A stretch of 64,000 nt of DNA. It comes from Rhodospirillales bacterium. GTDB lineage: Bacteria > Pseudomonadota > Alphaproteobacteria > UBA8366 > Aestuariispiraceae. Below the pieces are notes generated by a model. It ran no database searches and was not told the origin of the DNA. It saw nothing but the letters and a program-made list of their open reading frames with translations. This document shows positions 1 through 64,000 of the stretch, piece by piece. Made by a program: the position numbers and the translations under genes. Where the stretch lies: assembly GCA_002696645.1 (NCBI GenBank), contig NZSA01000023.1, positions 32,615 to 96,614 of the forward strand, given 5' to 3'. The stretch's first letter is position 1; each line of letters opens with the position of its first letter.

Positions 1-439
1 ATTCCAGGGGCGAGCGCAGGAAGGTCTTAGGAGGCGGGCCGAATACCACTGAACAGGCAGCGTCAAACAGCATTGGTGTCGGGTTTTCCAGTGGCGTTTC
101 CAACGGGGTTGGAACCGTCTTGCCCAGGGCGGTCAAATAGCTGTCTGTTGGAGTATTGCGACAATGCTCAATCAATCCTGGGATAATGTCGGAACGATTG
201 GCGATTTCCAGCAATTTTAGACCGTTGTCCTCACCCTTAGCGGTATAGAACCCCAGCATAAAGGTAACCACCATTGGCATTTCGGTCATGGGGCGCCGAA
301 AGGCCGGTTCTTCCTGTTGGAACAGGGCTTCGCAGCTTTCGGTAAAAAACGGTGTCGTCTCCTGTGCCCTGACGTCTGTACGGGGCAGGCACAGAAAAGC
401 CATGCTGATCGCCAGCAAAAACGGTACGGTGCGGTCCAT
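1..439 (-). CDS. HdeA-like secreted protein, 3' part missing (runs off left edge)
   Basis: The frame is open from an ATG at 439 to base 1 (146 residues, no stop). It begins with a signal peptide (MDRTVPFLLAISMAF, cleavage near VRA-QE) and continues with a Cys-Glu-Ala-Leu start, a Gly-Phe-Tyr-Thr-Ala-Lys segment and a His-Cys-Arg-Asn-Thr-Pro segment. This Cys/Gly-Tyr/Cys layout resembles the HdeA-like periplasmic family, which in enterobacteria contains acid-stress chaperones. A further Cys near residue 127 may start a second repeat. The start has a GGAG at good spacing and lies 38 bp downstream of the acetolactate-synthase-like gene on the same strand, so the two are probably co-transcribed. 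The family call is by pattern only, and function is inferred. Confidence 0.5.
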   Translation of the reverse strand, partial: MDRTVPFLLAISMAFLCLPRTDVRAQETTPFFTESCEALFQQEEPAFRRPMTEMPMVVTFMLGFYTAKGEDNGLKLLEIANRSDIIPGLIEHCRNTPTDSYLTALGKTVPTPLETPLENPTPMLFDAACSVVFGPPPKTFLRSPLE

Positions 440-454
440 TCGGACTCCAAACAT

Positions 455-467
455 ACGTAAAATACGT
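455..467. other. Small inverted repeat between the ALS-like and HdeA-like genes
   Basis: ACGTA-AAA-TACGT is a perfect 5-3-5 inverted repeat in the 38-bp gap. It could be a weak RNA hairpin or a protein site, or it may be chance in a short AT-rich spacer. No T-run follows it on the minus strand, so it is not an intrinsic terminator. Confidence 0.25.
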
Positions 468-477
468 CCTTCCTTCG

Positions 478-2142
478 TTACAGTGCGACGCTGACATTGC
501 CCAAGCGTTCGGACAATTTCATATTTTCGGAATAGTCGACGGGAATGGCAATCAATGCCGGGCCTTCCTGGGCAAAGGCTTCCTTCAGCGTCGGGATGAT
601 CTGATCGGTCGCCGTGATCTCCTTACCCCACATGCCAAAGCTGTAGGCCAGTTGTACGAAATCTGGATTGTTAAAGGCCAATGGAGAATGCCGTCCCTGG
701 AAGCCCGTCTGTTGCTTCCATTTGATCAGGCCATATTCCCCGTCGCACCAGATCATGGCGACAACATTCAGCTTCAGGCGAACGGCGGTCTCCAGTTCCT
801 GCACATTCATCATAAAGCCAGCATCACCAGAAATCGAAAGGACCTTTTTATCCGGAAAGGCCATTTTCGCCCCGATGGAGCCTGGCATGGCAAAGCCCAT
901 CGTGCAGAACCCGTTGGAAATCAAGCAGGTATTGGGTTCCATGCATTGATAATGGCGCGCAATCCACATTTTATGAGCACCGACATCAGACAGCAGGATA
1001 TCCTCCGGCCCCATGAAGTCGCGCACATCCCACAGGATCTTCTGTGGTTTGACCGGAACGGCCGTGTCGTCCTTCTGGGCGGCGAATTCTTCGGACATGA
1101 TGTTGCGCAAGGCCTGACGGTCGGCGATGTTGAACAAGGGCATGCGGTCCGCATACATATCGTTCACAGCCTCGTTCAACTGCCACAGGGCATCGGCCAG
1201 ATCGCCCACAACCTCCACCGTTGCCTGATAGTCGCGGTCGACCTCGGCAGGGCTGAAGTCGATATGAATTATTTTCTTGGTATCCTTGTTGCTGCGATTC
1301 CAGGCGGAGGGCGCATATTCAACCAGGTCATAGCCACAGGAAATCACCAGATCCGCATCATCGAAGGCCAGATTGTTATAATCCCCCGATCCCAGGCCCA
1401 TGGTGAACAGGCAATGGGGATCATCCATGGGGACCGCGCCCTTGCCCATGAAGGTGTTCACAACGCCAATCCCGGTTTTCGTTGCAAGCCGGAAAAGTTG
1501 CTTCGCGGCCCGCTTTCGGATCGCGCCATTGCCCGCCAGAATGATCGGGTTCTTCGCTTCGCCGATCAGGCGCGCGGCCTCTGCAATTGCCTTATAGTCT
1601 GCGCCGGGGCGACGGACCTTGCGGGCGGGCATGGGGGAATCGTCAACCTCCTGCTTTGCAATATCTTCCGGTAATTCGATGACGCAGACGCCCGGCTTTT
1701 CGGTTTCCGCCACTTTGAAGGCCTTGCGCACCACTTCCGTAATATTGCCAGCAGACGTGATGGATTGCGCCCATTTGGAAATGGGACGCATCATCGCCAC
1801 GGAATCCATATTCTGATGGCTTTCCTTGTGCAGACGCTTGGTGGATCCCTGACCAATGATCGCGACGACGGGGGCGCGATCCATATTGGCATCCGCCAGA
1901 CCGGTCACCAGATTGGTCGCACCCGGACCCAGCGTGGACAGGCAGACCCCGGCCTTGCCCGTCAGGCGCCCATAACTGTCGGCCATAAAGGCCGCCGCCT
2001 GTTCATGTCGGCACAGAATAAAATCGATCTTCGAATCCATCAGGGCGATCATCAGATCGGCGTTTTCTTCGCCAGGCACACCATAAATACGTTCGACGCC
2101 TTCTTCTTCCAGGCATTTTACAAACAGTTCAGCGGCTTTCAT
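478..2142 (-). CDS. Acetolactate-synthase-type TPP enzyme (catabolic AlsS-like)
   Basis: At 554 aa this matches the large-subunit ALS/benzoylformate decarboxylase family. The N-terminal PYR domain carries the catalytic Glu (CRHEQAAAFMADSYGR, Glu47) and the STLGPGATNLVTGLADA segment. A central Rossmann-like domain follows, and the C-terminal PP domain has the GDAGFMMN TPP/Mg motif near residue 440. Family members condense two pyruvates to acetolactate, for branched-chain amino acids or for acetoin. No small regulatory subunit (ilvH) lies beside it, which fits the catabolic, FAD-independent type. It lies 25 bp downstream of a cytochrome c gene and probably shares the cueR transcript. Related TPP enzymes with other substrates cannot be excluded. 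Confidence 0.8.
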   Translation of the reverse strand: MKAAELFVKCLEEEGVERIYGVPGEENADLMIALMDSKIDFILCRHEQAAAFMADSYGRLTGKAGVCLSTLGPGATNLVTGLADANMDRAPVVAIIGQGSTKRLHKESHQNMDSVAMMRPISKWAQSITSAGNITEVVRKAFKVAETEKPGVCVIELPEDIAKQEVDDSPMPARKVRRPGADYKAIAEAARLIGEAKNPIILAGNGAIRKRAAKQLFRLATKTGIGVVNTFMGKGAVPMDDPHCLFTMGLGSGDYNNLAFDDADLVISCGYDLVEYAPSAWNRSNKDTKKIIHIDFSPAEVDRDYQATVEVVGDLADALWQLNEAVNDMYADRMPLFNIADRQALRNIMSEEFAAQKDDTAVPVKPQKILWDVRDFMGPEDILLSDVGAHKMWIARHYQCMEPNTCLISNGFCTMGFAMPGSIGAKMAFPDKKVLSISGDAGFMMNVQELETAVRLKLNVVAMIWCDGEYGLIKWKQQTGFQGRHSPLAFNNPDFVQLAYSFGMWGKEITATDQIIPTLKEAFAQEGPALIAIPVDYSENMKLSERLGNVSVAL

Positions 2143-2167
2143 ATAAGTTCCTTAAAGGCGAGGGAGG

Positions 2168-2596
2168 TTAGCCGCCAGACATTTTTGTATTACGGGCGCG
2201 AACGTCAGACGGCCATCTGCTTTTTATATAGGACAGCACGGCAATGATTTCAGCGTCTGTAAGTTTTTTCTCAAAGGCAGGCATATCTGTTTTGTAATCG
2301 GGCCCGGCGAATTTTTGAATCCCGTATTTGGTCATCTCAAAAATCTGTGTTTCGGAATGATGCCAGGTATGCCCTGTCTCATCTTGGGGCGGGGCGGGCA
2401 ATTTTCCATCAGCTTTGCGCACATTCCAATTCGGTTGTCCTTCCAAGTTTGGACCGTGACAGGCTGCACATTCCGAATCATAGATCACCTTCCCCAGCTT
2501 CACAAAGGTTGGATCGTCGGGCAGAAGGATTGTCTCAGCGCGGGCGAAGTTGGCGGCAGTCATTATTAAGACAATCAAGGGCAGGGCTGATTTCAT
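2168..2596 (-). CDS. Periplasmic class I cytochrome c
   Basis: This is a 142-aa protein with a signal peptide (MKSALPLIVLIMTAANFARA). It has one haem c site, SECAACH, near residue 43, and a likely axial Met in the TDMPAF segment near residue 105, so it is a small monohaem electron carrier or sensor domain. Its ATG overlaps the cueR stop (ATGA, 4 bp), so translation is probably coupled to the copper regulator. Similar cytochromes c often sit beside copper-export genes, but no specific partner is shown here. The C-terminal tail after residue 130 is short and polar. Confidence 0.85.
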   Translation of the reverse strand: MKSALPLIVLIMTAANFARAETILLPDDPTFVKLGKVIYDSECAACHGPNLEGQPNWNVRKADGKLPAPPQDETGHTWHHSETQIFEMTKYGIQKFAGPDYKTDMPAFEKKLTDAEIIAVLSYIKSRWPSDVRARNTKMSGG

Positions 2597-2985
2597 AGAG
2601 AATCTCCAGCGAGAGAATTGAGAATAGGACAGGACGGGCGATGATCGCCATCACAACAGTGAATCAAATGCGCAAGAGTTTCGCGCATGTCTTTCAGAAC
2701 ATTAATTTTTTCATCGATTTCATCGAGATGTTTGCTGGCGATAGCCTTTACCTCTGCACTGGTGCGATTGGCATCGGAATACAGGCTCAGCAGGGTTCGG
2801 CATTCCTCAATTGAAAAGCCCAAATCCCTCGCCCGCTTCAGGAATTGTAAGGTCGCGATGTGATCATTGCTAAAATCACGATAGCCATTATCAGCCCGAT
2901 CCGGCACCAGCAGAGCAATCTCTTCATAATAGCGCAGCGTCTTGGCGGGCAGGCCGGTTTGTTGGGCGGCGTCTGAGATATTCAT
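2593..2985 (-). CDS. cueR: MerR-family copper-responsive regulator (CueR/HmrR-like)
   Basis: The protein is 130 aa and starts at MNISDAAQQTG. An in-frame ATG 60 bp upstream (3045) lies above the predicted -10 of its own promoter and is rejected. It has a MerR winged helix (KTLRYYEEIALLVPDR), a dimerisation helix and a C-terminal metal loop with Cys111 and Cys119 in the C-x7-C spacing of CueR Cu(I) sites, followed by PIL. It should sense Cu(I) and activate copA, which diverges from it, and probably its own operon. Matching operators lie at 3019-3042 and 3065-3088. It overlaps the downstream cytochrome c gene by 4 bp. Confidence 0.88.
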   Translation of the reverse strand: MNISDAAQQTGLPAKTLRYYEEIALLVPDRADNGYRDFSNDHIATLQFLKRARDLGFSIEECRTLLSLYSDANRTSAEVKAIASKHLDEIDEKINVLKDMRETLAHLIHCCDGDHRPSCPILNSLAGDSL

Positions 2986-3018
2986 CTGTGTGGCTCCTGT
3001 TCCAATCACTCCTATAAA

Positions 3019-3042
3019 GGTTCCCCTGACTGGAAGGTCAAG
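3019..3042 (-). promoter_or_regulatory. MerR/CueR-type operator-promoter for the cueR operon
   Basis: On the minus strand this reads CTTGACCTTCC-N6-GGGAACC-like. It has a -35 TTGACC (3041-3036) and a -10 TATAGG (3016-3011) separated by 19 bp, the stretched spacer that MerR activators correct by distorting DNA. The partial dyad ACCTTCC/GGAACC lies in the spacer. Transcription would start near 3004, about 20 bp before the cueR ATG at 2985. Confidence 0.7.
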
Positions 3043-3064
3043 CATTCAAGATCATAAATGACCC

Positions 3065-3088
3065 CTTGACCTTCCTGTTACTGGAACC
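3065..3088 (+). promoter_or_regulatory. MerR/CueR-type operator-promoter for copA
   Basis: It reads CTTGACCTTCC-N6-TGGAACC-like, near identical to the opposite-strand site at 3019-3042. The -35 TTGACC is at 3066-3071 and a weak -10 (ACATTT, 3092-3097) follows after 20 bp. The elongated spacer and dyad fit CueR/HmrR activation of copA, whose start is about 20 bp further on. Confidence 0.7.
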
Positions 3089-3118
3089 CCCACATTTGGT
3101 GCAGGCCAAAGGAGATGA

Positions 3119-5302
3119 ATGATGACTGCGATCAGTCTGGATATTGATGGGATGACCTGTGCTGGCTGTGCCGGACGGGTAGAAAAGGCGCTGAAATCTG
3201 TGGACGGTGTTTCGACTGCACAGGTTAATCTGGCGCTGGAAAAGGCCTCGGTTGAAGGAAGCGCCACTCCGACGGCGCTGATTAAGGCGGTGGAACGGGC
3301 GGGCTATACCGCCTGGTACCTGAACGATGTCGATCCAGACGTCAGGGAAGCCTCGCAGCGCGCAACAGAGCGTCAGGCCTGGCTGTGGCTGGTCGTTGCG
3401 GTCGTTCTGACCCTCCCTTTTCTGATTCAAATGATCGGTATGGCCGCAGGCCAGCATTGGATGCTGCCCTATTGGCTGGAACCCGTCCTGGCCGCGCCGG
3501 TAGTGTTCGGGGCAGGTTGGACATTCTATAAGGGGGCGTGGCATGCGATTCTGACCCGCACGGGCACGATGGATCTGCTGGTCGCCATGGGGACGGGGGC
3601 TGCGTTCTTTTTCAGCCTGTGGCTGGTTTTCAGCCAGGGGATCGCGGCACAGGGTCACCTTTATTTTGAGGCTGCCGCCGTGATCGTGACGCTCGTTCTG
3701 TTTGGCAAGCGCCTGGAATCCCGCGCAAAGCAGAGCACCAGCGAGGCGATCCGGGGCCTGATGGCGCTGACCCCTGATGAAGTCTGTCGCATCACACAGT
3801 CTGGCGATGAAGAAATCGTGGCGCTGAGCGATATTGCGGTTGGTGATGTCCTGCGGGTGCGCCCAGGGGAGCGCATTCCCGTGGATGGCCGCATTCTGGA
3901 CGGTACAACCAGCATCGATGAATCGCTGATCACCGGGGAAAGTGTTGCCGTTGCGAAATCGCAAGGCGACCCTGTTGTCGGCGGCGCGATCAATGGCGAT
4001 GGCCTGCTGAGGATAGAGGCGACGGCGGTTGGCAAGGACACGACCCTGTCGAAAATTGTGCGGCTGGTAGAGCGCGCGCAAAGCGGCAAGGCCCCAATGC
4101 AACGGCTGGTCGATCGTGTCAGCGCGATCTTTGTGCCGATCGTTCTGGGGATTGCTGCTGTCACCTTTATCGGTTGGATGGTCGCTGGCGGCAGGTTTGA
4201 AACCGCCCTGATTGCGGCGGTTTCGGTTCTGGTCATCGCGTGCCCGTGTGCCCTGGGGCTTGCAACGCCAACGGCAATTGTGGCCGGGACTGGGGCTGCG
4301 GCAAAAGCCGGTATCCTGATCAAAGATGTCGAGGCGATGGAGCGTGCCGCCCATATCGATACCGTCCTGTTTGATAAGACCGGTACCGTGACCGTGGGGC
4401 AGCCGCGTCTGATCCAAACACAATTGGCGGAAGACGGGGATGAAGGCGAAGAGAGCGCAGTTCTGGCGCTTGCCGTTGCCTTGCAACGTGGCAGTGACCA
4501 TCCCCTGGCAGACGCCTTCCGGGCAGCCTATGACGGGCAGGCGTCCCGCCTGAAGTCCCCAGAAAAGTTCCGCAATCATCCGGGTGAGGGGGTTTCTGGA
4601 AGACTGGACGGTCATGCCCTGGTTCTGGGTAACCGGGCGGCAATGGCACGCTCCGATATTGCAATCACACAAGCGATAGAAATCAGTGCCGCCGCAATGG
4701 AGGAAGAGGGGGAGACCGTTGCCTTCCTGGCGAAGGATGGCAAGTTGATCGCGTGGTTTGGCCTGATCGATGCCCCGCGGCCGGAGGCGAAGGATGCCAT
4801 CGCAAAATTGACGGCCCAGGGCATCCGCGTTGGCCTGTTGTCAGGCGACAGCCAGGCGGTAGCCCAGCGCATCGCGGCCATGGTTGGCATTTCCGATGTT
4901 ACCGCCGGGGTGAAGCCTGATCGCAAGGTGAAGGCTGTGAAGGCCTTGCAGGTGTCGGGACAACAGGTTGCCATGGTGGGCGATGGTATCAATGATGCGC
5001 CAGCCCTGGTTCAGGCCGATCTTGGGCTGGCAATGGGGACGGGGACGGATATCGCCCTGGATGCGGCCCCTGTAACCTTGATGCGGGCAGATTTAAATCT
5101 GGTTCCGGCGGCCCTGGATATCTGTCGCCGTACTGTCAGAAAAATCCATCACAATCTGTTCTGGGCGTTTTTCTACAATGTCGTGGGCCTGCCCTTGGCG
5201 GCTTTGGGCTATCTGAGTCCCGAGATTGCAGGTGCCGCCATGGCCATGAGTTCTGTCAGCGTTGTCACCAGTTCCCTGCTGTTGCGGCGCTGGCACCCTT
5301 AA
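3119..5302 (+). CDS. copA: Cu(I)-exporting P1B-type ATPase
   Basis: This 727-aa inner-membrane pump uses ATP to expel Cu(I) from the cytoplasm. In order it has one HMA metal-binding domain (GMTCAGC, Cys14/Cys17), paired transmembrane helices, the actuator loop (ITGES), the CPC ion site in ACPCALG, the phosphorylation motif DKTGT, the nucleotide-domain HP (HPLADAF) and the hinge GDGINDAPAL. Two C-terminal helices with Asn-Val and Met-Ser-Ser signatures mark Cu(I) specificity. Two adjacent ATGs (3119, 3122) follow an AAAGGAG ribosome site. It diverges from cueR, and the intergenic operators imply copper induction. Its stop overlaps the convergent MAPEG gene. Confidence 0.95.
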   Translation: MMTAISLDIDGMTCAGCAGRVEKALKSVDGVSTAQVNLALEKASVEGSATPTALIKAVERAGYTAWYLNDVDPDVREASQRATERQAWLWLVVAVVLTLPFLIQMIGMAAGQHWMLPYWLEPVLAAPVVFGAGWTFYKGAWHAILTRTGTMDLLVAMGTGAAFFFSLWLVFSQGIAAQGHLYFEAAAVIVTLVLFGKRLESRAKQSTSEAIRGLMALTPDEVCRITQSGDEEIVALSDIAVGDVLRVRPGERIPVDGRILDGTTSIDESLITGESVAVAKSQGDPVVGGAINGDGLLRIEATAVGKDTTLSKIVRLVERAQSGKAPMQRLVDRVSAIFVPIVLGIAAVTFIGWMVAGGRFETALIAAVSVLVIACPCALGLATPTAIVAGTGAAAKAGILIKDVEAMERAAHIDTVLFDKTGTVTVGQPRLIQTQLAEDGDEGEESAVLALAVALQRGSDHPLADAFRAAYDGQASRLKSPEKFRNHPGEGVSGRLDGHALVLGNRAAMARSDIAITQAIEISAAAMEEEGETVAFLAKDGKLIAWFGLIDAPRPEAKDAIAKLTAQGIRVGLLSGDSQAVAQRIAAMVGISDVTAGVKPDRKVKAVKALQVSGQQVAMVGDGINDAPALVQADLGLAMGTGTDIALDAAPVTLMRADLNLVPAALDICRRTVRKIHHNLFWAFFYNVVGLPLAALGYLSPEIAGAAMAMSSVSVVTSSLLLRRWHP

Positions 5303-5700
5303 ATCAGCAACGCTGGTATTGTCAGGATCAGGCCATACACGGCGCTGAGGATCAGGGTGGCGACGGTCATGACTGTTGAGACAACCCGCATCCGCATTTG
5401 TAGCTTGGTCGTGCCCGTAACGCGCAGCGATTGGGAATGGAGTATTCGCGCCAGGACCAAAACGATGCCCGCAAGATGCAGAAAATAGATTGATCCGGAA
5501 AGGGTTTCGATCATCAGCATCAAAATCAGGATCATCGGCACCCATTCGACAAAATTGCCGAAGGTGCGGATACGCGCGGTTAATTCAGGATCTCCGCCAT
5601 CGCCCAGGCTGACCCGCGTGCGACCGCGCTGTCCTGGAATGCGCAAGCCCAGAGCGGCCATAAGCAGGGCAAGCAGGCAGGCATAAAATAACGTGATCAT
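5299..5700 (-). CDS. MAPEG-family membrane protein
   Basis: The product is a 133-aa integral membrane protein with about four hydrophobic segments. The central motif FGNFVEWVPMILILMLMIE, followed by LHLAGIVLVLARILHSQSL, is characteristic of the MAPEG family (membrane-associated proteins in eicosanoid and glutathione metabolism). Bacterial members are of mostly unknown function, and some have glutathione transferase activity. The ATG at 5700 is preferred over a TTG one codon upstream because AGGAGGAG lies 7 nt before it. It is convergent with copA, overlapping it by 4 bp, and lies 24 bp downstream of the TetR gene, so it could be the last gene of that transcript. Confidence 0.8.
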   Translation of the reverse strand: MITLFYACLLALLMAALGLRIPGQRGRTRVSLGDGGDPELTARIRTFGNFVEWVPMILILMLMIETLSGSIYFLHLAGIVLVLARILHSQSLRVTGTTKLQMRMRVVSTVMTVATLILSAVYGLILTIPALLI

Positions 5701-5724
5701 CAATTATCTCCTCCTCGAAAGTCT

Positions 5725-6369
5725 TTACGAGGTGGGGTGGGTATTAGATTTTGCAAAGGAAATAAATCTGTCCAGGGTTTCCTGACTGGGAATTTCGCCG
5801 GTAAAGCCGATAAGGTAGTCGCGGCTGTGGGCTAATCGTTCGTCCAGCGTTTCGGCAATATCCAGCGCGTAATAGCCGATCTGCATATAGTACAGGATGC
5901 GGGCGCGAATGAAGGATTCATTGGGCGCAAAGCCATGGCGCGCAAACATCTTCGTCAGGGCCTGCATGCGGGTATCGTCGGATTGATCGACAATGCGGCG
6001 GATTTCAGGATCTCGCCTGGACCATTCCCGGACCGCAAAATCCAGTTTTGGATCAAACAAAGTGGAATCCAAAAAGCACTCAAAAACTGCCAGAACAGCG
6101 TCTGTTATGTTGGGGCAGGGCCGTTGTGCGCGCGATACAATGGCGGGGGTGTTGGTGCCCGCCCAAATCTCCAGCAGTGCCGCCAGAAGATCTTCCCGGC
6201 TTTGAAAATACCAATAGAAGCTGGAGCGGGACACCTTCAGGGATTGGCTCAACGGCAGGATTTTGACCTGTTCAACGCCATCGGAAATCAGCGTCTTCAG
6301 GGCCAGGTCGATCCAATCCTGCCGCGTTGCCTTTGTATGGGCGGCGGGCGCTTGTCCTTCCGGGCTCAC
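5725..6369 (-). CDS. TetR/AcrR-family transcriptional regulator
   Basis: The protein is 214 aa and begins at a GTG that overlaps the stop of the flavoprotein gene upstream (GTGA). The N-terminal TetR helix-turn-helix includes LKTLISDGVEQVKILPLSQSLKVSRSSFYWYFQSREDLLAALL (about residues 28-70). The rest is a variable helical ligand domain. Translational coupling to the dimethylglycine dehydrogenase-like gene suggests it controls that operon and hence itself. A candidate operator lies upstream of the operon at 8841-8860. The effector is unknown. Confidence 0.88.
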   Translation of the reverse strand: MSPEGQAPAAHTKATRQDWIDLALKTLISDGVEQVKILPLSQSLKVSRSSFYWYFQSREDLLAALLEIWAGTNTPAIVSRAQRPCPNITDAVLAVFECFLDSTLFDPKLDFAVREWSRRDPEIRRIVDQSDDTRMQALTKMFARHGFAPNESFIRARILYYMQIGYYALDIAETLDERLAHSRDYLIGFTGEIPSQETLDRFISFAKSNTHPTS

Positions 6370-8780
6370 AGCCGCATCCGCGCGCCGTCTGGATCATAAG
6401 GGGACGGCGCAATCACCTTTGCCTTACGCTCTACCCCGACGACATGGACGGTTAATTCTGTGCCCGGCTGTGTGAAGGGGCGCTCAACCAGGGCCATTGC
6501 AAGGCTGGTCCCGATGGTATGCCCATAGCCGCCCGATGTAATAAAGCCAACCCGAACACCATCCTGCCAGACTGGTTCATATCCGCTGACCTCTGCATCC
6601 GGGCTGTCGATGGCAAGCGTTACCAGACAGGTCGCCGCCCCGCCTGCATCCCGCTCCGCCAGTGCGGCCTTGCGTCCGATGAAGTCCGGCTTCTGCCAGT
6701 CGATCCAACGATCCATGCCGGTCTGGCCTGGCGTATAGCCCTGGGTGAATTCGCGCGACCAGATGCCAAAACTCTTTTCCAGGCGCAATGAATTCATCGC
6801 ATAGAAGCCATATTCCCGCATGCCATGATCAGCACCAGCCTTCAGCAGCATCTCGCGGAGCGCAATATGTTCAACGGCGGGGACATTGATCTCGTACCCT
6901 AATTCGCCGCAAACGGACAGGCGTGCAACCTTGGCCCGGATCAGACCGATATCCAGTTCCATACAGCCCATAAAGGGCAGGGCAGCATGGCTGATATCCT
7001 GATGGGTCAGACCTTCCAGTACTTTGCGGGAGTTCGGACCAGCCAGAGAGAAGCCAACCATGGCATCGGAAATATCCCGCACGGTAACGTCGCCGGACCG
7101 ATGGTCCTGGAACCACCGCATATGCCAGGCCCGCAGATAATAGGACCCCATGATCCACCAGGTCCCATCTCCCCAATTAAAGACGGTCAGGTCGCCTTTC
7201 AGGCGGCCTTCCGGGGACAGCATCGGGGCCAGCTTGGCGCGGCCCGGTTTGGGCAGGCGGCTTGCCATGATGGTGTTCAACCAGGTCTCAGCCTCAGGGC
7301 CGGACACCTCAAAACGGGAGAAGCCGGATATATCCAACAGCCCCACTGTTTCCCGCACAGCCTTGCATTCTTCGGCAACCACATCGAAGGCGTTTGAGCG
7401 TTTCAGGGTCGGTGTTTCTTCAAATCCTGGTGGGCCAAACATCAAGGGGACTTCCAACCCCCAGCTGCATCCCCATTTCGCCCCGGCGGCAGTCATGGCG
7501 TCATAGGCAGGGGCCTTCTTCAGCGGACGACCGGCGGGCAGTTGCTCATTTGGATAGGTCATGACGAAGCGCCGGGAATAGAACTGTCCGGTTGTCTGTT
7601 TGATGTATTCGCGGTTCGACGCAAAGGCCCCATAGCGTGCAATATCCATCGGCCAGGCATCGGCCTCAGGCTCTCCATGGATCATCCATTCGGCCAGTGA
7701 TTTGCCAACACCGCCGCCCTGCAGGAAGCCTGCCATGACACCACAGGCCAGCCAGTAATTCCGCTTGCCGGGGACGGGGCCTACGAGTGGGTTTCCGTCT
7801 GGAGAAAATGTAAAAGCACCATTAACCCAACGTTTTACACCGACTTCTTGAAGGCATGGATAACGTTTGAATCCCAGCGTCAGTTCGTTTTCAATCCGGT
7901 CGAAGTCTTCCTGGATCAGCTCGAACCCATAGTCCCAGGGTGCGCCGTCCATGTTCCAATGTTTGTGTTCAACTTCGTAGATTCCCAACAGCACCCCCTT
8001 CTGATCCTGGCGCAGATAGGTGAAGCCTTCCAGGTCAACGGTCATGGGAACTTCGAAATCCAGGGCTTCAATTTCCGGGACGGAATCGGTGACCAGATAG
8101 TGATGTTCCAACGGGGACAGGGGCAGGTCCAGGCCAACCATCCGGCCCACCTGTTTGGCCCACAGGCCACCGGCATTCACAACATGCTCGGCATGGATTG
8201 TGCCCTTCTGGGTCACAACATCCCAACTGCCATCGGGGCGCTGGATCAATTCCTCGACCTTATTGTTTTCGATCACTTCCGCCCCGCGCATCTTTGCCGC
8301 CTTGGCATAGGCATGCACTGTGCCGGTCGTGTCGATGTAACCTTCCCGGTCCGCCCATAGGCCCCCGATGACCCCTGTCACATCCATGATGGGGCAACGG
8401 GCCTTGATCTCTTCAGGGGTCATCAGGTGGCAATCTTCGATGCCAATGGTCTGGAAAATGCGATAGGCCGATTGCAGCCATTCCCAGCGCGCGGGGGCGG
8501 AGGCGACGGTGATACCGCCTGTCATATGCAGCCCGATATCCTGACCGCTTTCCTTTTCAATCTCTGCCAGCAGGTCGATGGTATAGGCCTGCAAGGCCGC
8601 CATGTTCGGATCGGCGTTCAGCGCGTGAATGCCCCCCGCTGCGTGCCAGGAGGATCCTGCCGTCAGGATTGAGCGTTCGACCAGCGCCACATCGGTCCAG
8701 CCGAATTTCGCCAGATGATACAGAACCGACGCCCCAACGACGCCCCCGCCAATGACCACGACCCGATACTGCGATTTCAT
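6366..8780 (-). CDS. Dimethylglycine/sarcosine dehydrogenase-like FAD enzyme with GcvT domain
   Basis: This 804-aa protein has an N-terminal DAO-type FAD domain (VVIGGGVVGAS, residues 8-18). The SSWHAAG segment holds His46, at the position used for covalent FAD attachment in dimethylglycine and sarcosine dehydrogenases. A linker region near residues 370-430 leads to GcvT aminomethyltransferase and C-terminal barrel domains (about 430-800), which in this family transfer the released one-carbon unit to tetrahydrofolate. It probably demethylates an N-methylated glycine derivative from betaine breakdown; the exact substrate is not readable. GGGAG precedes the ATG by about 8 nt. It is followed by an overlapping TetR gene. 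Confidence 0.85.
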   Translation of the reverse strand: MKSQYRVVVIGGGVVGASVLYHLAKFGWTDVALVERSILTAGSSWHAAGGIHALNADPNMAALQAYTIDLLAEIEKESGQDIGLHMTGGITVASAPARWEWLQSAYRIFQTIGIEDCHLMTPEEIKARCPIMDVTGVIGGLWADREGYIDTTGTVHAYAKAAKMRGAEVIENNKVEELIQRPDGSWDVVTQKGTIHAEHVVNAGGLWAKQVGRMVGLDLPLSPLEHHYLVTDSVPEIEALDFEVPMTVDLEGFTYLRQDQKGVLLGIYEVEHKHWNMDGAPWDYGFELIQEDFDRIENELTLGFKRYPCLQEVGVKRWVNGAFTFSPDGNPLVGPVPGKRNYWLACGVMAGFLQGGGVGKSLAEWMIHGEPEADAWPMDIARYGAFASNREYIKQTTGQFYSRRFVMTYPNEQLPAGRPLKKAPAYDAMTAAGAKWGCSWGLEVPLMFGPPGFEETPTLKRSNAFDVVAEECKAVRETVGLLDISGFSRFEVSGPEAETWLNTIMASRLPKPGRAKLAPMLSPEGRLKGDLTVFNWGDGTWWIMGSYYLRAWHMRWFQDHRSGDVTVRDISDAMVGFSLAGPNSRKVLEGLTHQDISHAALPFMGCMELDIGLIRAKVARLSVCGELGYEINVPAVEHIALREMLLKAGADHGMREYGFYAMNSLRLEKSFGIWSREFTQGYTPGQTGMDRWIDWQKPDFIGRKAALAERDAGGAATCLVTLAIDSPDAEVSGYEPVWQDGVRVGFITSGGYGHTIGTSLAMALVERPFTQPGTELTVHVVGVERKAKVIAPSPYDPDGARMRL

Positions 8781-8840
8781 CTGACGACTCCCTTTGTGCC
8801 AAAGATTGTTTCAAAAAACCTTAGCAGCTTCCTTTTCAGA

Positions 8841-8860
8841 GTCTAGACATAACTGTACAG
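8841..8860. promoter_or_regulatory. Twin palindromes upstream of the flavoprotein-tetR operon, candidate operator
   Basis: GTCTAGAC (8841-8848) and CTGTACAG (8853-8860) are two perfect 8-bp palindromes with centres 12 bp apart, in the 84-bp gap before the flavoprotein start. Paired palindromes close to one helical turn apart suit dimeric TetR repressors. Assignment to the downstream tetR gene is inferred from position only. Confidence 0.4.
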
Positions 8861-8864
8861 AGTG

Positions 8865-9302
8865 TCAGATCAGGCCCAGAAGCAACAGATACAGCGCAAT
8901 ATAGCGTCCCGTCTTTGCGATCGTTACGATGATCAGAAAGGGCAGAATGGGTTCGCGCAGGACGCCTGCGACGACGGTCAACGGGTCGCCGATAAAGGGG
9001 GCCCAGCTGAGCAGCAGCGACCACTTGCCCCAGCGATGGTACCATTCCGTGGCGCGGATCAGGGCTTTTGGGTCCTGTTTGGTCCAGAATCGCCCGCGCA
9101 ATTTGTCCAGGCTGCGCCCGATCGCCCAATTGATCACGGCCCCCAGCACATTTCCGACACTGGCGACGGCCAACAGCAGGAATGCCGATTGATTGCCTGC
9201 CACCAGCAAGGCGGTCAGCACGGCTTCGGATTGCAGGGGAAGGATTGTTGCGGCGATCAGGGCGGACAGGAACAGACCGGAATAGGCGACAAGGTCCGAC
9301 AT
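8865..9302 (-). CDS. YqaA/SNARE-associated (VTT-type) membrane protein
   Basis: A 145-aa inner-membrane protein similar to YqaA and to short DedA-superfamily members. It has an N-terminal hydrophobic segment with a conserved Glu (PLQSEAVL), a glycine-rich helix with VGNVLGAVINWAIGR, a cytoplasmic loop containing WYHRWGKWSLLLSWAPFIGDPLTVVAGV, and a hydrophobic C-terminus. DedA/VTT proteins act in lipid-carrier or phospholipid transbilayer movement, but YqaA itself is uncharacterised. It lies 6 bp downstream of bluB and is the last gene of the rluB-rsmD-bluB run. Confidence 0.8.
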   Translation of the reverse strand: MSDLVAYSGLFLSALIAATILPLQSEAVLTALLVAGNQSAFLLLAVASVGNVLGAVINWAIGRSLDKLRGRFWTKQDPKALIRATEWYHRWGKWSLLLSWAPFIGDPLTVVAGVLREPILPFLIIVTIAKTGRYIALYLLLLGLI

Positions 9303-9308
9303 GCGCGG

Positions 9309-9941
9309 TCAGCGACGAAAAATGCGCTGTGACAGGGGCGAGCGGTGCTCCCAGCCCGCACGTTCCAATTCCGGCGTGTCGGTTTCCTGCTGCGGATAAC
9401 CGATGCACAGATAGGCGATAAAGCGCCAGTCTTTTGGGACATCCAGGGCGTCTGAAACGTCATCGGGATTCAGGATCGACAGCCACCCCAATCCGATCCC
9501 TTCCGCCCGTGCTGCCAGCCATAGAGTTTGGATCGCACCGACGGCGGAAAAATCCAGTGTTTCTGGCATGGTCTGTCGGCCCAGGCCGCCGCCCTGATCT
9601 GGATCGGGATCGCAGAAAACTGCCAGATGGACTGGCGCCTGATCCAGCCCGGCCAGCTTTAATGTCGCATAAAGTTCCGCGCGGTCCCCATCCAGCCCGT
9701 CCAGCGCCGCCTTGTTATGGACCTCAAATGAAGACCGGATCGCCGCACGGGGCGCGTCTTTTTCAACCAACACGAACCGCCAGGGCTGGCTGAGTCCGAC
9801 AGAGGGCGCCTGGTCGGCAATCGCCAGTAATCTATCCAGCGCATCGGGAGGCAGCGGGTCGGTTTTGAAATGCCGCACATCCCGCCGCCAGGTGAAAAGT
9901 TCCTGCAATTTTGTGCGAAACTCGGCGTCGAAACTCGGCAT
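9309..9941 (-). CDS. bluB: 5,6-dimethylbenzimidazole synthase (BluB)
   Basis: This 210-aa flavin-destructase of the nitroreductase fold converts FMNH2 plus O2 to 5,6-dimethylbenzimidazole, the lower ligand of cobalamin. Diagnostic segments are the N-terminal RRDVRHF, the FMN-binding AIADQAPSVGLSQPWRFV, ARAEGIGLGWLSIL and a C-terminal RIFRR. The second of two close ATGs (9941) is preferred because AGGG lies 6 nt upstream; the first at 9947 would overlap rsmD. No other cobalamin genes are adjacent, so it is detached from the main pathway cluster. Generic nitroreductase is the alternative, but the BluB-specific segments are clear. Confidence 0.85.
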   Translation of the reverse strand: MPSFDAEFRTKLQELFTWRRDVRHFKTDPLPPDALDRLLAIADQAPSVGLSQPWRFVLVEKDAPRAAIRSSFEVHNKAALDGLDGDRAELYATLKLAGLDQAPVHLAVFCDPDPDQGGGLGRQTMPETLDFSAVGAIQTLWLAARAEGIGLGWLSILNPDDVSDALDVPKDWRFIAYLCIGYPQQETDTPELERAGWEHRSPLSQRIFRR

Positions 9942-9943
9942 GG

Positions 9944-10501
9944 TCATCCCTGTGCAGGTTCCAGAAAGAGAAACCGCGTCGCGCCATAGCGACGGTCATC
10001 AATGACATCAAACCCGGGCGGACACTCAAATGGGGCCTTGGGATGCAGTTGCAACACGGCCAATCCGTCCTTGGCCAGCCAACCGTGCCGTTGGGCGGCG
10101 ACCAGACTGTTTTCTGCCACCAGATCTCGATAGGGCGGGTCGAAGAAGATCAGGCCACAAGGCACCTTGGCCGTGGGGGGCTTGGTGGCGTCCTTATTCA
10201 GGATGGTGGTGACGTCGCGGAAGCGGGCCTTATTGATGTTGGCGCTTAGAACTTTTGACGCTGCCGGATCGTTTTCCAGAAAACTGCAGTGGCGCGCCCC
10301 GCGGCTTAACGCTTCCAGGCCCAAAGCCCCGGTCCCCGCAAAGAAATCAGCCACGGGACGATCGTGCCACTTTTTGGCGTGTTTGGGTGTGGCAAGGATG
10401 TTGAACAAGGATTCCCGCGCCCGTTCCGATGTGGGACGGGTTGTTGTGCCTTCTGGTGCATTCAGGTTCAATCCACGGCGGCTACCGGCGACGATCCGCA
10501 T
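9944..10501 (-). CDS. rsmD: 16S rRNA (guanine966-N2)-methyltransferase
   Basis: A 185-aa SAM-dependent methyltransferase of the RsmD family. It starts MRIVAGSRRG, has the family signature TTTRPTSERARESLFNIL, a SAM-binding FFAGTGALGLEALSRGA (about residues 52-68), the FLENDP acidic loop and the catalytic DPPY near residue 121. It methylates G966 of 16S rRNA in the assembled small subunit. It overlaps the preceding rluB by 20 bp and is followed 2 bp later by bluB. RluB-RsmD adjacency is common in alphaproteobacteria. Confidence 0.92.
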   Translation of the reverse strand: MRIVAGSRRGLNLNAPEGTTTRPTSERARESLFNILATPKHAKKWHDRPVADFFAGTGALGLEALSRGARHCSFLENDPAASKVLSANINKARFRDVTTILNKDATKPPTAKVPCGLIFFDPPYRDLVAENSLVAAQRHGWLAKDGLAVLQLHPKAPFECPPGFDVIDDRRYGATRFLFLEPAQG

Positions 10502-11642
10502 TCGGCTTCCCTCGTTTCGGGCCTATGCGGGCACCAGGTTTCTTTCCCTCACCGACAGTATCTGCAGAATGTCTTTGATCTATTGATTTTGTGGCTGCTG
10601 GTTTGATGCCAGACGGTTTTGGGCTGGCGCCGCGATTTGGGCCTTGTTTCGCATTCCCTTCTGGTTTGGCGTATCGGGTAATGCGGGTGCCTGTCGGTTT
10701 GGCCGGTCTGACGGCCTTGTTTGATGGCTTTGGCGTATCAGCCACGGCTTTCGCATCAGTATCCGCTGGAATCTCCGCGCGACGATTTCGGGATTTGTGC
10801 AGCGGTTTCTTATGCGGCTTTGGTTTGGCTTTGGCCTTTGCCCATTTGGCCTGGCCCTTGCGGCTTTCGCCACCGACGGTATCGCGCAGCATCTTGGCAG
10901 AGACTTCTTCCACGCCGCCGCGCGCCAGGGTGCTTAACTGGAAGGGACCATAGGCGACGCGGATCAGACGATTGACCGGGTAATCCAGATATTCCATGAC
11001 CTTGCGGATTTCGCGGTTCTTGCCTTCGGTCAGGGATACGGAAACCCAGGCATTCGCACCTTTCTGGCTTTCCAGTTCCGCCCGGATTTCGCCATAGCGG
11101 ATGCCTTCAACCGTGACGCCATTGGCCACAGTGTCCAGCTTTTCCTGACTGACATAGCCATGGACCCGCACACGATAGCGACGGATCCACCCTGTCGCGG
11201 GCAATTCCAGCCGACGTGCGAGGTCGCCATCATTGGTCAGCAGCAGCAGGCCTTCTGAATTCAAATCCAACCGTCCGATGCTGACAACGCGCGGCATTTC
11301 CGGGGGCAGCCGTTCAAAGATATTGGCGCGGCCTTTCTCATCCTTGGCGGTGACGACCAGGCCGGGCGGCTTGTTATAGCGCCACAGGCGCGCAGCCTGA
11401 GCCTCGGGCAGGGGTTTTCCATCGACGACTACGATGTCGTCAGGCCCGACATTCAGCGCAGGGCTGTCTATTTGCGTGCCATTGACGGAGACGCGCCCGT
11501 CTTCGATCCAGCGCTCTGCGTCTCGCCTGGAACACAGGCCGGCCCGGGCAATTCGTTTGGCCAGACGCTGGGTTTCGCCACCCACCTGATCTGCGGCGAG
11601 ATCGGGCATTTCATTTTCAAGGGGATTGTGTGGATCGCTCAT
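10482..11642 (-). CDS. rluB: 23S rRNA pseudouridine synthase (RluB/RsuA family) with long basic tail
   Basis: The 386-aa protein has an S4 RNA-binding domain (LAKRIARAGLCSRRDAERWIEDGRVSVNG), then a RluB/E/F-type catalytic domain with the catalytic Asp in GRLDLNSEGLLLLTNDG. Family members isomerise a uridine in helix 89 of 23S rRNA. After about residue 255 comes a roughly 130-residue Lys/Pro/Ala/Arg-rich, low-complexity tail, likely disordered and RNA-binding. The final 20 bp overlap rsmD. It heads the rluB-rsmD-bluB-yqaA run and diverges from tadA. Confidence 0.9.
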   Translation of the reverse strand: MSDPHNPLENEMPDLAADQVGGETQRLAKRIARAGLCSRRDAERWIEDGRVSVNGTQIDSPALNVGPDDIVVVDGKPLPEAQAARLWRYNKPPGLVVTAKDEKGRANIFERLPPEMPRVVSIGRLDLNSEGLLLLTNDGDLARRLELPATGWIRRYRVRVHGYVSQEKLDTVANGVTVEGIRYGEIRAELESQKGANAWVSVSLTEGKNREIRKVMEYLDYPVNRLIRVAYGPFQLSTLARGGVEEVSAKMLRDTVGGESRKGQAKWAKAKAKPKPHKKPLHKSRNRRAEIPADTDAKAVADTPKPSNKAVRPAKPTGTRITRYAKPEGNAKQGPNRGASPKPSGIKPAATKSIDQRHSADTVGEGKKPGARIGPKRGKPNADRRR

Positions 11643-11758
11643 AGCGTTGCGCTTGCTGCCCGTGTTACAGACTAATCAGGATTGTGGCCCAGCCATACCC
11701 CCCACAGCGGGTTGCGGCAAGCCGCGCCGTTTGCTGGCCTTCAGATAGGATGCACAAA

Positions 11759-12220
11759 ATGACCCCGGAAGTCCAAGACGATCCAATGTCCCTTGCCTTT
11801 GAAGAGGCAGAGGCCGCCGCCGCCCGGGGCGAGGTGCCAGTCGGGGCCGTTGTGGTCGAGGCGCAGTCCGGCCGCATTCTGGCCCGCGCGGGCAATCGGG
11901 TTGAGATGGATAAGGACCCGTCAGGTCATGCGGAAATTCTGGCGATACGGGCGGCCTGTCAGGTCCGGGGGGACGCCCGGCTGCCGGATTGTGATTTGTA
12001 TGTGACGCTGGAACCTTGTGCGATGTGTGCGACGGCGGCTGCCCATGCGCGGCTGCGGCGCATTATCTTTGGGGCCTATGATCCCAAGGGCGGTGGCATC
12101 GAACATGGTGCGCGCATATTTCAGCGGGAAACCTGTCATCATCAGTGTGAGATTGTCGGGGGCGTGCAGGAATCCCGTGCGGCCACTTTATTGCGGACAT
12201 TCTTTGCCGCAAAACGCTAA
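11759..12220 (+). CDS. tadA: tRNA-specific adenosine deaminase
   Basis: This 153-aa zinc deaminase converts A34 to inosine in tRNA-Arg(ACG). Zinc ligands and the proton shuttle are visible: His57-Ala-Glu59 and Pro-Cys87-Ala-Met-Cys90, preceded by EVPVGAVVV. An upstream in-frame extension to 11684 is possible, but AGGA sits 8 nt before the ATG at 11759, and TadA family length fits this start. Another ATG at 11786 (MSLAF) is also reasonable. It diverges from rluB across about 115 bp. Confidence 0.9.
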   Translation: MTPEVQDDPMSLAFEEAEAAAARGEVPVGAVVVEAQSGRILARAGNRVEMDKDPSGHAEILAIRAACQVRGDARLPDCDLYVTLEPCAMCATAAAHARLRRIIFGAYDPKGGGIEHGARIFQRETCHHQCEIVGGVQESRAATLLRTFFAAKR

Positions 12221-12718
12221 TGCGACTGCCCCAGGGTTTGCGTGTTCGGGGTCTGCGTGTTCGGGATTTGCGGTGACTGGCGATGAAAAACCAAGTCCCC
12301 TGCCTGAGGGTGGGGAGGGTCGGCAGGGGACCTGGTAATTCCATTTGATTGGTCGAAACCAAGCAAAGAACCTAACGGGGCTTGATTTGCGATCAGGTGA
12401 CTGACCCACGTTAAGTTACCAAAGTTATTCCAAGATGCGTGCCACTCTCGCTACCGTGATCAGGGTTTTTGAAGAACGGCCTAAACAATTGATAAATAAC
12501 TATAAAAAAGATGTTTTCTGATCACGAAAATGTGTTCTGACTGGTAATGAGAAGCGGTCGCTTTTGTTGTTCTCGAAATGCGTTGCAAATTGCGAATTAT
12601 TTTTGAAATTGCAAAATCTTACCCGGCCCATTTTCTTCATTGGGGGATTTTCATCTCAATCCCTATATGATGCTCTAGGGTGACCTGGGTGATGGATGGC
12701 TGATTAGGGAGCGCGCTG
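12221..12718. other. Non-coding stretch of about 500 bp between tadA and the M48 protease
   Basis: No ORF with a ribosome site is apparent. The left part holds two tandem copies of TGCGTGTTCGGG-like sequence (12238-12264) and a perfect hairpin (12295-12331). From about 12400 the DNA becomes much more AT-rich than the neighbouring genes, with runs such as GATAAATAACTATAAAAAAG and GCGAATTATTTTTGAAATTGC. This part is likely promoter DNA for the protease gene, but no single -35/-10 pair stands out. A small RNA is possible but unsupported. Confidence 0.5.
12295..12331. other. Perfect 10-bp inverted repeat downstream of tadA
   Basis: GTCCCCTGCC (12295-12304) pairs with GGCAGGGGAC (12322-12331) around a purine-rich 17-nt loop with GGG/GGGG/GGG runs. 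It could end tadA transcripts, but no T-run follows on the plus strand, so it is not a standard intrinsic terminator. The G-runs in the loop could alternatively form a quadruplex. Confidence 0.45.
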
Positions 12719-14317
12719 GTGAAAACATTCAATCAAACAAGTCGGATTGATGGGCATCGATTCAGATCGCATGGTGCCGCCGCAGGGGGGATGTGTGGCT
12801 TTGGATGCGCACATCATTCTTCAGCCAAGGCGGAGTCCGGGTTGGCGGCCACGCGCCGCGGGGTTTTACGGCTGGGATTGTCAGGCGCGGCAGCGGCTGG
12901 ATTGGCGGGGTGTTCGACCAATCGCGCGACCGGGCAGAGCACATTGACCGGGTTCAGTTCGCTGGAAGATGATGAGAAGATTGGCGCGCAACAGCATCCA
13001 GAGCTGGTGAAATCCTTTGGCGGTGAATATATCGACCCGCCCTTGAATGCCTATGTCCAGAATCTCGGGGAACGCCTGGCTCAGCATGCTGAATATCAGG
13101 AATTCACCTATCGGTTTACCATCGTAAATTCATGGATTATCAATGCCTTCGCTCTTCCCGGCGGGTATTGCTATGTCTCAAGAGGTCTGGTGGCCCTGGC
13201 GTCCAGCGAGGCGGAACTGGCAGGCGTCATGGCGCATGAAATCGGCCATGTGAATGCGCGCCATACCGCCCAACGCATCGCGCAATCGCAACTTGCACAG
13301 GGTCTGTTGCTGGGCGCTGTCTTGCTGACGGGCCAAAGCGCCATCGGCGATGTCGGTGGGCAGGTCGCAAATTCAGTCCTGAAGAGCTTCTCGCGAGAAC
13401 AAGAGCTGGAAGCGGATTCCTTGGGCATCCGCTATATGTCAGCAAGCGGCTATGATCCTGAGGCAATGGTCGGGTTCCTGGATACCTTGCGCGACCATTC
13501 AATTGTTCAGGCGGAACAGAAGGGCCTTCCAGCCAGCACGGTCGATGAATCAAATATCAATGCGACCCATCCCCGAACGATTGAGCGCGTGCAGAAAGCG
13601 GAAGCACTGGCCGGCCAATATGCCCAACCCGGACAGGTCGCCAACCGCGATGCTTATTTGGATCAGGTCAATGGCATATTGTATGGCGACGACCCGGAAC
13701 AGGGATTGGTGCGTGGGACTGAATTCCTGCACCCGACGCTCAGAGTTCGGTTCCGGGTGCCCGATGGGTTTAACATTACCAACACATCCGACGCCGTTAT
13801 CGCAGAAAAACCGAATGTGAAGGCCGCAATTGTATTCGATGGGGCCAAACGCAAGACTGGGGATGTCTACAGCTACCTGACCCAGGAATGGGGCAAGGGG
13901 GCCAATATCGGGGACTTGGCCCGCATCGACATTAACGGAAATCCAGCCGCCACGGGGGCCCTGCGCCTGCAGGGACAGGATTATCGCATCATCGCCATTC
14001 AGGGCGACGGCAACCAGATTTACCGGTTCCGGTTTATATCGGACCCATCTGTCACGGCGTCCCTGAATACAGTCTTTCGGGAGACGACCTATTCCTTCCG
14101 CTTCTTGTCAGCGCAGGAGGCCGCGCGGATTGATCCCTATCGCATGATTGTTGTACCCATCACCCCCCAGGATACGATCGCATCGCTTGCCAGTGGCTAT
14201 CCAGAGGGAACCTACAGTCAGGCATATTTCCGGGTGATGAATGATTTGAAGGCAACCACGCCCCTGCCGAAATCCGGCAAGGCCAAGGTGGTAATCGGGG
14301 GGCCGCAAATTTCTTAA
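12719..14317 (+). CDS. M48-family zinc metalloprotease, Tat-type lipoprotein
   Basis: The 532-aa protein carries a twin-arginine-like motif (TRRGVLRLGL, about residues 45-54) followed by a hydrophobic stretch and lipobox LAGC (near 67), so it should be an outer-membrane-anchored periplasmic lipoprotein. The peptidase domain has the zinc motif HEIGH (near 173) and downstream Glu in EQELEADSLG. BepA/YfgC-like members degrade misassembled outer-membrane proteins. After about residue 320 follows a C-terminal domain ending in PLPKSGKAKVVIGG. The start is a GTG with AGGGAG 8 nt upstream; a TTG at 12842 would remove a Cys/His-rich N-terminal extension and place the Tat motif right at the N-terminus. 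Confidence 0.85.
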   Translation: MKTFNQTSRIDGHRFRSHGAAAGGMCGFGCAHHSSAKAESGLAATRRGVLRLGLSGAAAAGLAGCSTNRATGQSTLTGFSSLEDDEKIGAQQHPELVKSFGGEYIDPPLNAYVQNLGERLAQHAEYQEFTYRFTIVNSWIINAFALPGGYCYVSRGLVALASSEAELAGVMAHEIGHVNARHTAQRIAQSQLAQGLLLGAVLLTGQSAIGDVGGQVANSVLKSFSREQELEADSLGIRYMSASGYDPEAMVGFLDTLRDHSIVQAEQKGLPASTVDESNINATHPRTIERVQKAEALAGQYAQPGQVANRDAYLDQVNGILYGDDPEQGLVRGTEFLHPTLRVRFRVPDGFNITNTSDAVIAEKPNVKAAIVFDGAKRKTGDVYSYLTQEWGKGANIGDLARIDINGNPAATGALRLQGQDYRIIAIQGDGNQIYRFRFISDPSVTASLNTVFRETTYSFRFLSAQEAARIDPYRMIVVPITPQDTIASLASGYPEGTYSQAYFRVMNDLKATTPLPKSGKAKVVIGGPQIS

Positions 14318-14344
14318 GACGTATGTTTGTTGAGGCTGGTCTGG

Positions 14345-15154
14345 TCAAGGATGGGCATAGGTCAAGGATGCCCAATGGCTCAGCCAGGGTGTTTCATAAG
14401 TCGCTGGCGCTTCCATGAAATGTACGGCATTCGCCAGATAGCGACCCGTCCCCAGATAGGGCAGTTGGACCTGTCCCGTTGAATCCGTGTGAACCTTAAC
14501 GATTTGCAGTGTCTCATTCTGACCATAGAACATTGTGATCTGCGTGTTGGGCGCAGGGTCCCCGTTCCACAGCAATCGCACCCTGATGCCTTGTTCTTCG
14601 GGGGTCGTATAGGGGTTTGTCAGGGCGACCAGTTCGAAGGGCATGCCGCTGGGTGCATCCTGGCCCACCCCGTCCCCCACAGCGATCAGGGCCTTTGCGC
14701 ACCGAATATAGGATTCGGTCACATCATTCGGCGCGAATCCCATTTCCTGATGACGGGACAAGGGAGGATTCAGACCCATATCGATCAGATAGTCGGCAAA
14801 TTTCTGCCATTCTTCGAAATGAACCGTCTTGGTTTTGGATTGATAGATCACGCGATGCAGACCGGCCCGACGGGGCGTCATGTTCAGCGGTGGAATGTCA
14901 CCCGGCAGGCCCTGTACAGGGCGCATGCCATCCGCATCAATCATTTCAAACCTGTCGAACAGATGGGGCAGGTAGTAATCCCGAATGCCCTTGAAATTCA
15001 TGCCGGTTTTGGTGTGCCCGATGATCGCCTGATCTGGGTCGACGCGATAGGCGTCGGCTTCGATCCAGAATTCATGGCTATGGGCGGGGCTTGCCAGAAG
15101 CAACACTGCGCTTAGGATCGACAGCAGAATTCTGGGGTTCCAACGGATAGGCAC
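14345..15154 (-). CDS. DUF4198-type periplasmic protein
   Basis: The product is 269 aa from a GTG with GAGG about 9 nt upstream; a further upstream ATG at 15223 would run deep into the divergent gene. A clear signal peptide (VPIRWNPRILLSILSAVLLLASPAHS) is followed by HEFWIEADAYRVDPDQ, the typical start of DUF4198 proteins, and a C-terminal Ig-like region (RVRLLWNGDPAPNTQITMFY) ending YLANAVHFM. Some DUF4198 proteins assist nickel or cobalt uptake, with the mature N-terminal His as a possible metal ligand. It diverges from a HupE/UreJ-like membrane gene, which supports a metal role, but the metal is not known. Confidence 0.75.
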   Translation of the reverse strand: MPIRWNPRILLSILSAVLLLASPAHSHEFWIEADAYRVDPDQAIIGHTKTGMNFKGIRDYYLPHLFDRFEMIDADGMRPVQGLPGDIPPLNMTPRRAGLHRVIYQSKTKTVHFEEWQKFADYLIDMGLNPPLSRHQEMGFAPNDVTESYIRCAKALIAVGDGVGQDAPSGMPFELVALTNPYTTPEEQGIRVRLLWNGDPAPNTQITMFYGQNETLQIVKVHTDSTGQVQLPYLGTGRYLANAVHFMEAPATYETPWLSHWASLTYAHP

Positions 15155-15158
15155 TATT

Positions 15159-16331
15159 ATGTCCTCACAACGCACATTGTTTCGCTTAACAGGCACCTTG
15201 ATAGGTGCCTGGGGGAAAGGCAATGCGGTGCTGTTCGTTCTGTTATGTCTGCTCTGCCCTCTGTCCGTGCATGCCCATGAGATAAAGCCCAGCCTGGCGA
15301 CGGTGACGCTGGATCAGGATGGTACATATCGCGTCGTTGTCATCACCAATCTGGAAGTATTGATCGCCGGTGTCAGTAGCGCCCACAGCAATACAAATGA
15401 TGCGCCCCAGGCAGATCAGTACGATCATTTAAGAACCCTGGCGCCTGAAGCTTTGGAAGCGGCCTTTCAACCCTTCAAGGAACGCTTCCTTGGCAACGCG
15501 GTGTTACGGTTTGACGGTGTTGTGACACGGCCCGAAACAGTGTTCCTGAATATTCCCCCTGTTGGGGATCTGGACCTTCCTCGCGAAAGCATCATCGTCC
15601 TGTCTGGTAAAATTCCAGCCGGGGCCACAGGCATGACCTGGCAGTGGAGCGCTGACTTCGGGTCCAGTGTTATTCGCGCGCCATCCGACTCCAAAGATAT
15701 CTATGCGGCCTGGCTGCAGAATGGTCAGGAAAGCGCGGTCATTCCGGTAGAAGGCCCGCCGGTGCGCACATTCTGGCAGGCCGCCTGGGATTTTTTCGCG
15801 GTTGGGTATACCCATATCCTGCCTAAGGGACTGGACCATATCCTTTTTGTCGTAGGCCTGTTCCTGCTCAGCCCTACAGTGCGACCGCTGTTGTGGCAGA
15901 TTACGGCTTTTACGGTCGCCCATTCGGTCACACTGGCATTGGGCATGCTGGGCATATTGACTCTGTCGCCCAAGATTGTCGAACCCCTGATCGCCGCCAG
16001 TATTGTCTTCGTCTGCATCGAAAATCTGATGACCAGCCGCCTGCATCCTTGGCGTCCCGTCATCGTATTCTGTTTCGGGCTGTTGCATGGATTGGGCTTT
16101 GCGGGGGTATTGAAGGAAATTGGCCTGGGGGAGGGTGATTTTATCACCGGTCTGATCGCCTTTAATCTGGGTGTCGAGGCAGGCCAGTTGAGTATCGTTG
16201 CGGCCTGTTTTGTCGCGGTCTATGGCGTCATGCGGTATCCTTGGTATCGTCAGGTGGTAACCATTCCCGCCTCTCTGGCGATCGGGGCGGTTGCGAGCTG
16301 GTGGACAGTGGAGCGGATTTTCTTCACATAA
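15159..16331 (+). CDS. HupE/UreJ-family membrane protein, possible metal transporter
   Basis: The protein is about 390 aa. It has an N-terminal signal-like segment ending HAHEIKPSL, a roughly 180-residue extracytoplasmic domain, then a six-helix HupE/UreJ_2 domain. That domain includes GYTHILPKGLDHILFVVGLFLLS, TAFTVAHSVTLALG and FGLLHGLGFAGVL, with the conserved His residues of this nickel-permease-related family. The first ATG (15159) sits only 4 bp from the divergent GTG. Starts at TTG 15198 or GTG 15228 (AAAGG 7 nt before) would leave room for a control region holding the palindrome at 15191-15210. Substrate is unproven. Confidence 0.78.
   Translation: MSSQRTLFRLTGTLIGAWGKGNAVLFVLLCLLCPLSVHAHEIKPSLATVTLDQDGTYRVVVITNLEVLIAGVSSAHSNTNDAPQADQYDHLRTLAPEALEAAFQPFKERFLGNAVLRFDGVVTRPETVFLNIPPVGDLDLPRESIIVLSGKIPAGATGMTWQWSADFGSSVIRAPSDSKDIYAAWLQNGQESAVIPVEGPPVRTFWQAAWDFFAVGYTHILPKGLDHILFVVGLFLLSPTVRPLLWQITAFTVAHSVTLALGMLGILTLSPKIVEPLIAASIVFVCIENLMTSRLHPWRPVIVFCFGLLHGLGFAGVLKEIGLGEGDFITGLIAFNLGVEAGQLSIVAACFVAVYGVMRYPWYRQVVTIPASLAIGAVASWWTVERIFFT
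15191..15210. promoter_or_regulatory. Perfect palindrome in the DUF4198/HupE divergent region
   Basis: AGGCACC-TTGATA-GGTGCCT is a perfect 7-6-7 inverted repeat. If the HupE-like gene starts at TTG 15198 or GTG 15228, the site lies at or upstream of the start and could be an operator for a metal-responsive repressor. If it starts at 15159, the same bases would be an mRNA hairpin inside the signal-peptide codons. Confidence 0.4.
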
Positions 16332-16415
16332 TCGCAAGAAGCGGGTGGGGCGATGAAACTCAAAACGTTAGAACACAGGCATCAACACCCCAACAAATGA
16401 AGAATCCGGTGAGGA

Positions 16416-17303
16416 ATGAAGATGAGCGATGATCTGGAACAACAGCGGGACTACATCCGCATCGGAAAGGCCCTGGCCCATATCGCCGATACGTGGGGTC
16501 AGCATCGTCCAAGTCTTGCCGACCTGGCACAGGAATGTGAGATGAGCGAGTTTCATTTTCAGCGCGTGTTTCAGCGTTGGGTCGGTCTCAGCCCCAAGAA
16601 ATTTCTCAGTGTGGTCAGTTTGGAACAGGCCAAACAGGCGCTGGATGGTCAGGCCGATCTGTTGAATGCCAGCTTTGATGCGGGCCTGTCTGGTCCTGGC
16701 CGATTGCACGATCTGTTTGTGACTTTCGAGGCGATGACGCCCGGTGAGTATAAACGCGCGGCTGAAGGGCTGACCATTCGCTGGGCCTGGCACGAGGGTA
16801 TCTTTGGTCCCACTTTGGTTTTGGCGACGGAACGGGGATTATGTGGCCTAGCCTTCCTTGATTCCCGCGGGCATCAGGGTTGTTTCGACGATATGGCGTC
16901 CCGGTGGCCACAGGCCCGGCTGGTTGAAGACCCTGTTTTCACCAAGACCTATATGGATCGTATTTTTGCGGAGCCGGGACAACGCCCTCACGATGAAGGC
17001 ATCCGGTTACTGCTGAAGGGTACGGAATTTCAGGTGAAGGTCTGGGAAGCTTTGATGCGCATCCAGCCTGGCGATTACACGACCTATGGCAGTCTGGCAG
17101 AGTTTATAGGATTGCCGAAAGGCGCATCGCGCGCCATTGGCACGGCAGTGGGTGCCAACCCGATAAGCTGGCTGATCCCTTGTCATCGTGTGGTGCGCAG
17201 TTCCGGCATGCTGGGGGGCTATCGATGGGGGCTGCCGCGCAAGGTGGCAATGATGGGTTTTGAACGTTCGGGTCAAGGGTTGCGGCTGGATCTGGCGGGG
17301 TAA
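16416..17303 (+). CDS. Ada-like O6-alkylguanine-DNA methyltransferase with AraC HTH
   Basis: This 295-aa protein begins with an AraC-type helix-turn-helix region (SLADLAQECEMSEFHFQRVFQRWVGLSPKKFLSVV) and continues with a ribonuclease-H-like linker and the methyltransferase domain. The acceptor Cys lies in IPCHRVV near residue 252, and GTAVGANP and a QVKVWEAL segment are also present. It removes methyl groups from O6-methylguanine. The N-terminal zinc Cys4 domain that senses methylphosphotriesters in E. coli Ada is absent, so autoregulation as in Ada is doubtful. The start has GGTGAGGA upstream; a second ATG lies two codons later. Confidence 0.88.
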   Translation: MKMSDDLEQQRDYIRIGKALAHIADTWGQHRPSLADLAQECEMSEFHFQRVFQRWVGLSPKKFLSVVSLEQAKQALDGQADLLNASFDAGLSGPGRLHDLFVTFEAMTPGEYKRAAEGLTIRWAWHEGIFGPTLVLATERGLCGLAFLDSRGHQGCFDDMASRWPQARLVEDPVFTKTYMDRIFAEPGQRPHDEGIRLLLKGTEFQVKVWEALMRIQPGDYTTYGSLAEFIGLPKGASRAIGTAVGANPISWLIPCHRVVRSSGMLGGYRWGLPRKVAMMGFERSGQGLRLDLAG

Positions 17304-17441
17304 TCGCTCTTGACTCCGTTGTTGTGATTTATGCCGTCTTTGTGATCGTCTTTCCGCTTCGCTCGGTCTAGTCTGCGCCTCCTGGAGCGATGTCTGTGCT
17401 CATGCGAGCGCATGATGCTCTTACCTTTGGTGCGGGGCGCT

Positions 17442-18692
17442 ATGAATTCGCAATATCGATCCATTGGGACAATCCTGCTGGGATCCGCAATCGTGTTTCT
17501 GGGCTATGGCCTTATGGTCACCCTGGTGCCGATCCGTGCCCAGATGGAAGGGTTCGGCAGTTCTGCCATCGGGTTGATGGGATCGGCGTATTTCGTTGGC
17601 TTTGTAATTGGCTGTATCGTCGGCCCAAAAGTCGTTCAGGCGGTCGGGCATACCCGCGCATTTGCCGGATTTGCCGCCCTTGTGGCCGCCTTGACACTGA
17701 TTTTTCCTATGGTCGTTGATCCGTGGACCTGGACGATCCTGCGCGGCATTAGTGGCATTTGTCTGGCTGTCGTCTACATGGTGATTGAGAGCTGGCTGAA
17801 CGAACAGGCCACTAACCGTATTCGCGGCACCGTCTTGTCGCTGTACATTATTATCGGAAATCTGGCGACAATCGGTGGTCAGCAGATGGTGGCGCTGTCC
17901 GATACCCGGTCCTATGTGCTGTTCTCCCTGGTTGCGATCCTGGTGGCGATTTCACTGGTGCCGGTTTCTTTGGCCCCTGTTCGGGAACCTGATCAGATTC
18001 CAACAGCCAAACTGCGCTTTGCGCGCCTGTATAACCTGTCTCCCACCGGCTTTGTGGGATGTGTGCTGGTTGGGGTCGCGGATGGGGCATTCTGGACATT
18101 CGGTCCCGTCTTTGCGCAAACCCGTGGATTGCCGGTGTCGGAAATTGCCCTTTTCATGGGGGCGTTCATGGTGGGGGGGACCATTTTGCAATGGCCCTTG
18201 GGGTGGCTGTCAGACCGCATCGACCGGCGTATCGTGATTGGGCTTTGCGCGACCGCGACCATTGGAACCGGGTTGGCCCTAGCATTCTGGTATCCGCCGG
18301 TTCCCTGGATGGGGTTTGCTTTGGCGCTTGTCCATGGCGGGGTAATGACGCCAATCTATGCCCTGTGCATCGCCCATTCCAACGATTTCGCGCCCAATGA
18401 GGAAATGGTGGAAGTGTCCAGTGGGCTGTTATTGATCTATGGCGTTGGCGCCGCCTTGGGTCCTGTTGCGCTGGGACCGCTGATGGATGGTTTCGGGGCG
18501 GGCAGCCTGTTTGTCATGGTGGCGATCATATTTGCCAGCCTGGCCCTGTTTTCGCTGTATCGCATTACCAAACATCGCGTTGCGGCGGCGGAAACGCGCA
18601 CCCCCTTCGCGCCGGTTCCGAAATCATCGCAATCTGTTTATGCGCTGGAGACCGATGATGAAGAAGAGGTGTTTACAGAATTGGGGAAATAG
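17442..18692 (+). CDS. MFS transporter (YcaD/drug-efflux type)
   Basis: The protein is 416 aa with 12 predicted membrane segments. The N-terminal half has GYGLMVTLVPIRAQMEGFGSSAIGLMGSAYFVGFVIGCIVGPKVV and a motif-A-like loop; the second half has GWLSDRIDRRIV, the classic loop 8-9 motif. The last about 35 residues are acidic and cytoplasmic (LETDDEEEVF). The substrate is not evident; the overall pattern resembles YcaD-type exporters. The ATG at 17442 is chosen because GGGG lies 6 nt upstream, and an alternative at 17412 adds ten unlikely residues. The next gene follows after 52 bp. Confidence 0.82.
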   Translation: MNSQYRSIGTILLGSAIVFLGYGLMVTLVPIRAQMEGFGSSAIGLMGSAYFVGFVIGCIVGPKVVQAVGHTRAFAGFAALVAALTLIFPMVVDPWTWTILRGISGICLAVVYMVIESWLNEQATNRIRGTVLSLYIIIGNLATIGGQQMVALSDTRSYVLFSLVAILVAISLVPVSLAPVREPDQIPTAKLRFARLYNLSPTGFVGCVLVGVADGAFWTFGPVFAQTRGLPVSEIALFMGAFMVGGTILQWPLGWLSDRIDRRIVIGLCATATIGTGLALAFWYPPVPWMGFALALVHGGVMTPIYALCIAHSNDFAPNEEMVEVSSGLLLIYGVGAALGPVALGPLMDGFGAGSLFVMVAIIFASLALFSLYRITKHRVAAAETRTPFAPVPKSSQSVYALETDDEEEVFTELGK

Positions 18693-18744
18693 ACCTGCTT
18701 TCGTCACAGGTGACAGGAAATCCCGACTGCGCTAAGTTCTCCTC

Positions 18745-19269
18745 ATGGCAAAAAACGTACAGATATCGTGCAGCTATCAAGTAGAGGAAGACCGCATCCT
18801 GATGCGGGCGCGCCTGCAGGATAAGGATGCGCGCATGTGGATGACGCGGCGGATGACGCTGCAATTCCTCGCCTCCATCGGCAAGATATTCGATCATCTG
18901 ACCGGGACGGAAGCGCAGCCAACGGAACAGCGACAGGCGGTCAACGAATTCCGCCGTGAATCCGCGATGAGCACGGCCAATTTCAATCAACCCTATGAGG
19001 AAGAGGGCCTGGTTCCGTTTCCAGCGGATGGCCCCATGCTGGTTAAGAAACTAAACGTTGCTGCCTTGAAAACCGGCGGTGTTCAACTGACCCTGACAGG
19101 AAACGGCCCGGATGGGGTGCGGTTGAATTTGGGGGAAAAGGAACTCCATGCGGTGGTTCATATGCTCAGTCAGACAGCGGAAAAGGCGCAATGGGCGCTG
19201 GGGGCCCATCTGACGAAATCAACCGGTGTCAGTGTTGCCGGACCCGCAAAGCCCCGCGTGGTAAATTAA
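18745..19269 (+). CDS. Conserved-looking protein of unknown function
   Basis: This is a 174-aa soluble protein with no signal peptide or membrane segment. The first 70 residues include a WMTRRMTLQFLASIGK segment. A central part is Glu/Phe-rich (FNQPYEEEGLVPF), followed by a beta-rich half (GGVQLTLTGNGPDGVRLNLGEKELHAVVHMLSQTAEKAQWAL). Codon use matches its neighbours, and the reading frame is clean for its whole length. I do not recognise a family. No strong ribosome site precedes the ATG. It follows the MFS gene by 52 bp and could be co-transcribed with it. Confidence 0.65.
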   Translation: MAKNVQISCSYQVEEDRILMRARLQDKDARMWMTRRMTLQFLASIGKIFDHLTGTEAQPTEQRQAVNEFRRESAMSTANFNQPYEEEGLVPFPADGPMLVKKLNVAALKTGGVQLTLTGNGPDGVRLNLGEKELHAVVHMLSQTAEKAQWALGAHLTKSTGVSVAGPAKPRVVN

Positions 19270-19309
19270 GACGCCTATTGTAAACCAGCTTTAACGATCT
19301 GATGGGAGC

Positions 19310-20116
19310 CTATTGGGCAGGGGCCGGCGGTTCTTTGACATCCAGAAGCTCCAGATTACGCCTTGCATCTTCAGCCGCCGGGCGACCGTCATGCTTTTCA
19401 ATCAGATGAACCCAATCCTGCCGCGCCGCATCCAGATTTCCGGCCAATCGATACAGAATGCCCCGTTCCAGCAAGGCTTCTGCGTTGTCCGGGTCGCGGG
19501 TTAGTGCGCGGTTGGCGTCGTCCATTGCCAGATCATTGGCTTCCACAAAGCGATAGGCGCTGGCCCGATAAACATAGGCGACGGGATCATCCGGGTTGAT
19601 TTCAATCGCATGATTCAGGTCGTCAATGGCGTCCCAATAATTCTTTCGCTCCGCCAAAACCATGGCGCGATCTATCAGAATGGGGGCTGACTCCGGGTTC
19701 AGTTCCAGGGCGGCGCTTTGCGCTGCATAGGCACGGTCCAGATCCTCCGCCTCCATCCACGCAATGCCGGCATGGGCAAGAATGCTGGCCACCGTATCGG
19801 CAGAGGCATCATCTGGCATCATCCGGGCGATTTCTTCGAAACGCTGGGCCGCCTCTGCATAGCTACCAAGCATCATTAGCGCAGCGGCGGCGCAGTGACG
19901 CGCGGGAATGCCGCCGCCCAGATCCAGCATGCTCAGCGCCCGCTCAAAGGCCGCGCTGGGATCGATGCGGGTCAGTTGCATACAGGCCCGATAGTCCTGC
20001 TGCTTTTCTGTGACAATCCCCTGGGCCAGGCTTGGCGTAGCCCATACTAGGCACAATGCCAGCGGTGTTGCGCGCAGCAGCAGGGAACGCAGACTGTATT
20101 GATGCGATGTCTTCAT
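19310..20116 (-). CDS. Exported tetratricopeptide-repeat protein
   Basis: The product is 268 aa, starting at an ATG with AGG 6 nt upstream; an upstream ATG at 20161 would bury the signal peptide. MKTSHQYSLRSLLLRATPLALCLVWATPSLAQ is a good Sec signal. From about residue 60 to 250 there are at least four TPR units, the clearest being PILIDRAMVLAERKNYWDAI, DPVAYVYRASAYRFVEANDLAM and NAEALLERGILYRLAGNLDAA. TPR proteins mediate protein contacts, here in the periplasm. No partner is identifiable. It ends in a proline/alanine-rich tail. Confidence 0.75.
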   Translation of the reverse strand: MKTSHQYSLRSLLLRATPLALCLVWATPSLAQGIVTEKQQDYRACMQLTRIDPSAAFERALSMLDLGGGIPARHCAAAALMMLGSYAEAAQRFEEIARMMPDDASADTVASILAHAGIAWMEAEDLDRAYAAQSAALELNPESAPILIDRAMVLAERKNYWDAIDDLNHAIEINPDDPVAYVYRASAYRFVEANDLAMDDANRALTRDPDNAEALLERGILYRLAGNLDAARQDWVHLIEKHDGRPAAEDARRNLELLDVKEPPAPAQ

Positions 20117-20218
20117 TTGCCTAAGGTCGGGCCAGCCGTCGGGGAAGGCAAGACCTTCCAAAGGCCGGTTGAAGAAAAAATCTAAACCGCGTCATTTCGA
20201 TCCTGTGGAGCGCCTGTT

Positions 20219-21097
20219 ATGTCTGACCCTGTTTCTATTCCTCATTTGTTTGTCTTTGGATTGGGCTACAGCGCCAATGCATTCGCAGCAGTGCTCAGGG
20301 AAACCGGCACGCGGATCAGCGCAACCTGCCGCAGTGCTGAAAAGCAGGCGGCCCTGATCGCACAGGGGATCGATGCGCATGTGTTTGATCGGGATCATCC
20401 GCTGGATGATGCCGGTCGGGCAGCACTGGATCAGGCCAGTCATCTGCTGTCTTCCGTCCCGCCCGATGATCAGGGAGATCCGGTCGTGGACCTGCATGCC
20501 CAGGATATTCTGAAGGCAGCGCCCTTTGATTGGATCGGGTATCTGTCGACGACCGGCGTTTACGGGGATTGTGATGGGGACTGGGTGGATGAAACGGCCC
20601 CCATGGCCCCGTCCGGGATGCGCGGGCAACGTCGCGTTGATGCCGAAGCCGCCTGGTTCGCGCTGGCACCGGCCGGTCCGGTGCACAGTTTCCGGTTAGC
20701 TGGCATTTATGGACCGGGACGCAGTGCCCTGGATACGGTGCGCCAAGGCCGTGCGCGGCGGGTCGTGAAACCCGGGCAGGTCTTCAGCCGTATCCATATA
20801 GACGATATCACCAATATCCTGCTGGCCTCTGCGGCGCGGCCCAATCCAGGGGCGGCCTATAATTGCTGTGATGATGAGGCGGCCCCACCGCAAGACGTGA
20901 TCACCTATGCCTGTGACTTGCTGGGCGTCACGCCGCCGCCGGAAATCCCGTTTGAGGAAGCGGATCTGTCTCCCATGGCGAAAAGCTTCTATCGCGACAA
21001 CAAACGGGTCAGCAATAAACGCATCAAGGAAGAACTGGGCGTCACCCTGCGCTGGCCAAACTATCGCGACGCATTGACAGCGATGCTGTCGTCCTAA
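20219..21097 (+). CDS. NAD(P)-binding SDR-family protein (YeeZ-like epimerase/dehydratase fold)
   Basis: The 292-aa protein has an N-terminal dinucleotide fold with the atypical FVFGLGYSANAFAAVL glycine motif. It also has YLSTTGVYGDCDGDWVDE (Ser-Thr-Thr and Tyr of an extended SDR), RLAGIYGPGRSALD and a C-terminal segment KRVSNKRIKEELG typical of nucleotide-sugar epimerase relatives. The YxxxK catalytic pair is not intact, as in YeeZ-like members, so activity and substrate are uncertain. It diverges from the TPR gene and has no obvious partner. Confidence 0.75.
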   Translation: MSDPVSIPHLFVFGLGYSANAFAAVLRETGTRISATCRSAEKQAALIAQGIDAHVFDRDHPLDDAGRAALDQASHLLSSVPPDDQGDPVVDLHAQDILKAAPFDWIGYLSTTGVYGDCDGDWVDETAPMAPSGMRGQRRVDAEAAWFALAPAGPVHSFRLAGIYGPGRSALDTVRQGRARRVVKPGQVFSRIHIDDITNILLASAARPNPGAAYNCCDDEAAPPQDVITYACDLLGVTPPPEIPFEEADLSPMAKSFYRDNKRVSNKRIKEELGVTLRWPNYRDALTAMLSS

Positions 21098-21179
21098 AAC
21101 AGTCTCTGGTAAAAATTATATTATTTTGCACGTATATCATGTAATGTTATGCGATTGTAAATCGTCGCGGAGAGAACCG

Positions 21180-22181
21180 ATGCCCTATATTGATGCGGCT
21201 CTGGCCTTTGCCTTGTCGATGCTGGCCATCGCGATTTTTGTGAATAACCTGATTATTTTCGTCATAAAACCGCGAAAGAAGCGTGTCATGGCGCAGGCGG
21301 TTCGACATTTCGCGGAAAACGAGTTGTTGAATGTCTTTCAGCGTGAATGCGAAAAGCTGAAGAAATCTGCCCCTGGAATAACGTCATCTGCGCTGCTTGC
21401 CAGCTTGACGGAACTTCAACAGAACCTGCTTAAGAACAGCTCGGGCCAGTCACCCGCTGTCCCGCGGGGCGATGGGACGAACGAAATTCAGATCAAAAAC
21501 ATTCGCGGCGAGGACATCGTTTCCGTTCCAGCAAATGAATTGGTCAATCTGATCAAGAGAAGCGCCTTTGGAAAATTACTTGTGGCAGAAATTGGCGATC
21601 AGGCGGAACTGGTTTTCGACAGCTTTTTCAATAAATATGAAGGGGTTCGGGCGATATTTCGGGAAACAACCCGGCGCTATGCGACGCAGGTCTCTATGTT
21701 CGCCGGGGTGCTGGTGGCGCTTGCCCTAAACATCAACACCTTCACCCTGGTCACCGTGTATATTGGCGATCCACAGGCGCGATCAGCCATTATTGCCCAA
21801 TCTGAATCCCTAGTCCTGGAAGCGCAAAAGGCAATAATCGCCGATTGTCGTGCCAAACCTGCGGCTGAATTCGATGCCTGTCTCGAAAATAGTCTTGTCA
21901 CCAAGGAGACACTGGAACGACAGAAAGCTCAACTGGCGGAGATGATACCAATGGGCTGGAATGGGAAAACCCTTCAAGAGATTGCGGCCTCATTCAAAAG
22001 TACGATTTGTGATCAGTTTTTGTATTATTTTCTGGGCTGCTTTTTGACCGGTATTTTGGCAGGATTAGGCACGCCATTCTGGTTTGATACGGTCCGCAGC
22101 ATTACGAATTTCACACGCGCAGTATCTGGAAAGTCTCCTGAGCCTACGACGGTGGACCGTCCTGTCACGACGACCCAATAG
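21180..22181 (+). CDS. Predicted membrane protein of unknown function
   Basis: This 333-aa protein starts at MPYIDAALAF, with GGAGAG about 8 nt before the ATG. It has an N-terminal membrane helix (LAFALSMLAIAIFVNNLIIFVI) and a roughly 130-residue charged, partly coiled domain. A second helix follows near residue 175 (MFAGVLVALALNINTFTLVTVYIG), then an extracytoplasmic loop with Cys residues. A third helix (FLYYFLGCFLTGILAGLGTPFWFDTVRSI) carries the Gly-Pro-Phe-Trp-Phe-Asp pattern seen in several uncharacterised bacterial membrane proteins. The upstream DNA is unusually AT-rich. It overlaps the convergent hydrolase gene by 17 bp. Confidence 0.65.
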   Translation: MPYIDAALAFALSMLAIAIFVNNLIIFVIKPRKKRVMAQAVRHFAENELLNVFQRECEKLKKSAPGITSSALLASLTELQQNLLKNSSGQSPAVPRGDGTNEIQIKNIRGEDIVSVPANELVNLIKRSAFGKLLVAEIGDQAELVFDSFFNKYEGVRAIFRETTRRYATQVSMFAGVLVALALNINTFTLVTVYIGDPQARSAIIAQSESLVLEAQKAIIADCRAKPAAEFDACLENSLVTKETLERQKAQLAEMIPMGWNGKTLQEIAASFKSTICDQFLYYFLGCFLTGILAGLGTPFWFDTVRSITNFTRAVSGKSPEPTTVDRPVTTTQ

Positions 22182-22974
22182 TCGTTTCTATAGCCTGCCA
22201 AAGACGATCTAGATCAGGCGCGGTCGATAGCCGGTGATCGCCGCCTTCGATGGTGGTCAATGTCACAGGGTCACCCTGTACCCAATTGGCAACCGCCTGG
22301 GCATGGGACAGGGGGACCACTTCATCTTTGGTACCATGCAGGATGGTGATGGGCCCATCGACCCAAACCGGCGGGCCGTCCAGCAATTCGTGGGCTTTGC
22401 TTTCTTCAATCAGTTTTGCCGTGATCGGATAGGGATCGTCTTCAAATTCCGACGGGCGGTCCCAGACGCCATCCCGTTGCAAATCCACCATTGCCTGTTT
22501 GGGCAATTGCGGCAGCATCAGTTTGCGTGGGAAATCAGGGGCAGGAGCGACCAGCACCAGACCGGCGACGCGCGGTGCGCGATCACGCGCCAGCATTAAC
22601 GCCATCCAGGCCCCCATCGAAGAGCCGACGACAATTTGCGGTCCGGTGCAGATCTGATCAAAAATCAGTTGGGCATCGCAATACCAGTCGCCAATCGTGC
22701 CATCTGCGAAGGCTCCGCCGCTTAACCCATGGCCGCCATAGTCGAATCGGGTGAATGCCATGCCTGCTTGTGCGCATTTTTCATGCAGAAATTCCGCCTT
22801 GCCCCCATCCATATTGGAGTGAAATCCGCCACAGAACAGAATACCTGCCGGGGTGTCTGAGGACTGAGACTGAAGGTCTGGCCTTGTTTTGTGCGCGATA
22901 TGCCGGTATGCGATTTTTCTGGGTCCGGTGCTTCCAAAATCTGGCTGTTCTAGATAGTCTAGGGCATGTGTCAC
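22165..22974 (-). CDS. Alpha/beta hydrolase (ABHD10-like esterase/thioesterase)
   Basis: The 269-aa protein begins at a GTG. It has the oxyanion-region segment ILFCGGFHSNMDGGKAEFL, FDYGGHGLSGG, the nucleophile elbow GSSMG (near residue 119), a late Asp in GTKDEVVP and the catalytic His in GGDHRLS. This arrangement matches ABHD10-like hydrolases, which cleave acyl-glucuronides or S-palmitoyl groups. The physiological substrate is unknown. It is transcribed away from the glycosyltransferase gene with a 50-bp gap and overlaps the convergent membrane-protein gene. Confidence 0.8.
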   Translation of the reverse strand: MTHALDYLEQPDFGSTGPRKIAYRHIAHKTRPDLQSQSSDTPAGILFCGGFHSNMDGGKAEFLHEKCAQAGMAFTRFDYGGHGLSGGAFADGTIGDWYCDAQLIFDQICTGPQIVVGSSMGAWMALMLARDRAPRVAGLVLVAPAPDFPRKLMLPQLPKQAMVDLQRDGVWDRPSEFEDDPYPITAKLIEESKAHELLDGPPVWVDGPITILHGTKDEVVPLSHAQAVANWVQGDPVTLTTIEGGDHRLSTAPDLDRLWQAIETTIGSS

Positions 22975-23024
22975 GGGGCGTGCCTATATTGGGTCTGGTT
23001 TGGGCCTTGGATTGGAATGTTATT

Positions 23025-24218
23025 GTGACTAACACAGATAATGCAGCGCAGGAAACACCCGATGGTCCATATCAGGGAACCGTGCTGCAAGTCTTGCCAG
23101 CCCTGGTGACCGGCGGCGTCGAGCGCGGCACGATTGATGTCGCCATTGCCCTGAAAGCGGCTGGTTTCCGGGCGCTTGTCGCCTCATCGGGCGGTCCTAT
23201 GACACGGGAACTGACGCGGGCTGGTATTGAACATATTGAATTGCCGCTGGCGTCCAAAAGCTATTTTACGATGCGCCGCAATGCCGAACATCTGGCCCGT
23301 ATCATCCGGGAAGAAAAGATCGACATTATTCATGCGCGCAGCCGCGCTCCGGCGTGGAGCGCCTATTGGGCGGCGCAGGAAACCAAGGCCCATTTCGTTA
23401 CCACCTTTCACGGGACCTATAATTTCAGCAATCCCTTAAAGCGCTATTATAATTCCGTGATGACCAAGGCGGATCGGGTGATTGCGATCAGCGAATTCAT
23501 TCGCCGCCATATTCAGGAACATTACCGGATAGACGGCACCAAAATCCGGGTGATCCATCGCGGCATCGATATCGATCTGTACTCTGGCGAAAACGTCTCC
23601 GCTGAGCGTCTGATCCGGTTGTCTGAACGGTGGCGGCTGCCCGATGGTGTTCCGGTCATCATGTTGCCAGGGCGGATGACGCGCTGGAAAGGGCAGACCT
23701 TGTTGTTGCGCGCCTTGTCGCAAATGTCAGTCCGCACGGTGCGCTGCCTGCTGGTTGGCGATGCCCAGGGGCGCGACGGATTCGTGCGGGAGGTTGAGCA
23801 TCTGGCAAAACGCTTGGGCGTGGATGGTGTTGTTCATGCCGTGGGAGGGTGTGATGATATGCCCGCAGCCTTGAAACTGGCGGATATCGTTGTGTCGGCC
23901 TCCACAGACCCGGAAGGATTCGGGCGGGTCGCCGTAGAAGGCCAGGCGATGGGGCGTGTGGTTGTCGCCCCGCGTCATGGTGCAGCGGTTGAGCAGATTG
24001 AAGATGGACAAAATGGATTTCTGTTCCGTCCTGGCGATGCCTTCGATCTGGCCAATAAGCTGGATTACGCGCTGGAGATCGGGGCGTCCCGGCGTCAGGA
24101 AATCGGCGCTGCGGGCATCGAAAATGCACGCCAGAAATTCACGAAGCTGGGAATGTGCGCGGCAACGCTGGATGTTTATTGTGAACTGCTGAAGGCCCCG
24201 GCGGCCAGTGCGGCCTGA
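23025..24218 (+). CDS. Glycosyltransferase, GT4 family
   Basis: The protein is 397 aa with a GTG start. An apparent 270-bp 5' extension would cross the divergent hydrolase gene and is rejected. The acceptor side holds LVTGGVERGTIDVAIAL, SRAPAWSAYWAA and HGTYNFSN. The donor side holds LPGRMTRWKGQTLLLRAL and the family EX7E-like segment SASTDPEGFGRVAVEGQAMG. GT4 enzymes transfer sugars from nucleotide donors with retention of configuration. A GT9 gene follows almost immediately, so the pair probably works on lipopolysaccharide core or a similar surface glycan. Confidence 0.85.
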   Translation: MTNTDNAAQETPDGPYQGTVLQVLPALVTGGVERGTIDVAIALKAAGFRALVASSGGPMTRELTRAGIEHIELPLASKSYFTMRRNAEHLARIIREEKIDIIHARSRAPAWSAYWAAQETKAHFVTTFHGTYNFSNPLKRYYNSVMTKADRVIAISEFIRRHIQEHYRIDGTKIRVIHRGIDIDLYSGENVSAERLIRLSERWRLPDGVPVIMLPGRMTRWKGQTLLLRALSQMSVRTVRCLLVGDAQGRDGFVREVEHLAKRLGVDGVVHAVGGCDDMPAALKLADIVVSASTDPEGFGRVAVEGQAMGRVVVAPRHGAAVEQIEDGQNGFLFRPGDAFDLANKLDYALEIGASRRQEIGAAGIENARQKFTKLGMCAATLDVYCELLKAPAASAA

Positions 24219-24222
24219 TCAC

Positions 24223-25167
24223 ATGGTGTCCCTGCCGCAGAACCTGAATCGGGTTTTGGTCATCAAGCTGGGCGCGTTGGGGGACTTCGTTCAGGCGATG
24301 GGCCCTTTCCAGGCCATTCGTGCGGCCCTGCCGCAGGCACAGATCACCCTGTTGACGACGCGCCCCTTCGTTGAATTGGCAACACGGTCCGGCTGGTTTG
24401 ATCAGGTTTGGACCGATCAGCGGCCCCGGTCGATTCCAGGCTATTGGGCCTTGCGCCGTCAGTTGCTGGCGGGGCGGTTTGATATGATCTTTGATCTGCA
24501 AACCTCGGACCGTTCCGGCAATTACTGGCGTATGTTATGGCCCCACCGGCCTTTGATTTCCGGTATTGTGAAGGGCGCGTCCCATCCCCATGCCAATCCC
24601 GATCGCAATCATATGCACACCCTGGAACGACAACGTGATCAACTGGCTATGGCGGGAATCGCTACGGTTCCAGCCCCCAGAGTCGATTGGATGCAGGGTG
24701 ACATCCAGGGGCTGAACATGCCGGACAGGTTCGGCCTGATCGTGCCGGGCGGGTCGGCGCATCGCCCGGATAAACGTTGGCCGGCAGACCGTTTCGCCAG
24801 CCTGGCCCAAAGCTGGGCGCAGGCAGGGCTGACGCCGGTGATTATTGGAACCGGGGCTGATTCGGATTGGACGCATGTCGTTGCCCAGGCCTGTCCACAG
24901 GCGATTGACCTGACCGGCCAGACGGAGCTTTTTCAACTGGCCAGCCTGTGTCGCCGGGCGGAGATTGCGGTGGGCAATGATACAGGCCCCATGCATCTGG
25001 CCGCTGTGGCAGGATGTCCCTGTCTGGTGCTGTACTCCAAGGCCTCCGATCCGGCACTTTGTGCCCAGAAAGGACCGTCTGTGCGCCTGTTGCAGGTGGA
25101 TGATCTGGGGGACCTGTCGGTCGCCAGTGTAATGGATCGCCTGTCAGGCACCCTTGCCACCCCATAG
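24223..25167 (+). CDS. Glycosyltransferase, GT9 (heptosyltransferase-like) family
   Basis: The product is 314 aa. It shows the GT9 pattern: RVLVIKLGALGDFVQAMGPFQAIRAA at the N-terminus, FDLQTSDRSGN, a central IVPGGSAHRPDKRWPADRFA, and VGNDTGPMHLAAVAGCPCLVLY in the donor-binding half. Family members add heptose or related sugars to lipid A core. The ATG at 24223 is 4 bp after the GT4 stop. A GTG at 24208 overlapping that stop is an alternative, as neither has a strong ribosome site. The two genes form a compact glycosylation pair before thrS. Confidence 0.83.
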   Translation: MVSLPQNLNRVLVIKLGALGDFVQAMGPFQAIRAALPQAQITLLTTRPFVELATRSGWFDQVWTDQRPRSIPGYWALRRQLLAGRFDMIFDLQTSDRSGNYWRMLWPHRPLISGIVKGASHPHANPDRNHMHTLERQRDQLAMAGIATVPAPRVDWMQGDIQGLNMPDRFGLIVPGGSAHRPDKRWPADRFASLAQSWAQAGLTPVIIGTGADSDWTHVVAQACPQAIDLTGQTELFQLASLCRRAEIAVGNDTGPMHLAAVAGCPCLVLYSKASDPALCAQKGPSVRLLQVDDLGDLSVASVMDRLSGTLATP

Positions 25168-25355
25168 AACTTGCGGTAAACCCCCGACCCTTGAAGAGTT
25201 TGAGCGATTGTCGACCCGCCGCCCGTTGTTGGGGCGAGGCGACAGTTGAAACCAATGCGTGACAGGTTGTGGGACCGGCTCCTTCGGGCGCCGATATACC
25301 CACGATCCGGAAGCGGTGCCCCGTTTAGTGGACGGGACCTGGAAGGAGAATTGAT

Positions 25356-27308
25356 ATGGTTGCTGTAACCCTCCCCGATGGCAGTGTGAAGTCTTATCCT
25401 GGCGCAATTACGGCGCTGGATGTGGCAACAGATATTGGACCTGGCCTAGCCAAGGCCGCCATGCTGGCCCGCGTAGATGGGGTGGAATGGGACCTGAACC
25501 GCCCCATTGAAAAAGATGCGAAGCTGGAACTGATCCGGCGTCAGGACCCAGAGGCCCTGGAACTGATCCGCCACGATGCCGCCCATGTGCTGGCAATGGC
25601 GGTGCAGGAGCTTTTCCCCGGCACGCAGATCACCTTTGGCCCGTCCACGGAAGATGGTTTTTATTACGATTTCCATCGTGAAGAGCCGTTCTCAACCGAA
25701 GACTTTGCGGCCATTGAAGCGCGCATGCAGGATATCGTGGATCGCGATATTCCCATCGTGCGCGAAGTCTGGACGCGCGAGCAGGTTGCCCAATTCTTTA
25801 AGGAAAAGGGTGAGAGCTTTAAGGCCGAATGGGTTTATGAACTGCCGGAACATGAGGAAATCAGCATGTACCGCCAGGGCGACTGGATCGATTTGTGCCG
25901 TGGCCCGCATCTGCCCTCCACGGGCCGCCTGGGCAAGGCCTTCAAGCTGTTGCGGCTTGCGGGTGCCTATTGGCGTGGCGATGCGAACAATCCCCAGCTT
26001 CAGCGCATCTATGGCACGGCCTGGCGCGATGAGAAGGAACTAAAAGCCCATCTGACGCGGATTGAGGAAGCGGAAAAGCGCGATCACCGCAAACTGGGCC
26101 GGGAACTGGACCTGTTCCATCTGCAGGAAGAAGCACGCGGCTCTATATTCTGGCATCCGAAGGGCTGGGCAGTATATCGCGCTTGTGAACGCTATATGCG
26201 CGCCCGGTTGGAAGCGGCCGACTATGTCGAAGTAAAGACGCCGCAATTGGTGGACCGTGTCCTGTGGGAAAAATCCGGTCACTGGGAGAAATTCCGCGAG
26301 CATATGTTCATCGCAGAGGTGGACGAGGTCGACCATGACAGCGATACGGGCCAGAACCGCCGGATGCTGGCGCTGAAGCCCATGAATTGCCCGGGCCATG
26401 TTCAGATTTTCAAACAGGGCATCAAATCCTATCGCGAGTTACCGCTGCGCATGGCGGAATTTGGGTCTTGCCACCGGTATGAGCCGTCGGGTGCCTTGCA
26501 CGGCATCATGCGGGTGCGCGCCTTTACGCAGGACGATGCGCATATCTTCTGTACCGAAGATCAGATCGAATCGGAAACACGCGAATTCATTGATTTGCTG
26601 TCATCGATTTATCGCGATTTCGGGTTTGAAGAGTTCACGATCAAATTCTCGGATCGCCCTGAGGTTCGCGCCGGATCCGATGAAACCTGGGATAAGGCAG
26701 AGGCCGCCCTGAAATCCGCAACGGAGGCGGCAGGGGCGACCTATACGCTCAATCCAGGGGAGGGCGCGTTCTATGGCCCGAAGCTGGAATTCGTGCTGCG
26801 CGACGCCATCGGGCGCGACTGGCAATGTGGCACGCTGCAGGTTGACTTTGTTCTGCCTGAGCGTCTGGATGCCACCTATATGGCAGAAGACGGCAATCGC
26901 TATCGCCCCGTCATGCTGCATCGGGCGATTCTGGGGTCGTTTGAGCGGTTCATCGGGATATTGATTGAACAATATTCTGGCAAGTTTCCGATCTGGCTGG
27001 CCCCGGTGCAGGTCTCGGTCGCAACCATTACCAATGATGCCGATGACTATGCCCAGTCGGTGCTGGCAAAGCTGAAAGCCGCAGGATTGCGGGCGCAGGC
27101 CGATACGCGCAATGAGAAAATCAACCTGAAGATCCGTGAATTATCGATGCAGAAAATCCCAGCCGTGCTGGTGGTTGGCAAGCGGGAACAGGAAGAAGGA
27201 ACGGTTGCCTTGCGGCGTCTTGGCGGAAAGGATCAGGAAATCCTTGCGCTTGACGAGGCAATCCATATCCTAGAGGAAGAAGCGCGGATGCCGACTGGTG
27301 CAGCTTGA
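25356..27308 (+). CDS. thrS: Threonyl-tRNA synthetase
   Basis: At 650 aa the protein is full length. The N-terminal TGS domain is residues 1-62. The editing domain has His73/His77 (HDAAH) and the CRGPH zinc-like motif near 183. The class II catalytic core has [36 protein letters not shown] and the [12 protein letters not shown] motif 3, followed by an anticodon-binding domain with VRE-like [14 protein letters not shown]. It charges tRNA-Thr and hydrolyses mischarged Ser-tRNA-Thr. A 188-bp leader without an obvious attenuator precedes it, with GGAAGGAG before the ATG. infC follows, as in many bacteria. Confidence 0.96.
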
Positions 27309-27339
27309 AGGGCAGTATCGGTTAAGCATTCGTGGCTTG

Positions 27340-27363
27340 TTCAGCCTTAGGCTGAGATTTTTG
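27340..27363 (+). terminator. Hairpin with T-run between thrS and infC
   Basis: TCAGCC-TTA-GGCTGA (27341-27355) is a perfect 6-bp stem with a three-base loop, followed by GATTTTTG. The stem is short, so it may be a weak terminator or attenuator that lowers readthrough from thrS into infC. Confidence 0.5.
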
Positions 27364-27390
27364 TAACAACAGCGACCGATAGACAGGTCG

Positions 27391-27404
27391 AGGAGGCTCC
27401 AATA
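27391..27404 (+). promoter_or_regulatory. Strong ribosome site with non-canonical ATA start of infC
   Basis: AGGAGG (27391-27396) is followed by five bases and then ATA. A full Shine-Dalgarno sequence combined with a discriminated start codon is the arrangement expected for IF-3 autocontrol: low IF-3 allows initiation at AUA, and high IF-3 rejects it. Confidence 0.8.
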
Positions 27405-27938
27405 CGCAGACCCCACTACGCCCCCCCCGGAACTAAGGAGGGCCCCCGCGTGAATGAGGAAATCACAGCGCGGGAAATACGCGCAATCGGCGCAGAAGGC
27501 GAACAGATCGGTGTTATCACACCGGAAGAAGGCATCCGCTTGGCTGCTGAGGCAGGTTTGGACTTGGTGGAAATTTCCCCAAATGCTGAACCGCCCGTCT
27601 GCAAATTTCTGGATTACGGAAAATTTAAATACGAGTCTCAGAAGCGAAAGAATGAGGCCCGTAAAAAGCAGAAGGTTATTGAGGTCAAGGAAATCAAGTT
27701 CCGCCCCAATATTGAGCAGCATGACTATGAAGTCAAAATGCGCTCCCTGAATAAGTTCATCGATGAGGGTGATAAGGTCAAAGTCACACTGCGTTTCCGC
27801 GGGCGTGAAATGGCGCACCAGAATCTGGGTCTGGATGTTCTGAACCGCGTTAAGGCGGAAATGGAAGAAAAGACCAAGGTGGAAATGCACCCCAATCTGG
27901 AAGGACGCCAGATGGTGATGGTGCTGGCACCACGTTAA
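27402..27938 (+). CDS. infC: Translation initiation factor IF-3, ATA start codon
   Basis: This 178-aa factor keeps ribosomal subunits apart and checks the start codon-tRNA pairing. The in-frame sequence upstream of the GTG at 27450 encodes [15 protein letters not shown] and runs straight into [11 protein letters not shown], reproducing the conserved IF-3 N-terminus (GPRVNEEI). The only fitting start is ATA at 27402, five bases after a perfect AGGAGG (27391-27396). Rare AUU/AUC/AUA starts on infC are the known basis of its autoregulation. The rest has the linker Lys-rich helix and a C-terminal domain ending [12 protein letters not shown] terminator follows at 27977. Confidence 0.93.
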
Positions 27939-27966
27939 GGCGCCGACCCGTCACAGGTTGTGCAGT

Positions 27967-29346
27967 CTAGGACTTTAGAGGCGGCCCACCCAATAGGGGG
28001 GCCGCCTCTTTGCTTTTCAGCGGATCAAGGGTCAGCACGGCTTCGACGCCAGATTTCTGGCCACCGGCCGGGGAAAAGAAAGCCAGGCGAAGGGCACTTC
28101 GATCCACCAGGGCCCGGACGATGGCAAGGCCCAGACCGGTCCCGGAAGCGCCGCTGTCGCCGCGCGCAAAGGGTCGCGCAAGATCGTTGAAACGGTCCGG
28201 CGGCACGATTGGGCCCTGATTGACGATGCGGACGGCCCCTGTTTCATCCAGCACGACGGTGACGGGTTCGTTTGGGTCACCATGTCGAAGGGCATTTTCG
28301 ATAAGGTTGCGCAGAACGATGCCTAAAGTATCCGCATCCACAGGCCAGAAAGGCGTGTCTTTGGCTGATATCTTCAAAGACAGGCGGTGGTAACCCGATT
28401 GCGTGCCCGCCAAATCATCCAGTACCGCCTTTAGGATGACGGCAATATCACTAACTTCCCGTGTATTGGGGGCAGGGGCCTCAGCGCGGGCAAGCTGTAA
28501 CAGTTTTTCTGAAATACTGCCCAGACGGTTCAATGCCGTTTCGATCTGGTGTGCCCGGATTTTGTTCGGGCCATCAGACAGTTCGGAAATCAAACGCTGG
28601 GTCTGGGCCAGGGCCCCTGCAATCGGGGTGCGCAGTTCATGGGCGCTGTTTGCGGTGAAGTTTTTCTCAGCTTCCAAGGTCCGTCGAACGCGATCCAGCA
28701 ACCGGTCGACAGAGCTGGCGATCGGGGCCAGATCCGGGGGCAGGTCAGTCAGGCCCAATGGGCTGAGATTGGCACCATCCCGGCTGCCAATTAAACGCTG
28801 TAGCCGACCAATGGGCTTTAACATTTGCTGAACAATCCACCAGATCAGGATCGCGCTTAACGGCATGACGATCAACAGTGGCGGCAGCAGCCCCAGGGTT
28901 GCTTCAACCGCAGCCTTTCGCCGGTGTCCGGTCTTTTCCGCCACCTGAAGGAAGTATGTATTTTGAAATGCCGCTTCCGTATAAAAGCGGTAGCCCCCCA
29001 CATTATCAAATCCGGGCGATAAGTCGGTCGGGAAGGGCGTTTCCGGTGCGTCATGGGATCTGAGCAGGATCGCCCCGGAAGATGTTCGCAATTGATAGAT
29101 CAGATATTCTTCATGAGGGGCGATTGTGTCGGTCTTGACCTGCTGTGCATCATCGTCATCGCGTTCTTCCAAGCCTTCCAGCGCCAGAGGCAGCAGTTGC
29201 TGAGCGGTTTCCTGTAAGGCGCTGTCAAAAACCTCGTCCAATTCATGAGAGATTACATAGAAAGCGGATCCGGCGGCCAGTATCCAAATCGCGAACATGG
29301 CGCCGGTCAGGACGAAAACCAGTCTGGTCGGCAGGCCCAATCGCAT
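27967..29346 (-). CDS. Two-component sensor histidine kinase (QseC/PmrB type)
   Basis: The 459-aa kinase has an N-terminal membrane helix (VFVLTGAMFAIWILAAGSAFYVI), a periplasmic sensor of about 120 residues and a second helix (LLPPLLIVMPLSAILIWWIVQQML). A short HAMP region follows, then the phosphorylated His in NSAHELRTPIAG (near residue 240), the N box LRNLIENALRHG and the G box GTGLGLAIV. The signal is unknown; an acidic stretch EERDDDDAQQ in the sensor could bind cations. It follows the regulator gene by 5 bp. Its last codons are encoded by the infC terminator. Confidence 0.9.
   Translation of the reverse strand: MRLGLPTRLVFVLTGAMFAIWILAAGSAFYVISHELDEVFDSALQETAQQLLPLALEGLEERDDDDAQQVKTDTIAPHEEYLIYQLRTSSGAILLRSHDAPETPFPTDLSPGFDNVGGYRFYTEAAFQNTYFLQVAEKTGHRRKAAVEATLGLLPPLLIVMPLSAILIWWIVQQMLKPIGRLQRLIGSRDGANLSPLGLTDLPPDLAPIASSVDRLLDRVRRTLEAEKNFTANSAHELRTPIAGALAQTQRLISELSDGPNKIRAHQIETALNRLGSISEKLLQLARAEAPAPNTREVSDIAVILKAVLDDLAGTQSGYHRLSLKISAKDTPFWPVDADTLGIVLRNLIENALRHGDPNEPVTVVLDETGAVRIVNQGPIVPPDRFNDLARPFARGDSGASGTGLGLAIVRALVDRSALRLAFFSPAGGQKSGVEAVLTLDPLKSKEAAPLLGGPPLKS
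27977..28016 (+). terminator. Intrinsic terminator of infC, embedded in the convergent kinase gene
   Basis: AGAGGCGGCCC (27977-27987) pairs perfectly with GGGCCGCCTCT (27999-28009), and TTGCTTTT follows. It ends the thrS-infC unit 38 bp past the infC stop. On the opposite strand the same bases are codons for the last residues (KEAAPLLGGPP) of the histidine kinase. Confidence 0.85.
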
Positions 29347-29351
29347 GGCGC

Positions 29352-30008
29352 TTACCCCTTTATCCGATAGCCAAGGCCACGGATCGTTTGAATGATGTCA
29401 TGGCCAAGTTTCTTGCGCAGGCGGCTGACATAGACTTCGACCGCATTGCTTTCAACTTCCGCACCAAAAGCATACAGCGCATCTTCCAGGCGTGCCTTGG
29501 ATAAGGTGGCATTCGGGCTGTGCAAAAGACAACTCAGAACCGCCCATTCTTGTGCTGTCAGGTCAATCGGCCGGCCTTGTTTCAGTATTTGCTTTGTGGC
29601 GGTATCGACGGCCAGATCTCCAAATTCCATTAACGGATTCGGGTTGCCGGAATAGCGCCTGGAAACCGCAGAAATGCGCGCTGATAATTCTGACAGGTCA
29701 AAGGGCTTTACCAGGTAATCATCCGCGCCTGCATTCAGGCCGGACAATCGGTCAGATAGCTGATCGCGGGCGGTTAGAATGATAACCGGCACGGCACTGC
29801 CGCGCTGTCGCAATCTGGTTAAGAAGGTCAGGCCCAGACCATCTGGTAAGTGAAGGTCCAGCAGGATCAGATCGTATTGCGTCGTGCTTACCGCATCATC
29901 CGAATCGTCCAGTCGCTGAAACCAATCCACGGCATGACCGTCTGCGGCAATTTGATCCCGAACGGCGGCCCCCAGGATGTCATCGTCTTCAACCAGTAAG
30001 ATACGCAT
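29352..30008 (-). CDS. OmpR-family response regulator (QseB/PmrA type)
   Basis: The protein is 218 aa. Its receiver domain has acidic residues Glu7-Asp8-Asp9, phospho-acceptor Asp51 (LILLDLHLPDG), Thr in ILTARDQ and Lys in LVKPFD. The winged-helix DNA-binding domain (about 125-218) includes DLTAQEWAVLSCLL and NAVEVYVSRLRKKLG. It is phosphorylated by the kinase encoded next. Its gene diverges from the PepSY/cytochrome b561/LTA-synthase-like operon, which is its most likely target, with an inverted repeat between them at 30067-30095. Confidence 0.9.
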   Translation of the reverse strand: MRILLVEDDDILGAAVRDQIAADGHAVDWFQRLDDSDDAVSTTQYDLILLDLHLPDGLGLTFLTRLRQRGSAVPVIILTARDQLSDRLSGLNAGADDYLVKPFDLSELSARISAVSRRYSGNPNPLMEFGDLAVDTATKQILKQGRPIDLTAQEWAVLSCLLHSPNATLSKARLEDALYAFGAEVESNAVEVYVSRLRKKLGHDIIQTIRGLGYRIKG

Positions 30009-30066
30009 TGGGTCCGGCCCTCTTTCCGACGCAAAAGATCATCCAATCACAGGAAGCTTACAATTG

Positions 30067-30095
30067 CCTGAACGAAGTTTTCGTTCGTTGTCAGG
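30067..30095. promoter_or_regulatory. Nested inverted repeat between response regulator and PepSY operon
   Basis: AACGAA-GTT-TTCGTT (30071-30085) is a perfect 6-3-6 repeat nested inside CCTGA (30067-30071) and TCAGG (30091-30095). It lies in the only control region shared by the regulator and the divergent operon. Binding by the encoded OmpR-type regulator is plausible but unproven; OmpR sites are more often direct repeats. Confidence 0.4.
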
Positions 30096-30155
30096 TTCCC
30101 TTCAGGAGTGGGGCCTAGGGTGGAACCATCAACAGACAGAGAAAAGGATAATCTG

Positions 30156-30437
30156 ATGAAGAAAGTTTTGTTCGGGTCACTGCTTATCGTCGCGGCTGCA
30201 ATGTCATCGCCTGTTCTGGCAGATGATGACCAGCATTCCTGTTCGGCGGACAGGGCCAGCTGGCAGTCCCAGGATGCGCTGAAGGAAAAGCTGATCGGTC
30301 AGGGTTGGGAGGTCCGTCAGATAAAGGATGAGGACGGGTGCTATGAAGTATACGGGATCACCGAAAAAGGAGAGCGCATGGAAGCGTATTTCGATCCGGC
30401 GACTTTGATGCCTGTCCACAGCAAGCGGGAGGATTAA
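30156..30437 (+). CDS. Small periplasmic PepSY-domain protein
   Basis: The product is 93 aa, starting MKKVLFGSLLIVAAAMSSPVLA, a standard signal peptide. The mature part resembles the PepSY_2 fold: LKEKLIGQGWEVRQIKDEDGCYEVYGITEKGERMEAYFDPATLMPV, with two Cys residues that may form a disulfide. Such proteins often accompany cytochrome b561 genes and two-component systems in proteobacteria, possibly as sensors or inhibitors. An earlier in-frame start at 30108 would add 16 residues before the signal peptide and is rejected. The cytochrome gene follows after 3 bp. Confidence 0.8.
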   Translation: MKKVLFGSLLIVAAAMSSPVLADDDQHSCSADRASWQSQDALKEKLIGQGWEVRQIKDEDGCYEVYGITEKGERMEAYFDPATLMPVHSKRED

Positions 30438-30440
30438 GGC

Positions 30441-31010
30441 ATGCAAGGGGATCAGTACGGCGCTGCAGCGGACACAGAGGTTAAAGTCTGGGACCCGTTT
30501 GTACGGATTTTTCATTGGAGCCTGGTACTCAGCTTTACTGTCGCCTTTATCAGCGCCGAAGAATGGGATGATCTGCATATCTGGGCTGGCTATATGGCGG
30601 CTGGATTGATCGTCTTTCGTTTGGTGTGGGGCCTGTTTGGGCCGCGTCACGCCCGCTTTATCAGCTTTGTCACAAGCCCTGGAAATGTTGTCGCCTATGC
30701 CAAACAGATTTTGACCGGGGATGCGCCGCGTTACCTGGGGCACAATCCCTTGGGGGGCGCGATGATCCTGGCATTGATCTTGTCTTTGGCGGTTGTCAGC
30801 GTGACGGGCTGGATGTTCACGCTGGACCGGTTCTGGGGCGTCGAATGGGTGGAAGCGGTGCATGCGACCTTCGCCAATATGATGGTTGGTCTGGTGGCTC
30901 TGCATGTCTGCGGTGTTTTGATCTCCAGCCTTTCCCACAAAGAAAATCTGGTGCGCGCCATGGTGACAGGACGCAAAAGGGCACCGTCGCCAAGCGATAT
31001 CAATGCATAG
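30441..31010 (+). CDS. Cytochrome b561-type membrane electron carrier
   Basis: The 189-aa protein has four membrane helices and haem-ligand His residues in RIFHWSLVLSF, DLHIWAGYM, VHATFANMM and ALHVCGVL. This matches the Ni/Fe-hydrogenase-type and prokaryotic b561 family, which moves electrons across the inner membrane. The protein ends in a short basic tail. It is three bases after the PepSY gene and 39 bp before the LTA-synthase-like gene. The redox partner is unknown; the PepSY protein is a candidate. Confidence 0.85.
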   Translation: MQGDQYGAAADTEVKVWDPFVRIFHWSLVLSFTVAFISAEEWDDLHIWAGYMAAGLIVFRLVWGLFGPRHARFISFVTSPGNVVAYAKQILTGDAPRYLGHNPLGGAMILALILSLAVVSVTGWMFTLDRFWGVEWVEAVHATFANMMVGLVALHVCGVLISSLSHKENLVRAMVTGRKRAPSPSDINA

Positions 31011-31049
31011 AACACCATCGATACTGTTAAATCCAAGGATGGGTATAGA

Positions 31050-32972
31050 ATGATTTTCTTCAAAGCCTTGCGCCAGTCCCGTTATGCGATCATCCCTGTA
31101 ATCCTGATTGTCTATCTGGGACTATCCGGGGCGTTGCGCATTGGACTGATGGTTTTTGAGGGCAATTCCCAGTTACTGACGCTACCGGTAAGTATCGAAA
31201 TTATGCTGATCGGATTGCTGTATGATCTGGCGGCGGTCAGTTGGATGCTGATTCCCTTTATGCTGAACTCTCTGGTCTGGCCAGCATCGGATCGTGGTCG
31301 CAGGGGGCATGCCTGGTCCACGTCCATCCTGCTGGCAGCAGGCCTGGGGGCGGTTTTGTTCGGGCTGGTCGCTGAAGTTTTGTTCTGGAACGAGTTTTCC
31401 GCCCGTTTCAATTTCATTGCCGTTGATTATCTGGTCTATACGCGTGAAGTCGTTGGCAATATTGAACAGTCTTATCCTTTGGGATGGATTTTCAGCGGAT
31501 TGGCCGTGATTTCCGTGATTATGATCCTGATCCTTGTGCCGCCTGTCTGGCGTCTGGCAAGACGGGAAGCACCGCCCTGTAAGCGTCGGGGGCTGATCAT
31601 CATTGGGTATGCCTGTTTACCTATTGCCTGCTTTTTTCTTGTGAATGAGGCGCCCCATCACGTGTTGGGCAGTCCCTTGGAACGGGAATTGGCATCCAAT
31701 GGGCCCTATTCCCTGTTTCGGGCGTTTCGGAACAACGATCTGAATTACGATCAATTCTATGCCACGCTTTCGCAAGGCGATATCGGTGGCGTCCTGAAGG
31801 CGGAATTGGACGAGGCGAATCTGGGGGATACGTCTGAAGCGGGACCAAACGGATTTGCCCATAAGGTTGTTCCGGTCGGTACAGCGATTCGGAAAAATGT
31901 GGTTCTGGTATCGATTGAAAGTCTGGGGTCCGATTACGTCGAATCCTTTGGGGGGCGGGAAGGTCTTACCCCGAATCTGACGGCCCTGACACGCGACAGC
32001 CTGACCTTTCAAAATGTCTATGCGACCGGGTTGCGGACGGTGCGCGGATTGGAGGCGATAACCCTTTCAATCCCCCCGACCCCTGGGCGCGCCGTCCCGA
32101 TCCGGGAGCGCAACAAAGGGATGATATCCCTAGGATCAGTCTTAAAGTCAAATGGTTACAATACGATGTATCTTTATGGTGGATATAGCTTTTTTGACAA
32201 TATGAAGGATTTTTTCACCGGGGCCGGTTATGAGGTTCTGGACCGGACCGATATCGACAGTGATCATATCCACCATGAAACCATCTGGGGCGTATCAGAT
32301 GAAGATTTGTTTGATTTCGCTCTGACCCGTTTCGATGACCGGGCTAAGACGGGCACTCCGTTCTTTGGGCATATCATGACCACCAGCAATCATCGTCCCT
32401 ATACGTATCCAGAGGGTCGCATCGATATTCCATCCAAGACGGGTCGGGATGGTGCGGTAAAATATACCGATTGGGCGATTGGAGATTTTCTGGCAAAAGC
32501 CCGGACTCGTCCCTGGTTCAAGGATACCGTGTTTGTTTTACTGGCGGATCATACCAGCCATGGACGGGGGAGAACGGATCTGCCCCCGGAGAATTATCGT
32601 ATTCCTGTGTGGATTTATGCCCCAGGCTTTGTCGCGCCCGGCCGGATTGATTGGATCGCATCGCAGATTGATGTCGCACCAACAGTGTTGGGCCTTTTGA
32701 ATATTCCCTATGATTCCAGCTTCTTCGGGCAGGACATCCTGGTTAGTGGTCGATCCCATCAACGGGCCTTTATGGCAAATTATCTGACTGTTGGATATAT
32801 GGAGGATGGATTGGTCGTATCATTGGGTCCAAACCAGCGCATTCGTGTGCAACGGTCTGACGATGGCACGCCCGTGGATGTAAATGAACCCATCGCGCAT
32901 AATCTGATTCGGGAAGCGATCAGCTTTTATCAATCCGCCTCAGAGGAGATTGAGCGCATTACCCGACATTAA
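31050..32972 (+). CDS. LTA-synthase-family membrane sulfatase/phosphotransferase
   Basis: The 640-aa protein has five N-terminal membrane helices (about residues 10-205) and an extracytoplasmic alkaline-phosphatase-like domain. Metal and catalytic positions are visible: VLVSIESLGSDY, the nucleophile Thr in GLRTVRGLEA and LLADHTSHG. LTA synthases and OpgB-type relatives transfer phosphoglycerol or phosphoethanolamine groups to glycans or lipids. In a Gram-negative cell the acceptor may be a periplasmic glucan or lipid A; this is not decided by sequence. Its place in a two-component-linked operon suggests envelope modification under stress. Confidence 0.82.
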   Translation: MIFFKALRQSRYAIIPVILIVYLGLSGALRIGLMVFEGNSQLLTLPVSIEIMLIGLLYDLAAVSWMLIPFMLNSLVWPASDRGRRGHAWSTSILLAAGLGAVLFGLVAEVLFWNEFSARFNFIAVDYLVYTREVVGNIEQSYPLGWIFSGLAVISVIMILILVPPVWRLARREAPPCKRRGLIIIGYACLPIACFFLVNEAPHHVLGSPLERELASNGPYSLFRAFRNNDLNYDQFYATLSQGDIGGVLKAELDEANLGDTSEAGPNGFAHKVVPVGTAIRKNVVLVSIESLGSDYVESFGGREGLTPNLTALTRDSLTFQNVYATGLRTVRGLEAITLSIPPTPGRAVPIRERNKGMISLGSVLKSNGYNTMYLYGGYSFFDNMKDFFTGAGYEVLDRTDIDSDHIHHETIWGVSDEDLFDFALTRFDDRAKTGTPFFGHIMTTSNHRPYTYPEGRIDIPSKTGRDGAVKYTDWAIGDFLAKARTRPWFKDTVFVLLADHTSHGRGRTDLPPENYRIPVWIYAPGFVAPGRIDWIASQIDVAPTVLGLLNIPYDSSFFGQDILVSGRSHQRAFMANYLTVGYMEDGLVVSLGPNQRIRVQRSDDGTPVDVNEPIAHNLIREAISFYQSASEEIERITRH

Positions 32973-33033
32973 TTCCGCGTTTATTCTGAAAACTTCGGAT
33001 TGAAGACTCGTCCCGAAACGGTCACATTGTCGT

Positions 33034-33053
33034 CTATTGATTAGGGGCAATAG
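33034..33053. promoter_or_regulatory. Inverted repeat upstream of the liv operon
   Basis: CTATTG (33034-33039) and CAATAG (33048-33053) form a perfect 6-8-6 repeat, 37 bp before the livG start. It may be a regulator site for the transporter operon, though six-base arms can arise by chance. Confidence 0.3.
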
Positions 33054-33089
33054 AGGCGGCAGCAAATCCGCCCGATACAGGTTGGCTAT

Positions 33090-33875
33090 ATGATTAGGAC
33101 GGAGCACGTCGTTAAGCGATTTGGCGGGATTACCGCCGTCGATGATGTCAGCCTGTCGATTGAGAAGGGCAGCATTACCGGGTTGGTCGGGCCAAATGGC
33201 GCGGGGAAGACAACTTTTTTCAATCTGATCGCGGGACGGTTTCCCCCCTCATCGGGCAAAATCTTTCTGGATGGGGAGGACGTCACCGGGCTGGCGCCGC
33301 ACGACCTTTTCGGGAAGGGCTTGTTGCGGACCTTCCAGATTGCCCATGAATTCACCCATCTGACCGTTCGGGAAAACCTGATGGCGGTGCCCCCGGATCA
33401 GGCCGGTGAGACCTTATGGAAAGCCTGGTTTCTTCCGGGCGAAGTGCGCCGCCAGGAAAAGGAAGTGTCCGCCCGCGCCGATGAGGTGATCGAGTTCCTG
33501 AACCTGACCCATATCGCGGATGAATTGGCGGGAAATCTGTCTGGTGGTCAAAAGAAGCTGCTGGAACTGGGCCGCACCATGATGGTCGATGCAAAAGTCG
33601 TCCTGCTGGATGAGGTTGGGGCCGGGGTCAATCGCACCTTATTGAACGAGATCGGGGATGCGATTGTGCGCTTGAACAAGGAGCGCGGCTATACTTTCTG
33701 TATGATTGAACACGACATGGATTTTATCGGTCGATTGTGTGACCCGGTGATCGTGATGGCAGAAGGCCGGTTATTGGCATCTGGCACCGTTGAAGAAATC
33801 AAATCGAATGAGACAGTGATTGAGGCCTATCTGGGCGCTGGACGGGACCGCGCGGCGGAAAGGGCCCAGGCATGA
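33090..33875 (+). CDS. livG: Branched-chain amino acid/urea-type ABC transporter ATPase (LivG-like)
   Basis: This 261-aa ATPase has Walker A GPNGAGKTT (residues 34-42), the family insertion between the Q-loop region (FQIAHEFTHLTVRENLM) and the signature, LSGGQKKLLELGR and the H-loop IEHDMDFI. The Walker B reads VVLLDEVGAGVN, with Val in place of the usual Pro after Asp-Glu. It powers uptake together with the LivF-like ATPase. It is the first gene of livG-F-H-M and overlaps livF by 4 bp. The ribosome site is weak. Confidence 0.88.
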   Translation: MIRTEHVVKRFGGITAVDDVSLSIEKGSITGLVGPNGAGKTTFFNLIAGRFPPSSGKIFLDGEDVTGLAPHDLFGKGLLRTFQIAHEFTHLTVRENLMAVPPDQAGETLWKAWFLPGEVRRQEKEVSARADEVIEFLNLTHIADELAGNLSGGQKKLLELGRTMMVDAKVVLLDEVGAGVNRTLLNEIGDAIVRLNKERGYTFCMIEHDMDFIGRLCDPVIVMAEGRLLASGTVEEIKSNETVIEAYLGAGRDRAAERAQA

Positions 33876-34576
33876 GCTATCTTATCGGTAAGGATATGCG
33901 CGGTGGTTATGGCGGGGCGGATATCCTGAACGGCTGTACCATCGGCGTGGAAAAGGGTCAGATTGCCGTTGTCGTTGGGCCCAACGGGGCTGGAAAATCC
34001 ACGGCCATGAAGGCTCTTTTTGGTATGTTGAATCTGCGGGCTGGCAGTGTGACCCTGGATGGTCAGGATATCACATCCATGTCACCGCAAGACCGGGTGG
34101 CCTGTGATATGGCCTTTGTGCCCCAGACCAATAATGTCTTTGCGGGCATGACGGTGGAAGAAAACCTGGAAATGGGGGCCTATCTGCGCCGGGATGATTT
34201 TTCCGACACGATGGCGGAAGTGTTTGATCTGTTTCCCATCCTGAAGGAAAAGCGGCGACAATTTGCGGGAGAATTGTCGGGTGGCCAACGCCAACAGGTC
34301 GCGGTCGGGCGCGCCCTTATGACCCAGCCCAGTGTGCTGATGCTGGATGAACCCACGGCGGGGGTTTCGCCGATCGTGATGGACGAATTGTTTGATCGTG
34401 TCATCGCGATCAAGAAAACCGGTATTGCCGTCTTGATTGTGGAACAGAATGCGCGCCAGGCGCTGGAAATAGCGGATATCGGCTATGTTCTGGTATCGGG
34501 GGAGAACCGTTTCACCGATACGGGTGAGGCGTTGATGGCGGATCCTGAAGTCCGCAAATCCTTTCTGGGGGGATAG
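33872..34576 (+). CDS. livF: Branched-chain amino acid/urea-type ABC transporter ATPase (LivF-like)
   Basis: The 234-aa ATPase has GPNGAGKST, FVPQTNNVFAGMTVEENLEMGAYL, the signature LSGGQRQQVAVGRALM, the Walker B LMLDEPTAGVSP and an H-loop-like VEQNARQAL, where the usual His is replaced by Asn/Gln as is typical for LivF. It forms the second nucleotide-binding subunit of the importer. The start overlaps the livG stop (ATGA), and livH begins 5 bp after its end. Confidence 0.9.
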   Translation: MSYLIGKDMRGGYGGADILNGCTIGVEKGQIAVVVGPNGAGKSTAMKALFGMLNLRAGSVTLDGQDITSMSPQDRVACDMAFVPQTNNVFAGMTVEENLEMGAYLRRDDFSDTMAEVFDLFPILKEKRRQFAGELSGGQRQQVAVGRALMTQPSVLMLDEPTAGVSPIVMDELFDRVIAIKKTGIAVLIVEQNARQALEIADIGYVLVSGENRFTDTGEALMADPEVRKSFLGG

Positions 34577-34581
34577 GGGCG

Positions 34582-35592
34582 ATGGAAATCCTGAACATGC
34601 TCGCCCTGATGTCGAATTATGTATTCGTCCCGGCCCTGACCTATGGGTCGCAGCTGGCGCTGGGGGCTTTGGGGATCACGCTGGTCTTTGGTGTATTGCG
34701 ATTTGCCAATTTCGCCCATGGCGACCTGATGGCGTTTGGGACAATGGGAGTCGTGTTGATCACCTATTGGCTGCAGGCGCACGGGATTGGCATTGATCCG
34801 CTGCCAACGGCCTTGTTGGCGCTGCCCTTTGGCATTGCTCTGGCGGTTGGGGCCAGTTTGCTGATTGACCGAACTGTCTATCGTTTCTATCGAAAGCGAC
34901 GCGCTGCGCCGGTTATTCTGGTCGTGGCATCTGTCGGTGTGATGTATGTCCTGAACGGATTGACGCGCTTTGTCATCGGGGCAGAGGACCAGCGGTTCTT
35001 TGATGGCGCACGGTTTCTGATTTCAGCGGGCGATTTCAAGCGTCTGACCGGGCTGGAAGAGGGGATCACGATCAAATTGACCCAGGCCTTAACGGTCGTT
35101 GTTGCGGTTCTGATGGTGGCCGCCCTGTTCTGGTTCCTGCAAAAAACCCGCACAGGAAAAGCCATGCGGGCCTATTCCGATAATGAGGACCTGGCCCTGT
35201 TGTCCGGCATCAGCCCGGACCGGGTTGTCGCTGTGACATGGATCATTGCGGCTGTTCTGGCGACCGTTGCCGGGACGCTGTATGGTCTGGATAAAAGCTT
35301 TAAGCCTTTTGTGTATTTTCAGTTGATCCTGCCCATGTTCGCCGCAGCCATTGTGGGCGGTATCGGGCAGCCCATCGGGGCGATCATCGGTGCCTATGTG
35401 GTCGCATTTTCCGAGGTCATGCTGACATATGCCTATAAGCGGGCGCTGATGTATATCGGGCCGGAAGGATGGGGACCTGAGGGCCTTATGCAGATCCTGT
35501 CGACCGAATATAAATTTGCGATATCCTTCCTGATTCTGGTCTTTGTTCTCCTGGTGCGACCGACAGGGATATTTCGGGGGAAGGTGATATGA
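34582..35592 (+). CDS. livH: ABC transporter permease, LivH-like
   Basis: A 336-aa inner-membrane permease with about eight hydrophobic segments. The family motif LGALGITLVFGVLRFANFAHGDLMAFG lies at residues 29-55, GKAMRAYSDNEDLALLSGI is the coupling-loop EAA-like region near 195, and a GGIGQPIGAIIGAYVVAFSE segment follows. It is slightly longer than many LivH proteins. It pairs with LivM to form the translocation channel. The livM gene overlaps its stop by 4 bp. Confidence 0.9.
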   Translation: MEILNMLALMSNYVFVPALTYGSQLALGALGITLVFGVLRFANFAHGDLMAFGTMGVVLITYWLQAHGIGIDPLPTALLALPFGIALAVGASLLIDRTVYRFYRKRRAAPVILVVASVGVMYVLNGLTRFVIGAEDQRFFDGARFLISAGDFKRLTGLEEGITIKLTQALTVVVAVLMVAALFWFLQKTRTGKAMRAYSDNEDLALLSGISPDRVVAVTWIIAAVLATVAGTLYGLDKSFKPFVYFQLILPMFAAAIVGGIGQPIGAIIGAYVVAFSEVMLTYAYKRALMYIGPEGWGPEGLMQILSTEYKFAISFLILVFVLLVRPTGIFRGKVI

Positions 35593-36962
35593 GCGCGATC
35601 CTGACAAGAACCCGTCTGGCGTATTTGGGTATTATCGTTTTACTGCTGTTGATCGGGATTTTTCAATCCTGGTCGGTGGCGCTGGTTATGATCAATCTGT
35701 GCCTGATTTCCGCTGTCATGGCATTGGGGGTGAACATCCAATGGGGATATGCGGGCCTGTTCAGTGCGGGAACCGTTGGCTTCGTCGCGCTGGGCGGCCT
35801 TGCTGGGGTTTTGATCTCTGAAGCGCCCGTACCGGAAGCCTGGGATGTCGGGGGAGCCGGGCTGGTCTATACCATCGCTGCTTTGGCGGCGTTGATTGCG
35901 GCAATATTTATCGTTATGGCGGTTATGAAGCCGGGACTGGCGCGGCGTATTGTTATGACACTTGTCATTCTGGGCGGATACTTCGCTGTCCGGTTTTTCT
36001 TTGATCCGGCGACAGAGGCGATTGAAGGGGTTAATCCGGCGGCACAGGGGTTTCTGGGGGGGCTGGGTCTTCCGATCCTTCTGTCCTGGCCGGTCGGGGG
36101 GCTGTTGGCGGCCCTGGTCGCCTGGGGTATTGGCAAGGTTGCGTTGGGATTGCGGTCCGACTATCTGGCCATTGCAACACTGGGCATTGCGGAAATCGTG
36201 ATTGCGGTGATCAAGAATGAAGATTGGCTGGCACGCGGCGTTAAGAATGTCAGTGGCTTGGCCCGCCCCATGCCAAAGGAGATCGCATTACAGGAATCCC
36301 CGGAATTCATCGGCTGGATTGAATGGCTGCATTCAGGCGCGCTAAGCACGGTAACCGGTGATGAACGTATCCAAATGCTAAGGGATTTTGCGCAGCAGGA
36401 TGCCGGGATATTCGTGAAGCTGATTTACATGCTGTTGTTTACCGTTGTGCTGTTGATCCTGTTCGCGCTGGCGCAGCGGGCGCTGAATTCACCCTGGGGC
36501 CGGATGATGCGCGCGATCCGGGATAATGAGGTTGCAGCCGAAGCCATGGGCAAGAATGTCACCAAACGACATTTACAGACCTTCATTCTGGGGTCCGCCG
36601 TGGTTGGGATTGCTGGTGCGATGCTGACCACCCTGGACGGGCAATTCACGCCGGGCACTTATAACCCGTTGCGCTTTACCTTTTTGGTCTGGGTGATGGT
36701 GATTGTTGGTGGATCTGGCAACAATCATGGTTCTGTGATCGGGGGCTTCCTGATCTGGTTTGCCTGGGTGCAGGCGGAACCGGCGGGCATATTGCTGATG
36801 GACGGGCTGACCTTTTTCATGGCCCCGGACAATCCGGTACGGTTGCATCTGTTGGATGCGGCGGCACAAATGCGCCCGCTGCTGATGGGGCTTGTGCTGT
36901 TGCTTGCGATGCGGTTCAGTCCTAAGGGAATATTGCCAGAGCCGATCCGAACAACGCGGTAA
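35589..36962 (+). CDS. livM: ABC transporter permease, LivM-like, extended
   Basis: The protein is 457 aa, longer than typical LivM (about 300-430). It has a family core with MALGVNIQWGYAGLFSAGTVGFVALGG at the N-terminus, GLRSDYLAIATLGIAEI in the middle, the coupling segment GRMMRAIRDNEVAAEAMGKNV and VWVMVIVGGSGNNHGSVIGG. The additional length lies in an extra hydrophobic pair (residues about 90-150) and in a loop around 210-265 (KNVSGLARPMPKEIALQ). It is the second permease subunit. The binding-protein gene follows after 92 bp. Confidence 0.88.
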   Translation: MSAILTRTRLAYLGIIVLLLLIGIFQSWSVALVMINLCLISAVMALGVNIQWGYAGLFSAGTVGFVALGGLAGVLISEAPVPEAWDVGGAGLVYTIAALAALIAAIFIVMAVMKPGLARRIVMTLVILGGYFAVRFFFDPATEAIEGVNPAAQGFLGGLGLPILLSWPVGGLLAALVAWGIGKVALGLRSDYLAIATLGIAEIVIAVIKNEDWLARGVKNVSGLARPMPKEIALQESPEFIGWIEWLHSGALSTVTGDERIQMLRDFAQQDAGIFVKLIYMLLFTVVLLILFALAQRALNSPWGRMMRAIRDNEVAAEAMGKNVTKRHLQTFILGSAVVGIAGAMLTTLDGQFTPGTYNPLRFTFLVWVMVIVGGSGNNHGSVIGGFLIWFAWVQAEPAGILLMDGLTFFMAPDNPVRLHLLDAAAQMRPLLMGLVLLLAMRFSPKGILPEPIRTTR

Positions 36963-37054
36963 CGGGTCTGGTCAGCGGGGGGTGTTCTGGCCCCTGGAAC
37001 GAGATAATGGAACGCTGCCTCATTGGGGGGTAGTGCATTATGGGAGTGGTAGAC

Positions 37055-38248
37055 ATGAAAAAACTTTTGCTTGCGACCAGCGTCCTGGCACTGAGCGCGA
37101 CCGGTCTTGCCGGCTCGGCCCAGGCCGAAGTGAAACTTGGGGTAATTTTGGGCTTCACCGGTCCGATTGAATCGATCACGCCAACCATGGCTGCAGCCGC
37201 AGAAATGGCGATGACCGAAGTCAACGACAGCGGCAAGCTGTTGGGTGGCGAAACAGTGACCTCTGTTCGCGCCGACTCCACCTGCATCGACTCTGCTGCG
37301 GCGACCGCGGCTGCCGAACGTCTGGTGACGTCAGACAACGTCGCTGCCATCGTTGGTGCCGATTGCTCTGGCGTGACAGGGGCGATTGCAAACAACGTCG
37401 CCGTGCCAAAGGGCGTTGTGATGATTTCCCCATCCGCAACATCGCCTGCCTTGTCGACCATTGAAGACAATGGTTATTTCTTCCGCACGGCCCCGTCTGA
37501 TGCCCGTCAAGGTCAGGTTCTGGCTGATATGATGAAAGATCAGGGCATTACCGAAATCGCCGTTACCTACACCAACAATGACTATGGCAAGGGTCTGGCG
37601 GATTCGTTCCAGGCGGCATTTGAAGCAGCCGGTGGCAAAGTTTCCATCTCTGTCCCGCATGAAGACGGTAAGGGTGATTATTCTGCCGAAGTTGCCACAT
37701 TGGCAGCAACGGGCTCTAAGGAACTGGCCGTGTTTGGCTATGTCGACCAGGGTGGTCGTGGCATTATCCAAAGTGCATTGGATACCGGTGCCTTTGATAA
37801 ATTCGTATTGTGCGACGGCATGATCGGCGACAGCCTGCTGGATGCGTTCGGGGCATCCCTGAACGGCACCATCGGCACCTTGCCGGGGAATGATGGCGAA
37901 GGCGCGACGAAGTTCCTTGAACTGGCAAAAGCCCAAGGCGTTGATGGCAGCGGTGCATTCGCACCTGAAAGCTATGACGCTGCAGCCCTGCTGATGTTGG
38001 CAATGGAAGCCGCAGGGTCAACTGACCGCGCCGCGATCCAGGCCAAGGTGCTGGATGTTGCCAATGGTCCGGGGGAGCCAATTCTGCCGGGTGAATTGGG
38101 CAAGGCACTTGAAATCATCGCCAAGGGTGGGGATGTCGACTATGTCGGTGCCACCGGTGTTGAACTGATCGGTCCGGGTGAAGCAGCTGGTTCCTATAAA
38201 GAATTGCTGGTCGATGGTGGTAAGTTCACCACCGTTCAAATTCGCTAA
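37055..38248 (+). CDS. livK: Periplasmic binding protein for the Liv-type ABC importer
   Basis: This 397-aa exported protein has a signal peptide MKKLLLATSVLALSATGLAGSAQA and then EVKLGVILGFTGPIESITP, the standard start of the Leu/Ile/Val-binding family. Two lobes follow, with SNNVAAIVGADCSGVTGAIANNV, SPSATSPALS (ligand Ser/Thr loop) and AVTYTNNDYGKGLADSF. The ligand may be a branched-chain or other amino acid, or an amide; this cannot be read from sequence. The ATG at 37055 has GGGAG 8 nt upstream, and an ATG at 37040 is less likely. A separate 92-bp leader and its own terminator suggest higher expression than the membrane genes. Confidence 0.9.
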   Translation: MKKLLLATSVLALSATGLAGSAQAEVKLGVILGFTGPIESITPTMAAAAEMAMTEVNDSGKLLGGETVTSVRADSTCIDSAAATAAAERLVTSDNVAAIVGADCSGVTGAIANNVAVPKGVVMISPSATSPALSTIEDNGYFFRTAPSDARQGQVLADMMKDQGITEIAVTYTNNDYGKGLADSFQAAFEAAGGKVSISVPHEDGKGDYSAEVATLAATGSKELAVFGYVDQGGRGIIQSALDTGAFDKFVLCDGMIGDSLLDAFGASLNGTIGTLPGNDGEGATKFLELAKAQGVDGSGAFAPESYDAAALLMLAMEAAGSTDRAAIQAKVLDVANGPGEPILPGELGKALEIIAKGGDVDYVGATGVELIGPGEAAGSYKELLVDGGKFTTVQIR

Positions 38249-38280
38249 GGCGCCAGTCAGTTTAAACGCCTGAATTTTGG

Positions 38281-38322
38281 AGAGCCCGATGTGCAAACCG
38301 CATATCGGGCTCTTTCATTTTT
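38281..38322 (+). terminator. Intrinsic terminator after the binding-protein gene
   Basis: AGAGCCCGAT (38281-38290) pairs with ATCGGGCTCT (38304-38313), and the stem is extended by a G-U-containing inner helix. TTCATTTTT follows. It closes the liv operon. Confidence 0.9.
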
Positions 38323-38401
38323 GGGGTAATCAGTTGTATTCTCACGAAAAGAACTCATATGATCCATTGGCTAGATATTGTAATAAAGGTGTTGGGGTTC
38401 C

Positions 38402-39217
38402 GTGACAGCTTGGTCGATAGAGTCAATTAACTGGTCCCGGTTTGATAAAAGCCTGGTGGATCCTGTGCTGGTCCGGCTCGTCAAGGCTGCGGCTTTGGTT
38501 GAGTATAATGGGGCCACCTATACAGATTACCTGTGCAATGTTTTTGCCGGGGATGCGGATTTTCAGGCCAAGGCAAAAGAGTGGGGCCAGGAAGAAGTCC
38601 AACATGGTCAGGCGCTGGCGGAATGGGCCAAGCTGGCCGATCCGGATTTTGATTTTCAGCATGCCTTTGAGCGATTTACGTCAGGCTATTCCGTCCCGGT
38701 GGATGTCGAGGCCTCTGTCCGTGGCAGTCGATCCGGGGAGTTGATTGCCCGGTGCATGGTCGAAACCGGCACGTCTTCATTCTATACCGCGATGAGCAAG
38801 GCCAGTAAGGAACCGGTTCTGGCGGAAATAGCCCACTTGATCGCGGCGGATGAATTCCGGCATTACAAATTGTTCTACGATACGCTGAAATCGTATTTGC
38901 AGAAGGAACAGATTGGACGTTTGGGTCGCGCCAAAGCGGCGGTCAGTCGCATTCGGGAATTGGCGGATGATGAACTGGCCTATGCCTATTATGCTTCGAA
39001 CGTTCCTGAATCCGTTCCCTATGACCGCACCGCGTGCAGTAATGCCTATCTGGGGCGGATTTATCCGCATTATGATCCAGATATCATTCGTCGCAGCAAT
39101 GCGATGATATTAAAGGCTGTGGGCCTGACGCCCCATGGACGGTTAAACTCTGTATTGACCGCTGGTGCCTATCGTTTCGTCAGCTATCGCGCACATCAGC
39201 TGGCTGAAGCCGCCTAA
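38402..39217 (+). CDS. Ferritin-like di-iron protein of unknown role
   Basis: The protein is 271 aa from a GTG start. Four-helix di-iron ligands are visible: Glu34 in AAALVEYNGATY, EEVQH (Glu/His near 64-67), Glu in CMVETGTSSFY near 121, and DEFRHYKLF (near 150). This E...ExxH...E...ExxH arrangement is that of the ferritin-like/rubrerythrin superfamily. The C-terminal 100 residues are helical and carry no rubredoxin Cys motifs. Oxidase, desaturase-like or iron-storage roles are all possible. It sits alone between liv and tamA. Confidence 0.7.
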   Translation: MTAWSIESINWSRFDKSLVDPVLVRLVKAAALVEYNGATYTDYLCNVFAGDADFQAKAKEWGQEEVQHGQALAEWAKLADPDFDFQHAFERFTSGYSVPVDVEASVRGSRSGELIARCMVETGTSSFYTAMSKASKEPVLAEIAHLIAADEFRHYKLFYDTLKSYLQKEQIGRLGRAKAAVSRIRELADDELAYAYYASNVPESVPYDRTACSNAYLGRIYPHYDPDIIRRSNAMILKAVGLTPHGRLNSVLTAGAYRFVSYRAHQLAEAA

Positions 39218-39315
39218 GGGCATATGTCTCTTTAAGGTGAAGGGGCTGGTTATCCCCCCTCGTTAGCGATAGGGATAGGCCGACATCGCTTTCGGGTCAG
39301 TGTTTTGAGGCTTAT

Positions 39316-41184
39316 GTGACGCGGTTCTTATCGATTGGTCGCGCGACAAGCGTGGCGTTTGGCATTTTCATTGCGCTGGTTGGCGTCTCCACCAGCGTGC
39401 AGGATTCTTATGCCCAATCCTTCTCGCTGACCGACAAAGCCTATGAATTGTCCTTCAAGGGCCTTACCAAAGATCAGGACAATATTGAAGACGCGATGCG
39501 CGCCAGCAGTCTGCTGGTTCAATTGCAGGAAGAGAAGCCGCGCAGTCTGGCTGCTTTGCGTCGTCGGGCGGAGCGGGATATCGGCGTTTTTGAAAAAGTC
39601 CTTCGATCCTATGGTTTCTATGACGGTGTTGTCCGGTTTGAGGTGATCGAGGCCCAGGAAAGTGACGCAAAACCGGATGTTGTGTTCACCATAGAACCTG
39701 GAAACGTCTATCTGCTGGAAACAATAACAATTCAGGACGCCGGTGCTGGGAAGGCACAGGAAGCCGATGATGCGCTATTGACTGTAATGGGGCTGGAATT
39801 GGGGCAAAATGCGACTGCAGAGGCTATTATCGGGGCAGAAGACCGGCTGGTGCGCCATTACCGGACGACAGGATATCCAACAGCAGCGGCAGATAAGCGG
39901 CGCACAACGATCAATCGTGACTCCTACACCATGGCGGTACAATTCGGGATGCAGCCCGGCCCGAAGGCCACTTTTGGCGAGATGAAAATTGAGGGGCTGG
40001 TCGATGTCGAAGAGGAATTCGTTCGCCGAAGCATCACATGGCAGCCAGGCGCCCTGTATGACATTCGGGAACTGGAAGAAACACAGCGCAATCTTTCTCG
40101 AACAGGGCTGTTCAACACGATCACTCTAAATCCTCTACCGGTTTCCGATAGCGGTGATAATGGCGACCCGGTTCCCGTTGATATTCAATTGACAGCAGCG
40201 GAGCGTGACCATCGCTCTATCGGGTTTGGAACCAGCTATTCAACCAGTATCGGCCCTGGGATCAGCGCTTTTTGGGAACATCGCAATTTGTTTTCGAATG
40301 GGGAGCGTTTTCGGGTAACAGCATCCGCCTCTCCTGTAGAACGAGGCCTAGATAGCACCTTTCGCAAGCCTATGTATAAGCGCGTTGATCAGGCATTGGT
40401 CGCGGAAGCTGAGTTAAAAGACATCACCAGCGATGCTTATGATGAATTGCGATCTTCCAGCTTTGTTGGCTTGGAGCGTCGTTTATCCCCAACCTGGACG
40501 GCAACGGTCGGGCCGACACTGGATATCATTCAACAGACGGATGAGGGAGTATCCGTCAGCAACCAGAACAAGCATTTTACCCTGCTGGGCATGCGCGGCA
40601 ATCTGCGGCGTGACAGCACGGATGATCCCTTGAACCCCAGCCAGGGTAACAGGATGGATTTGGGATTGTCCCCCTATACGGATTTGGGAAACAGTACGAA
40701 TTTTGTCAGTTCCACGATTACGGCATCGCAATATCTGAAAATCGATAACAGCGGGGACTTCATTCTTGCCGGTCGCGTGCGATTGGGATCCATTTTTGGT
40801 GCGGAGCGGGAAAGCATTCCCGCAGGCAAGCGTTTGTATGCCGGTGGTGGTGGCTCCGTGCGGGGCTTTGGGTATCAGATGCTGGGTCCGGTGGATGCGG
40901 AACTGGATCCGATTGGTGGCCGATCGGTTGTTGAATTTGGCATTGAATTGCGTACCCGCCTGACCGAGACCATTGGTCTGGTTCCGTTTATCGAGGCCGG
41001 GAATGTTTATGAATCCATCATGCCCGACCTGTCAGCCAATGATATCCGGTGGAGCGGGGGGCTGGGCCTTAGATATTTCACAGCAATTGGCCCAGTTCGC
41101 CTTGATATCGCCACACCGTTCCGCAAACGTGCAAATGTGGACGATTCCTATCAGCTTTATGTGAGTTTAGGACAAGCCTTCTGA
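39316..41184 (+). CDS. tamA: Outer-membrane translocation and assembly factor TamA (Omp85 family)
   Basis: The 622-aa protein has a signal segment ending DSYAQS, three POTRA domains (about residues 35-270) and a C-terminal 16-stranded barrel. The barrel has the Omp85 signature KRLYAGGGGSVRGFGYQMLGP near residue 515 and a terminal aromatic strand ending LYVSLGQAF. Together with TamB it helps insert autotransporters and other barrel proteins, and may carry phospholipids. The start is a GTG with GAGG 6 nt upstream. Its stop directly abuts the tamB ATG (TGAATG). Confidence 0.9.
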   Translation: MTRFLSIGRATSVAFGIFIALVGVSTSVQDSYAQSFSLTDKAYELSFKGLTKDQDNIEDAMRASSLLVQLQEEKPRSLAALRRRAERDIGVFEKVLRSYGFYDGVVRFEVIEAQESDAKPDVVFTIEPGNVYLLETITIQDAGAGKAQEADDALLTVMGLELGQNATAEAIIGAEDRLVRHYRTTGYPTAAADKRRTTINRDSYTMAVQFGMQPGPKATFGEMKIEGLVDVEEEFVRRSITWQPGALYDIRELEETQRNLSRTGLFNTITLNPLPVSDSGDNGDPVPVDIQLTAAERDHRSIGFGTSYSTSIGPGISAFWEHRNLFSNGERFRVTASASPVERGLDSTFRKPMYKRVDQALVAEAELKDITSDAYDELRSSSFVGLERRLSPTWTATVGPTLDIIQQTDEGVSVSNQNKHFTLLGMRGNLRRDSTDDPLNPSQGNRMDLGLSPYTDLGNSTNFVSSTITASQYLKIDNSGDFILAGRVRLGSIFGAERESIPAGKRLYAGGGGSVRGFGYQMLGPVDAELDPIGGRSVVEFGIELRTRLTETIGLVPFIEAGNVYESIMPDLSANDIRWSGGLGLRYFTAIGPVRLDIATPFRKRANVDDSYQLYVSLGQAF

Positions 41185-44100
41185 ATGCAGACCAATACGC
41201 GTGAGCCAGAGTCCGAAGGCCTTCGACCGAAACGACGTCTCCTCAAGTCAGTATTGGGCGTGTTTGCGGGCACTTTGTTGTGTCTGGGCGCGGCGGGTGC
41301 CTGGCTTACGGCAACAGAGTCTGGTCTTAAGACGCTGATCAACTGGGGGCAGGCGCCGCTTGAAGCAGCATTGGGCGGATCGGTGCAGATCTCGGGTGTT
41401 TCGGGTTCTTTATGGGATGAACTGACGGTTCAGTCCTTTGATCTTTCTATGCCGGATTCGGGGCTTGCTGTATCTGCTAAGGCATTTCGCCTGCACTGGC
41501 GCCCGACTAAACTTGTCGGCGGGATTGTTCGGATTGATGAACTGGGGGCATCTGATGTCACTGTTACGCTATCGCCCACAACATCGGCGCCGCCTGTCGA
41601 AGAAGAGACTGGCCCCTTTGCGGTACCCAGGCTGCCCATTCAACTGGACATCAGAAAAATAGATTTTCCGGTCGTTAGCGTATCCCTGGATGACAAGACA
41701 ACCTATCAGGCCAGCGTGCAAAGCGCCCTGGAAAGTCAGCAGGATGGGACGCTGCATGCGGATTTGAGGGTCGCAGCCCAGAAAGATGGCGTGCCTGCAG
41801 ATAATCTGACCGGAACCGCACAGATTGGAACCGGATCAGAGGCGCCTTTCACGATTTCCCTAACCGGGAAATTGCCACCGGATGGACTGGTATGGAGCCT
41901 GACGGGACTGGAGCCCGCCATGCGGCGCCAAATGGACATCGGTCTGGATGTTTCCGGCACAGTTGGCGATATGTCCGGGTCTGTCTCGATCATGACCCGG
42001 GATATGGCGACGTTGGATGCGAAAATTACGGGCGATCTGGCCTCTGACAGCAAACGGGTCAGCCTTCAGGGCGTTGTTGATTTGATGTCGGGTGATGCGC
42101 TGGGCCTGCCTGCAACACTGAACGGCCCCAAGGATTTAAGTATCGCCCTGCAATGGGATCCAGATCAGACACTGGCAGTGACGCATTTTCAGGTCAGCCA
42201 GAAAGACCTGTTGGATGCACAAGGAAGCGGTTCGCTTTCCCTGCAGACTGATGCAATTGATGCCTCCCTTGGGGTGTCCCTGTCGTCGCAAGCGGCATCA
42301 ATTCTGGATCCTGATCTGTCCTATCAATCCGCAACGGTGTCGGCGCAGGTGTCCGGGACACTGTCTGAGCCGTCCCTGACAGGGCAGGTGACTGTTGGCG
42401 GGCTTTCCGGCTATGACATGACTTTTGGGGAGCTTGTCGCAAATCTGGCGGTGCGTGGGGACGACGATGGTTCCCTGGATTATGAAACGGATATTAAAGG
42501 CACGGGGGTTTCGTGGCCCAATCCGGATATTCAGGCACTGGCAGGGTCGGAACTCACGCTGCGGTCATCCGGCAGCATCGCCCAGGATTTTCAGACTATA
42601 GGGCCATTTGAACTGACCATTGATCCCCTCGATGTGGAAGCATCGGGTACACTGACCCTGGCATCTGATGGGGCGGTAGACGGGGAGCATTTGCGCATCC
42701 GCCTGGGGGACCTTGCGAAGTTATCAGGCCTTGCCGGGATTGACTTGAAAGGCGCGGCGGAGGTTGATCTGGCCGGCTTAGCTGTGGCCTCTGATGGTGG
42801 AGTTTCGACACAGATTAACATAGCACTGCAGGATCTATTCGTCCTGGATCCAGAAACAACGAGTCGCATCGGTCCAACGGCAACACTGGCTGCATCTGTC
42901 CGCCGCGCATCCGATGGTGCGATGACCATCGCTCTGGACTCCCTGCGGGCGCGACCGGGTCTTGTTTCGGGCAATATCGCCCTGTCTTCGGATATGGAAA
43001 CGGTTCAGGGAACACTGAAAGGAGAGGTATCCACACAGGCGATCCCGCCCGTTCCAGATCTTATTTTTCAATCGGACACTTTGCCTTTTACGCTGGCTGT
43101 GAACGGTTCCGTCGCTGCGCCACAGGCAACCCTGAGAACCGAGCCTATTGATCTGCGGTATTTGGCCTACAGCATCGTGAAGTCACAAATATCAGCGGAC
43201 CTCACCTGGCGGGAGACGGTGCCTGTTGTCGATGTTGACACCAGGGCAGTGGTAAATGGAGAGCCTGTTACGGCAAGCCTGCAATTGGAGGCGGAGGAGT
43301 CACAATTCATTCTGAATGATGTCGCAATTAATGGGCTGGACGCCACGGTGACCGGCGATATCACTCTGCCTGATTATGCGATGCCCGCAACCGGTGGGCT
43401 GACTGTCACAGCCAAATCCATTCGACAGGCGGCTGGTTTTGCGAGCCTTTCCGGGCTGGAGGGCGCATTGTCTGCCACGCTGACTCTTTCTGCCGGGAAA
43501 GATAATCCGACGGCTCAAGCGGCACGGGTCAAGGCATCTTTGGATCGATTTGGGGGGGACGATGACAGCATCGCTGCTGGTATTACCGCCCGCTCCCTTA
43601 CTCTGGACGGTAGCATCGACGACCTGGTGGAGTTGTCCGGCCTTCGTGCCACGGTAACAGGACAGCGGATTATGGCTGCAACAGTCACCCTGGATCAGGT
43701 GGATGCGACATTCTCAGGTGGGGTTGAGGCCGGAGAGGTGACCCTGTCCCTAGTGGGTAAAGACACATCTGACCCCAATCAGGCAAAACCGATTTCTGTG
43801 AAAGCCCAAGCCGCGTTCTCCACACAGGGTGAAACGACGCAGATTACACTGGCCAGCCTGTCCGGGGGATATGGGGGTATTCCCGTCAGTCTGGTGAAAC
43901 CCGGTCGGATTTTATTGGATCCGGCTGGATTGAAGGAGGTTGGCGCCTCCCTGGCCCTGGCGGACGGTCAAGCGGATATCGCATATACGCGCAGCGCCGC
44001 CGATGCCGCCACGGCGACGGTGCAGATATCCAAATTGCCGATCAGCCCGTTCCTGGCCTTGCAAGGCATGTCTGATGTATCGGGAACCCTGGACGCGACC

Positions 44101-45612
44101 CTTAAGGCGGAAGAAGTTTCAGGGCAGGTATCGGGCAGCGGGTCGATTGATCTGTCTGATATCAAGCTTGCTGATCTGGAACAGGCACAGGGAATGGCCA
44201 CACAGATCACTTTGGATCTGAAGGCCGGTCGTCTTTCCGCCAAACTGACCGGGCAAGGCGCCGGACTGGAAAAGGCGGATATGTCGGGGGAGATTCCACT
44301 GACCGTTTCTTTGGCACAACCGGGTTTCCGTATGCAGACGGACGCGCCGATATCTGTTGAGGCAGACCTTCTGGCGGATATGGGCAAGGTCTGGGCGTTG
44401 CTGCCCCTGCCGGAGCATGTCGTAACAGGGGATGTTGGCGTGAATGCCCAGATCGCGGGAACCATGGATAGCCCCCGCATAACGGGAACGGCCAGTCTTG
44501 CGGATATCGCCTATGAAAATATCGAATTCGGCACCATCGTACGGCATGTAACAGGCAAGGTTCGCTTCGAGGATCGCCGGATTGTTGTAGAGTCTTTGAC
44601 GGGGGAAGATCCTGCCGGCTCAAAATTTGCTGTGGCGGGGCAGGGGGAACTGGCAGCGGATGCTGCGCAACTGTCCGCAACGGTTAAGGCACAGAATTTT
44701 CAGGTCATCCAGAATGATTCGATGAAAGTATGGTCAGATATTGATCTGGCAATAAAACTGGCAGATTCAGACTCCTTGATTTCAGGCACGGTAACGGTTC
44801 GCAAGGGAGAGATTAATCTAGCCGCCGCCTTGCCGCCCAGTATACCCACCCTGGATGTGCAGGAAGATGGGCGCGTCACATCAACCGACAAAGATGGCAC
44901 TGCGGGACCGGCGATTGGCCTGGATATTCAAATCAATCTGCCAGGTCAGGTTTTTGTGCGCGGCCGTGGTCTGGATTCTGAATGGCAGGGAAATCTGAAA
45001 GTTGAGGGCACAACGGCAGCTCCAAGAATCTCCGGCTTGCTGAGCGCAAAGCGCGGTAAGTTTGACGTAATTGGCAAGAGTTTCACTCTTGAGGATTCCA
45101 CCATTCGTTTTCTGGCCGGGGATCGCATTGATCCTGTTTTAGGAATCCGCGGTGTCTATCAGGCTGAAGACCTGACCGTAATCGCACGCCTGGCCGGCCC
45201 AGCCAGCAAGCCAGATGTCATCCTGGAATCCCAGCCATCCCTACCAGAAGATGAGATTCTAAGCCGTGTCCTGTTTGGCAAAACCAAGGGACGTCTGAAT
45301 GCTGCGGAGGCCGTACAACTGGCCGCGTCCGTATCTGAGCTTTCGGGAGGCGGGTCCGGTCTGGATATTCTGGGCAGCCTGCGTCGGTTCGCCGGGGTTG
45401 ATGTGCTGGAAGTGGGGGCCGGAGAGAGCGGTGCGCAGGTGAAGGCCGGGAAGTATATCGCCGATGGTGTCTATGTCGGCGCCAAGCAGGGGTCAGCCCC
45501 TGGCTCCAGCAGTGTGGAGGTTGAGGTCGAAGTGACCCCCAATATCTCCGTGAATACCGAAAGCGGCCAAACCGACAGCAGCGTTGGCGTTCAATTTAAA
45601 TGGGATTACTGA
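41185..45612 (+). CDS. tamB: TamB/AsmA-like bridging protein
   Basis: At 1475 aa this is the largest protein in the window. A single N-terminal membrane anchor (LLKSVLGVFAGTLLCLGAAGAW, residues about 19-40) is followed by a very long beta-rich, repetitive periplasmic part that forms a hydrophobic groove. The C-terminal TamB domain (DUF490, about 1130-1475) includes GEINLAAALPPSIPTLDV, FVRGRGLDSEWQGNLKV, KFDVIGKSFTL and ends in a barrel-like aromatic strand (GVQFKWDY). It spans the periplasm and partners TamA, encoded immediately upstream. It may act in lipid transport to the outer membrane. Confidence 0.92.
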   Translation: MQTNTREPESEGLRPKRRLLKSVLGVFAGTLLCLGAAGAWLTATESGLKTLINWGQAPLEAALGGSVQISGVSGSLWDELTVQSFDLSMPDSGLAVSAKAFRLHWRPTKLVGGIVRIDELGASDVTVTLSPTTSAPPVEEETGPFAVPRLPIQLDIRKIDFPVVSVSLDDKTTYQASVQSALESQQDGTLHADLRVAAQKDGVPADNLTGTAQIGTGSEAPFTISLTGKLPPDGLVWSLTGLEPAMRRQMDIGLDVSGTVGDMSGSVSIMTRDMATLDAKITGDLASDSKRVSLQGVVDLMSGDALGLPATLNGPKDLSIALQWDPDQTLAVTHFQVSQKDLLDAQGSGSLSLQTDAIDASLGVSLSSQAASILDPDLSYQSATVSAQVSGTLSEPSLTGQVTVGGLSGYDMTFGELVANLAVRGDDDGSLDYETDIKGTGVSWPNPDIQALAGSELTLRSSGSIAQDFQTIGPFELTIDPLDVEASGTLTLASDGAVDGEHLRIRLGDLAKLSGLAGIDLKGAAEVDLAGLAVASDGGVSTQINIALQDLFVLDPETTSRIGPTATLAASVRRASDGAMTIALDSLRARPGLVSGNIALSSDMETVQGTLKGEVSTQAIPPVPDLIFQSDTLPFTLAVNGSVAAPQATLRTEPIDLRYLAYSIVKSQISADLTWRETVPVVDVDTRAVVNGEPVTASLQLEAEESQFILNDVAINGLDATVTGDITLPDYAMPATGGLTVTAKSIRQAAGFASLSGLEGALSATLTLSAGKDNPTAQAARVKASLDRFGGDDDSIAAGITARSLTLDGSIDDLVELSGLRATVTGQRIMAATVTLDQVDATFSGGVEAGEVTLSLVGKDTSDPNQAKPISVKAQAAFSTQGETTQITLASLSGGYGGIPVSLVKPGRILLDPAGLKEVGASLALADGQADIAYTRSAADAATATVQISKLPISPFLALQGMSDVSGTLDATLKAEEVSGQVSGSGSIDLSDIKLADLEQAQGMATQITLDLKAGRLSAKLTGQGAGLEKADMSGEIPLTVSLAQPGFRMQTDAPISVEADLLADMGKVWALLPLPEHVVTGDVGVNAQIAGTMDSPRITGTASLADIAYENIEFGTIVRHVTGKVRFEDRRIVVESLTGEDPAGSKFAVAGQGELAADAAQLSATVKAQNFQVIQNDSMKVWSDIDLAIKLADSDSLISGTVTVRKGEINLAAALPPSIPTLDVQEDGRVTSTDKDGTAGPAIGLDIQINLPGQVFVRGRGLDSEWQGNLKVEGTTAAPRISGLLSAKRGKFDVIGKSFTLEDSTIRFLAGDRIDPVLGIRGVYQAEDLTVIARLAGPASKPDVILESQPSLPEDEILSRVLFGKTKGRLNAAEAVQLAASVSELSGGGSGLDILGSLRRFAGVDVLEVGAGESGAQVKAGKYIADGVYVGAKQGSAPGSSSVEVEVEVTPNISVNTESGQTDSSVGVQFKWDY

Positions 45613-45619
45613 CCCGCTG

Positions 45620-46069
45620 TTACAGCACCATGCGATAGCGTACATGGCCGTCTTCGCCGCCCGTCAGTTTATCATACAGCGCGCGGGCGGTTGTGTTGCC
45701 CACATTGGTGTTCCAGTACAGACGCTCGCATCCGGCTGATTTCGCAGCCTCTTTTACAGCCATGATCAAGGCACGCCCGACACCTTTCCCCCGTGCAGTG
45801 TCCAGAACAAACAAGTCTTCCAGATAGCAATCCCCGACATCAATCCAGGTGCTGGGATGCCTCAGATACGTCACAATGCCAAGCGCCGTGCCATCGGCCT
45901 GGCGGGCGATAAAACTGTTAATCGTATGATCGGGATCCAGGATACGCCGCCACGTCAATGCGGTCTGAGAATCCGAAACGGGCGCTTTATAGAAGGCACA
46001 ATAGCCTGCCCATAGGGCATTCCAGTCTGTCCAATCGGACTGTTGAACCGGGGATACTTCAATCGTCAT
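45620..46069 (-). CDS. GNAT-family N-acetyltransferase
   Basis: The 149-aa protein has the acetyl-CoA pyrophosphate motif ARGKGVGRALIMAV near residue 92, the beta-4 strand YLEDLFV and the C-terminal YWNTNVGNTTARALYDKL motif B. The acceptor is unknown; amino acid or polyamine acetylation are typical. It overlaps the end of the aminotransferase gene by 11 bp, so a functional link to amino-acid metabolism is reasonable. It is convergent with tamB, 7 bp away. Confidence 0.85.
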   Translation of the reverse strand: MTIEVSPVQQSDWTDWNALWAGYCAFYKAPVSDSQTALTWRRILDPDHTINSFIARQADGTALGIVTYLRHPSTWIDVGDCYLEDLFVLDTARGKGVGRALIMAVKEAAKSAGCERLYWNTNVGNTTARALYDKLTGGEDGHVRYRMVL

Positions 46070-46973
46070 AAGTCACCTCCAGGCGCAGGTCCGGGCGGGC
46101 ATGCCAGTCCCAGAACAGGTTTTTGATCTTTAACGTCACGGGGCCAGGCGCGTCATTGCCATAAATCCGGTCGTCCAGCCGACGGATAGGCATAATTCCC
46201 CCGGCCGTTGTGCAGGCAAAAGCTTCGTCGGCTTGCTTGAATTCTTCGATGGAGATGGGCCTGATTTCACTGGGAAGATTCAGGGTCTGGCACAATTCCA
46301 AGACCGTCCTGCGGGTTATTCCCTCCAACGCGCCGCGATTGGGCGTAACGACGGTGTCATTGATTATCGCAAAGACATTGAAGCCAGGCCCTTCGCAGAT
46401 ATAGCCATCCGCATCGGCCAGCAGGGCATTGTCCGCACCCGCATCTTCAGCCTCAAACAGGCCATAGGTCATGTCGCCCCAGTGATAATTCTTCACCGTC
46501 GGGTCAACGGATTCCGGCGGAATGCGAATGGATTTAGGGATGATTAGATGGGCGCCGCGCTGAATAACAGGTTCCGGGAAAACCCAGACCCACGGCCTGG
46601 CATAGGCAATAAATTTGTTTTCGCATGCGCTGGGCAGACGGGTCGGGCGCACGGGCGTTCCGCGCAGGCAGACCATCGCAACATAGGACGTCCGCAGTCC
46701 GGATCGCCGAACACAATCAATCAGGATCTGGCGCATGTCATCGCGTGATTGTGGCACGGACATACGCAAAGCTTTCATGGAGGCGGCAAAGCGGTCCAGG
46801 TGATCTTCCAACCGAAAGAACGCCCCATCCCAGACGGAAACCACATCATAGGTGGCATCCGACCGGACCAGCCCCCAATCCCCTACACCGATTTTTGCCT
46901 CGCTGAGGGGAATAAAATCCCCCTCCATCCAGGCAATGCCGTCCGCAGGATTAAGAATCTGTTTCTCGGTCAT
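46059..46973 (-). CDS. Class IV PLP-dependent aminotransferase (BCAT/D-amino acid transaminase-like)
   Basis: The 304-aa protein has fold-type IV features: VGDWGLVRSDATYDVVSVWDG at the substrate entrance, the PLP Lys in TVKNYHWGDMTYGLFEAE (near 160), ALLADADGYICEGPGFNVFAI, GITRRTVLELC and the TTAGGIMPI loop. These match branched-chain or D-amino-acid aminotransferases. The residues that separate the two groups are not decisive here. A GNAT gene follows with an 11-bp overlap. The gene points away from the cassette at 47054. Confidence 0.85.
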   Translation of the reverse strand: MTEKQILNPADGIAWMEGDFIPLSEAKIGVGDWGLVRSDATYDVVSVWDGAFFRLEDHLDRFAASMKALRMSVPQSRDDMRQILIDCVRRSGLRTSYVAMVCLRGTPVRPTRLPSACENKFIAYARPWVWVFPEPVIQRGAHLIIPKSIRIPPESVDPTVKNYHWGDMTYGLFEAEDAGADNALLADADGYICEGPGFNVFAIINDTVVTPNRGALEGITRRTVLELCQTLNLPSEIRPISIEEFKQADEAFACTTAGGIMPIRRLDDRIYGNDAPGPVTLKIKNLFWDWHARPDLRLEVTYDD

Positions 46974-47053
46974 ATTGATATCTTATGGTTGAATAATTGT
47001 GAGGGTGACGTCATTCTTTTCGTCGTGAAATGGGGCATTTGGGGAACTGTCGC

Positions 47054-47536
47054 GTGCTGAAGTACCTGCATTTTACAGATCTAACAGGGACGGTAAACCT
47101 TGTGGAGGAGGTTGCAAACGCCTTATCTCCGATTGATCCGCCTCATATCGACGGTGTCGATGCCGCTGCACTTTTTGATGCGTTGAAAAAATTGGCAGAG
47201 ATTTCCCTCAATCGGCGCTACGAATGGAAGAGCTCATCCGTTCGGTTTGCAGATTTGACCGGAAAGCTGCATCGGGCGGAGTTGTATAGGGCTTCCGTTG
47301 GCGATGTCGAAGCGTATTTTACCTGTTTGGAAGATGCCAGTGACCAAGACACGGTAAAGATGGTTCTGCTGTCATTTGGCCCGGTTGAGCTAGATCCCTC
47401 TCGCGCTGCTGGCAATGAGGCACAAGCGCTGGTGAGCTATCAGGTTTTTTGGGGACTTAGCGCTGCATCACGGGTCATAGCACTGGATCGGTTACGGCGA
47501 TATCTTAACCGGTCAGGATGGGTGCTTGTTTTTTAA
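47054..47536 (+). CDS. Small protein of unknown function, first gene of a three-gene cassette
   Basis: The product is 160 aa from a GTG with GGGGAA 7 nt upstream; an ATG at 47030 adds eight residues but has no ribosome site. The sequence is soluble, mixed alpha/beta, with no recognised motif; a short LNRRYEWKSSSVRFADLTGKLHRAELYRAS stretch is positively charged, and the end SRVIALDRLRRYLNRSGWVLVF is amphipathic. I do not recognise a family. It lies between an aminotransferase and nrdB and is followed by two other orphan genes on the same strand. Confidence 0.5.
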   Translation: MLKYLHFTDLTGTVNLVEEVANALSPIDPPHIDGVDAAALFDALKKLAEISLNRRYEWKSSSVRFADLTGKLHRAELYRASVGDVEAYFTCLEDASDQDTVKMVLLSFGPVELDPSRAAGNEAQALVSYQVFWGLSAASRVIALDRLRRYLNRSGWVLVF

Positions 47537-47548
47537 CCAACCATTGGT

Positions 47549-47578
47549 TTGGAATTTTTCGCGGAATTATTATATAGT
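47549..47578 (+). promoter_or_regulatory. Candidate promoter for the two small genes at 47604-48083
   Basis: TTGGAA (47549-47554) and TATAGT (47573-47578) are separated by 18 bp in an AT-rich gap. The short palindrome AACCATTGGTT (47536-47546) lies just upstream of the -35. A transcript would start about 20 bp before the GTG at 47604. Confidence 0.4.
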
Positions 47579-47603
47579 GTGTGAATGAGAAGGAGTAACA
47601 GTC

Positions 47604-47792
47604 GTGCTGTCGTTTGAAAAATCTTTGAAAGTCATCGATAAAATTGATGATGACGCCGTTGCGGCTCGAAAGAATGATCCGCTGCCTATCGTGCGCGTTG
47701 ACCTCAGTGATTGTCTAGACTCCAGCGATGTTGACGCTCGTTTGAAGGACCGCCTGGGTGTATCCGCAGCGCAACGTCTTATTGCGGGATAA
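47604..47792 (+). CDS. 62-aa protein of unknown function
   Basis: The GTG start has an excellent GAAGGAG 8 nt upstream, which makes this short frame credible. The protein is acidic and soluble: a helix-forming N-terminus (FEKSLKVIDKIDDDAVAAR) followed by PLPIVRVDLSDCLDSSDVDARLKDRLGVSAAQRL. I see no domain. A membrane-protein gene begins 9 bp after its stop, so the two are likely co-expressed. The pairing of a small acidic protein with a small membrane protein recalls toxin-antidote or regulator-effector pairs, but there is no direct evidence. Confidence 0.5.
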   Translation: MLSFEKSLKVIDKIDDDAVAARKNDPLPIVRVDLSDCLDSSDVDARLKDRLGVSAAQRLIAG

Positions 47793-47801
47793 TACGTCAC
47801 A

Positions 47802-48083
47802 GTGGATTATTCTTCGGATGATCTAGCGATATTCTCTTCGGCTCTGAGCATAATCGGGTCAATTCTGTTGGCCGTTCCCTTTGTCACAGACCTATTGGGC
47901 AAATTAGATCGGTCACGGAAAATCAAAGACGCTCAATCGGAACCTGACGCCATCCGGCGCGCGTTGAGAGATAACCTGACAGAGCAGGTTTTAACCTCAG
48001 GAAAATGGTCCACATTTTGTGGGATTGTCGGAATTGTTATGCTGGTCGCGGCAGCACTTCTTTATTATAAATCAATTCACTAG
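47802..48083 (+). CDS. 93-aa two-helix membrane protein of unknown function
   Basis: The GTG start lies 9 bp after the preceding stop. Two hydrophobic segments are clear: IFSSALSIIGSILLAVPFV (about residues 9-28) and FCGIVGIVMLVAAALLYY (about 71-89). They are separated by a charged loop of about 40 residues (GKLDRSRKIKDAQ...RRALRDNLTEQ) that should face the cytoplasm. No family is recognised. It is convergent with nrdB, with only 10 bp between stops. Confidence 0.5.
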   Translation: MDYSSDDLAIFSSALSIIGSILLAVPFVTDLLGKLDRSRKIKDAQSEPDAIRRALRDNLTEQVLTSGKWSTFCGIVGIVMLVAAALLYYKSIH

Positions 48084-48093
48084 CTAAATTTTC

Positions 48094-49053
48094 TTATGCG
48101 AACGCGTCTTCCCAGGTGCCTTGGGTGGAGGCTTTTGAATATTCGGTCGCCCGGTTTTCGAAGAAGTTTGCGTGTTCAACGCCATTGAGCATTTCATCCA
48201 TCCAGCGCAGCGGGTTTTTTGCTGAATTATACATTGGCTGCAGGCCCAGTTGGGTTAAGCGACGGTCGGCGATATAGCGGATATATTCCTTCACGTCCGA
48301 CCCGCTCAATCCCTCAACCGCGCCCATTTCAAAGGCCAGATCGATGAAGGAATCTTCGTGGCTGACAATGGTGTCGCAGGCCGTGTACAGGTCTTTCTGA
48401 AGTTGTTCGTTCCAGACTTCCGGATTTTCCGACACGAATGTTTTAAACAGTTTGATGATCGACGCGGTATGCAGCGACTCATCGCGCACGGACCAACTGA
48501 CAATCTGGCCCATGCCTTTCATCTTGTTATGGCGCGGGAAATTCATCAGCATTGCGAAACTGGCGAACAGTTGCAGCCCCTCTGTGAAGGCCCCGAACAC
48601 CGCCAGTGTCTTTGCAATGTCTTCCTTGGTGCTGACGCCCCAGACCTGCATATAGTCGTATTTATCCTTCATTTCCTTGTATTTAAGGAAGGCAGTGTAT
48701 TCGACCTCCGGCATGCCGATCGTGTCCAGCAAATGGCTGTAGGCGGCAACATGCACGGTTTCGATGTTAGAAAATGCCGACAGCATCATCTGGATTTCGG
48801 TGGGCTGGAATACCTGGGAATAATGCTTCATGTAGCAATTGTTAACTTCAACATCCGCCTGCGTGAAGAAGCGGAAAATCTGGGTCAGAAGATTGCGCTC
48901 CCCCTCGCTCAAGGTGCGATGCCAATCCTTCACATCATCAGCCAGGGGCACTTCTTCCGGCAGCCAGTGAATACGCTGTTGCGTCAACCATGCCTCGTAA
49001 GCCCATGGATAATTGAAGGGTTTGTAAACGGGGCTTGCATTGAGAAGGGTCAT
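48094..49053 (-). CDS. nrdB: Class Ia ribonucleotide reductase, small (radical) subunit
   Basis: The 319-aa protein holds the di-iron and radical residues. ETVHVAAY matches E. coli Glu115, His118 and Tyr122 by spacing, an upstream Asp sits in FFTQADVEVNN, and Glu in GAFTEGLQLF and DESLH (Glu/His) supply the rest. The C-terminal tail GTWEDAFA should dock to NrdA. It supplies the tyrosyl radical for dNTP synthesis. No nrdA lies beside it; the gene downstream is convergent. Two NrdR boxes and three DnaA-like boxes precede it, so control by dNTP level and replication state is likely. Confidence 0.95.
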   Translation of the reverse strand: MTLLNASPVYKPFNYPWAYEAWLTQQRIHWLPEEVPLADDVKDWHRTLSEGERNLLTQIFRFFTQADVEVNNCYMKHYSQVFQPTEIQMMLSAFSNIETVHVAAYSHLLDTIGMPEVEYTAFLKYKEMKDKYDYMQVWGVSTKEDIAKTLAVFGAFTEGLQLFASFAMLMNFPRHNKMKGMGQIVSWSVRDESLHTASIIKLFKTFVSENPEVWNEQLQKDLYTACDTIVSHEDSFIDLAFEMGAVEGLSGSDVKEYIRYIADRRLTQLGLQPMYNSAKNPLRWMDEMLNGVEHANFFENRATEYSKASTQGTWEDAFA

Positions 49054-49096
49054 GGTCGGCCTTTATATAATGCTGGAGGTTTATTCTCTCCCAAGG

Positions 49097-49143
49097 ATAG
49101 TATATATGGTGTGGATGGCAAGAGGATAATCTATATATTGTGG
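49097..49143 (-). promoter_or_regulatory. Pair of NrdR boxes upstream of nrdB
   Basis: On the minus strand, ACACCATATATACTAT (49112-49097) and CCACAATATATAGATT (49143-49128) both match the NrdR consensus ACACwATATATwGTGT closely. Their centres are 31 bp apart, three helical turns, the standard arrangement for cooperative NrdR binding. The proximal box overlaps a likely -10 region. Confidence 0.85.
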
Positions 49144-49144
49144 T

Positions 49145-49176
49145 TTATCCCCAGCTTTTCCCCAGACTTGTCCACC
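49145..49176 (+). promoter_or_regulatory. Three tandem DnaA-like boxes beside the NrdR sites
   Basis: TTATCCCCA (49145-49153), TTTTCCCCA (49156-49164) and TTGTCCACC (49168-49176) each resemble the DnaA box TTATCCACA with one to three differences. They are spaced 11 and 12 bp apart, on the same helical face. DnaA control of nrd genes is known in E. coli; here it is an inference. Confidence 0.5.
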
Positions 49177-49243
49177 GAAAAAATCGTGACAATGGATTCA
49201 GTGGTGCTGCAAAGCGTCTTGGACTTGTCTTCTCTCGTGGCAT
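49145..49243 (-). CDS. Possible 32-residue small ORF upstream of nrdB
   Basis: An ATG at 49243 follows a strong AAGGAG at 8 nt spacing and opens a 32-codon frame ending TAA. The predicted peptide is basic and aromatic (MPREKTSPRRFAAPLNPLSR at the start, ending GKSWG). The last codons coincide with the DnaA-like boxes. It could be a real small protein, a leader peptide of nrdB or a chance ORF; no coding statistics are available at this length. Confidence 0.25.
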   Translation of the reverse strand: MPREKTSPRRFAAPLNPLSRFFRWTSLGKSWG

Positions 49244-49293
49244 CGGGAACTCTCCTTCAAGATAACAGCAACATTTGTCGGGAGTGAGAAAAG

Positions 49294-49905
49294 ATGGAAA
49301 AGCCTAGGACTTATTCTTTGGAGGGCGTCCGCCCGGTCATTGATCCTACCGCCTATGTGCATCCAACCGCTGTTCTGATCGGGGACGCGATTGTCGGGCC
49401 GCGATGCTATGTCGGACCTGGTGCGGTCATGCGGGGAGATTTCGGTCGTGTTGTGATGGAGGAAGGGTCTAATCTGCAGGATAACTGTATTATGCATGCC
49501 TTTCCCGGTATGGATTGCGTGATCGAGGTGGATGGTCATATTGGCCATGGCGCAATCCTGCATGGCTGCCGCGTGAAGCGGAATGCGCTGGTGGGCATGA
49601 ATTCCGTGGTGATGGATGGCGCAATTATTGGCGACAGCGCCATGGTTGCCGCCATGGCTTTCGTTAAGGCCGGGTTTGAGGTGCCAGACGGTATGCTGGC
49701 GGCGGGCACGCCTGCGAAGATTCTGCGCGCCCTGTCTGAAAAGGAAATCGCCTGGAAAGAAGAAGGCACCAAGGATTATCAACGCCTGTCTGAGCGTTGC
49801 CACGCGACTCTGACATTGTGCGATCCCTTGGCTGAAGTGGAACAAAACCGCCCAAAGCTCAGCGCCGGAGAGTCCATCCCGCTGTTTCAGACGAAACGGA
49901 AGTGA
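49294..49905 (+). CDS. Gamma-carbonic-anhydrase/PaaY-like hexapeptide-repeat protein
   Basis: The 203-aa protein forms a left-handed beta helix from hexapeptide repeats (VIDPTAYVHPTAVLIGDAIVGPRCYVGPGAVMRGDFG ...). Zinc-ligand His residues of the gamma class appear in CIMHAF, GHIGHGAILHG, and a following GMNSVVMDGAIIGDSAMVAAMAFVKAG. The C-terminal 40 residues are helical, as in PaaY, a thioesterase of phenylacetate metabolism. No paa genes are adjacent, so either a carbonic anhydrase-like or an acyl-CoA-related role is possible. The start has GGGAGTGAG upstream. Confidence 0.8.
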   Translation: MEKPRTYSLEGVRPVIDPTAYVHPTAVLIGDAIVGPRCYVGPGAVMRGDFGRVVMEEGSNLQDNCIMHAFPGMDCVIEVDGHIGHGAILHGCRVKRNALVGMNSVVMDGAIIGDSAMVAAMAFVKAGFEVPDGMLAAGTPAKILRALSEKEIAWKEEGTKDYQRLSERCHATLTLCDPLAEVEQNRPKLSAGESIPLFQTKRK

Positions 49906-49920
49906 TCAGAGATTAAACAC

Positions 49921-51921
49921 TTATGCAGAGGTGGAAATCCGGGGGCGACCAAAGGCGGTGGCGGAAATTGTGCTTTCGATAAAGACCGCAAAGGATCCAG
50001 CGACGGTTGCAATTCGGTCATCCCGACTGGTTTCGACCTTCACCTCCAGGGCTCCGGCTTCATCGGCGCGGCTGCGGGCTTCTGTTTGGGCCAGTGTCAG
50101 TGCAGTGCTGGCAGCATTTTCCAGATTGTTGAAATCTTCAATCCCAGCTGGTCCATGAACCCGGAACAGCCCTTCCGCGGGGGAGGTGATTAGGATTTGC
50201 ACCCGTTGACTGACGCCCCCGGCAACAGCACCGACCGCATTGCAGACATCGGCATAGCGCGGCACGTCAAATTCTGTCCGCAAGCGATGGGCGATTTCGG
50301 GATAATAGGTTTCCGCCGGTGCCCCGATGCCAATCAAGGGGGATTTCAACGTGATATCAAATTCCACCAGATTTTCTGACTTTTCCTTGGTGGTATTGCT
50401 GCTGAAGGCGGCTTTGAAGAACGGGGTCGCACTGCGCAGTGGCATGTCCGTCATCACGGCTTCAACCACAGCCGCACAGGATTGCACTGTCAGTTGATCG
50501 ATCACGGCCAGGGCCAGTGCGCGTGCATCTTCGGCAAGGGGCATGCCTGGCCTGCGTTCGGTCCGCGCGGTCAGTTTAGCGCATAATTCTGCAGCCTCCG
50601 TATTCCAATTGCTTTGCAGGCCCAGAACATGGGATGCATCGGACGGGGTGAAGCCTGACAGGATGACCAGACCCCGATCCACCAGCCGCAGCAACGGTTG
50701 TTCCGGTGCGCGACCCGCCAGCAATTGTTCCATGGATTTCGGACCCTCCTGCAGCATGTCCCAAATCCGCTGCTCGCCCTTGCTCAGCGTACCACTTTTC
50801 ATGTCCCGCAGTTTCAGGGCGAATATCCCATCATTGGGCTTCGGCCACATACGGTCCATCTGGGTTTGCAGGGTCGGTATAACGGTTGCGTGGTCACGGG
50901 CCAGCAGGCTGATTGGCACGCGGCGACGGGGACCGACCTTCAGGCATTTTTCCTCATCCAGGCCGATTTCGCTGTCACCACCCAGCCCGACTGTGTGAAC
51001 GGCAATCGCCTCTACCATCGTGCGATAGCCACCGACATAGGCCCCATCCGCGGCCAATACGGGTTTTCCGTTCTTTAAAACTGCGATATCGGTGGTGGTG
51101 CCGCCGATATCTGAAATCACGCAATCTTCTCGTTGGCTCAGGAAGTTCGCGCCAACAACACTGGCCGCAGGACCGCTGAGGATTGTCTCAACAGGCCGGG
51201 TCAGGGCGGTATCAGCGGAGATTAGGGAGCCATCGCCCTTCACCACCATCAAAGGTGCGGTGATGCCATGGGTTTCCAGCATGCCACCAACCGCCAGGAT
51301 CAATTGATGGATCAACGGCACCAGACGGGCATTCAACAGGGCGGTTAAGGCGCGGCGGGGCGCATCCAGCGCATTGGCCAGTTCATGGGCGCAGGTAACG
51401 GGTAGGGCGGTTTCCGTACGGACCAGATCGCGAATGGTGGCTTCATGACTGGGGTTTCGGGTGCCGAAATAGCCGCAGATCGCCACGGCGGAGACCTTTT
51501 GCGCCAAGGCCTTAATCTGCGGGCGCGCTGCATCCAGGTTCAACGGCTCGCGCTCTCGGCCATCCGGGTTATGTCCGCCTGCGAGGAACAGCACTGGATC
51601 AGATCCCATTGCCTGGCGCAGTCCGGCACGATCCAGGGCCTTATCGTCCTGTCCAATCAATATCAGGCCGACAGGGAAGCCATGTTGTTCAACAATTGCA
51701 TTGGTCGCCAGCGTGGTCGACAGGGAAACAAGGCCGATAGTGGATGGGTCAAAATCCGGAAGGCCTGCTAAGGCCTGGGCGGTGGCATCGCTGACGCACA
51801 GCGACAGATCATGCTTGGTGGTCAGGGATTTTGCCGATGACAGGACCTGGCGTGTTTCGTCATCAAATAACACGGCATCGGTATAGGTTCCCCCAGTATC
51901 AATGCCCAACAGAACCGCCAT
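49921..51921 (-). CDS. Hydantoinase/oxoprolinase A-subunit family protein
   Basis: The 666-aa protein has the ATP-binding start LLGIDTGGTYTDAVLFD, LATNAIVEQ, SGPAASVVGA and the second phosphate-loop DIGGTTTDIAVL, all diagnostic for HyuA/OplahA. A family member usually works with a HyuB subunit on hydantoins, 5-oxoproline or acetone, but no HyuB gene is adjacent. A region of about 100 residues near 360-450 (GEQRIWDMLQEGPKSMEQLLAGRAPEQPLLRLVDRGLV) resembles a winged-helix insert and is unusual. Substrate is unknown. Confidence 0.8.
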   Translation of the reverse strand: MAVLLGIDTGGTYTDAVLFDDETRQVLSSAKSLTTKHDLSLCVSDATAQALAGLPDFDPSTIGLVSLSTTLATNAIVEQHGFPVGLILIGQDDKALDRAGLRQAMGSDPVLFLAGGHNPDGREREPLNLDAARPQIKALAQKVSAVAICGYFGTRNPSHEATIRDLVRTETALPVTCAHELANALDAPRRALTALLNARLVPLIHQLILAVGGMLETHGITAPLMVVKGDGSLISADTALTRPVETILSGPAASVVGANFLSQREDCVISDIGGTTTDIAVLKNGKPVLAADGAYVGGYRTMVEAIAVHTVGLGGDSEIGLDEEKCLKVGPRRRVPISLLARDHATVIPTLQTQMDRMWPKPNDGIFALKLRDMKSGTLSKGEQRIWDMLQEGPKSMEQLLAGRAPEQPLLRLVDRGLVILSGFTPSDASHVLGLQSNWNTEAAELCAKLTARTERRPGMPLAEDARALALAVIDQLTVQSCAAVVEAVMTDMPLRSATPFFKAAFSSNTTKEKSENLVEFDITLKSPLIGIGAPAETYYPEIAHRLRTEFDVPRYADVCNAVGAVAGGVSQRVQILITSPAEGLFRVHGPAGIEDFNNLENAASTALTLAQTEARSRADEAGALEVKVETSRDDRIATVAGSFAVFIESTISATAFGRPRISTSA

Positions 51922-52083
51922 CGCTTAGAACCCATCTTTGGTAAAAGAATACACTGGATGGTTAGCCTATTCGCATTGGACCGGAAAAGCGTCAATCGTG
52001 GTTTTACCTAAAAAAGCCCGGATTGCGACATCGCGAATGGTGTCGTGGTAGAGTACGGACTTCAGCACCCTGAAAACCGCCTC

Positions 52084-52488
52084 TCAGCTGCGCTTTCTGT
52101 CCAGGACATAGTTGCTGAACGCCATATCGGCGGAGAAAATATCGTCGATCAGAATCCGGAAAAGGTCTCGCAATTCCTCAATGCCGATCTGATCGCGCAA
52201 TTCACATTCTCCAAGTATGCGATATACGGTTCCCAGTGATTGATCATGATGGACCATATGCTGATGCAGATATGGATAATTATAGTCTGACATCAGGCGC
52301 TCTTCATCTTTGAAATGGGCCAATAACAGATTTCCTACTTCCCGTGCCTTTTTGACTGTTCTATATTCTGGATTATCGATGTTCTTGCGAACATCATCCA
52401 ATGCAGCGACAATTGTGTCATGATCGTGATCAATCTTATCGACATTTATCTTGCCTGATCTGGGCACGAAGAATTGAAGATTCTTCAT
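52084..52488 (-). CDS. Bacteriohemerythrin-like protein with one altered iron ligand
   Basis: The 134-aa protein has a four-helix hemerythrin pattern: His21/His23 (IDHDHDTI), His58 and Glu62 (LLAHFKDEE), His77 and His81 (HQHMVHH) and Asp121 (IFSAD). The C-terminal His that normally precedes Ile (HIxxxD) is Asp116 here, so one of the seven usual di-iron ligands is replaced. It may still bind iron or O2 with changed chemistry, or act as a sensor. It is a single-gene unit upstream of the hydantoinase gene. Confidence 0.75.
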   Translation of the reverse strand: MKNLQFFVPRSGKINVDKIDHDHDTIVAALDDVRKNIDNPEYRTVKKAREVGNLLLAHFKDEERLMSDYNYPYLHQHMVHHDQSLGTVYRILGECELRDQIGIEELRDLFRILIDDIFSADMAFSNYVLDRKRS

Positions 52489-52610
52489 TCCATCCCCCTA
52501 TCTTTCATCCAGGACACTGTTTTTTATCTTTATAGATCGTTACGGTTTCACCATTCTTGGGATACTTAAACTACTATTTCACGGTATTGTTGTAGGATAG
52601 GAAGAATGAG

Positions 52611-53228
52611 ATGAAGCAACCCGCTAGTGTCGCCTCGCTTGAGGCCTTGGGGCGCGTTCAACTAAGCGAAAACTTTTTTATGCGTGATTTCCTGTTCAGT
52701 GAAATCGCTGCGATGCATGGGTTATCCAATGCACCGGAAGAGCCCGATGTCGCGATTGCGGCTGGAAAAATGCTGTGCGAAACGCTGCTGGAACCGTTGC
52801 AGGAAACCTTCGGGCGGATCGCCATCCGATCAAGCTATCGATCCCCCACAGTGAACAAATTTGGCAATGAGAATAATTTGAACTGTGCCCGGAACGAAGC
52901 AAACTATGCGCATCATATCTGGGATAAGCGGGACGCACAGGGGCGTCTGGGGGCCACGGCCTGTATCGTGGTTCCGTGGTTTGCAAAACGGTATCACGAT
53001 GGCGCCGACTGGCGGGCCTTGGCGTGGTATATTCACGACCATATGCCGTATCATACGCAATACTTTTTTCCGAAGCGCGCGGCGCTGAACCTGAATTGGC
53101 GGGAACAGCCAGAAGGGCGGATCGATAGCTATATCAGCCCGAAAGGCTGTCTGACCAAACCGGGTATGGATAACCATTCCGGTGATCATGGGGACTGGTA
53201 TCCGGACTTTCCGACGTTTCGCGGATAG
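52611..53228 (+). CDS. Protein with M15 (DD-peptidase/hedgehog-like) resemblance
   Basis: This is a 205-aa soluble protein with no signal peptide. The N-terminus (LGRVQLSENFFMRDFLFSEIAAMHGLSNAP) and the segment LLEPLQETFGRIAIRSSYRSPTVNKFGN look like the first half of M15-type peptidases (YcbK-like), where a Ser-Tyr-Arg segment precedes a metal His. Later HHIWDKRDAQGRLGATACIV and DHMPYHTQYFFP supply His and Asp residues, but the standard HxxGxAxD motif is not clear. The enzyme assignment is tentative. The start has AGGAAG upstream. Confidence 0.45.
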   Translation: MKQPASVASLEALGRVQLSENFFMRDFLFSEIAAMHGLSNAPEEPDVAIAAGKMLCETLLEPLQETFGRIAIRSSYRSPTVNKFGNENNLNCARNEANYAHHIWDKRDAQGRLGATACIVVPWFAKRYHDGADWRALAWYIHDHMPYHTQYFFPKRAALNLNWREQPEGRIDSYISPKGCLTKPGMDNHSGDHGDWYPDFPTFRG

Positions 53229-53293
53229 GTGCTTGCCCGGCATTGCGCCGCACTTTAGGGTCACCCTAATCCCTATCCAAGAAAGCGTCGGTC

Positions 53294-54433
53294 ATGAGCC
53301 ATACCGTTGAAAAAATCGCCTTGAAATCCCCTGCGCCTGGAACCGAGAGATTCCTGACAATTCACCGCTTCGGCACGATCGGGGCCAGGCCAAAAGTGTA
53401 TTTGCAGGCTGCGCTGCATGCGGATGAATGGCCGGGCCTGATGGCGCTGAATCATTTGATTCCAATGTTGGATCACGCTGACAAAGCCGGCCGCATAGTG
53501 GGGGAGATCATTTTGTTGCCCTATGCCAATCCAATTGGGTTGGATCAACGGCTGGGTGGCGCAATGCCAGGGCGCTATTCCTTTGATGGGGCGGGTAATT
53601 TCAACCGCAATTGGCCTGATTTGTCCGCCGCTGCCGCCGCGCATATTCCCCAAGGGTTTACCGGCGATACAGGTCAAGATATCGCCACATTGCGTGCGGC
53701 CCTGTTACAGGCCGTGGCGGACCTGTCGACCCGGACGGAAATTGATCATTGGCGCGCGCAGCTATTAGGGCTGAGTATCGATGCGGATTATGTAATCGAT
53801 GTGCATTGCGACCAGGAAAGCCAGGCGCATCTGTATTGTCATATTTCCCACACGGATATTGCCAAACGCATGGCTGCGGCCGGGGATATCCCGATTGTGT
53901 TGCTGGAGGAAGAAGCCGGCGGGTTCAGCTTTGATGATTGTAATGCGGGCGTATGGCGGCGCATGGCCGGTTTGGTCGACAAGGCCGACACACTGCCCAT
54001 GGCTTGTTACGGCTGTACGCTCGAACTACGGGGTAAAGATGATGTGAATGATGTCTATGGCCAAAAGGATGCGGCGGGTTTGATGCGGTTCATGATCGCT
54101 GAAAGGGTCATTCAGGGGGATACATCGAACCTGGAAGGGCCCGAGCCGTATCGTCTGGATGAAGTGGACGTGATTTATGCCGAAACCGGTGGTTTAATCG
54201 CCTATAAGGCGGAAATTGGAGAATATGTCCAAGAAGGTCAGTTGATTGCAGAGGTGATTGATATCACCGCATCAGACCCCCTGACCGCGCGCACACAATT
54301 GGTGTCCAGAACAGCGGGACTGTTTTTTGCCCGGATTGATTTGCGGTTGATTTCAGCGGGCGAGGGGGTCGCCAAAGTCGCTGGCCGCAAGCCTCTGGAG
54401 CATCGAAAGAAAGGCGCTCTGCTGGAAGCCTGA
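53294..54433 (+). CDS. Succinylglutamate desuccinylase/aspartoacylase-family protein (M14-like)
   Basis: The 379-aa protein has the zinc motif LQAALHADEWPGLMAL (His and Glu near residues 42-45), NPIGLDQR, NFNRNWPD (Arg/Asn substrate-binding) and the third zinc ligand His in YVIDVHCDQ. The catalytic Glu probably lies in CTLELRG. These match the AstE/AspA family, which hydrolyses N-acyl amino acids or similar amides. A C-terminal beta-rich part (GGLIAYKAEIGEYVQEGQLIAEVID) is biotinyl-like, as in many members. Substrate unknown; the ectoine-degradation enzyme DoeB is a related possibility. Confidence 0.82.
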   Translation: MSHTVEKIALKSPAPGTERFLTIHRFGTIGARPKVYLQAALHADEWPGLMALNHLIPMLDHADKAGRIVGEIILLPYANPIGLDQRLGGAMPGRYSFDGAGNFNRNWPDLSAAAAAHIPQGFTGDTGQDIATLRAALLQAVADLSTRTEIDHWRAQLLGLSIDADYVIDVHCDQESQAHLYCHISHTDIAKRMAAAGDIPIVLLEEEAGGFSFDDCNAGVWRRMAGLVDKADTLPMACYGCTLELRGKDDVNDVYGQKDAAGLMRFMIAERVIQGDTSNLEGPEPYRLDEVDVIYAETGGLIAYKAEIGEYVQEGQLIAEVIDITASDPLTARTQLVSRTAGLFFARIDLRLISAGEGVAKVAGRKPLEHRKKGALLEA

Positions 54434-54452
54434 ATACCGCCGCCGTGCAGCG

Positions 54453-55151
54453 TTATTTTGCTTTTTTGGTTATCTCATTCGGGTCTCGAAGAACATATCC
54501 GCGGCCCCATACGGTTTCGATAAAGTTCTGACCATTTGCGGCATTTGATATCTTTTTGCGCAGTTTGCACACAAAGACGTCGATGATCTTTGCTTCCGGT
54601 TCGTCCATGCCCCCATACAGGTGGTTCAGGAACATTTCCTTAGTCAAAGTTGCCCCTTTGCGCAGCGCCAGAAGCTCCATGATCGCGAATTCTTTTCCGG
54701 TCAGATGAATGGGGCGTCCTTCAATCTCTATCGTGCGGGATTCCAGGTTGATCTTTAAATCGCCCATCGTGATGACAGGCTGGGAATGACCATGGGACCG
54801 GCGCACGATGGCCTGAATGCGCGCCATCAGTTCGCGCTTATCAAACGGTTTCGTCAGATAATCATCGGCGCCATAGCCCAAGCCCTTGATTTTGTTTTCC
54901 ATTTTTCCGAGCCCGGACAGGATAAGGACCGGTGTGTCGATACGGGAATCGCGAAGACGACGCAGAACTTCGTATCCATCAATATCGGGTAACATGATGT
55001 CCAGGATAATCATGTCATAGTCATACAGTTTCCCGATTTCCAGACCATCTTCACCCAGTTCTGAATGATCAACGATATAGCCTTCAGATTTCAGCATCAG
55101 TTCAATGCTTTGTGCTGTTGGCCGATCATCCTCCACAAGTAGTATGCGCAT
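54453..55151 (-). CDS. ctrA: Cell-cycle/motility response regulator CtrA
   Basis: The 232-aa protein begins [20 protein letters not shown]; an upstream ATG at 55277 would add 42 residues without receiver homology. The receiver has Asp51 (IILDIMLPD) and Lys in LTKPFD. The OmpR-type DNA-binding domain is almost diagnostic for Ctr[53 protein letters not shown] and [15 protein letters not shown]. In Rhodospirillales-type bacteria CtrA mainly controls motility rather than an essential cell cycle. It diverges from fliI, separated by 159 bp that contain a GANTC methylation site at 55267. Confidence 0.95.
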
Positions 55152-55310
55152 GTCGATATCCAGTGTTTCGCCTGCGTTTGATATAGGGCTGTAAGGTATC
55201 ACGATGCCACACCAATAAAAATAGCCATTGCTGTGACAGTTGTGCAAAGGGGCTGTTGAAACACCGGAATCTGCCATAGATTTCCACTAGGCAGTCATGA
55301 AAGGAATAGC

Positions 55311-56651
55311 GTGTCGACTTTGTTGGACCATCTGATTACGGATCTGTCCCGGATCCCCGATCGTCGGATTTTTGGGCGGGTCGCGGCTGTTCAAGGGATG
55401 TTGGTAGAGATTGAAGGCGTCGAAGGGCATCTTTCAATCGGGGATCGATGTGTCCTGTCCGCCCGGCGCAACAAACAGATCATCTGCGAAGTCATTGGAT
55501 TCAGGGACCACCGTGCGCTGGCGATGCCCTATGGGGCCTTGGAAGGGGTTGCGTTGGGCGCGCGGGCGGAGGTGCTGAATTCTGAACCGGTATTGCACCC
55601 CACGGAGGATTGGTTGGGGCGTGTTATCAATGCCTTCGCAGAACCCGTTGATGGCAAAGATCCATTGGAAATGGGGGAAACGCCCTATCCTATCCGAAGC
55701 GCTCCCCCTGCGGCTCATACCAGGCGGCGACTTGGGGGCAAAATCGATCTGGGCGTGCGATGTTTAAATACCTTCACCACCTGTTGTCGCGGTCAACGGA
55801 TGGGCATTTTTGCCGGGTCCGGCGTCGGGAAATCTGTATTGATGGCGATGATGGCGCGCTTTTCCGAGGCTGAAGTCATTGTCATCGGCCTGATTGGGGA
55901 ACGGGGACGTGAGGTTCAGGAATTCATTCAGGATGAATTGGGTGAAGAGGGGCTGGCCCGTAGCGTTGTTGTGGTCGCGACCTCTGATGAGTCGGCCCTT
56001 ATGCGGCGTGAGGCGGCGCATGTGACATTGACGGTGGCGGAATATTTCCGCGATCAGGGAAAGGACGTCCTGTGTCTGATGGACAGTGTCACCCGCTTTG
56101 CGATGGCGCAGCGTGAAATTGGGCTGTCGGCTGGGGAGCCACCTGCAACCAAGGGCTATACCCCAACAGTCTTTTCCGAATTGCCACGCCTCTTGGAACG
56201 GGCTGGTCCCGGACCAGATATCGGAACGATTACCGGCCTTTTTACGGTTTTGGTTGAGGGGGATGACCACAACGAACCGATTTCAGACGCCGTGCGCGGC
56301 ATTCTGGATGGTCATATCGTTCTGGACCGCACCATCGCCCATCGCAATCGCTTTCCCGCAGTCAATGTTCTGCGCTCGGTCTCGCGAACGATGCCCGACT
56401 GTAACACGCAAGAGCAGACAAAGCTGGTCAACAGGGCACGGCAATTGCTGGCATCCTATGACGATATGGCAGAATTGATCCGGCTGGGCGCCTATCGCAA
56501 AGGGTCGGATCAGTTGGTTGATGAGGCCATTGCGTATAATCAGCCGCTGGAAGGATTCATCGGTCAGGGAAAGAACGAACTGACGTCCTTGGAGCAAGGC
56601 TATATCGACCTGGCCGAGGTACTGAATGAACCCTATGAGGCTGCAGGCTGA
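55311..56651 (+). CDS. fliI: Flagellum-specific ATPase FliI
   Basis: The 446-aa ATPase of the flagellar export apparatus has Walker A GIFAGSGVGKSVLMAMM (near residue 165), the family segment LIGERGREVQEFI, Walker B DVLCLMDSVTRFAMAQREIGLSAGEPP and GYTPTVFSELPRLLERAG. It energises export of rod, hook and filament subunits. The start is a GTG with AAGGAA about 5 nt upstream. fliJ follows with a one-base overlap. It diverges from ctrA. Confidence 0.96.
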   Translation: MSTLLDHLITDLSRIPDRRIFGRVAAVQGMLVEIEGVEGHLSIGDRCVLSARRNKQIICEVIGFRDHRALAMPYGALEGVALGARAEVLNSEPVLHPTEDWLGRVINAFAEPVDGKDPLEMGETPYPIRSAPPAAHTRRRLGGKIDLGVRCLNTFTTCCRGQRMGIFAGSGVGKSVLMAMMARFSEAEVIVIGLIGERGREVQEFIQDELGEEGLARSVVVVATSDESALMRREAAHVTLTVAEYFRDQGKDVLCLMDSVTRFAMAQREIGLSAGEPPATKGYTPTVFSELPRLLERAGPGPDIGTITGLFTVLVEGDDHNEPISDAVRGILDGHIVLDRTIAHRNRFPAVNVLRSVSRTMPDCNTQEQTKLVNRARQLLASYDDMAELIRLGAYRKGSDQLVDEAIAYNQPLEGFIGQGKNELTSLEQGYIDLAEVLNEPYEAAG

Positions 56652-57070
56652 TGGCGCGGGATACACTGGACACCCTGATACGCTTGGCCGATGCGGAGAT
56701 CGATACCGCGCGGCTGGCCCTGCAAAAGGTTCTGGCAGAGGAAGACGCTGTCCGGGAGAAGTTGAACGAACTCGCAGTCCAGGTGGAACATGAAACCGGT
56801 TTGGCAGCGAAAGATCCTGATCTTGCGCGGCAATATGGCGTTTTTATTGATCATGTGAAACGGAAACGGCAAAAGCTGAATGTGCAGCTGGATGCCATCA
56901 AGCCAAAAGTCGAAGCAGCCCGCGATGCACTGGCGGAGGCGTTCGCCAATCAGAAGAAGTATGAGATCGCGAAACAGAACCGTAAGGATGCTGCAGACGC
57001 AGAGGGTAAGCGCAAGGAAGGTCTGGTCATGGATGAATTGGGATTGAATGCGTTTCGACGCTCGCAATAG
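56651..57070 (+). CDS. fliJ: Flagellar export chaperone FliJ
   Basis: The 139-aa protein is highly charged and almost entirely helical coiled coil, as FliJ is: it starts MARDTLDTLIRLADAEIDTARLALQKVLAEED and continues in heptad-like repeats with many Lys, Glu and Gln. FliJ links the FliI ATPase ring to the export gate FlhA and escorts chaperones. It begins on the last base of the fliI stop (TGATG). Sequence conservation in this family is low, so position carries much of the weight. Confidence 0.85.
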   Translation: MARDTLDTLIRLADAEIDTARLALQKVLAEEDAVREKLNELAVQVEHETGLAAKDPDLARQYGVFIDHVKRKRQKLNVQLDAIKPKVEAARDALAEAFANQKKYEIAKQNRKDAADAEGKRKEGLVMDELGLNAFRRSQ

Positions 57071-57261
57071 GAACGGCTCACCTTACCCCTGAAGGATACA
57101 TTAGAACGTCATATTTTATATTTTACGCATAATTGTTCGGTAAATTTTTATAGAACGATACTTTGTTGTGTTTTTTTTAAACCATCACTTTCAATCTGGA
57201 CTTTCTTGTCTACCCAGATATGGTGCGCGCGTTTGGGGGCTGGATTTGTTAAGGATAGTCA

Positions 57262-57648
57262 ATGCCCCACACTATGTCATCAACTTGGCCCACGCTTGAA
57301 ATACAGACGTCGGGACGATTAGGTTTTGACGAGCAGAATGAGATTCTATCGTCCGTTGTTGAAATATTAAGAGCAGCGCCTGTTTCTGTTGTTCATATTG
57401 ATCACAGCACAGCCGAAATTGTTGGTACTACGGAAGAAGCGCATGCCTTTGGGCACCGTGTGGGAGAGGCGCTGAAACCGTTCGAGAAAGTATTTGTTGC
57501 GATCTTTGTCGGGAATGAAGCTCGTGTTGCACCGTTGGTGGATGTTTCGGTTATGATTGCCAAGAAACTGGGCGTTCGGATCAGTACATTTAACGACTTT
57601 GACCGATTGGTTCTACAAACCAGTCGTCATTTGACGGACCTGATCTAA
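57262..57648 (+). CDS. SpoIIAA-like (STAS/SEC14-type) small protein
   Basis: The 128-aa protein has an alternating alpha/beta pattern: LEIQTSGRLGFDEQNEILSSVVEILRA, VSVVHIDHSTAEIVGTTEEAHAFGHRVG, FEKVFVAIFVGNEARVAPLVDVSVMIAKKLGVRISTFNDFDRLV. The order and the FVGNEAR...FNDFD ending resemble SpoIIAA-like proteins, but this is by eye. AAGGA lies 7 nt before the ATG. It sits alone after fliJ, in a 190-bp AT-rich gap on its 5' side, and is convergent with the QueF-like gene (4-bp overlap). A link to flagella is by location only. Confidence 0.5.
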   Translation: MPHTMSSTWPTLEIQTSGRLGFDEQNEILSSVVEILRAAPVSVVHIDHSTAEIVGTTEEAHAFGHRVGEALKPFEKVFVAIFVGNEARVAPLVDVSVMIAKKLGVRISTFNDFDRLVLQTSRHLTDLI

Positions 57649-58088
57649 AATCCTGGAAGGCGGGACAACAAGGCCGGATTGTCCCAGCGCGGGCGCCGGT
57701 CTTCTATTAAAACCGCATGGCCGGCATCCAGCCCATCCCGCGAGGCCGTGACGCAGATTTGCAGGAATCGCGGCACCAATTCGTTGTTCAGATCGTCCAA
57801 GACCATTGCCGCCAGGGATTCCAGCGTTTCCGTCTCTGGCAAGGCCGCTAGATAAATGCCAAACGCATCTTCCTGAATCAGGAGCTTATCCGGTACATAC
57901 CGTAAGCACACCGTAGCGGCATCGTCGCTGCTCTTGCCGACAACTTTACATAGATAGTCGACCCGGGGCAGGGGATTGCGGGTCGTTTCTATACGCGCCT
58001 GGCGTTCCAGCCGCGCCTTTACAATTGCGGCATCCTGGGCCAGGGCATCTGCGGCGGTCTGGGAAACATCTTTTCCGGTTTCTGTCAT
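57645..58088 (-). CDS. QueF-like T-fold protein overlapping fliK
   Basis: The 147-aa protein contains a stretch (about residues 45-110: YLCKVVGKSSDDAATVCLRY, VPDKLLIQEDAFGIYLAAL, MVLDDLNNELVPRFLQI) that aligns by eye with the QueF core LCPxTGQPDFAT...YIPDKxxxESKSLKLYLFSFR...DL...PR. The catalytic-type Cys is kept, but Pro-Val-Thr-Gly-Gln-Pro becomes Lys-Val-Val-Gly-Lys-Ser and the Glu-Ser substrate pair becomes Gln-Glu. The frame is therefore likely a T-fold relative of the 7-cyano-7-deazaguanine reductase rather than the enzyme itself. Its ATG overlaps the fliK stop, so it is translated with fliK. Confidence 0.5.
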   Translation of the reverse strand: MTETGKDVSQTAADALAQDAAIVKARLERQARIETTRNPLPRVDYLCKVVGKSSDDAATVCLRYVPDKLLIQEDAFGIYLAALPETETLESLAAMVLDDLNNELVPRFLQICVTASRDGLDAGHAVLIEDRRPRWDNPALLSRLPGF

Positions 58089-59581
58089 ACGGTCAGCCCT
58101 CCTGCGCCTGTTCCATGACTATCACGATCTGGAACCAAATCAAATTTGGGCGTCACCATGAAATCCACCCGCCCTGTCAGTCCTAATGCGGTTATAGTAT
58201 CCGCGAATAGATCACGAATATCCTCTCGCCCTTCCGGGGGCAGGGGGCGTTGGGTGCGCACCATCAGGTCTACCTGACCTTCCCGCGCCAGACCATCCAA
58301 TTGAATGGGTCCCAGGCGGCTGAAATCGGCTTCAATCACAAATCGTTTAGGTTGCTTGCCGTCTCCCGTATTGCCCTCATCACTGTCTTTGTCGGGTCTG
58401 TCGCGGATATACAGGCGGATCTGTTCAACCTGACCATTGCTCATGAAGGGTAATGTGCTGACGCGCCAATCCTGTCCTGCGGAATCGCTGGCGCGGCCCT
58501 GGCTTTGCGCCATATCACGATCCAACCGGGACAGCGTGCCGGACTTACCGCTGTCAGCGGCTTTCAGGCTGCGGGCGATATCACTGCCCAGCCATTTATC
58601 CGCCCCGCCCTGTCGCAAAGTGCCCGCCAGAAAGGCAACCGCCAGGCCTAATTGTCCGTTGGGCTGTGGTATCAGGGATTGCGTCAGGCGTTGGGCGGCG
58701 GTGGGATCGGTGCTGCGCAACAAAGTGATGGCATCCTGTAGGGCCTGAAACCGCATTCCGCCCTGGTCGATGCTGGCAAGTCCGGGGGCAGGCAGTCTGG
58801 GTGCGCCCACCATATCCAGCATCAACTGTGTTCCAGCGGGGGGAGAATTGGGCAGCGATATGGAAACTGTACCAGCGGGGCTTTGAACCAGGGTGGTGCC
58901 GCCGCTGGATTGTCCGGTAACAGTGCCGGTGAAGCTTGTCGTTGTTGCGGTACCCGTCAGTGCCTGTCCCTGGGGGGCAATGCCCAGAACCCGCAATTGA
59001 ACAACGGTCCCGTTGGGTAAGGCGGGTGTGACTGGCGCGGGTGCTCCTTGTGGTGCGGGGGCTGGGCCGGGTGTTTGTCCGGACGCCGCGGTTGCCTGCA
59101 CCGTTGATTGCCCACTTATCGCGGATGGCACAATAGTTCCTGTCAGTACGGACCCTTGTGTCAGGCTGGTTACGACGGCGGGTTGTGGAACGGTCTGTGC
59201 GGGGGCAGTGCCCGCCTGGGACGTGGCAGTCTGTTGTTGCCCGCCTGCCGTGGCGGTGGCGCTTCCGGACTGTGGCTGCAGGGTTAAGGTTGCCGGCGTG
59301 CCCAGGGATTGCAAGGCCATGGCAAGACTGGTCCCCGTTGGCAGGGCAAGGCTGCTTTGCACCGTCAGGGTTTGTCCCGATTGTGTTGTCAGGGTCAACT
59401 GACCCGGTTCAGGTCTGGCCGTGACTTGTGCTGCAATGCTGCCGCCATTCTGCAAGCTTTGCAGCAAGGCCGGGGGGATGCTTGGTATCGTGGCCGTACC
59501 TGACGGAAGTGGCGTCGCAGGGGCGGCGCCAGCCGTGCTGACAGGGACGGATCCCGCAGGAGGCGTTGTCGGTGTCTGCAT
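58085..59581 (-). CDS. fliK: Flagellar hook-length control protein FliK
   Basis: The 498-aa protein has a long Thr/Pro/Gln/Ala-rich, likely unfolded N-terminal ruler (about residues 1-270) and a compact C-terminal domain. The C-terminus (RFVIEADFSRLGPIQLDGLAREGQVDLMVRTQRPLPPEGREDIRDLFADTITALGLTG) matches the Flg_hook/FliK domain that switches export specificity. The ATG at 59581 is preferred; a TTG at 59686 would precede the predicted sigma-54 start site. The next gene overlaps by 4 bp. Confidence 0.8.
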   Translation of the reverse strand: MQTPTTPPAGSVPVSTAGAAPATPLPSGTATIPSIPPALLQSLQNGGSIAAQVTARPEPGQLTLTTQSGQTLTVQSSLALPTGTSLAMALQSLGTPATLTLQPQSGSATATAGGQQQTATSQAGTAPAQTVPQPAVVTSLTQGSVLTGTIVPSAISGQSTVQATAASGQTPGPAPAPQGAPAPVTPALPNGTVVQLRVLGIAPQGQALTGTATTTSFTGTVTGQSSGGTTLVQSPAGTVSISLPNSPPAGTQLMLDMVGAPRLPAPGLASIDQGGMRFQALQDAITLLRSTDPTAAQRLTQSLIPQPNGQLGLAVAFLAGTLRQGGADKWLGSDIARSLKAADSGKSGTLSRLDRDMAQSQGRASDSAGQDWRVSTLPFMSNGQVEQIRLYIRDRPDKDSDEGNTGDGKQPKRFVIEADFSRLGPIQLDGLAREGQVDLMVRTQRPLPPEGREDIRDLFADTITALGLTGRVDFMVTPKFDLVPDRDSHGTGAGGLTV

Positions 59582-59688
59582 CTTTCGTCCAGCCGGTTCT
59601 CCGGCCGCCCTTCTGATGTCCAAGTGTATCACAGGATCCGGGTTGTGTCCGTTCTGACCCAAATGCCCAGATTTAATAGAATGCAATA

Positions 59689-59704
59689 CGCAATATTCAG
59701 GCCA
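59689..59704 (-). promoter_or_regulatory. Candidate sigma-54 promoter of fliK
   Basis: On the minus strand TGGCCTGAATATTGCG has GG and GC exactly 12 bp apart, as required for -24/-12 elements (TGGCACG-N4-TTGCW). Transcription would start near 59678, about 97 nt before the fliK ATG. The sigma-54 activator FlbD is encoded at 63687, and flagellar genes of this class commonly use it. Confidence 0.5.
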
Positions 59705-59736
59705 TTTGGCCCTTCATAAAGGAACAGAAAACGGAA

Positions 59737-60489
59737 TCAGTATAGATTGCGGGCGATTGCCTCTACATCTGTTGCCGCCTCTGATGTCGGGGACCGCGTG
59801 ATCAGCGGTTGCTGAGCGCGAATGGCCTCTCGCACGCGGGGGTCCCGACGGACAATCCCGGCCAGACCTGGCGTGCGCTTCAGGAAGCCCTGACAGGATT
59901 TCGCAAGCGTGTCATACGTCTTGCGCCCCCGATTGACGCTTTCTGCGGCATTTACGACAACCTGGATATCCATGCCTGGATGGCTGGCCCAGCCCAGCTT
60001 TATAAAGGCATAGCCATCCGTCAGGGAGGTTGGTTCATCATTCACCAACAGCATCACCCGGGACGCCTGTGCGGCCAACATCTGTACGGTCTTATCCACG
60101 CCTGCCCCCAGATCAATCAGGACATGTTGATAACTGCCGGCCAGCGCAGTCAGTTCACGCCCGACCCGTTCAATGCGGGGCGGGGGCAGGGTCGCCAGGC
60201 TGCCGCTGCCGCTGCGCCCGGCCAGAACATCAAAATTGCCTTCCGGGAATCGTTCCACGCATTGGCTCATCCGGGCCTTGCCGGCGATGGCCTGGCCAAG
60301 GTCATGTTTCGGCATCAGGCCCAGTTGGATATCAATATTAGCGAGGCCAAGATCGCCATCGAATAACAGAACCTTACGGCCAGCGCGGGCCAGGGCATGG
60401 GCCAGGGTGATGGCAAACCAGGTCTTTCCTACCCCACCTTTGCCGGATGCGATAGCGATCAGATTGTTGGTGGGCCCTTCAGCCGTCAT
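59737..60489 (-). CDS. flhG: MinD-like ATPase regulating flagellar number (FlhG)
   Basis: The 250-aa protein has a deviant Walker A (ASGKGGVGKTWFAITLA), FDGDLGLANIDIQLG, IDLGAGVDKTVQML and VVVNAAESVNRGRKTYDTL, as in FlhG/YlxH/MinD. FlhG antagonises FlhF and limits flagellar placement and number. Compared with typical FlhG it lacks an extended N-terminal DQAxxLR activation motif; the sequence starts MTAEGPTNN. It overlaps the flhF stop by 4 bp. Confidence 0.88.
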   Translation of the reverse strand: MTAEGPTNNLIAIASGKGGVGKTWFAITLAHALARAGRKVLLFDGDLGLANIDIQLGLMPKHDLGQAIAGKARMSQCVERFPEGNFDVLAGRSGSGSLATLPPPRIERVGRELTALAGSYQHVLIDLGAGVDKTVQMLAAQASRVMLLVNDEPTSLTDGYAFIKLGWASHPGMDIQVVVNAAESVNRGRKTYDTLAKSCQGFLKRTPGLAGIVRRDPRVREAIRAQQPLITRSPTSEAATDVEAIARNLY

Positions 60490-61469
60490 GATGCGCGCAC
60501 TCCTTTGTCGCGGACATCCACTTTCTCCTTAGCCTCGTTCGGTAACAAAAGGCGCGCCAGCATGGTTGGATCCAAAGGGGTTAGCCCGGCCCCGATTTCC
60601 GGCGCCATGGATACATCGGTCAGGCTTATCCCGGCGGCATATGCGGCCGATAGAACTGACCCTAATTTCTTTGCCATATCCAGACCGGTTGTTAACAAAG
60701 TGGTGGGGCCAACCGGGCGAAATGCTTCTGCCAGGTCGGCGGCTTCCTGCGCATCGCGACCGGCGGTCAGAACCAGCACGGTCAGGGGCTTGCCAGCCTC
60801 TGCCAATTCCACCAGATGGGCCAGATCCTTCATATTGTATGGGTTGGTTCCCGGTGTGTCGATCACGACCATTTCCTTGCGCTTTATATGTGTCAGGATC
60901 GATCCCAGCGCCTCTGCGTTCGGTGCTTCATAAAAGGTCGCATCCAGCCGTTCCGCATAGGCACGCAATTGGTCGATTGCGGTGACGCGCACGGGATCCG
61001 CCGCCACAAGGTTGATGTCGAACCCCTCTGCCAGCGCGGCGCGGGCGGCGATTTTGGCGCAACTGACCGTTTTGCCAACCCCAGGCGGCCCGATCAGCAT
61101 GATGGGCGCATCCCCTGGGCGTTGCGGCAGGGCGGCGAAGGTGAAAACCCGCGCCAGGGCGTTTGCCAGAACGTCGGTCGGGCTGCTGTCTGTACCATCG
61201 GTCGCGGCGTCGATCAGCCGATCAATCAGGGGGTTAGGCACCCCGTGCTGTTCCAGGGCTTTGGTCAGATATTCCAGGGTTTCTTCTGAGGCACCATCAC
61301 TGAAAAAGTCAAAATTCTGTTCGTCGGGATCAATCGCCGCGGTAACCCTTGCGCCCCGACTGGCGTCATCCTCGTGGGTTGCCACAATAATGGCATGGGA
61401 CCCCAATGTCTGGCGCACAAGTTCCAATGCGCCAGCAAGTGTCTCTGCGTGAAAGGTCTTAAGTCTCAT
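60486..61469 (-). CDS. flhF: SRP-type GTPase FlhF
   Basis: The 327-aa protein carries an N-terminal segment RLKTFHAETLAGALELVRQTLGSHAIIVATHED, shared by FlhF proteins, and a G domain with MLIGPPGVGKTVSCAKIAA (near residue 125), NLVAADPVRVTAIDQL, VVIDTPGTNPYN and VLTAGRDAQEAADLAEAF. The P-loop reads GPPGVGKTV rather than the usual GPTGVGKTT. FlhF sets the flagellar pole and assists FlhA insertion. It lies 21 bp downstream of flhA and overlaps flhG. Confidence 0.9.
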   Translation of the reverse strand: MRLKTFHAETLAGALELVRQTLGSHAIIVATHEDDASRGARVTAAIDPDEQNFDFFSDGASEETLEYLTKALEQHGVPNPLIDRLIDAATDGTDSSPTDVLANALARVFTFAALPQRPGDAPIMLIGPPGVGKTVSCAKIAARAALAEGFDINLVAADPVRVTAIDQLRAYAERLDATFYEAPNAEALGSILTHIKRKEMVVIDTPGTNPYNMKDLAHLVELAEAGKPLTVLVLTAGRDAQEAADLAEAFRPVGPTTLLTTGLDMAKKLGSVLSAAYAAGISLTDVSMAPEIGAGLTPLDPTMLARLLLPNEAKEKVDVRDKGVRAS

Positions 61470-61490
61470 AGACTACACATACCGTTTCAC

Positions 61491-63620
61491 TTAAATTTGG
61501 TCCACCGTCTTGATCTTGGCCTTGGGGTGGATTTCGTTTTGGCTGATCACAACCGTAACCGGACGGAACCGTTCAATAACGGATCGGACAAAGGGCCGAA
61601 TGGGCGGGCTGACCAACAGGGCAGGGGTTTCGCCCTGCATGGCCTGGCGCTCAAAAACGGTTCGGACTTGATTGATAAAGTCCTGCAGTTTTGATGGTGC
61701 CATTGCCAACTGGCGCTCTTCGCCCTGTCCGACGATGCTCTCCTGAAAGCTCTGTTCCCAGGCGGGCGACAGGGTGACCAGAGCGACAAAGCCGGAGCTG
61801 TTGGTGTTGTTGTCTGATATCTGGCGCGCCAGCCGTGATCGCACATGTTCCGTGATCTGCGTCAGGTTGCGGGTATAGCCAACGGCCTCTGCAACGCCTT
61901 CCAGAATTGTTGGCAGGTCGCGGATGGAGACCCGTTCCGTCAACAGGTTTTGCAGCACGCGCTGTACAGCCCCCATGCTGATGGCGGTGGGGATCAGGTC
62001 GGATACCAGTTTCTGCTGGCCCTGCGGCAGTTCGTCCAACAGCTTCTGTGTCTCTGCATAGGACAACAGTTCGGACATATGGTCCTTGATGATCTCCGTC
62101 AGATGCGTGGTGATGACGGTCGCGCTGTCGACGACAGTATAGCCGCGGAACATCGCTTCTTCCCGCTGATTGTCCTGAATCCAAACGGCGGGCAGGCCAA
62201 AGGTTGGTTCCACGGTTGCTTCACCGGGCAGGGAAATCTTCTCCCCGCGCGGATCCATACATAGCTGCATCGCGGGGCGCAGGTCACCGCGTCCAGCCTC
62301 AATCTCTTTAACCCGGATGATATAAGTGTTGGCCGGCAGTTGCAGGTTATCCTGTATGCGAACAGCGGGCATGACGAATCCAAGGTCTGACGCCAGTTGA
62401 CGGCGCAGCGCCTTGATCTGGTCCGTCAGTTTATGTTCCTGCGACGCATTGATCAGGGGCAGCAGGCCATAACCCAATTCAAGCCGTATCAAATCGATTT
62501 GCAGGGCTGAAGAGATCGGCTCGTCCTTGGGCACGGCTTCCGATGCGGCTTCTTCATCCAGGATGCGGGATTCTTCGTCCAGTTTCTTCTTCGCATTGGC
62601 TTGGGAAACCATGAAGGCGGCGGTCCCTGCCAGTGCGGCCATCGTCAGGAAGGGCCAGGCGGGGATACCAGGGATCATCGCCATCAATGTCAGCAGCGCC
62701 GCCGCGATCCCCAGCGCGCTGGGATAGCCGGATAACTGACCAAATAAGGCCTTGTCGGTTGCGCCGGTGACGCCCGCCTTGGTGACCAGCATACCGGCGG
62801 CCACGGATACGATCAGGGCGGGGATCTGGCTGACCAGACCATCACCGATGGTCAGCAGCGTATAATTTTCCGCAGCATCAGCCATGGACATGTCGCGCTG
62901 GACCACACCAATAATGATCCCGCCGATAATATTGATAAATGTGATCAGGATCCCGGCAATGGCATCGCCGCGCACAAATTTGGACGCACCATCCATCGCC
63001 CCAAAGAAGGAACTTTCGCTTTCCAGGTCTTTACGCCGTTGGCGCGCCTGATCTTCATTCACCAGGCCAGCAGATAAATCGGCATCAATCGCCATTTGTT
63101 TGCCGGGCATGGCGTCCAGGGTGAAGCGGGCGGCGACTTCCGCGATACGCCCGGCACCCTTGGTGATAACGATGAAGTTGATCAAAACCAGGATGGAGAA
63201 GACGATTACCCCGATGACATAGTTACCGCCAGCGACAAAGCCGCCAAATGCTTCGATCACCTGACCGGCGGCATTGGTGCCGGTATGTCCTTCCGACAGG
63301 ATCAAACGCGTGGACGCGACGTTCAGCCCCAGTCTCAACATCGTGGAAATCAACAGGATTGTTGGAAAACTGGTCAGTTCCAGCGGGCTTTGAATAAAGA
63401 CAACGGTCATCAGGATGACCACGGCCAGAGTAATTGAAATCGTCAGGGACAGATCCAACAACCACGTTGGCAAGGGGATCAGCAACAGCACCAGAATGGC
63501 CATGATGCCGATGGGCAGGAACAGTTCCGGGCTGGTCATACCCGCACGAATGCGGCGCCCGGTGACGCTGTTAAATCCCGTTGTTCCGGGCGTCTTTTCT
63601 GTCCCTTCCGTCTGCGACAT
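61491..63620 (-). CDS. flhA: Flagellar export gate protein FlhA
   Basis: At 709 aa this is a full-length export-gate subunit. Eight membrane segments lie in the first about 330 residues, including PTWLLDLSLTISITLAVVILMTVVFIQSP, the FHIPEP-region FPTILLISTMLRLGLNVASTRLIL and RFTLDAMPGKQMAIDADLSAGLV (cytoplasmic loop Asp/Lys). The C-terminal cytoplasmic domain binds FliI/FliJ and substrate chaperones. The ATG has AAGGAG about 12 nt upstream, a longer gap than usual. A 7-bp hairpin lies between it and flbD. Confidence 0.95.
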   Translation of the reverse strand: MSQTEGTEKTPGTTGFNSVTGRRIRAGMTSPELFLPIGIMAILVLLLIPLPTWLLDLSLTISITLAVVILMTVVFIQSPLELTSFPTILLISTMLRLGLNVASTRLILSEGHTGTNAAGQVIEAFGGFVAGGNYVIGVIVFSILVLINFIVITKGAGRIAEVAARFTLDAMPGKQMAIDADLSAGLVNEDQARQRRKDLESESSFFGAMDGASKFVRGDAIAGILITFINIIGGIIIGVVQRDMSMADAAENYTLLTIGDGLVSQIPALIVSVAAGMLVTKAGVTGATDKALFGQLSGYPSALGIAAALLTLMAMIPGIPAWPFLTMAALAGTAAFMVSQANAKKKLDEESRILDEEAASEAVPKDEPISSALQIDLIRLELGYGLLPLINASQEHKLTDQIKALRRQLASDLGFVMPAVRIQDNLQLPANTYIIRVKEIEAGRGDLRPAMQLCMDPRGEKISLPGEATVEPTFGLPAVWIQDNQREEAMFRGYTVVDSATVITTHLTEIIKDHMSELLSYAETQKLLDELPQGQQKLVSDLIPTAISMGAVQRVLQNLLTERVSIRDLPTILEGVAEAVGYTRNLTQITEHVRSRLARQISDNNTNSSGFVALVTLSPAWEQSFQESIVGQGEERQLAMAPSKLQDFINQVRTVFERQAMQGETPALLVSPPIRPFVRSVIERFRPVTVVISQNEIHPKAKIKTVDQI

Positions 63621-63653
63621 GGCTATTAGCCACTCCTTATGACGTCACACCCG

Positions 63654-63670
63654 GTGGCGGAAACCGCCAC
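63654..63670. other. Perfect hairpin between flbD and flhA
   Basis: GTGGCGG-AAA-CCGCCAC is a perfect 7-3-7 inverted repeat in the 66-bp gap. On the minus transcript no T-run follows, so it may act as an RNA processing or stability element rather than a terminator. Confidence 0.4.
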
Positions 63671-63686
63671 GCATTCACCACGTCTG

Positions 63687-64000
63687 TCACGATTCGCCGG
63701 GCGCGGGGACGGCGTATCCTTCTTCGGAATATTGTTTCAGCTTATTGCGCAATGTCCGGATTGAAATGCCCAGGATATTGGCCGCATGGGTGCGGTTGCC
63801 AAGATAATGGCCCAGCGTATCGATGATCAGGTCCCGCTCCACATCCGCGACGGTGCGCCCAACCATTGCGCCTCCCGCTTGTTCCTTGCCTGCTTGGTCC
63901 TTGCTGGCATGGCTTTGATCCTCTGCCCCAGAAGGCAGCGGTGACATCGGGGCCGCAGGGGCTGGGGCAGGAGAGGACGGGGCAGGCGACATAGCGGGCG
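63687..64000 (-). CDS. flbD: C-terminal part of FlbD-type sigma-54 activator (runs off right edge)
   Basis: The frame is open to the right edge, so only the last about 104 residues are present. The end is the Fis-type DNA-binding helix region MVGRTVADVERDLIIDTLGHYLGNRTHAANILGISIRTLRNKLKQYSEEGYAVPAP, matching the C-terminus of Caulobacter FlbD. Before it is a Pro/Ala/Ser-rich linker. An in-frame ATG at 63992 is unlikely to be the real start because receiver and AAA+ domains should lie upstream. FlbD activates late flagellar genes with sigma-54. Confidence 0.85.
   Translation of the reverse strand, partial: PAMSPAPSSPAPAPAAPMSPLPSGAEDQSHASKDQAGKEQAGGAMVGRTVADVERDLIIDTLGHYLGNRTHAANILGISIRTLRNKLKQYSEEGYAVPAPGES

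Follow-up and report, generated by a model that had tools for sequence, protein, structure and literature searches.

The nrdB control region

The window, by which we mean the whole 64,000-nucleotide stretch of DNA that was analyzed, carries nrdB on its minus strand, and the features of the nrdB control region are collected in Table 1 together with related sites elsewhere in the genus. The earlier note had placed two good NrdR boxes 31 bp apart upstream of nrdB, directly followed by three DnaA-like boxes at 11- to 12-bp spacing. The gene assignment was borne out by a profile search (NF007186), the distance of 31 bp between the NrdR box starts proved exact to the base, leaving a spacer of 15 bp, and the three boxes, starting at 49145, 49156, and 49168, were confirmed.

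Table 1. Coordinates of the nrdB control region and of DnaA-type double boxes found elsewhere in the genus
Feature	Location	Strand	Basis or remark
nrdB, ribonucleotide reductase (RNR) small subunit, 319 aa	48094..49053	-	NF007186, E 4.4e-173, 574.9 bits vs cutoff 237
Likely -10, TATCCT	49094..49099	-	Sequence reading; TATTCT or TATCAT-like in genus mates
NrdR box, promoter-proximal, ATAGTATATATGGTGT	49097..49112	.	NrdR consensus scan; kept in 6/6 genus genomes
Likely -35, TTGCCA, 16 bp from -10	49116..49121	-	Sequence reading; CTTGC invariant in 6/6 genus genomes
NrdR box, distal, AATCTATATATTGTGG	49128..49143	.	NrdR consensus scan; kept in 6/6 genus genomes
DnaA-type box 1, TTATCCCCA, W-box core TCCCCA	49145..49153	+	Aligned G010 and G012: TTTTCCCCA
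DnaA-type box 2, TTTTCCCCA	49156..49164	+	Motif scan of window
DnaA-type box 3, TTGTCCACC, 7/9 matches	49168..49176	+	TTTTCCACT in G010, TTTTCCACC in G012
Divergent gene, PaaY/gamma carbonic anhydrase-like protein	49294..49905	+	Probably not the gene served by the array
Double box before NrdJ-type RNR	L113 upstream of 3188, G000:C90		Also L259, L260, L261, L262, L268
Double box before dnaE	L267 about 1590-1625, G000:C32		Also L269, L270, L271, L272
Double box before sdhC	L253 about 2456, G000:C11		Also L256, L257, L273, L274, L275
Double boxes before uvrC	L254 about 2035, G000:C60; L258 about 2194, G013

Judged by their sequence, both NrdR sites at nrdB are nearly certain to be real. The usual spacer of NrdR operators is 15 to 16 bp (PMC12051234), and the nrdB pair combines a spacer of this length with an RNR gene downstream, an overlap with the predicted promoter, and an NrdR gene in the genome. 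The two boxes flank the -35 element of the likely promoter, and the order read along nrdB is DnaA-type array, NrdR box, -35, NrdR box, -10, and start codon; since nrdB lies on the minus strand, the DnaA-type boxes stand upstream of its promoter. Set beside an NrdR operator, with its two boxes and 15-bp spacer over an RNR promoter, the sole difference is the adjoining DnaA-type array.

This array (49145-49176) reads TTATCCCCA-gc-TTTTCCCCA-gac-TTGTCCACC, all in one direction with gaps of 2 and 3 bp, and is separated by 1 bp from the 16-bp distal NrdR box. Compared with TTWTCCACA, boxes 1 and 2 have one mismatch each, at the same position (C for A), and box 3 has two; the TCCCCA core is found in boxes 1 and 2 and not in box 3. 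The array would work like a W-box cluster, yet we do not class it as one because no G-box (TGATCCACA) was found nearby, that is, in the intergenic region 49054-49293.

Conservation of the two motif sets at nrdB

The nrdB promoter was aligned across six genomes of the genus, namely, that of the window (G000), G009, G010, G011, G012, and G013. Conservation of both motif sets in relatives, the check named in the earlier note, held throughout the genus for the NrdR boxes (6/6) and only in part for the array, which was found in four of the five other genus genomes and was missing from G013 and, in the 320 bp read, from two more distant relatives, G001 and G002. Counting the window's own genome, five of six thus carry it, as three or four boxes. 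The bases of the array are identical to those of the window at 32/32 positions in G009 and at 31/32 in G011; the left flank is identical at 18/27 and 8/27 positions, and the leader on the other side at 36/44 and 37/44, respectively. Since the leader is also well kept, conservation of the array among close mates is by itself weak evidence, and since G009 is a very close relative (its NrdB is 99% identical to that of the window), G011, whose upstream flank is unrelated, is the informative comparison.

G010 and G012 have four boxes with gaps of 2, 2, and 3 bp, i.e., one 11-bp unit more than the window, the G010 array being TTTTCCCCA-gc-TTCTCAACA-gg-AATTCCACA-ggg-TTTTCCACT. G013 kept the NrdR boxes at nrdB and lost the array. 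In G001 and G002, which belong to the same family and to other genera, NrdR-like sites and no array were seen in the 320 bp before nrdB, a gene not immediately preceded by nrdA in these two genomes. Among the genomes compared, the nrdB array is confined to the genus. The gene for NrdR (TIGR00244) is found in all 14 family genomes, G000 included, as is a DnaA gene, and the canonical GRDHTTVMHA is present in all six DnaA proteins of the genus.

A separate observation concerns the sequence CP051228.1 (L004), entitled Mesoflavibacter sp. isolate ih5, whose NrdB is 90% identical to the alphaproteobacterial NrdB of the window. This title is probably wrong.

Rarity of the array

Scans of the window for single motifs were rejected as proof, as the sites stay at chance level: TTWTCCACA with at most one mismatch gave 31 matches vs 24.6 expected, box 3 not being among them, and the NrdR consensus with at most three mismatches gave 11 vs 11.9. 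Scored as three boxes spaced by 2 and 3 bp, the array has 25/27 matches to TTWTCCMCA, a consensus whose A or C at position 7 was admitted post hoc, when the sites were already known, and which is biased towards the array. Elsewhere in the window, three triples come to 22, and in 300 dinucleotide shuffles of the window the best triple was 22/27 and a perfect pair occurred in none. With this caveat on the consensus, the arrangement of the boxes as an array exceeds chance.

Across the six genus genomes scanned, the perfect double box TTWTCCMCA-NN-TTWTCCMCA occurs only at nrdB of G000, G009, and G011. When two mismatches were allowed, double boxes with a 2-bp gap were found at 2 places in G000 (backward control, 1) and those with a 3-bp gap at 8 places vs 1 in the control, one of the eight consisting of boxes 2 and 3 of the nrdB array. 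TCCCCA-N3..7-TCCCCA occurs at 5 places in the whole G000 genome, with 0 in the backward control.

TCCCCA as a putative DnaA box

The hemE gene was identified by TIGR01464, and its neighbor, a PpsR-like gene, was named by eye. By synteny, we take the region between these genes to be the place of the Caulobacter origin. At this presumed origin, the window's genome has TTATCCCCA and TAATCCCCA (L248, G000:C9), and TTTAATCCCC is invariant in 6/6 genus genomes beside an AT-rich stretch, where ATCCCCA-type boxes are found. One box of the nrdA leader is GTCCACAG in five genus genomes and ATCCCCAG in G013, amounting to a TCCACA/TCCCCA exchange at an aligned position, and in the nrdB alignment the TTTTCCCCA of the window stands opposite CTTTCCACA of G012. 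TCCCCA may, therefore, serve as a DnaA box in the genus. The W-boxes of the Caulobacter origin are TCCCCA (PMC4285127), and these boxes are described as binding DnaA very weakly and as relying on G-boxes (PMC4468827). The window resembles this origin in its TCCCCA core and in its clustered weak sites and differs from it in that the array belongs to a promoter and has its boxes in tandem, 2 and 3 bp apart, without a G-box.

NrdR pairs and DnaA boxes at nrdA

In the genome of the window, nrdA (NF006577) lies on a separate contig (G000:C30) and is preceded by TTGACA, two NrdR boxes, ATATCCACA, GTCCACAG, CTGTGAATAA, and, farther on, TGGGGATAA; a perfect TTATCCACA is found upstream of nrdA in G010 and G012. 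At the level of sequence, an NrdR pair with DnaA boxes, as at E. coli nrdAB, is thus found at both nrdB and nrdA of the genus. Boxes are also present in the nrdA leaders of two cultured members of the family, Hwanghaeella and Marivibrio. We also observed GAGTC, a CcrM-type GANTC site, before the nrdA -35 in 5/5 genus genomes covered by the alignment (L213, L202, L203, L205, and L206).

The class sample comprised 192 genomes, of which 172 had a match in the NrdA search, 86 of them strong (E below 1e-240); 80 nrdA upstream regions were used, the window's own being read separately and G132, G185, G020, G053, and G102 being left out. An NrdR pair was found in the allowed place in 47/80. The 160 bp after the pair hold 17 perfect TTWTNCACA boxes, spread over 14 of these 47 promoters, where upstream sequence predicts 1.4 and shuffles predict 0.55. 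At the named loci (n = 48, without L002, L003, L004, L018, and the loci lacking the pair, and with some nrdB promoters included), 20 perfect boxes occur in 15 promoters, with 0.7 and 0.36 expected, respectively. Counted by family label, 11 of the 37 families with a located pair (57 families sampled) have a perfect DnaA box after the nrdA pair, and the three upstream control windows gave 3, 1, and 0. In the remaining 33/47 promoters, the 160 bp past the NrdR pair are free of perfect DnaA boxes; hence, the pairing of NrdR and DnaA sites at nrdA is recurrent, not universal. TCCCCA after the NrdR pairs of the class showed no enrichment over shuffles (8 seen vs 2.6 expected from upstream sequence and 5.5 from shuffles), and 4 were seen at the named loci vs 2.6 and 5.9. 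As a TCCCCA enrichment in the class is unsupported, the W-type of box at nrdB is a local trait.

The boxes also have preferred positions. Over 98 promoters (15 loci having been dropped because they were duplicates, nrdB promoters of the genus, or of doubtful status), 30 of the 49 forward boxes with at most one mismatch start 1 to 2 or 10 to 13 bp past the 14-bp core of the second NrdR box, these offsets not being independent since promoters of the window's own genus and family are repeated in the set. The two preferred offsets are about one helical turn apart. On the plus strand at nrdB, the NrdR core is followed by gt and TTATCCCCA, with the same 2-bp gap and the gene running the opposite way, which suggests one NrdR-DnaA module usable in either orientation.

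A proposed composite operator for NrdR and DnaA

We propose, as the account that on balance fits best, that the nrdB region is a composite operator for NrdR and DnaA, and use of the array by DnaA appears likely. This proposal draws on an array that is beyond chance by the post hoc consensus and that, in G000, G009, and G011, holds the genome's sole perfect double box with a 2-bp gap, on the array bases kept in G009 and G011 together with the 11-bp unit difference in G010 and G012, and on gaps of 2 and 3 bp that match the preference of E. coli DnaA (PMC11317965). It further draws on the identity of TCCCCA with the Caulobacter W-box, the invariant TTTAATCCCC at the presumed origin, and the box exchange at nrdA, as well as on the recurrence of DnaA boxes after nrdA NrdR pairs and the presence of NrdR and DnaA in 14/14 family genomes. 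Counted against it are the weak W-boxes without a G-box, the array loss in G013, the absence in G001 and G002, the boxless 33/47 nrdA promoters of the class, and the TCCCCA count that does not exceed that of shuffles.

In our model, NrdR would act through the box pair at the nrdB promoter by the mechanism known from NrdR work in other bacteria, and DnaA would assemble on the three boxes in head-to-tail order, at about -58 to -89 relative to a start site assumed near 49087. Given the weakness of the TCCCCA type of box, a cooperative and probably ATP-bound form of DnaA should be required for occupancy of the array, and since the array lies 1 bp from the distal NrdR box, contact or competition between NrdR and DnaA would be expected. 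Bound upstream, DnaA could aid RNA polymerase or relieve NrdR around replication initiation, nrdB being induced at that time; we lean towards such activation or NrdR relief as the direction of control. The dual tie of dNTP supply to nucleotide level and to DnaA activity claimed in the earlier note gains from sites that are real, from an array beyond chance, from the same type of box at the presumed origin, and from recurrence at nrdA, and loses from an array that is genus-only. The link of dNTP supply to DnaA activity would follow from the proposed operator.

An unlikely alternative, for which we nevertheless see some room, is that NrdR alone controls nrdB and that the repeats bind another protein or act as an upstream promoter element, unused by DnaA. 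The C for the consensus A in two boxes, the two mismatches of box 3, single-box matches at chance level in the window, and a genus mate with NrdR boxes and no array all speak for it; on the other hand, the 2- and 3-bp gaps suit DnaA, as does the one-unit difference, TCCCCA boxes are found at the presumed origin and in the box exchange at nrdA, and double boxes precede dnaE and the second RNR in the same genus. The array could instead be a datA-like DnaA titration site that leaves nrdB unaffected, which a cluster of weak boxes away from the origin would fit too. We hold this to be improbable because the array is fixed relative to the NrdR boxes and, as G011 illustrates, travels with nrdB and not with the upstream neighbor, and other double boxes of the genus also precede genes. 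G011, with the array before nrdB and unrelated sequence upstream of it, makes it extremely improbable that the array serves the divergent PaaY/carbonic anhydrase-like gene, even though the intergenic region is common to both genes and the boxes in it are oriented towards that gene.

A further alternative concerns the nrdA leaders only, in which inverted boxes might form an RNA hairpin over the ribosome-binding site in place of DnaA sites. In L010 and L016, GGAGG and the start codon are immediately preceded by a TCCACA-NN-TGTGGA palindrome, as such a hairpin would have it, but the hairpin would leave the distal box and the first forward box unpaired, the forward boxes vary at position 5, which is free in the DnaA consensus, and structured RNA as a candidate was rejected after an Rfam search of 7 sources returned zero matches at gathering scores. 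We therefore regard the hairpin as very improbable.

The composite operator that we favor has its closest counterpart in E. coli, where DnaA regulates nrdAB (PMC8203912, PMC11317965) and NrdR and DnaA both act at this one RNR promoter (PMC12176259). E. coli DnaA has a preference for paired boxes with a gap of 2 or 3 bp, nrdA included (PMC11317965), and the nrdB array has this spacing in the same direction. E. coli nrdAB resembles the window in that an NrdR pair is accompanied by DnaA boxes in tandem, there a double box with a 3-bp gap (gTTATCCACAaagTTATGCACTt; PMC11317965). Unlike E. coli nrdAB, the window has nrdB separate from nrdA and three TCCCCA-type boxes, spaced by 2 and 3 bp, at a distance of 1 bp from an NrdR box. 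A further difference is that the available accounts of the E. coli nrdAB promoter put its NrdR pair on the downstream side. In Caulobacter, NrdB is named in the DnaA regulon (PMC3193534), NrdA is included in a DnaA regulon table (PMC3973325), and the DnaA-nrd case has been termed proposed (PMC8203912). Caulobacter crescentus nrdB and nrdA thus share with the window a connection of DnaA with class I RNR genes in an alphaproteobacterium, reported there through regulon lists. As far as these sources extend, the DnaA-nrd link in an alphaproteobacterium is not the first of its sort, Caulobacter NrdB and NrdA having been reported earlier.

A literature search with little subscription content yielded no description that we recognized of an NrdR-DnaA layout in alphaproteobacteria. 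What we would regard as new are a layout of NrdR and DnaA sites with a preferred phase, the reversed orientation of this layout at nrdB, and a predicted DnaA regulon of greater extent. We tentatively raise the possibility of a widespread NrdR-DnaA module in alphaproteobacteria, phased at about 2 or 12 bp, with boxes pointing away from the pair, contact or competition between the proteins, and use in both orientations (downstream of the promoter at nrdA and, in reverse, upstream of the promoter at nrdB), which in this genus would belong to a DnaA double-box regulon that also takes in the NrdJ-type RNR, dnaE, uvrC, and the sdh operon. Whether dNTP supply follows replication initiation via DnaA, beyond the dNTP feedback through NrdR, has been little tested outside E. 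coli, and an NrdR-DnaA operator that recurs with a favored arrangement offers a concrete mutation target. If true, the supply of building blocks would be coupled to the start of DNA copying, and the weak TCCCCA boxes known from the Caulobacter origin would also be regulatory sites in promoters.

Other DnaA-type sites in the genus

Upstream of the second RNR of the genus, of NrdJ type (TIGR02504), CCTGTGGATAAC-NN-TGTGGA is invariant in 6/6 genus genomes and overlaps the end of the preceding gene in the genome of the window. The dnaE gene (TIGR00594), encoding DNA polymerase III alpha, is preceded in 5/5 genomes examined (all but G013) by a double box of TCCCC type whose boxes are 3 bp apart, and this comes in two versions, TTATCCCCC-ggc-TTACCCCCA in G000 and TTCTCCCCA-gac-TTGTCCCCA in G010 and G012. 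DnaA-type double boxes were seen upstream of uvrC (TIGR00194) in G000 and G013, and CACAG-NN-TTWTCCACA upstream of sdhC (TIGR02970) in 6/6 genus genomes, an unexpected place for DnaA-type boxes. Some double-box matches are intragenic (L255, L263, L264, and L266).

Candidate box clusters on C33 and C39, among the 100 of 139 matches listed, were rejected as clusters, that on C39 being a pair 240 bp apart and that on C33 the pair at the start of the dnaA gene. The latter consists of TTTTCCACA and TTTTCCCCA, 48 bp apart (G000:C33:16126 and 16174; L211, L277), and is possibly an autoregulatory site.
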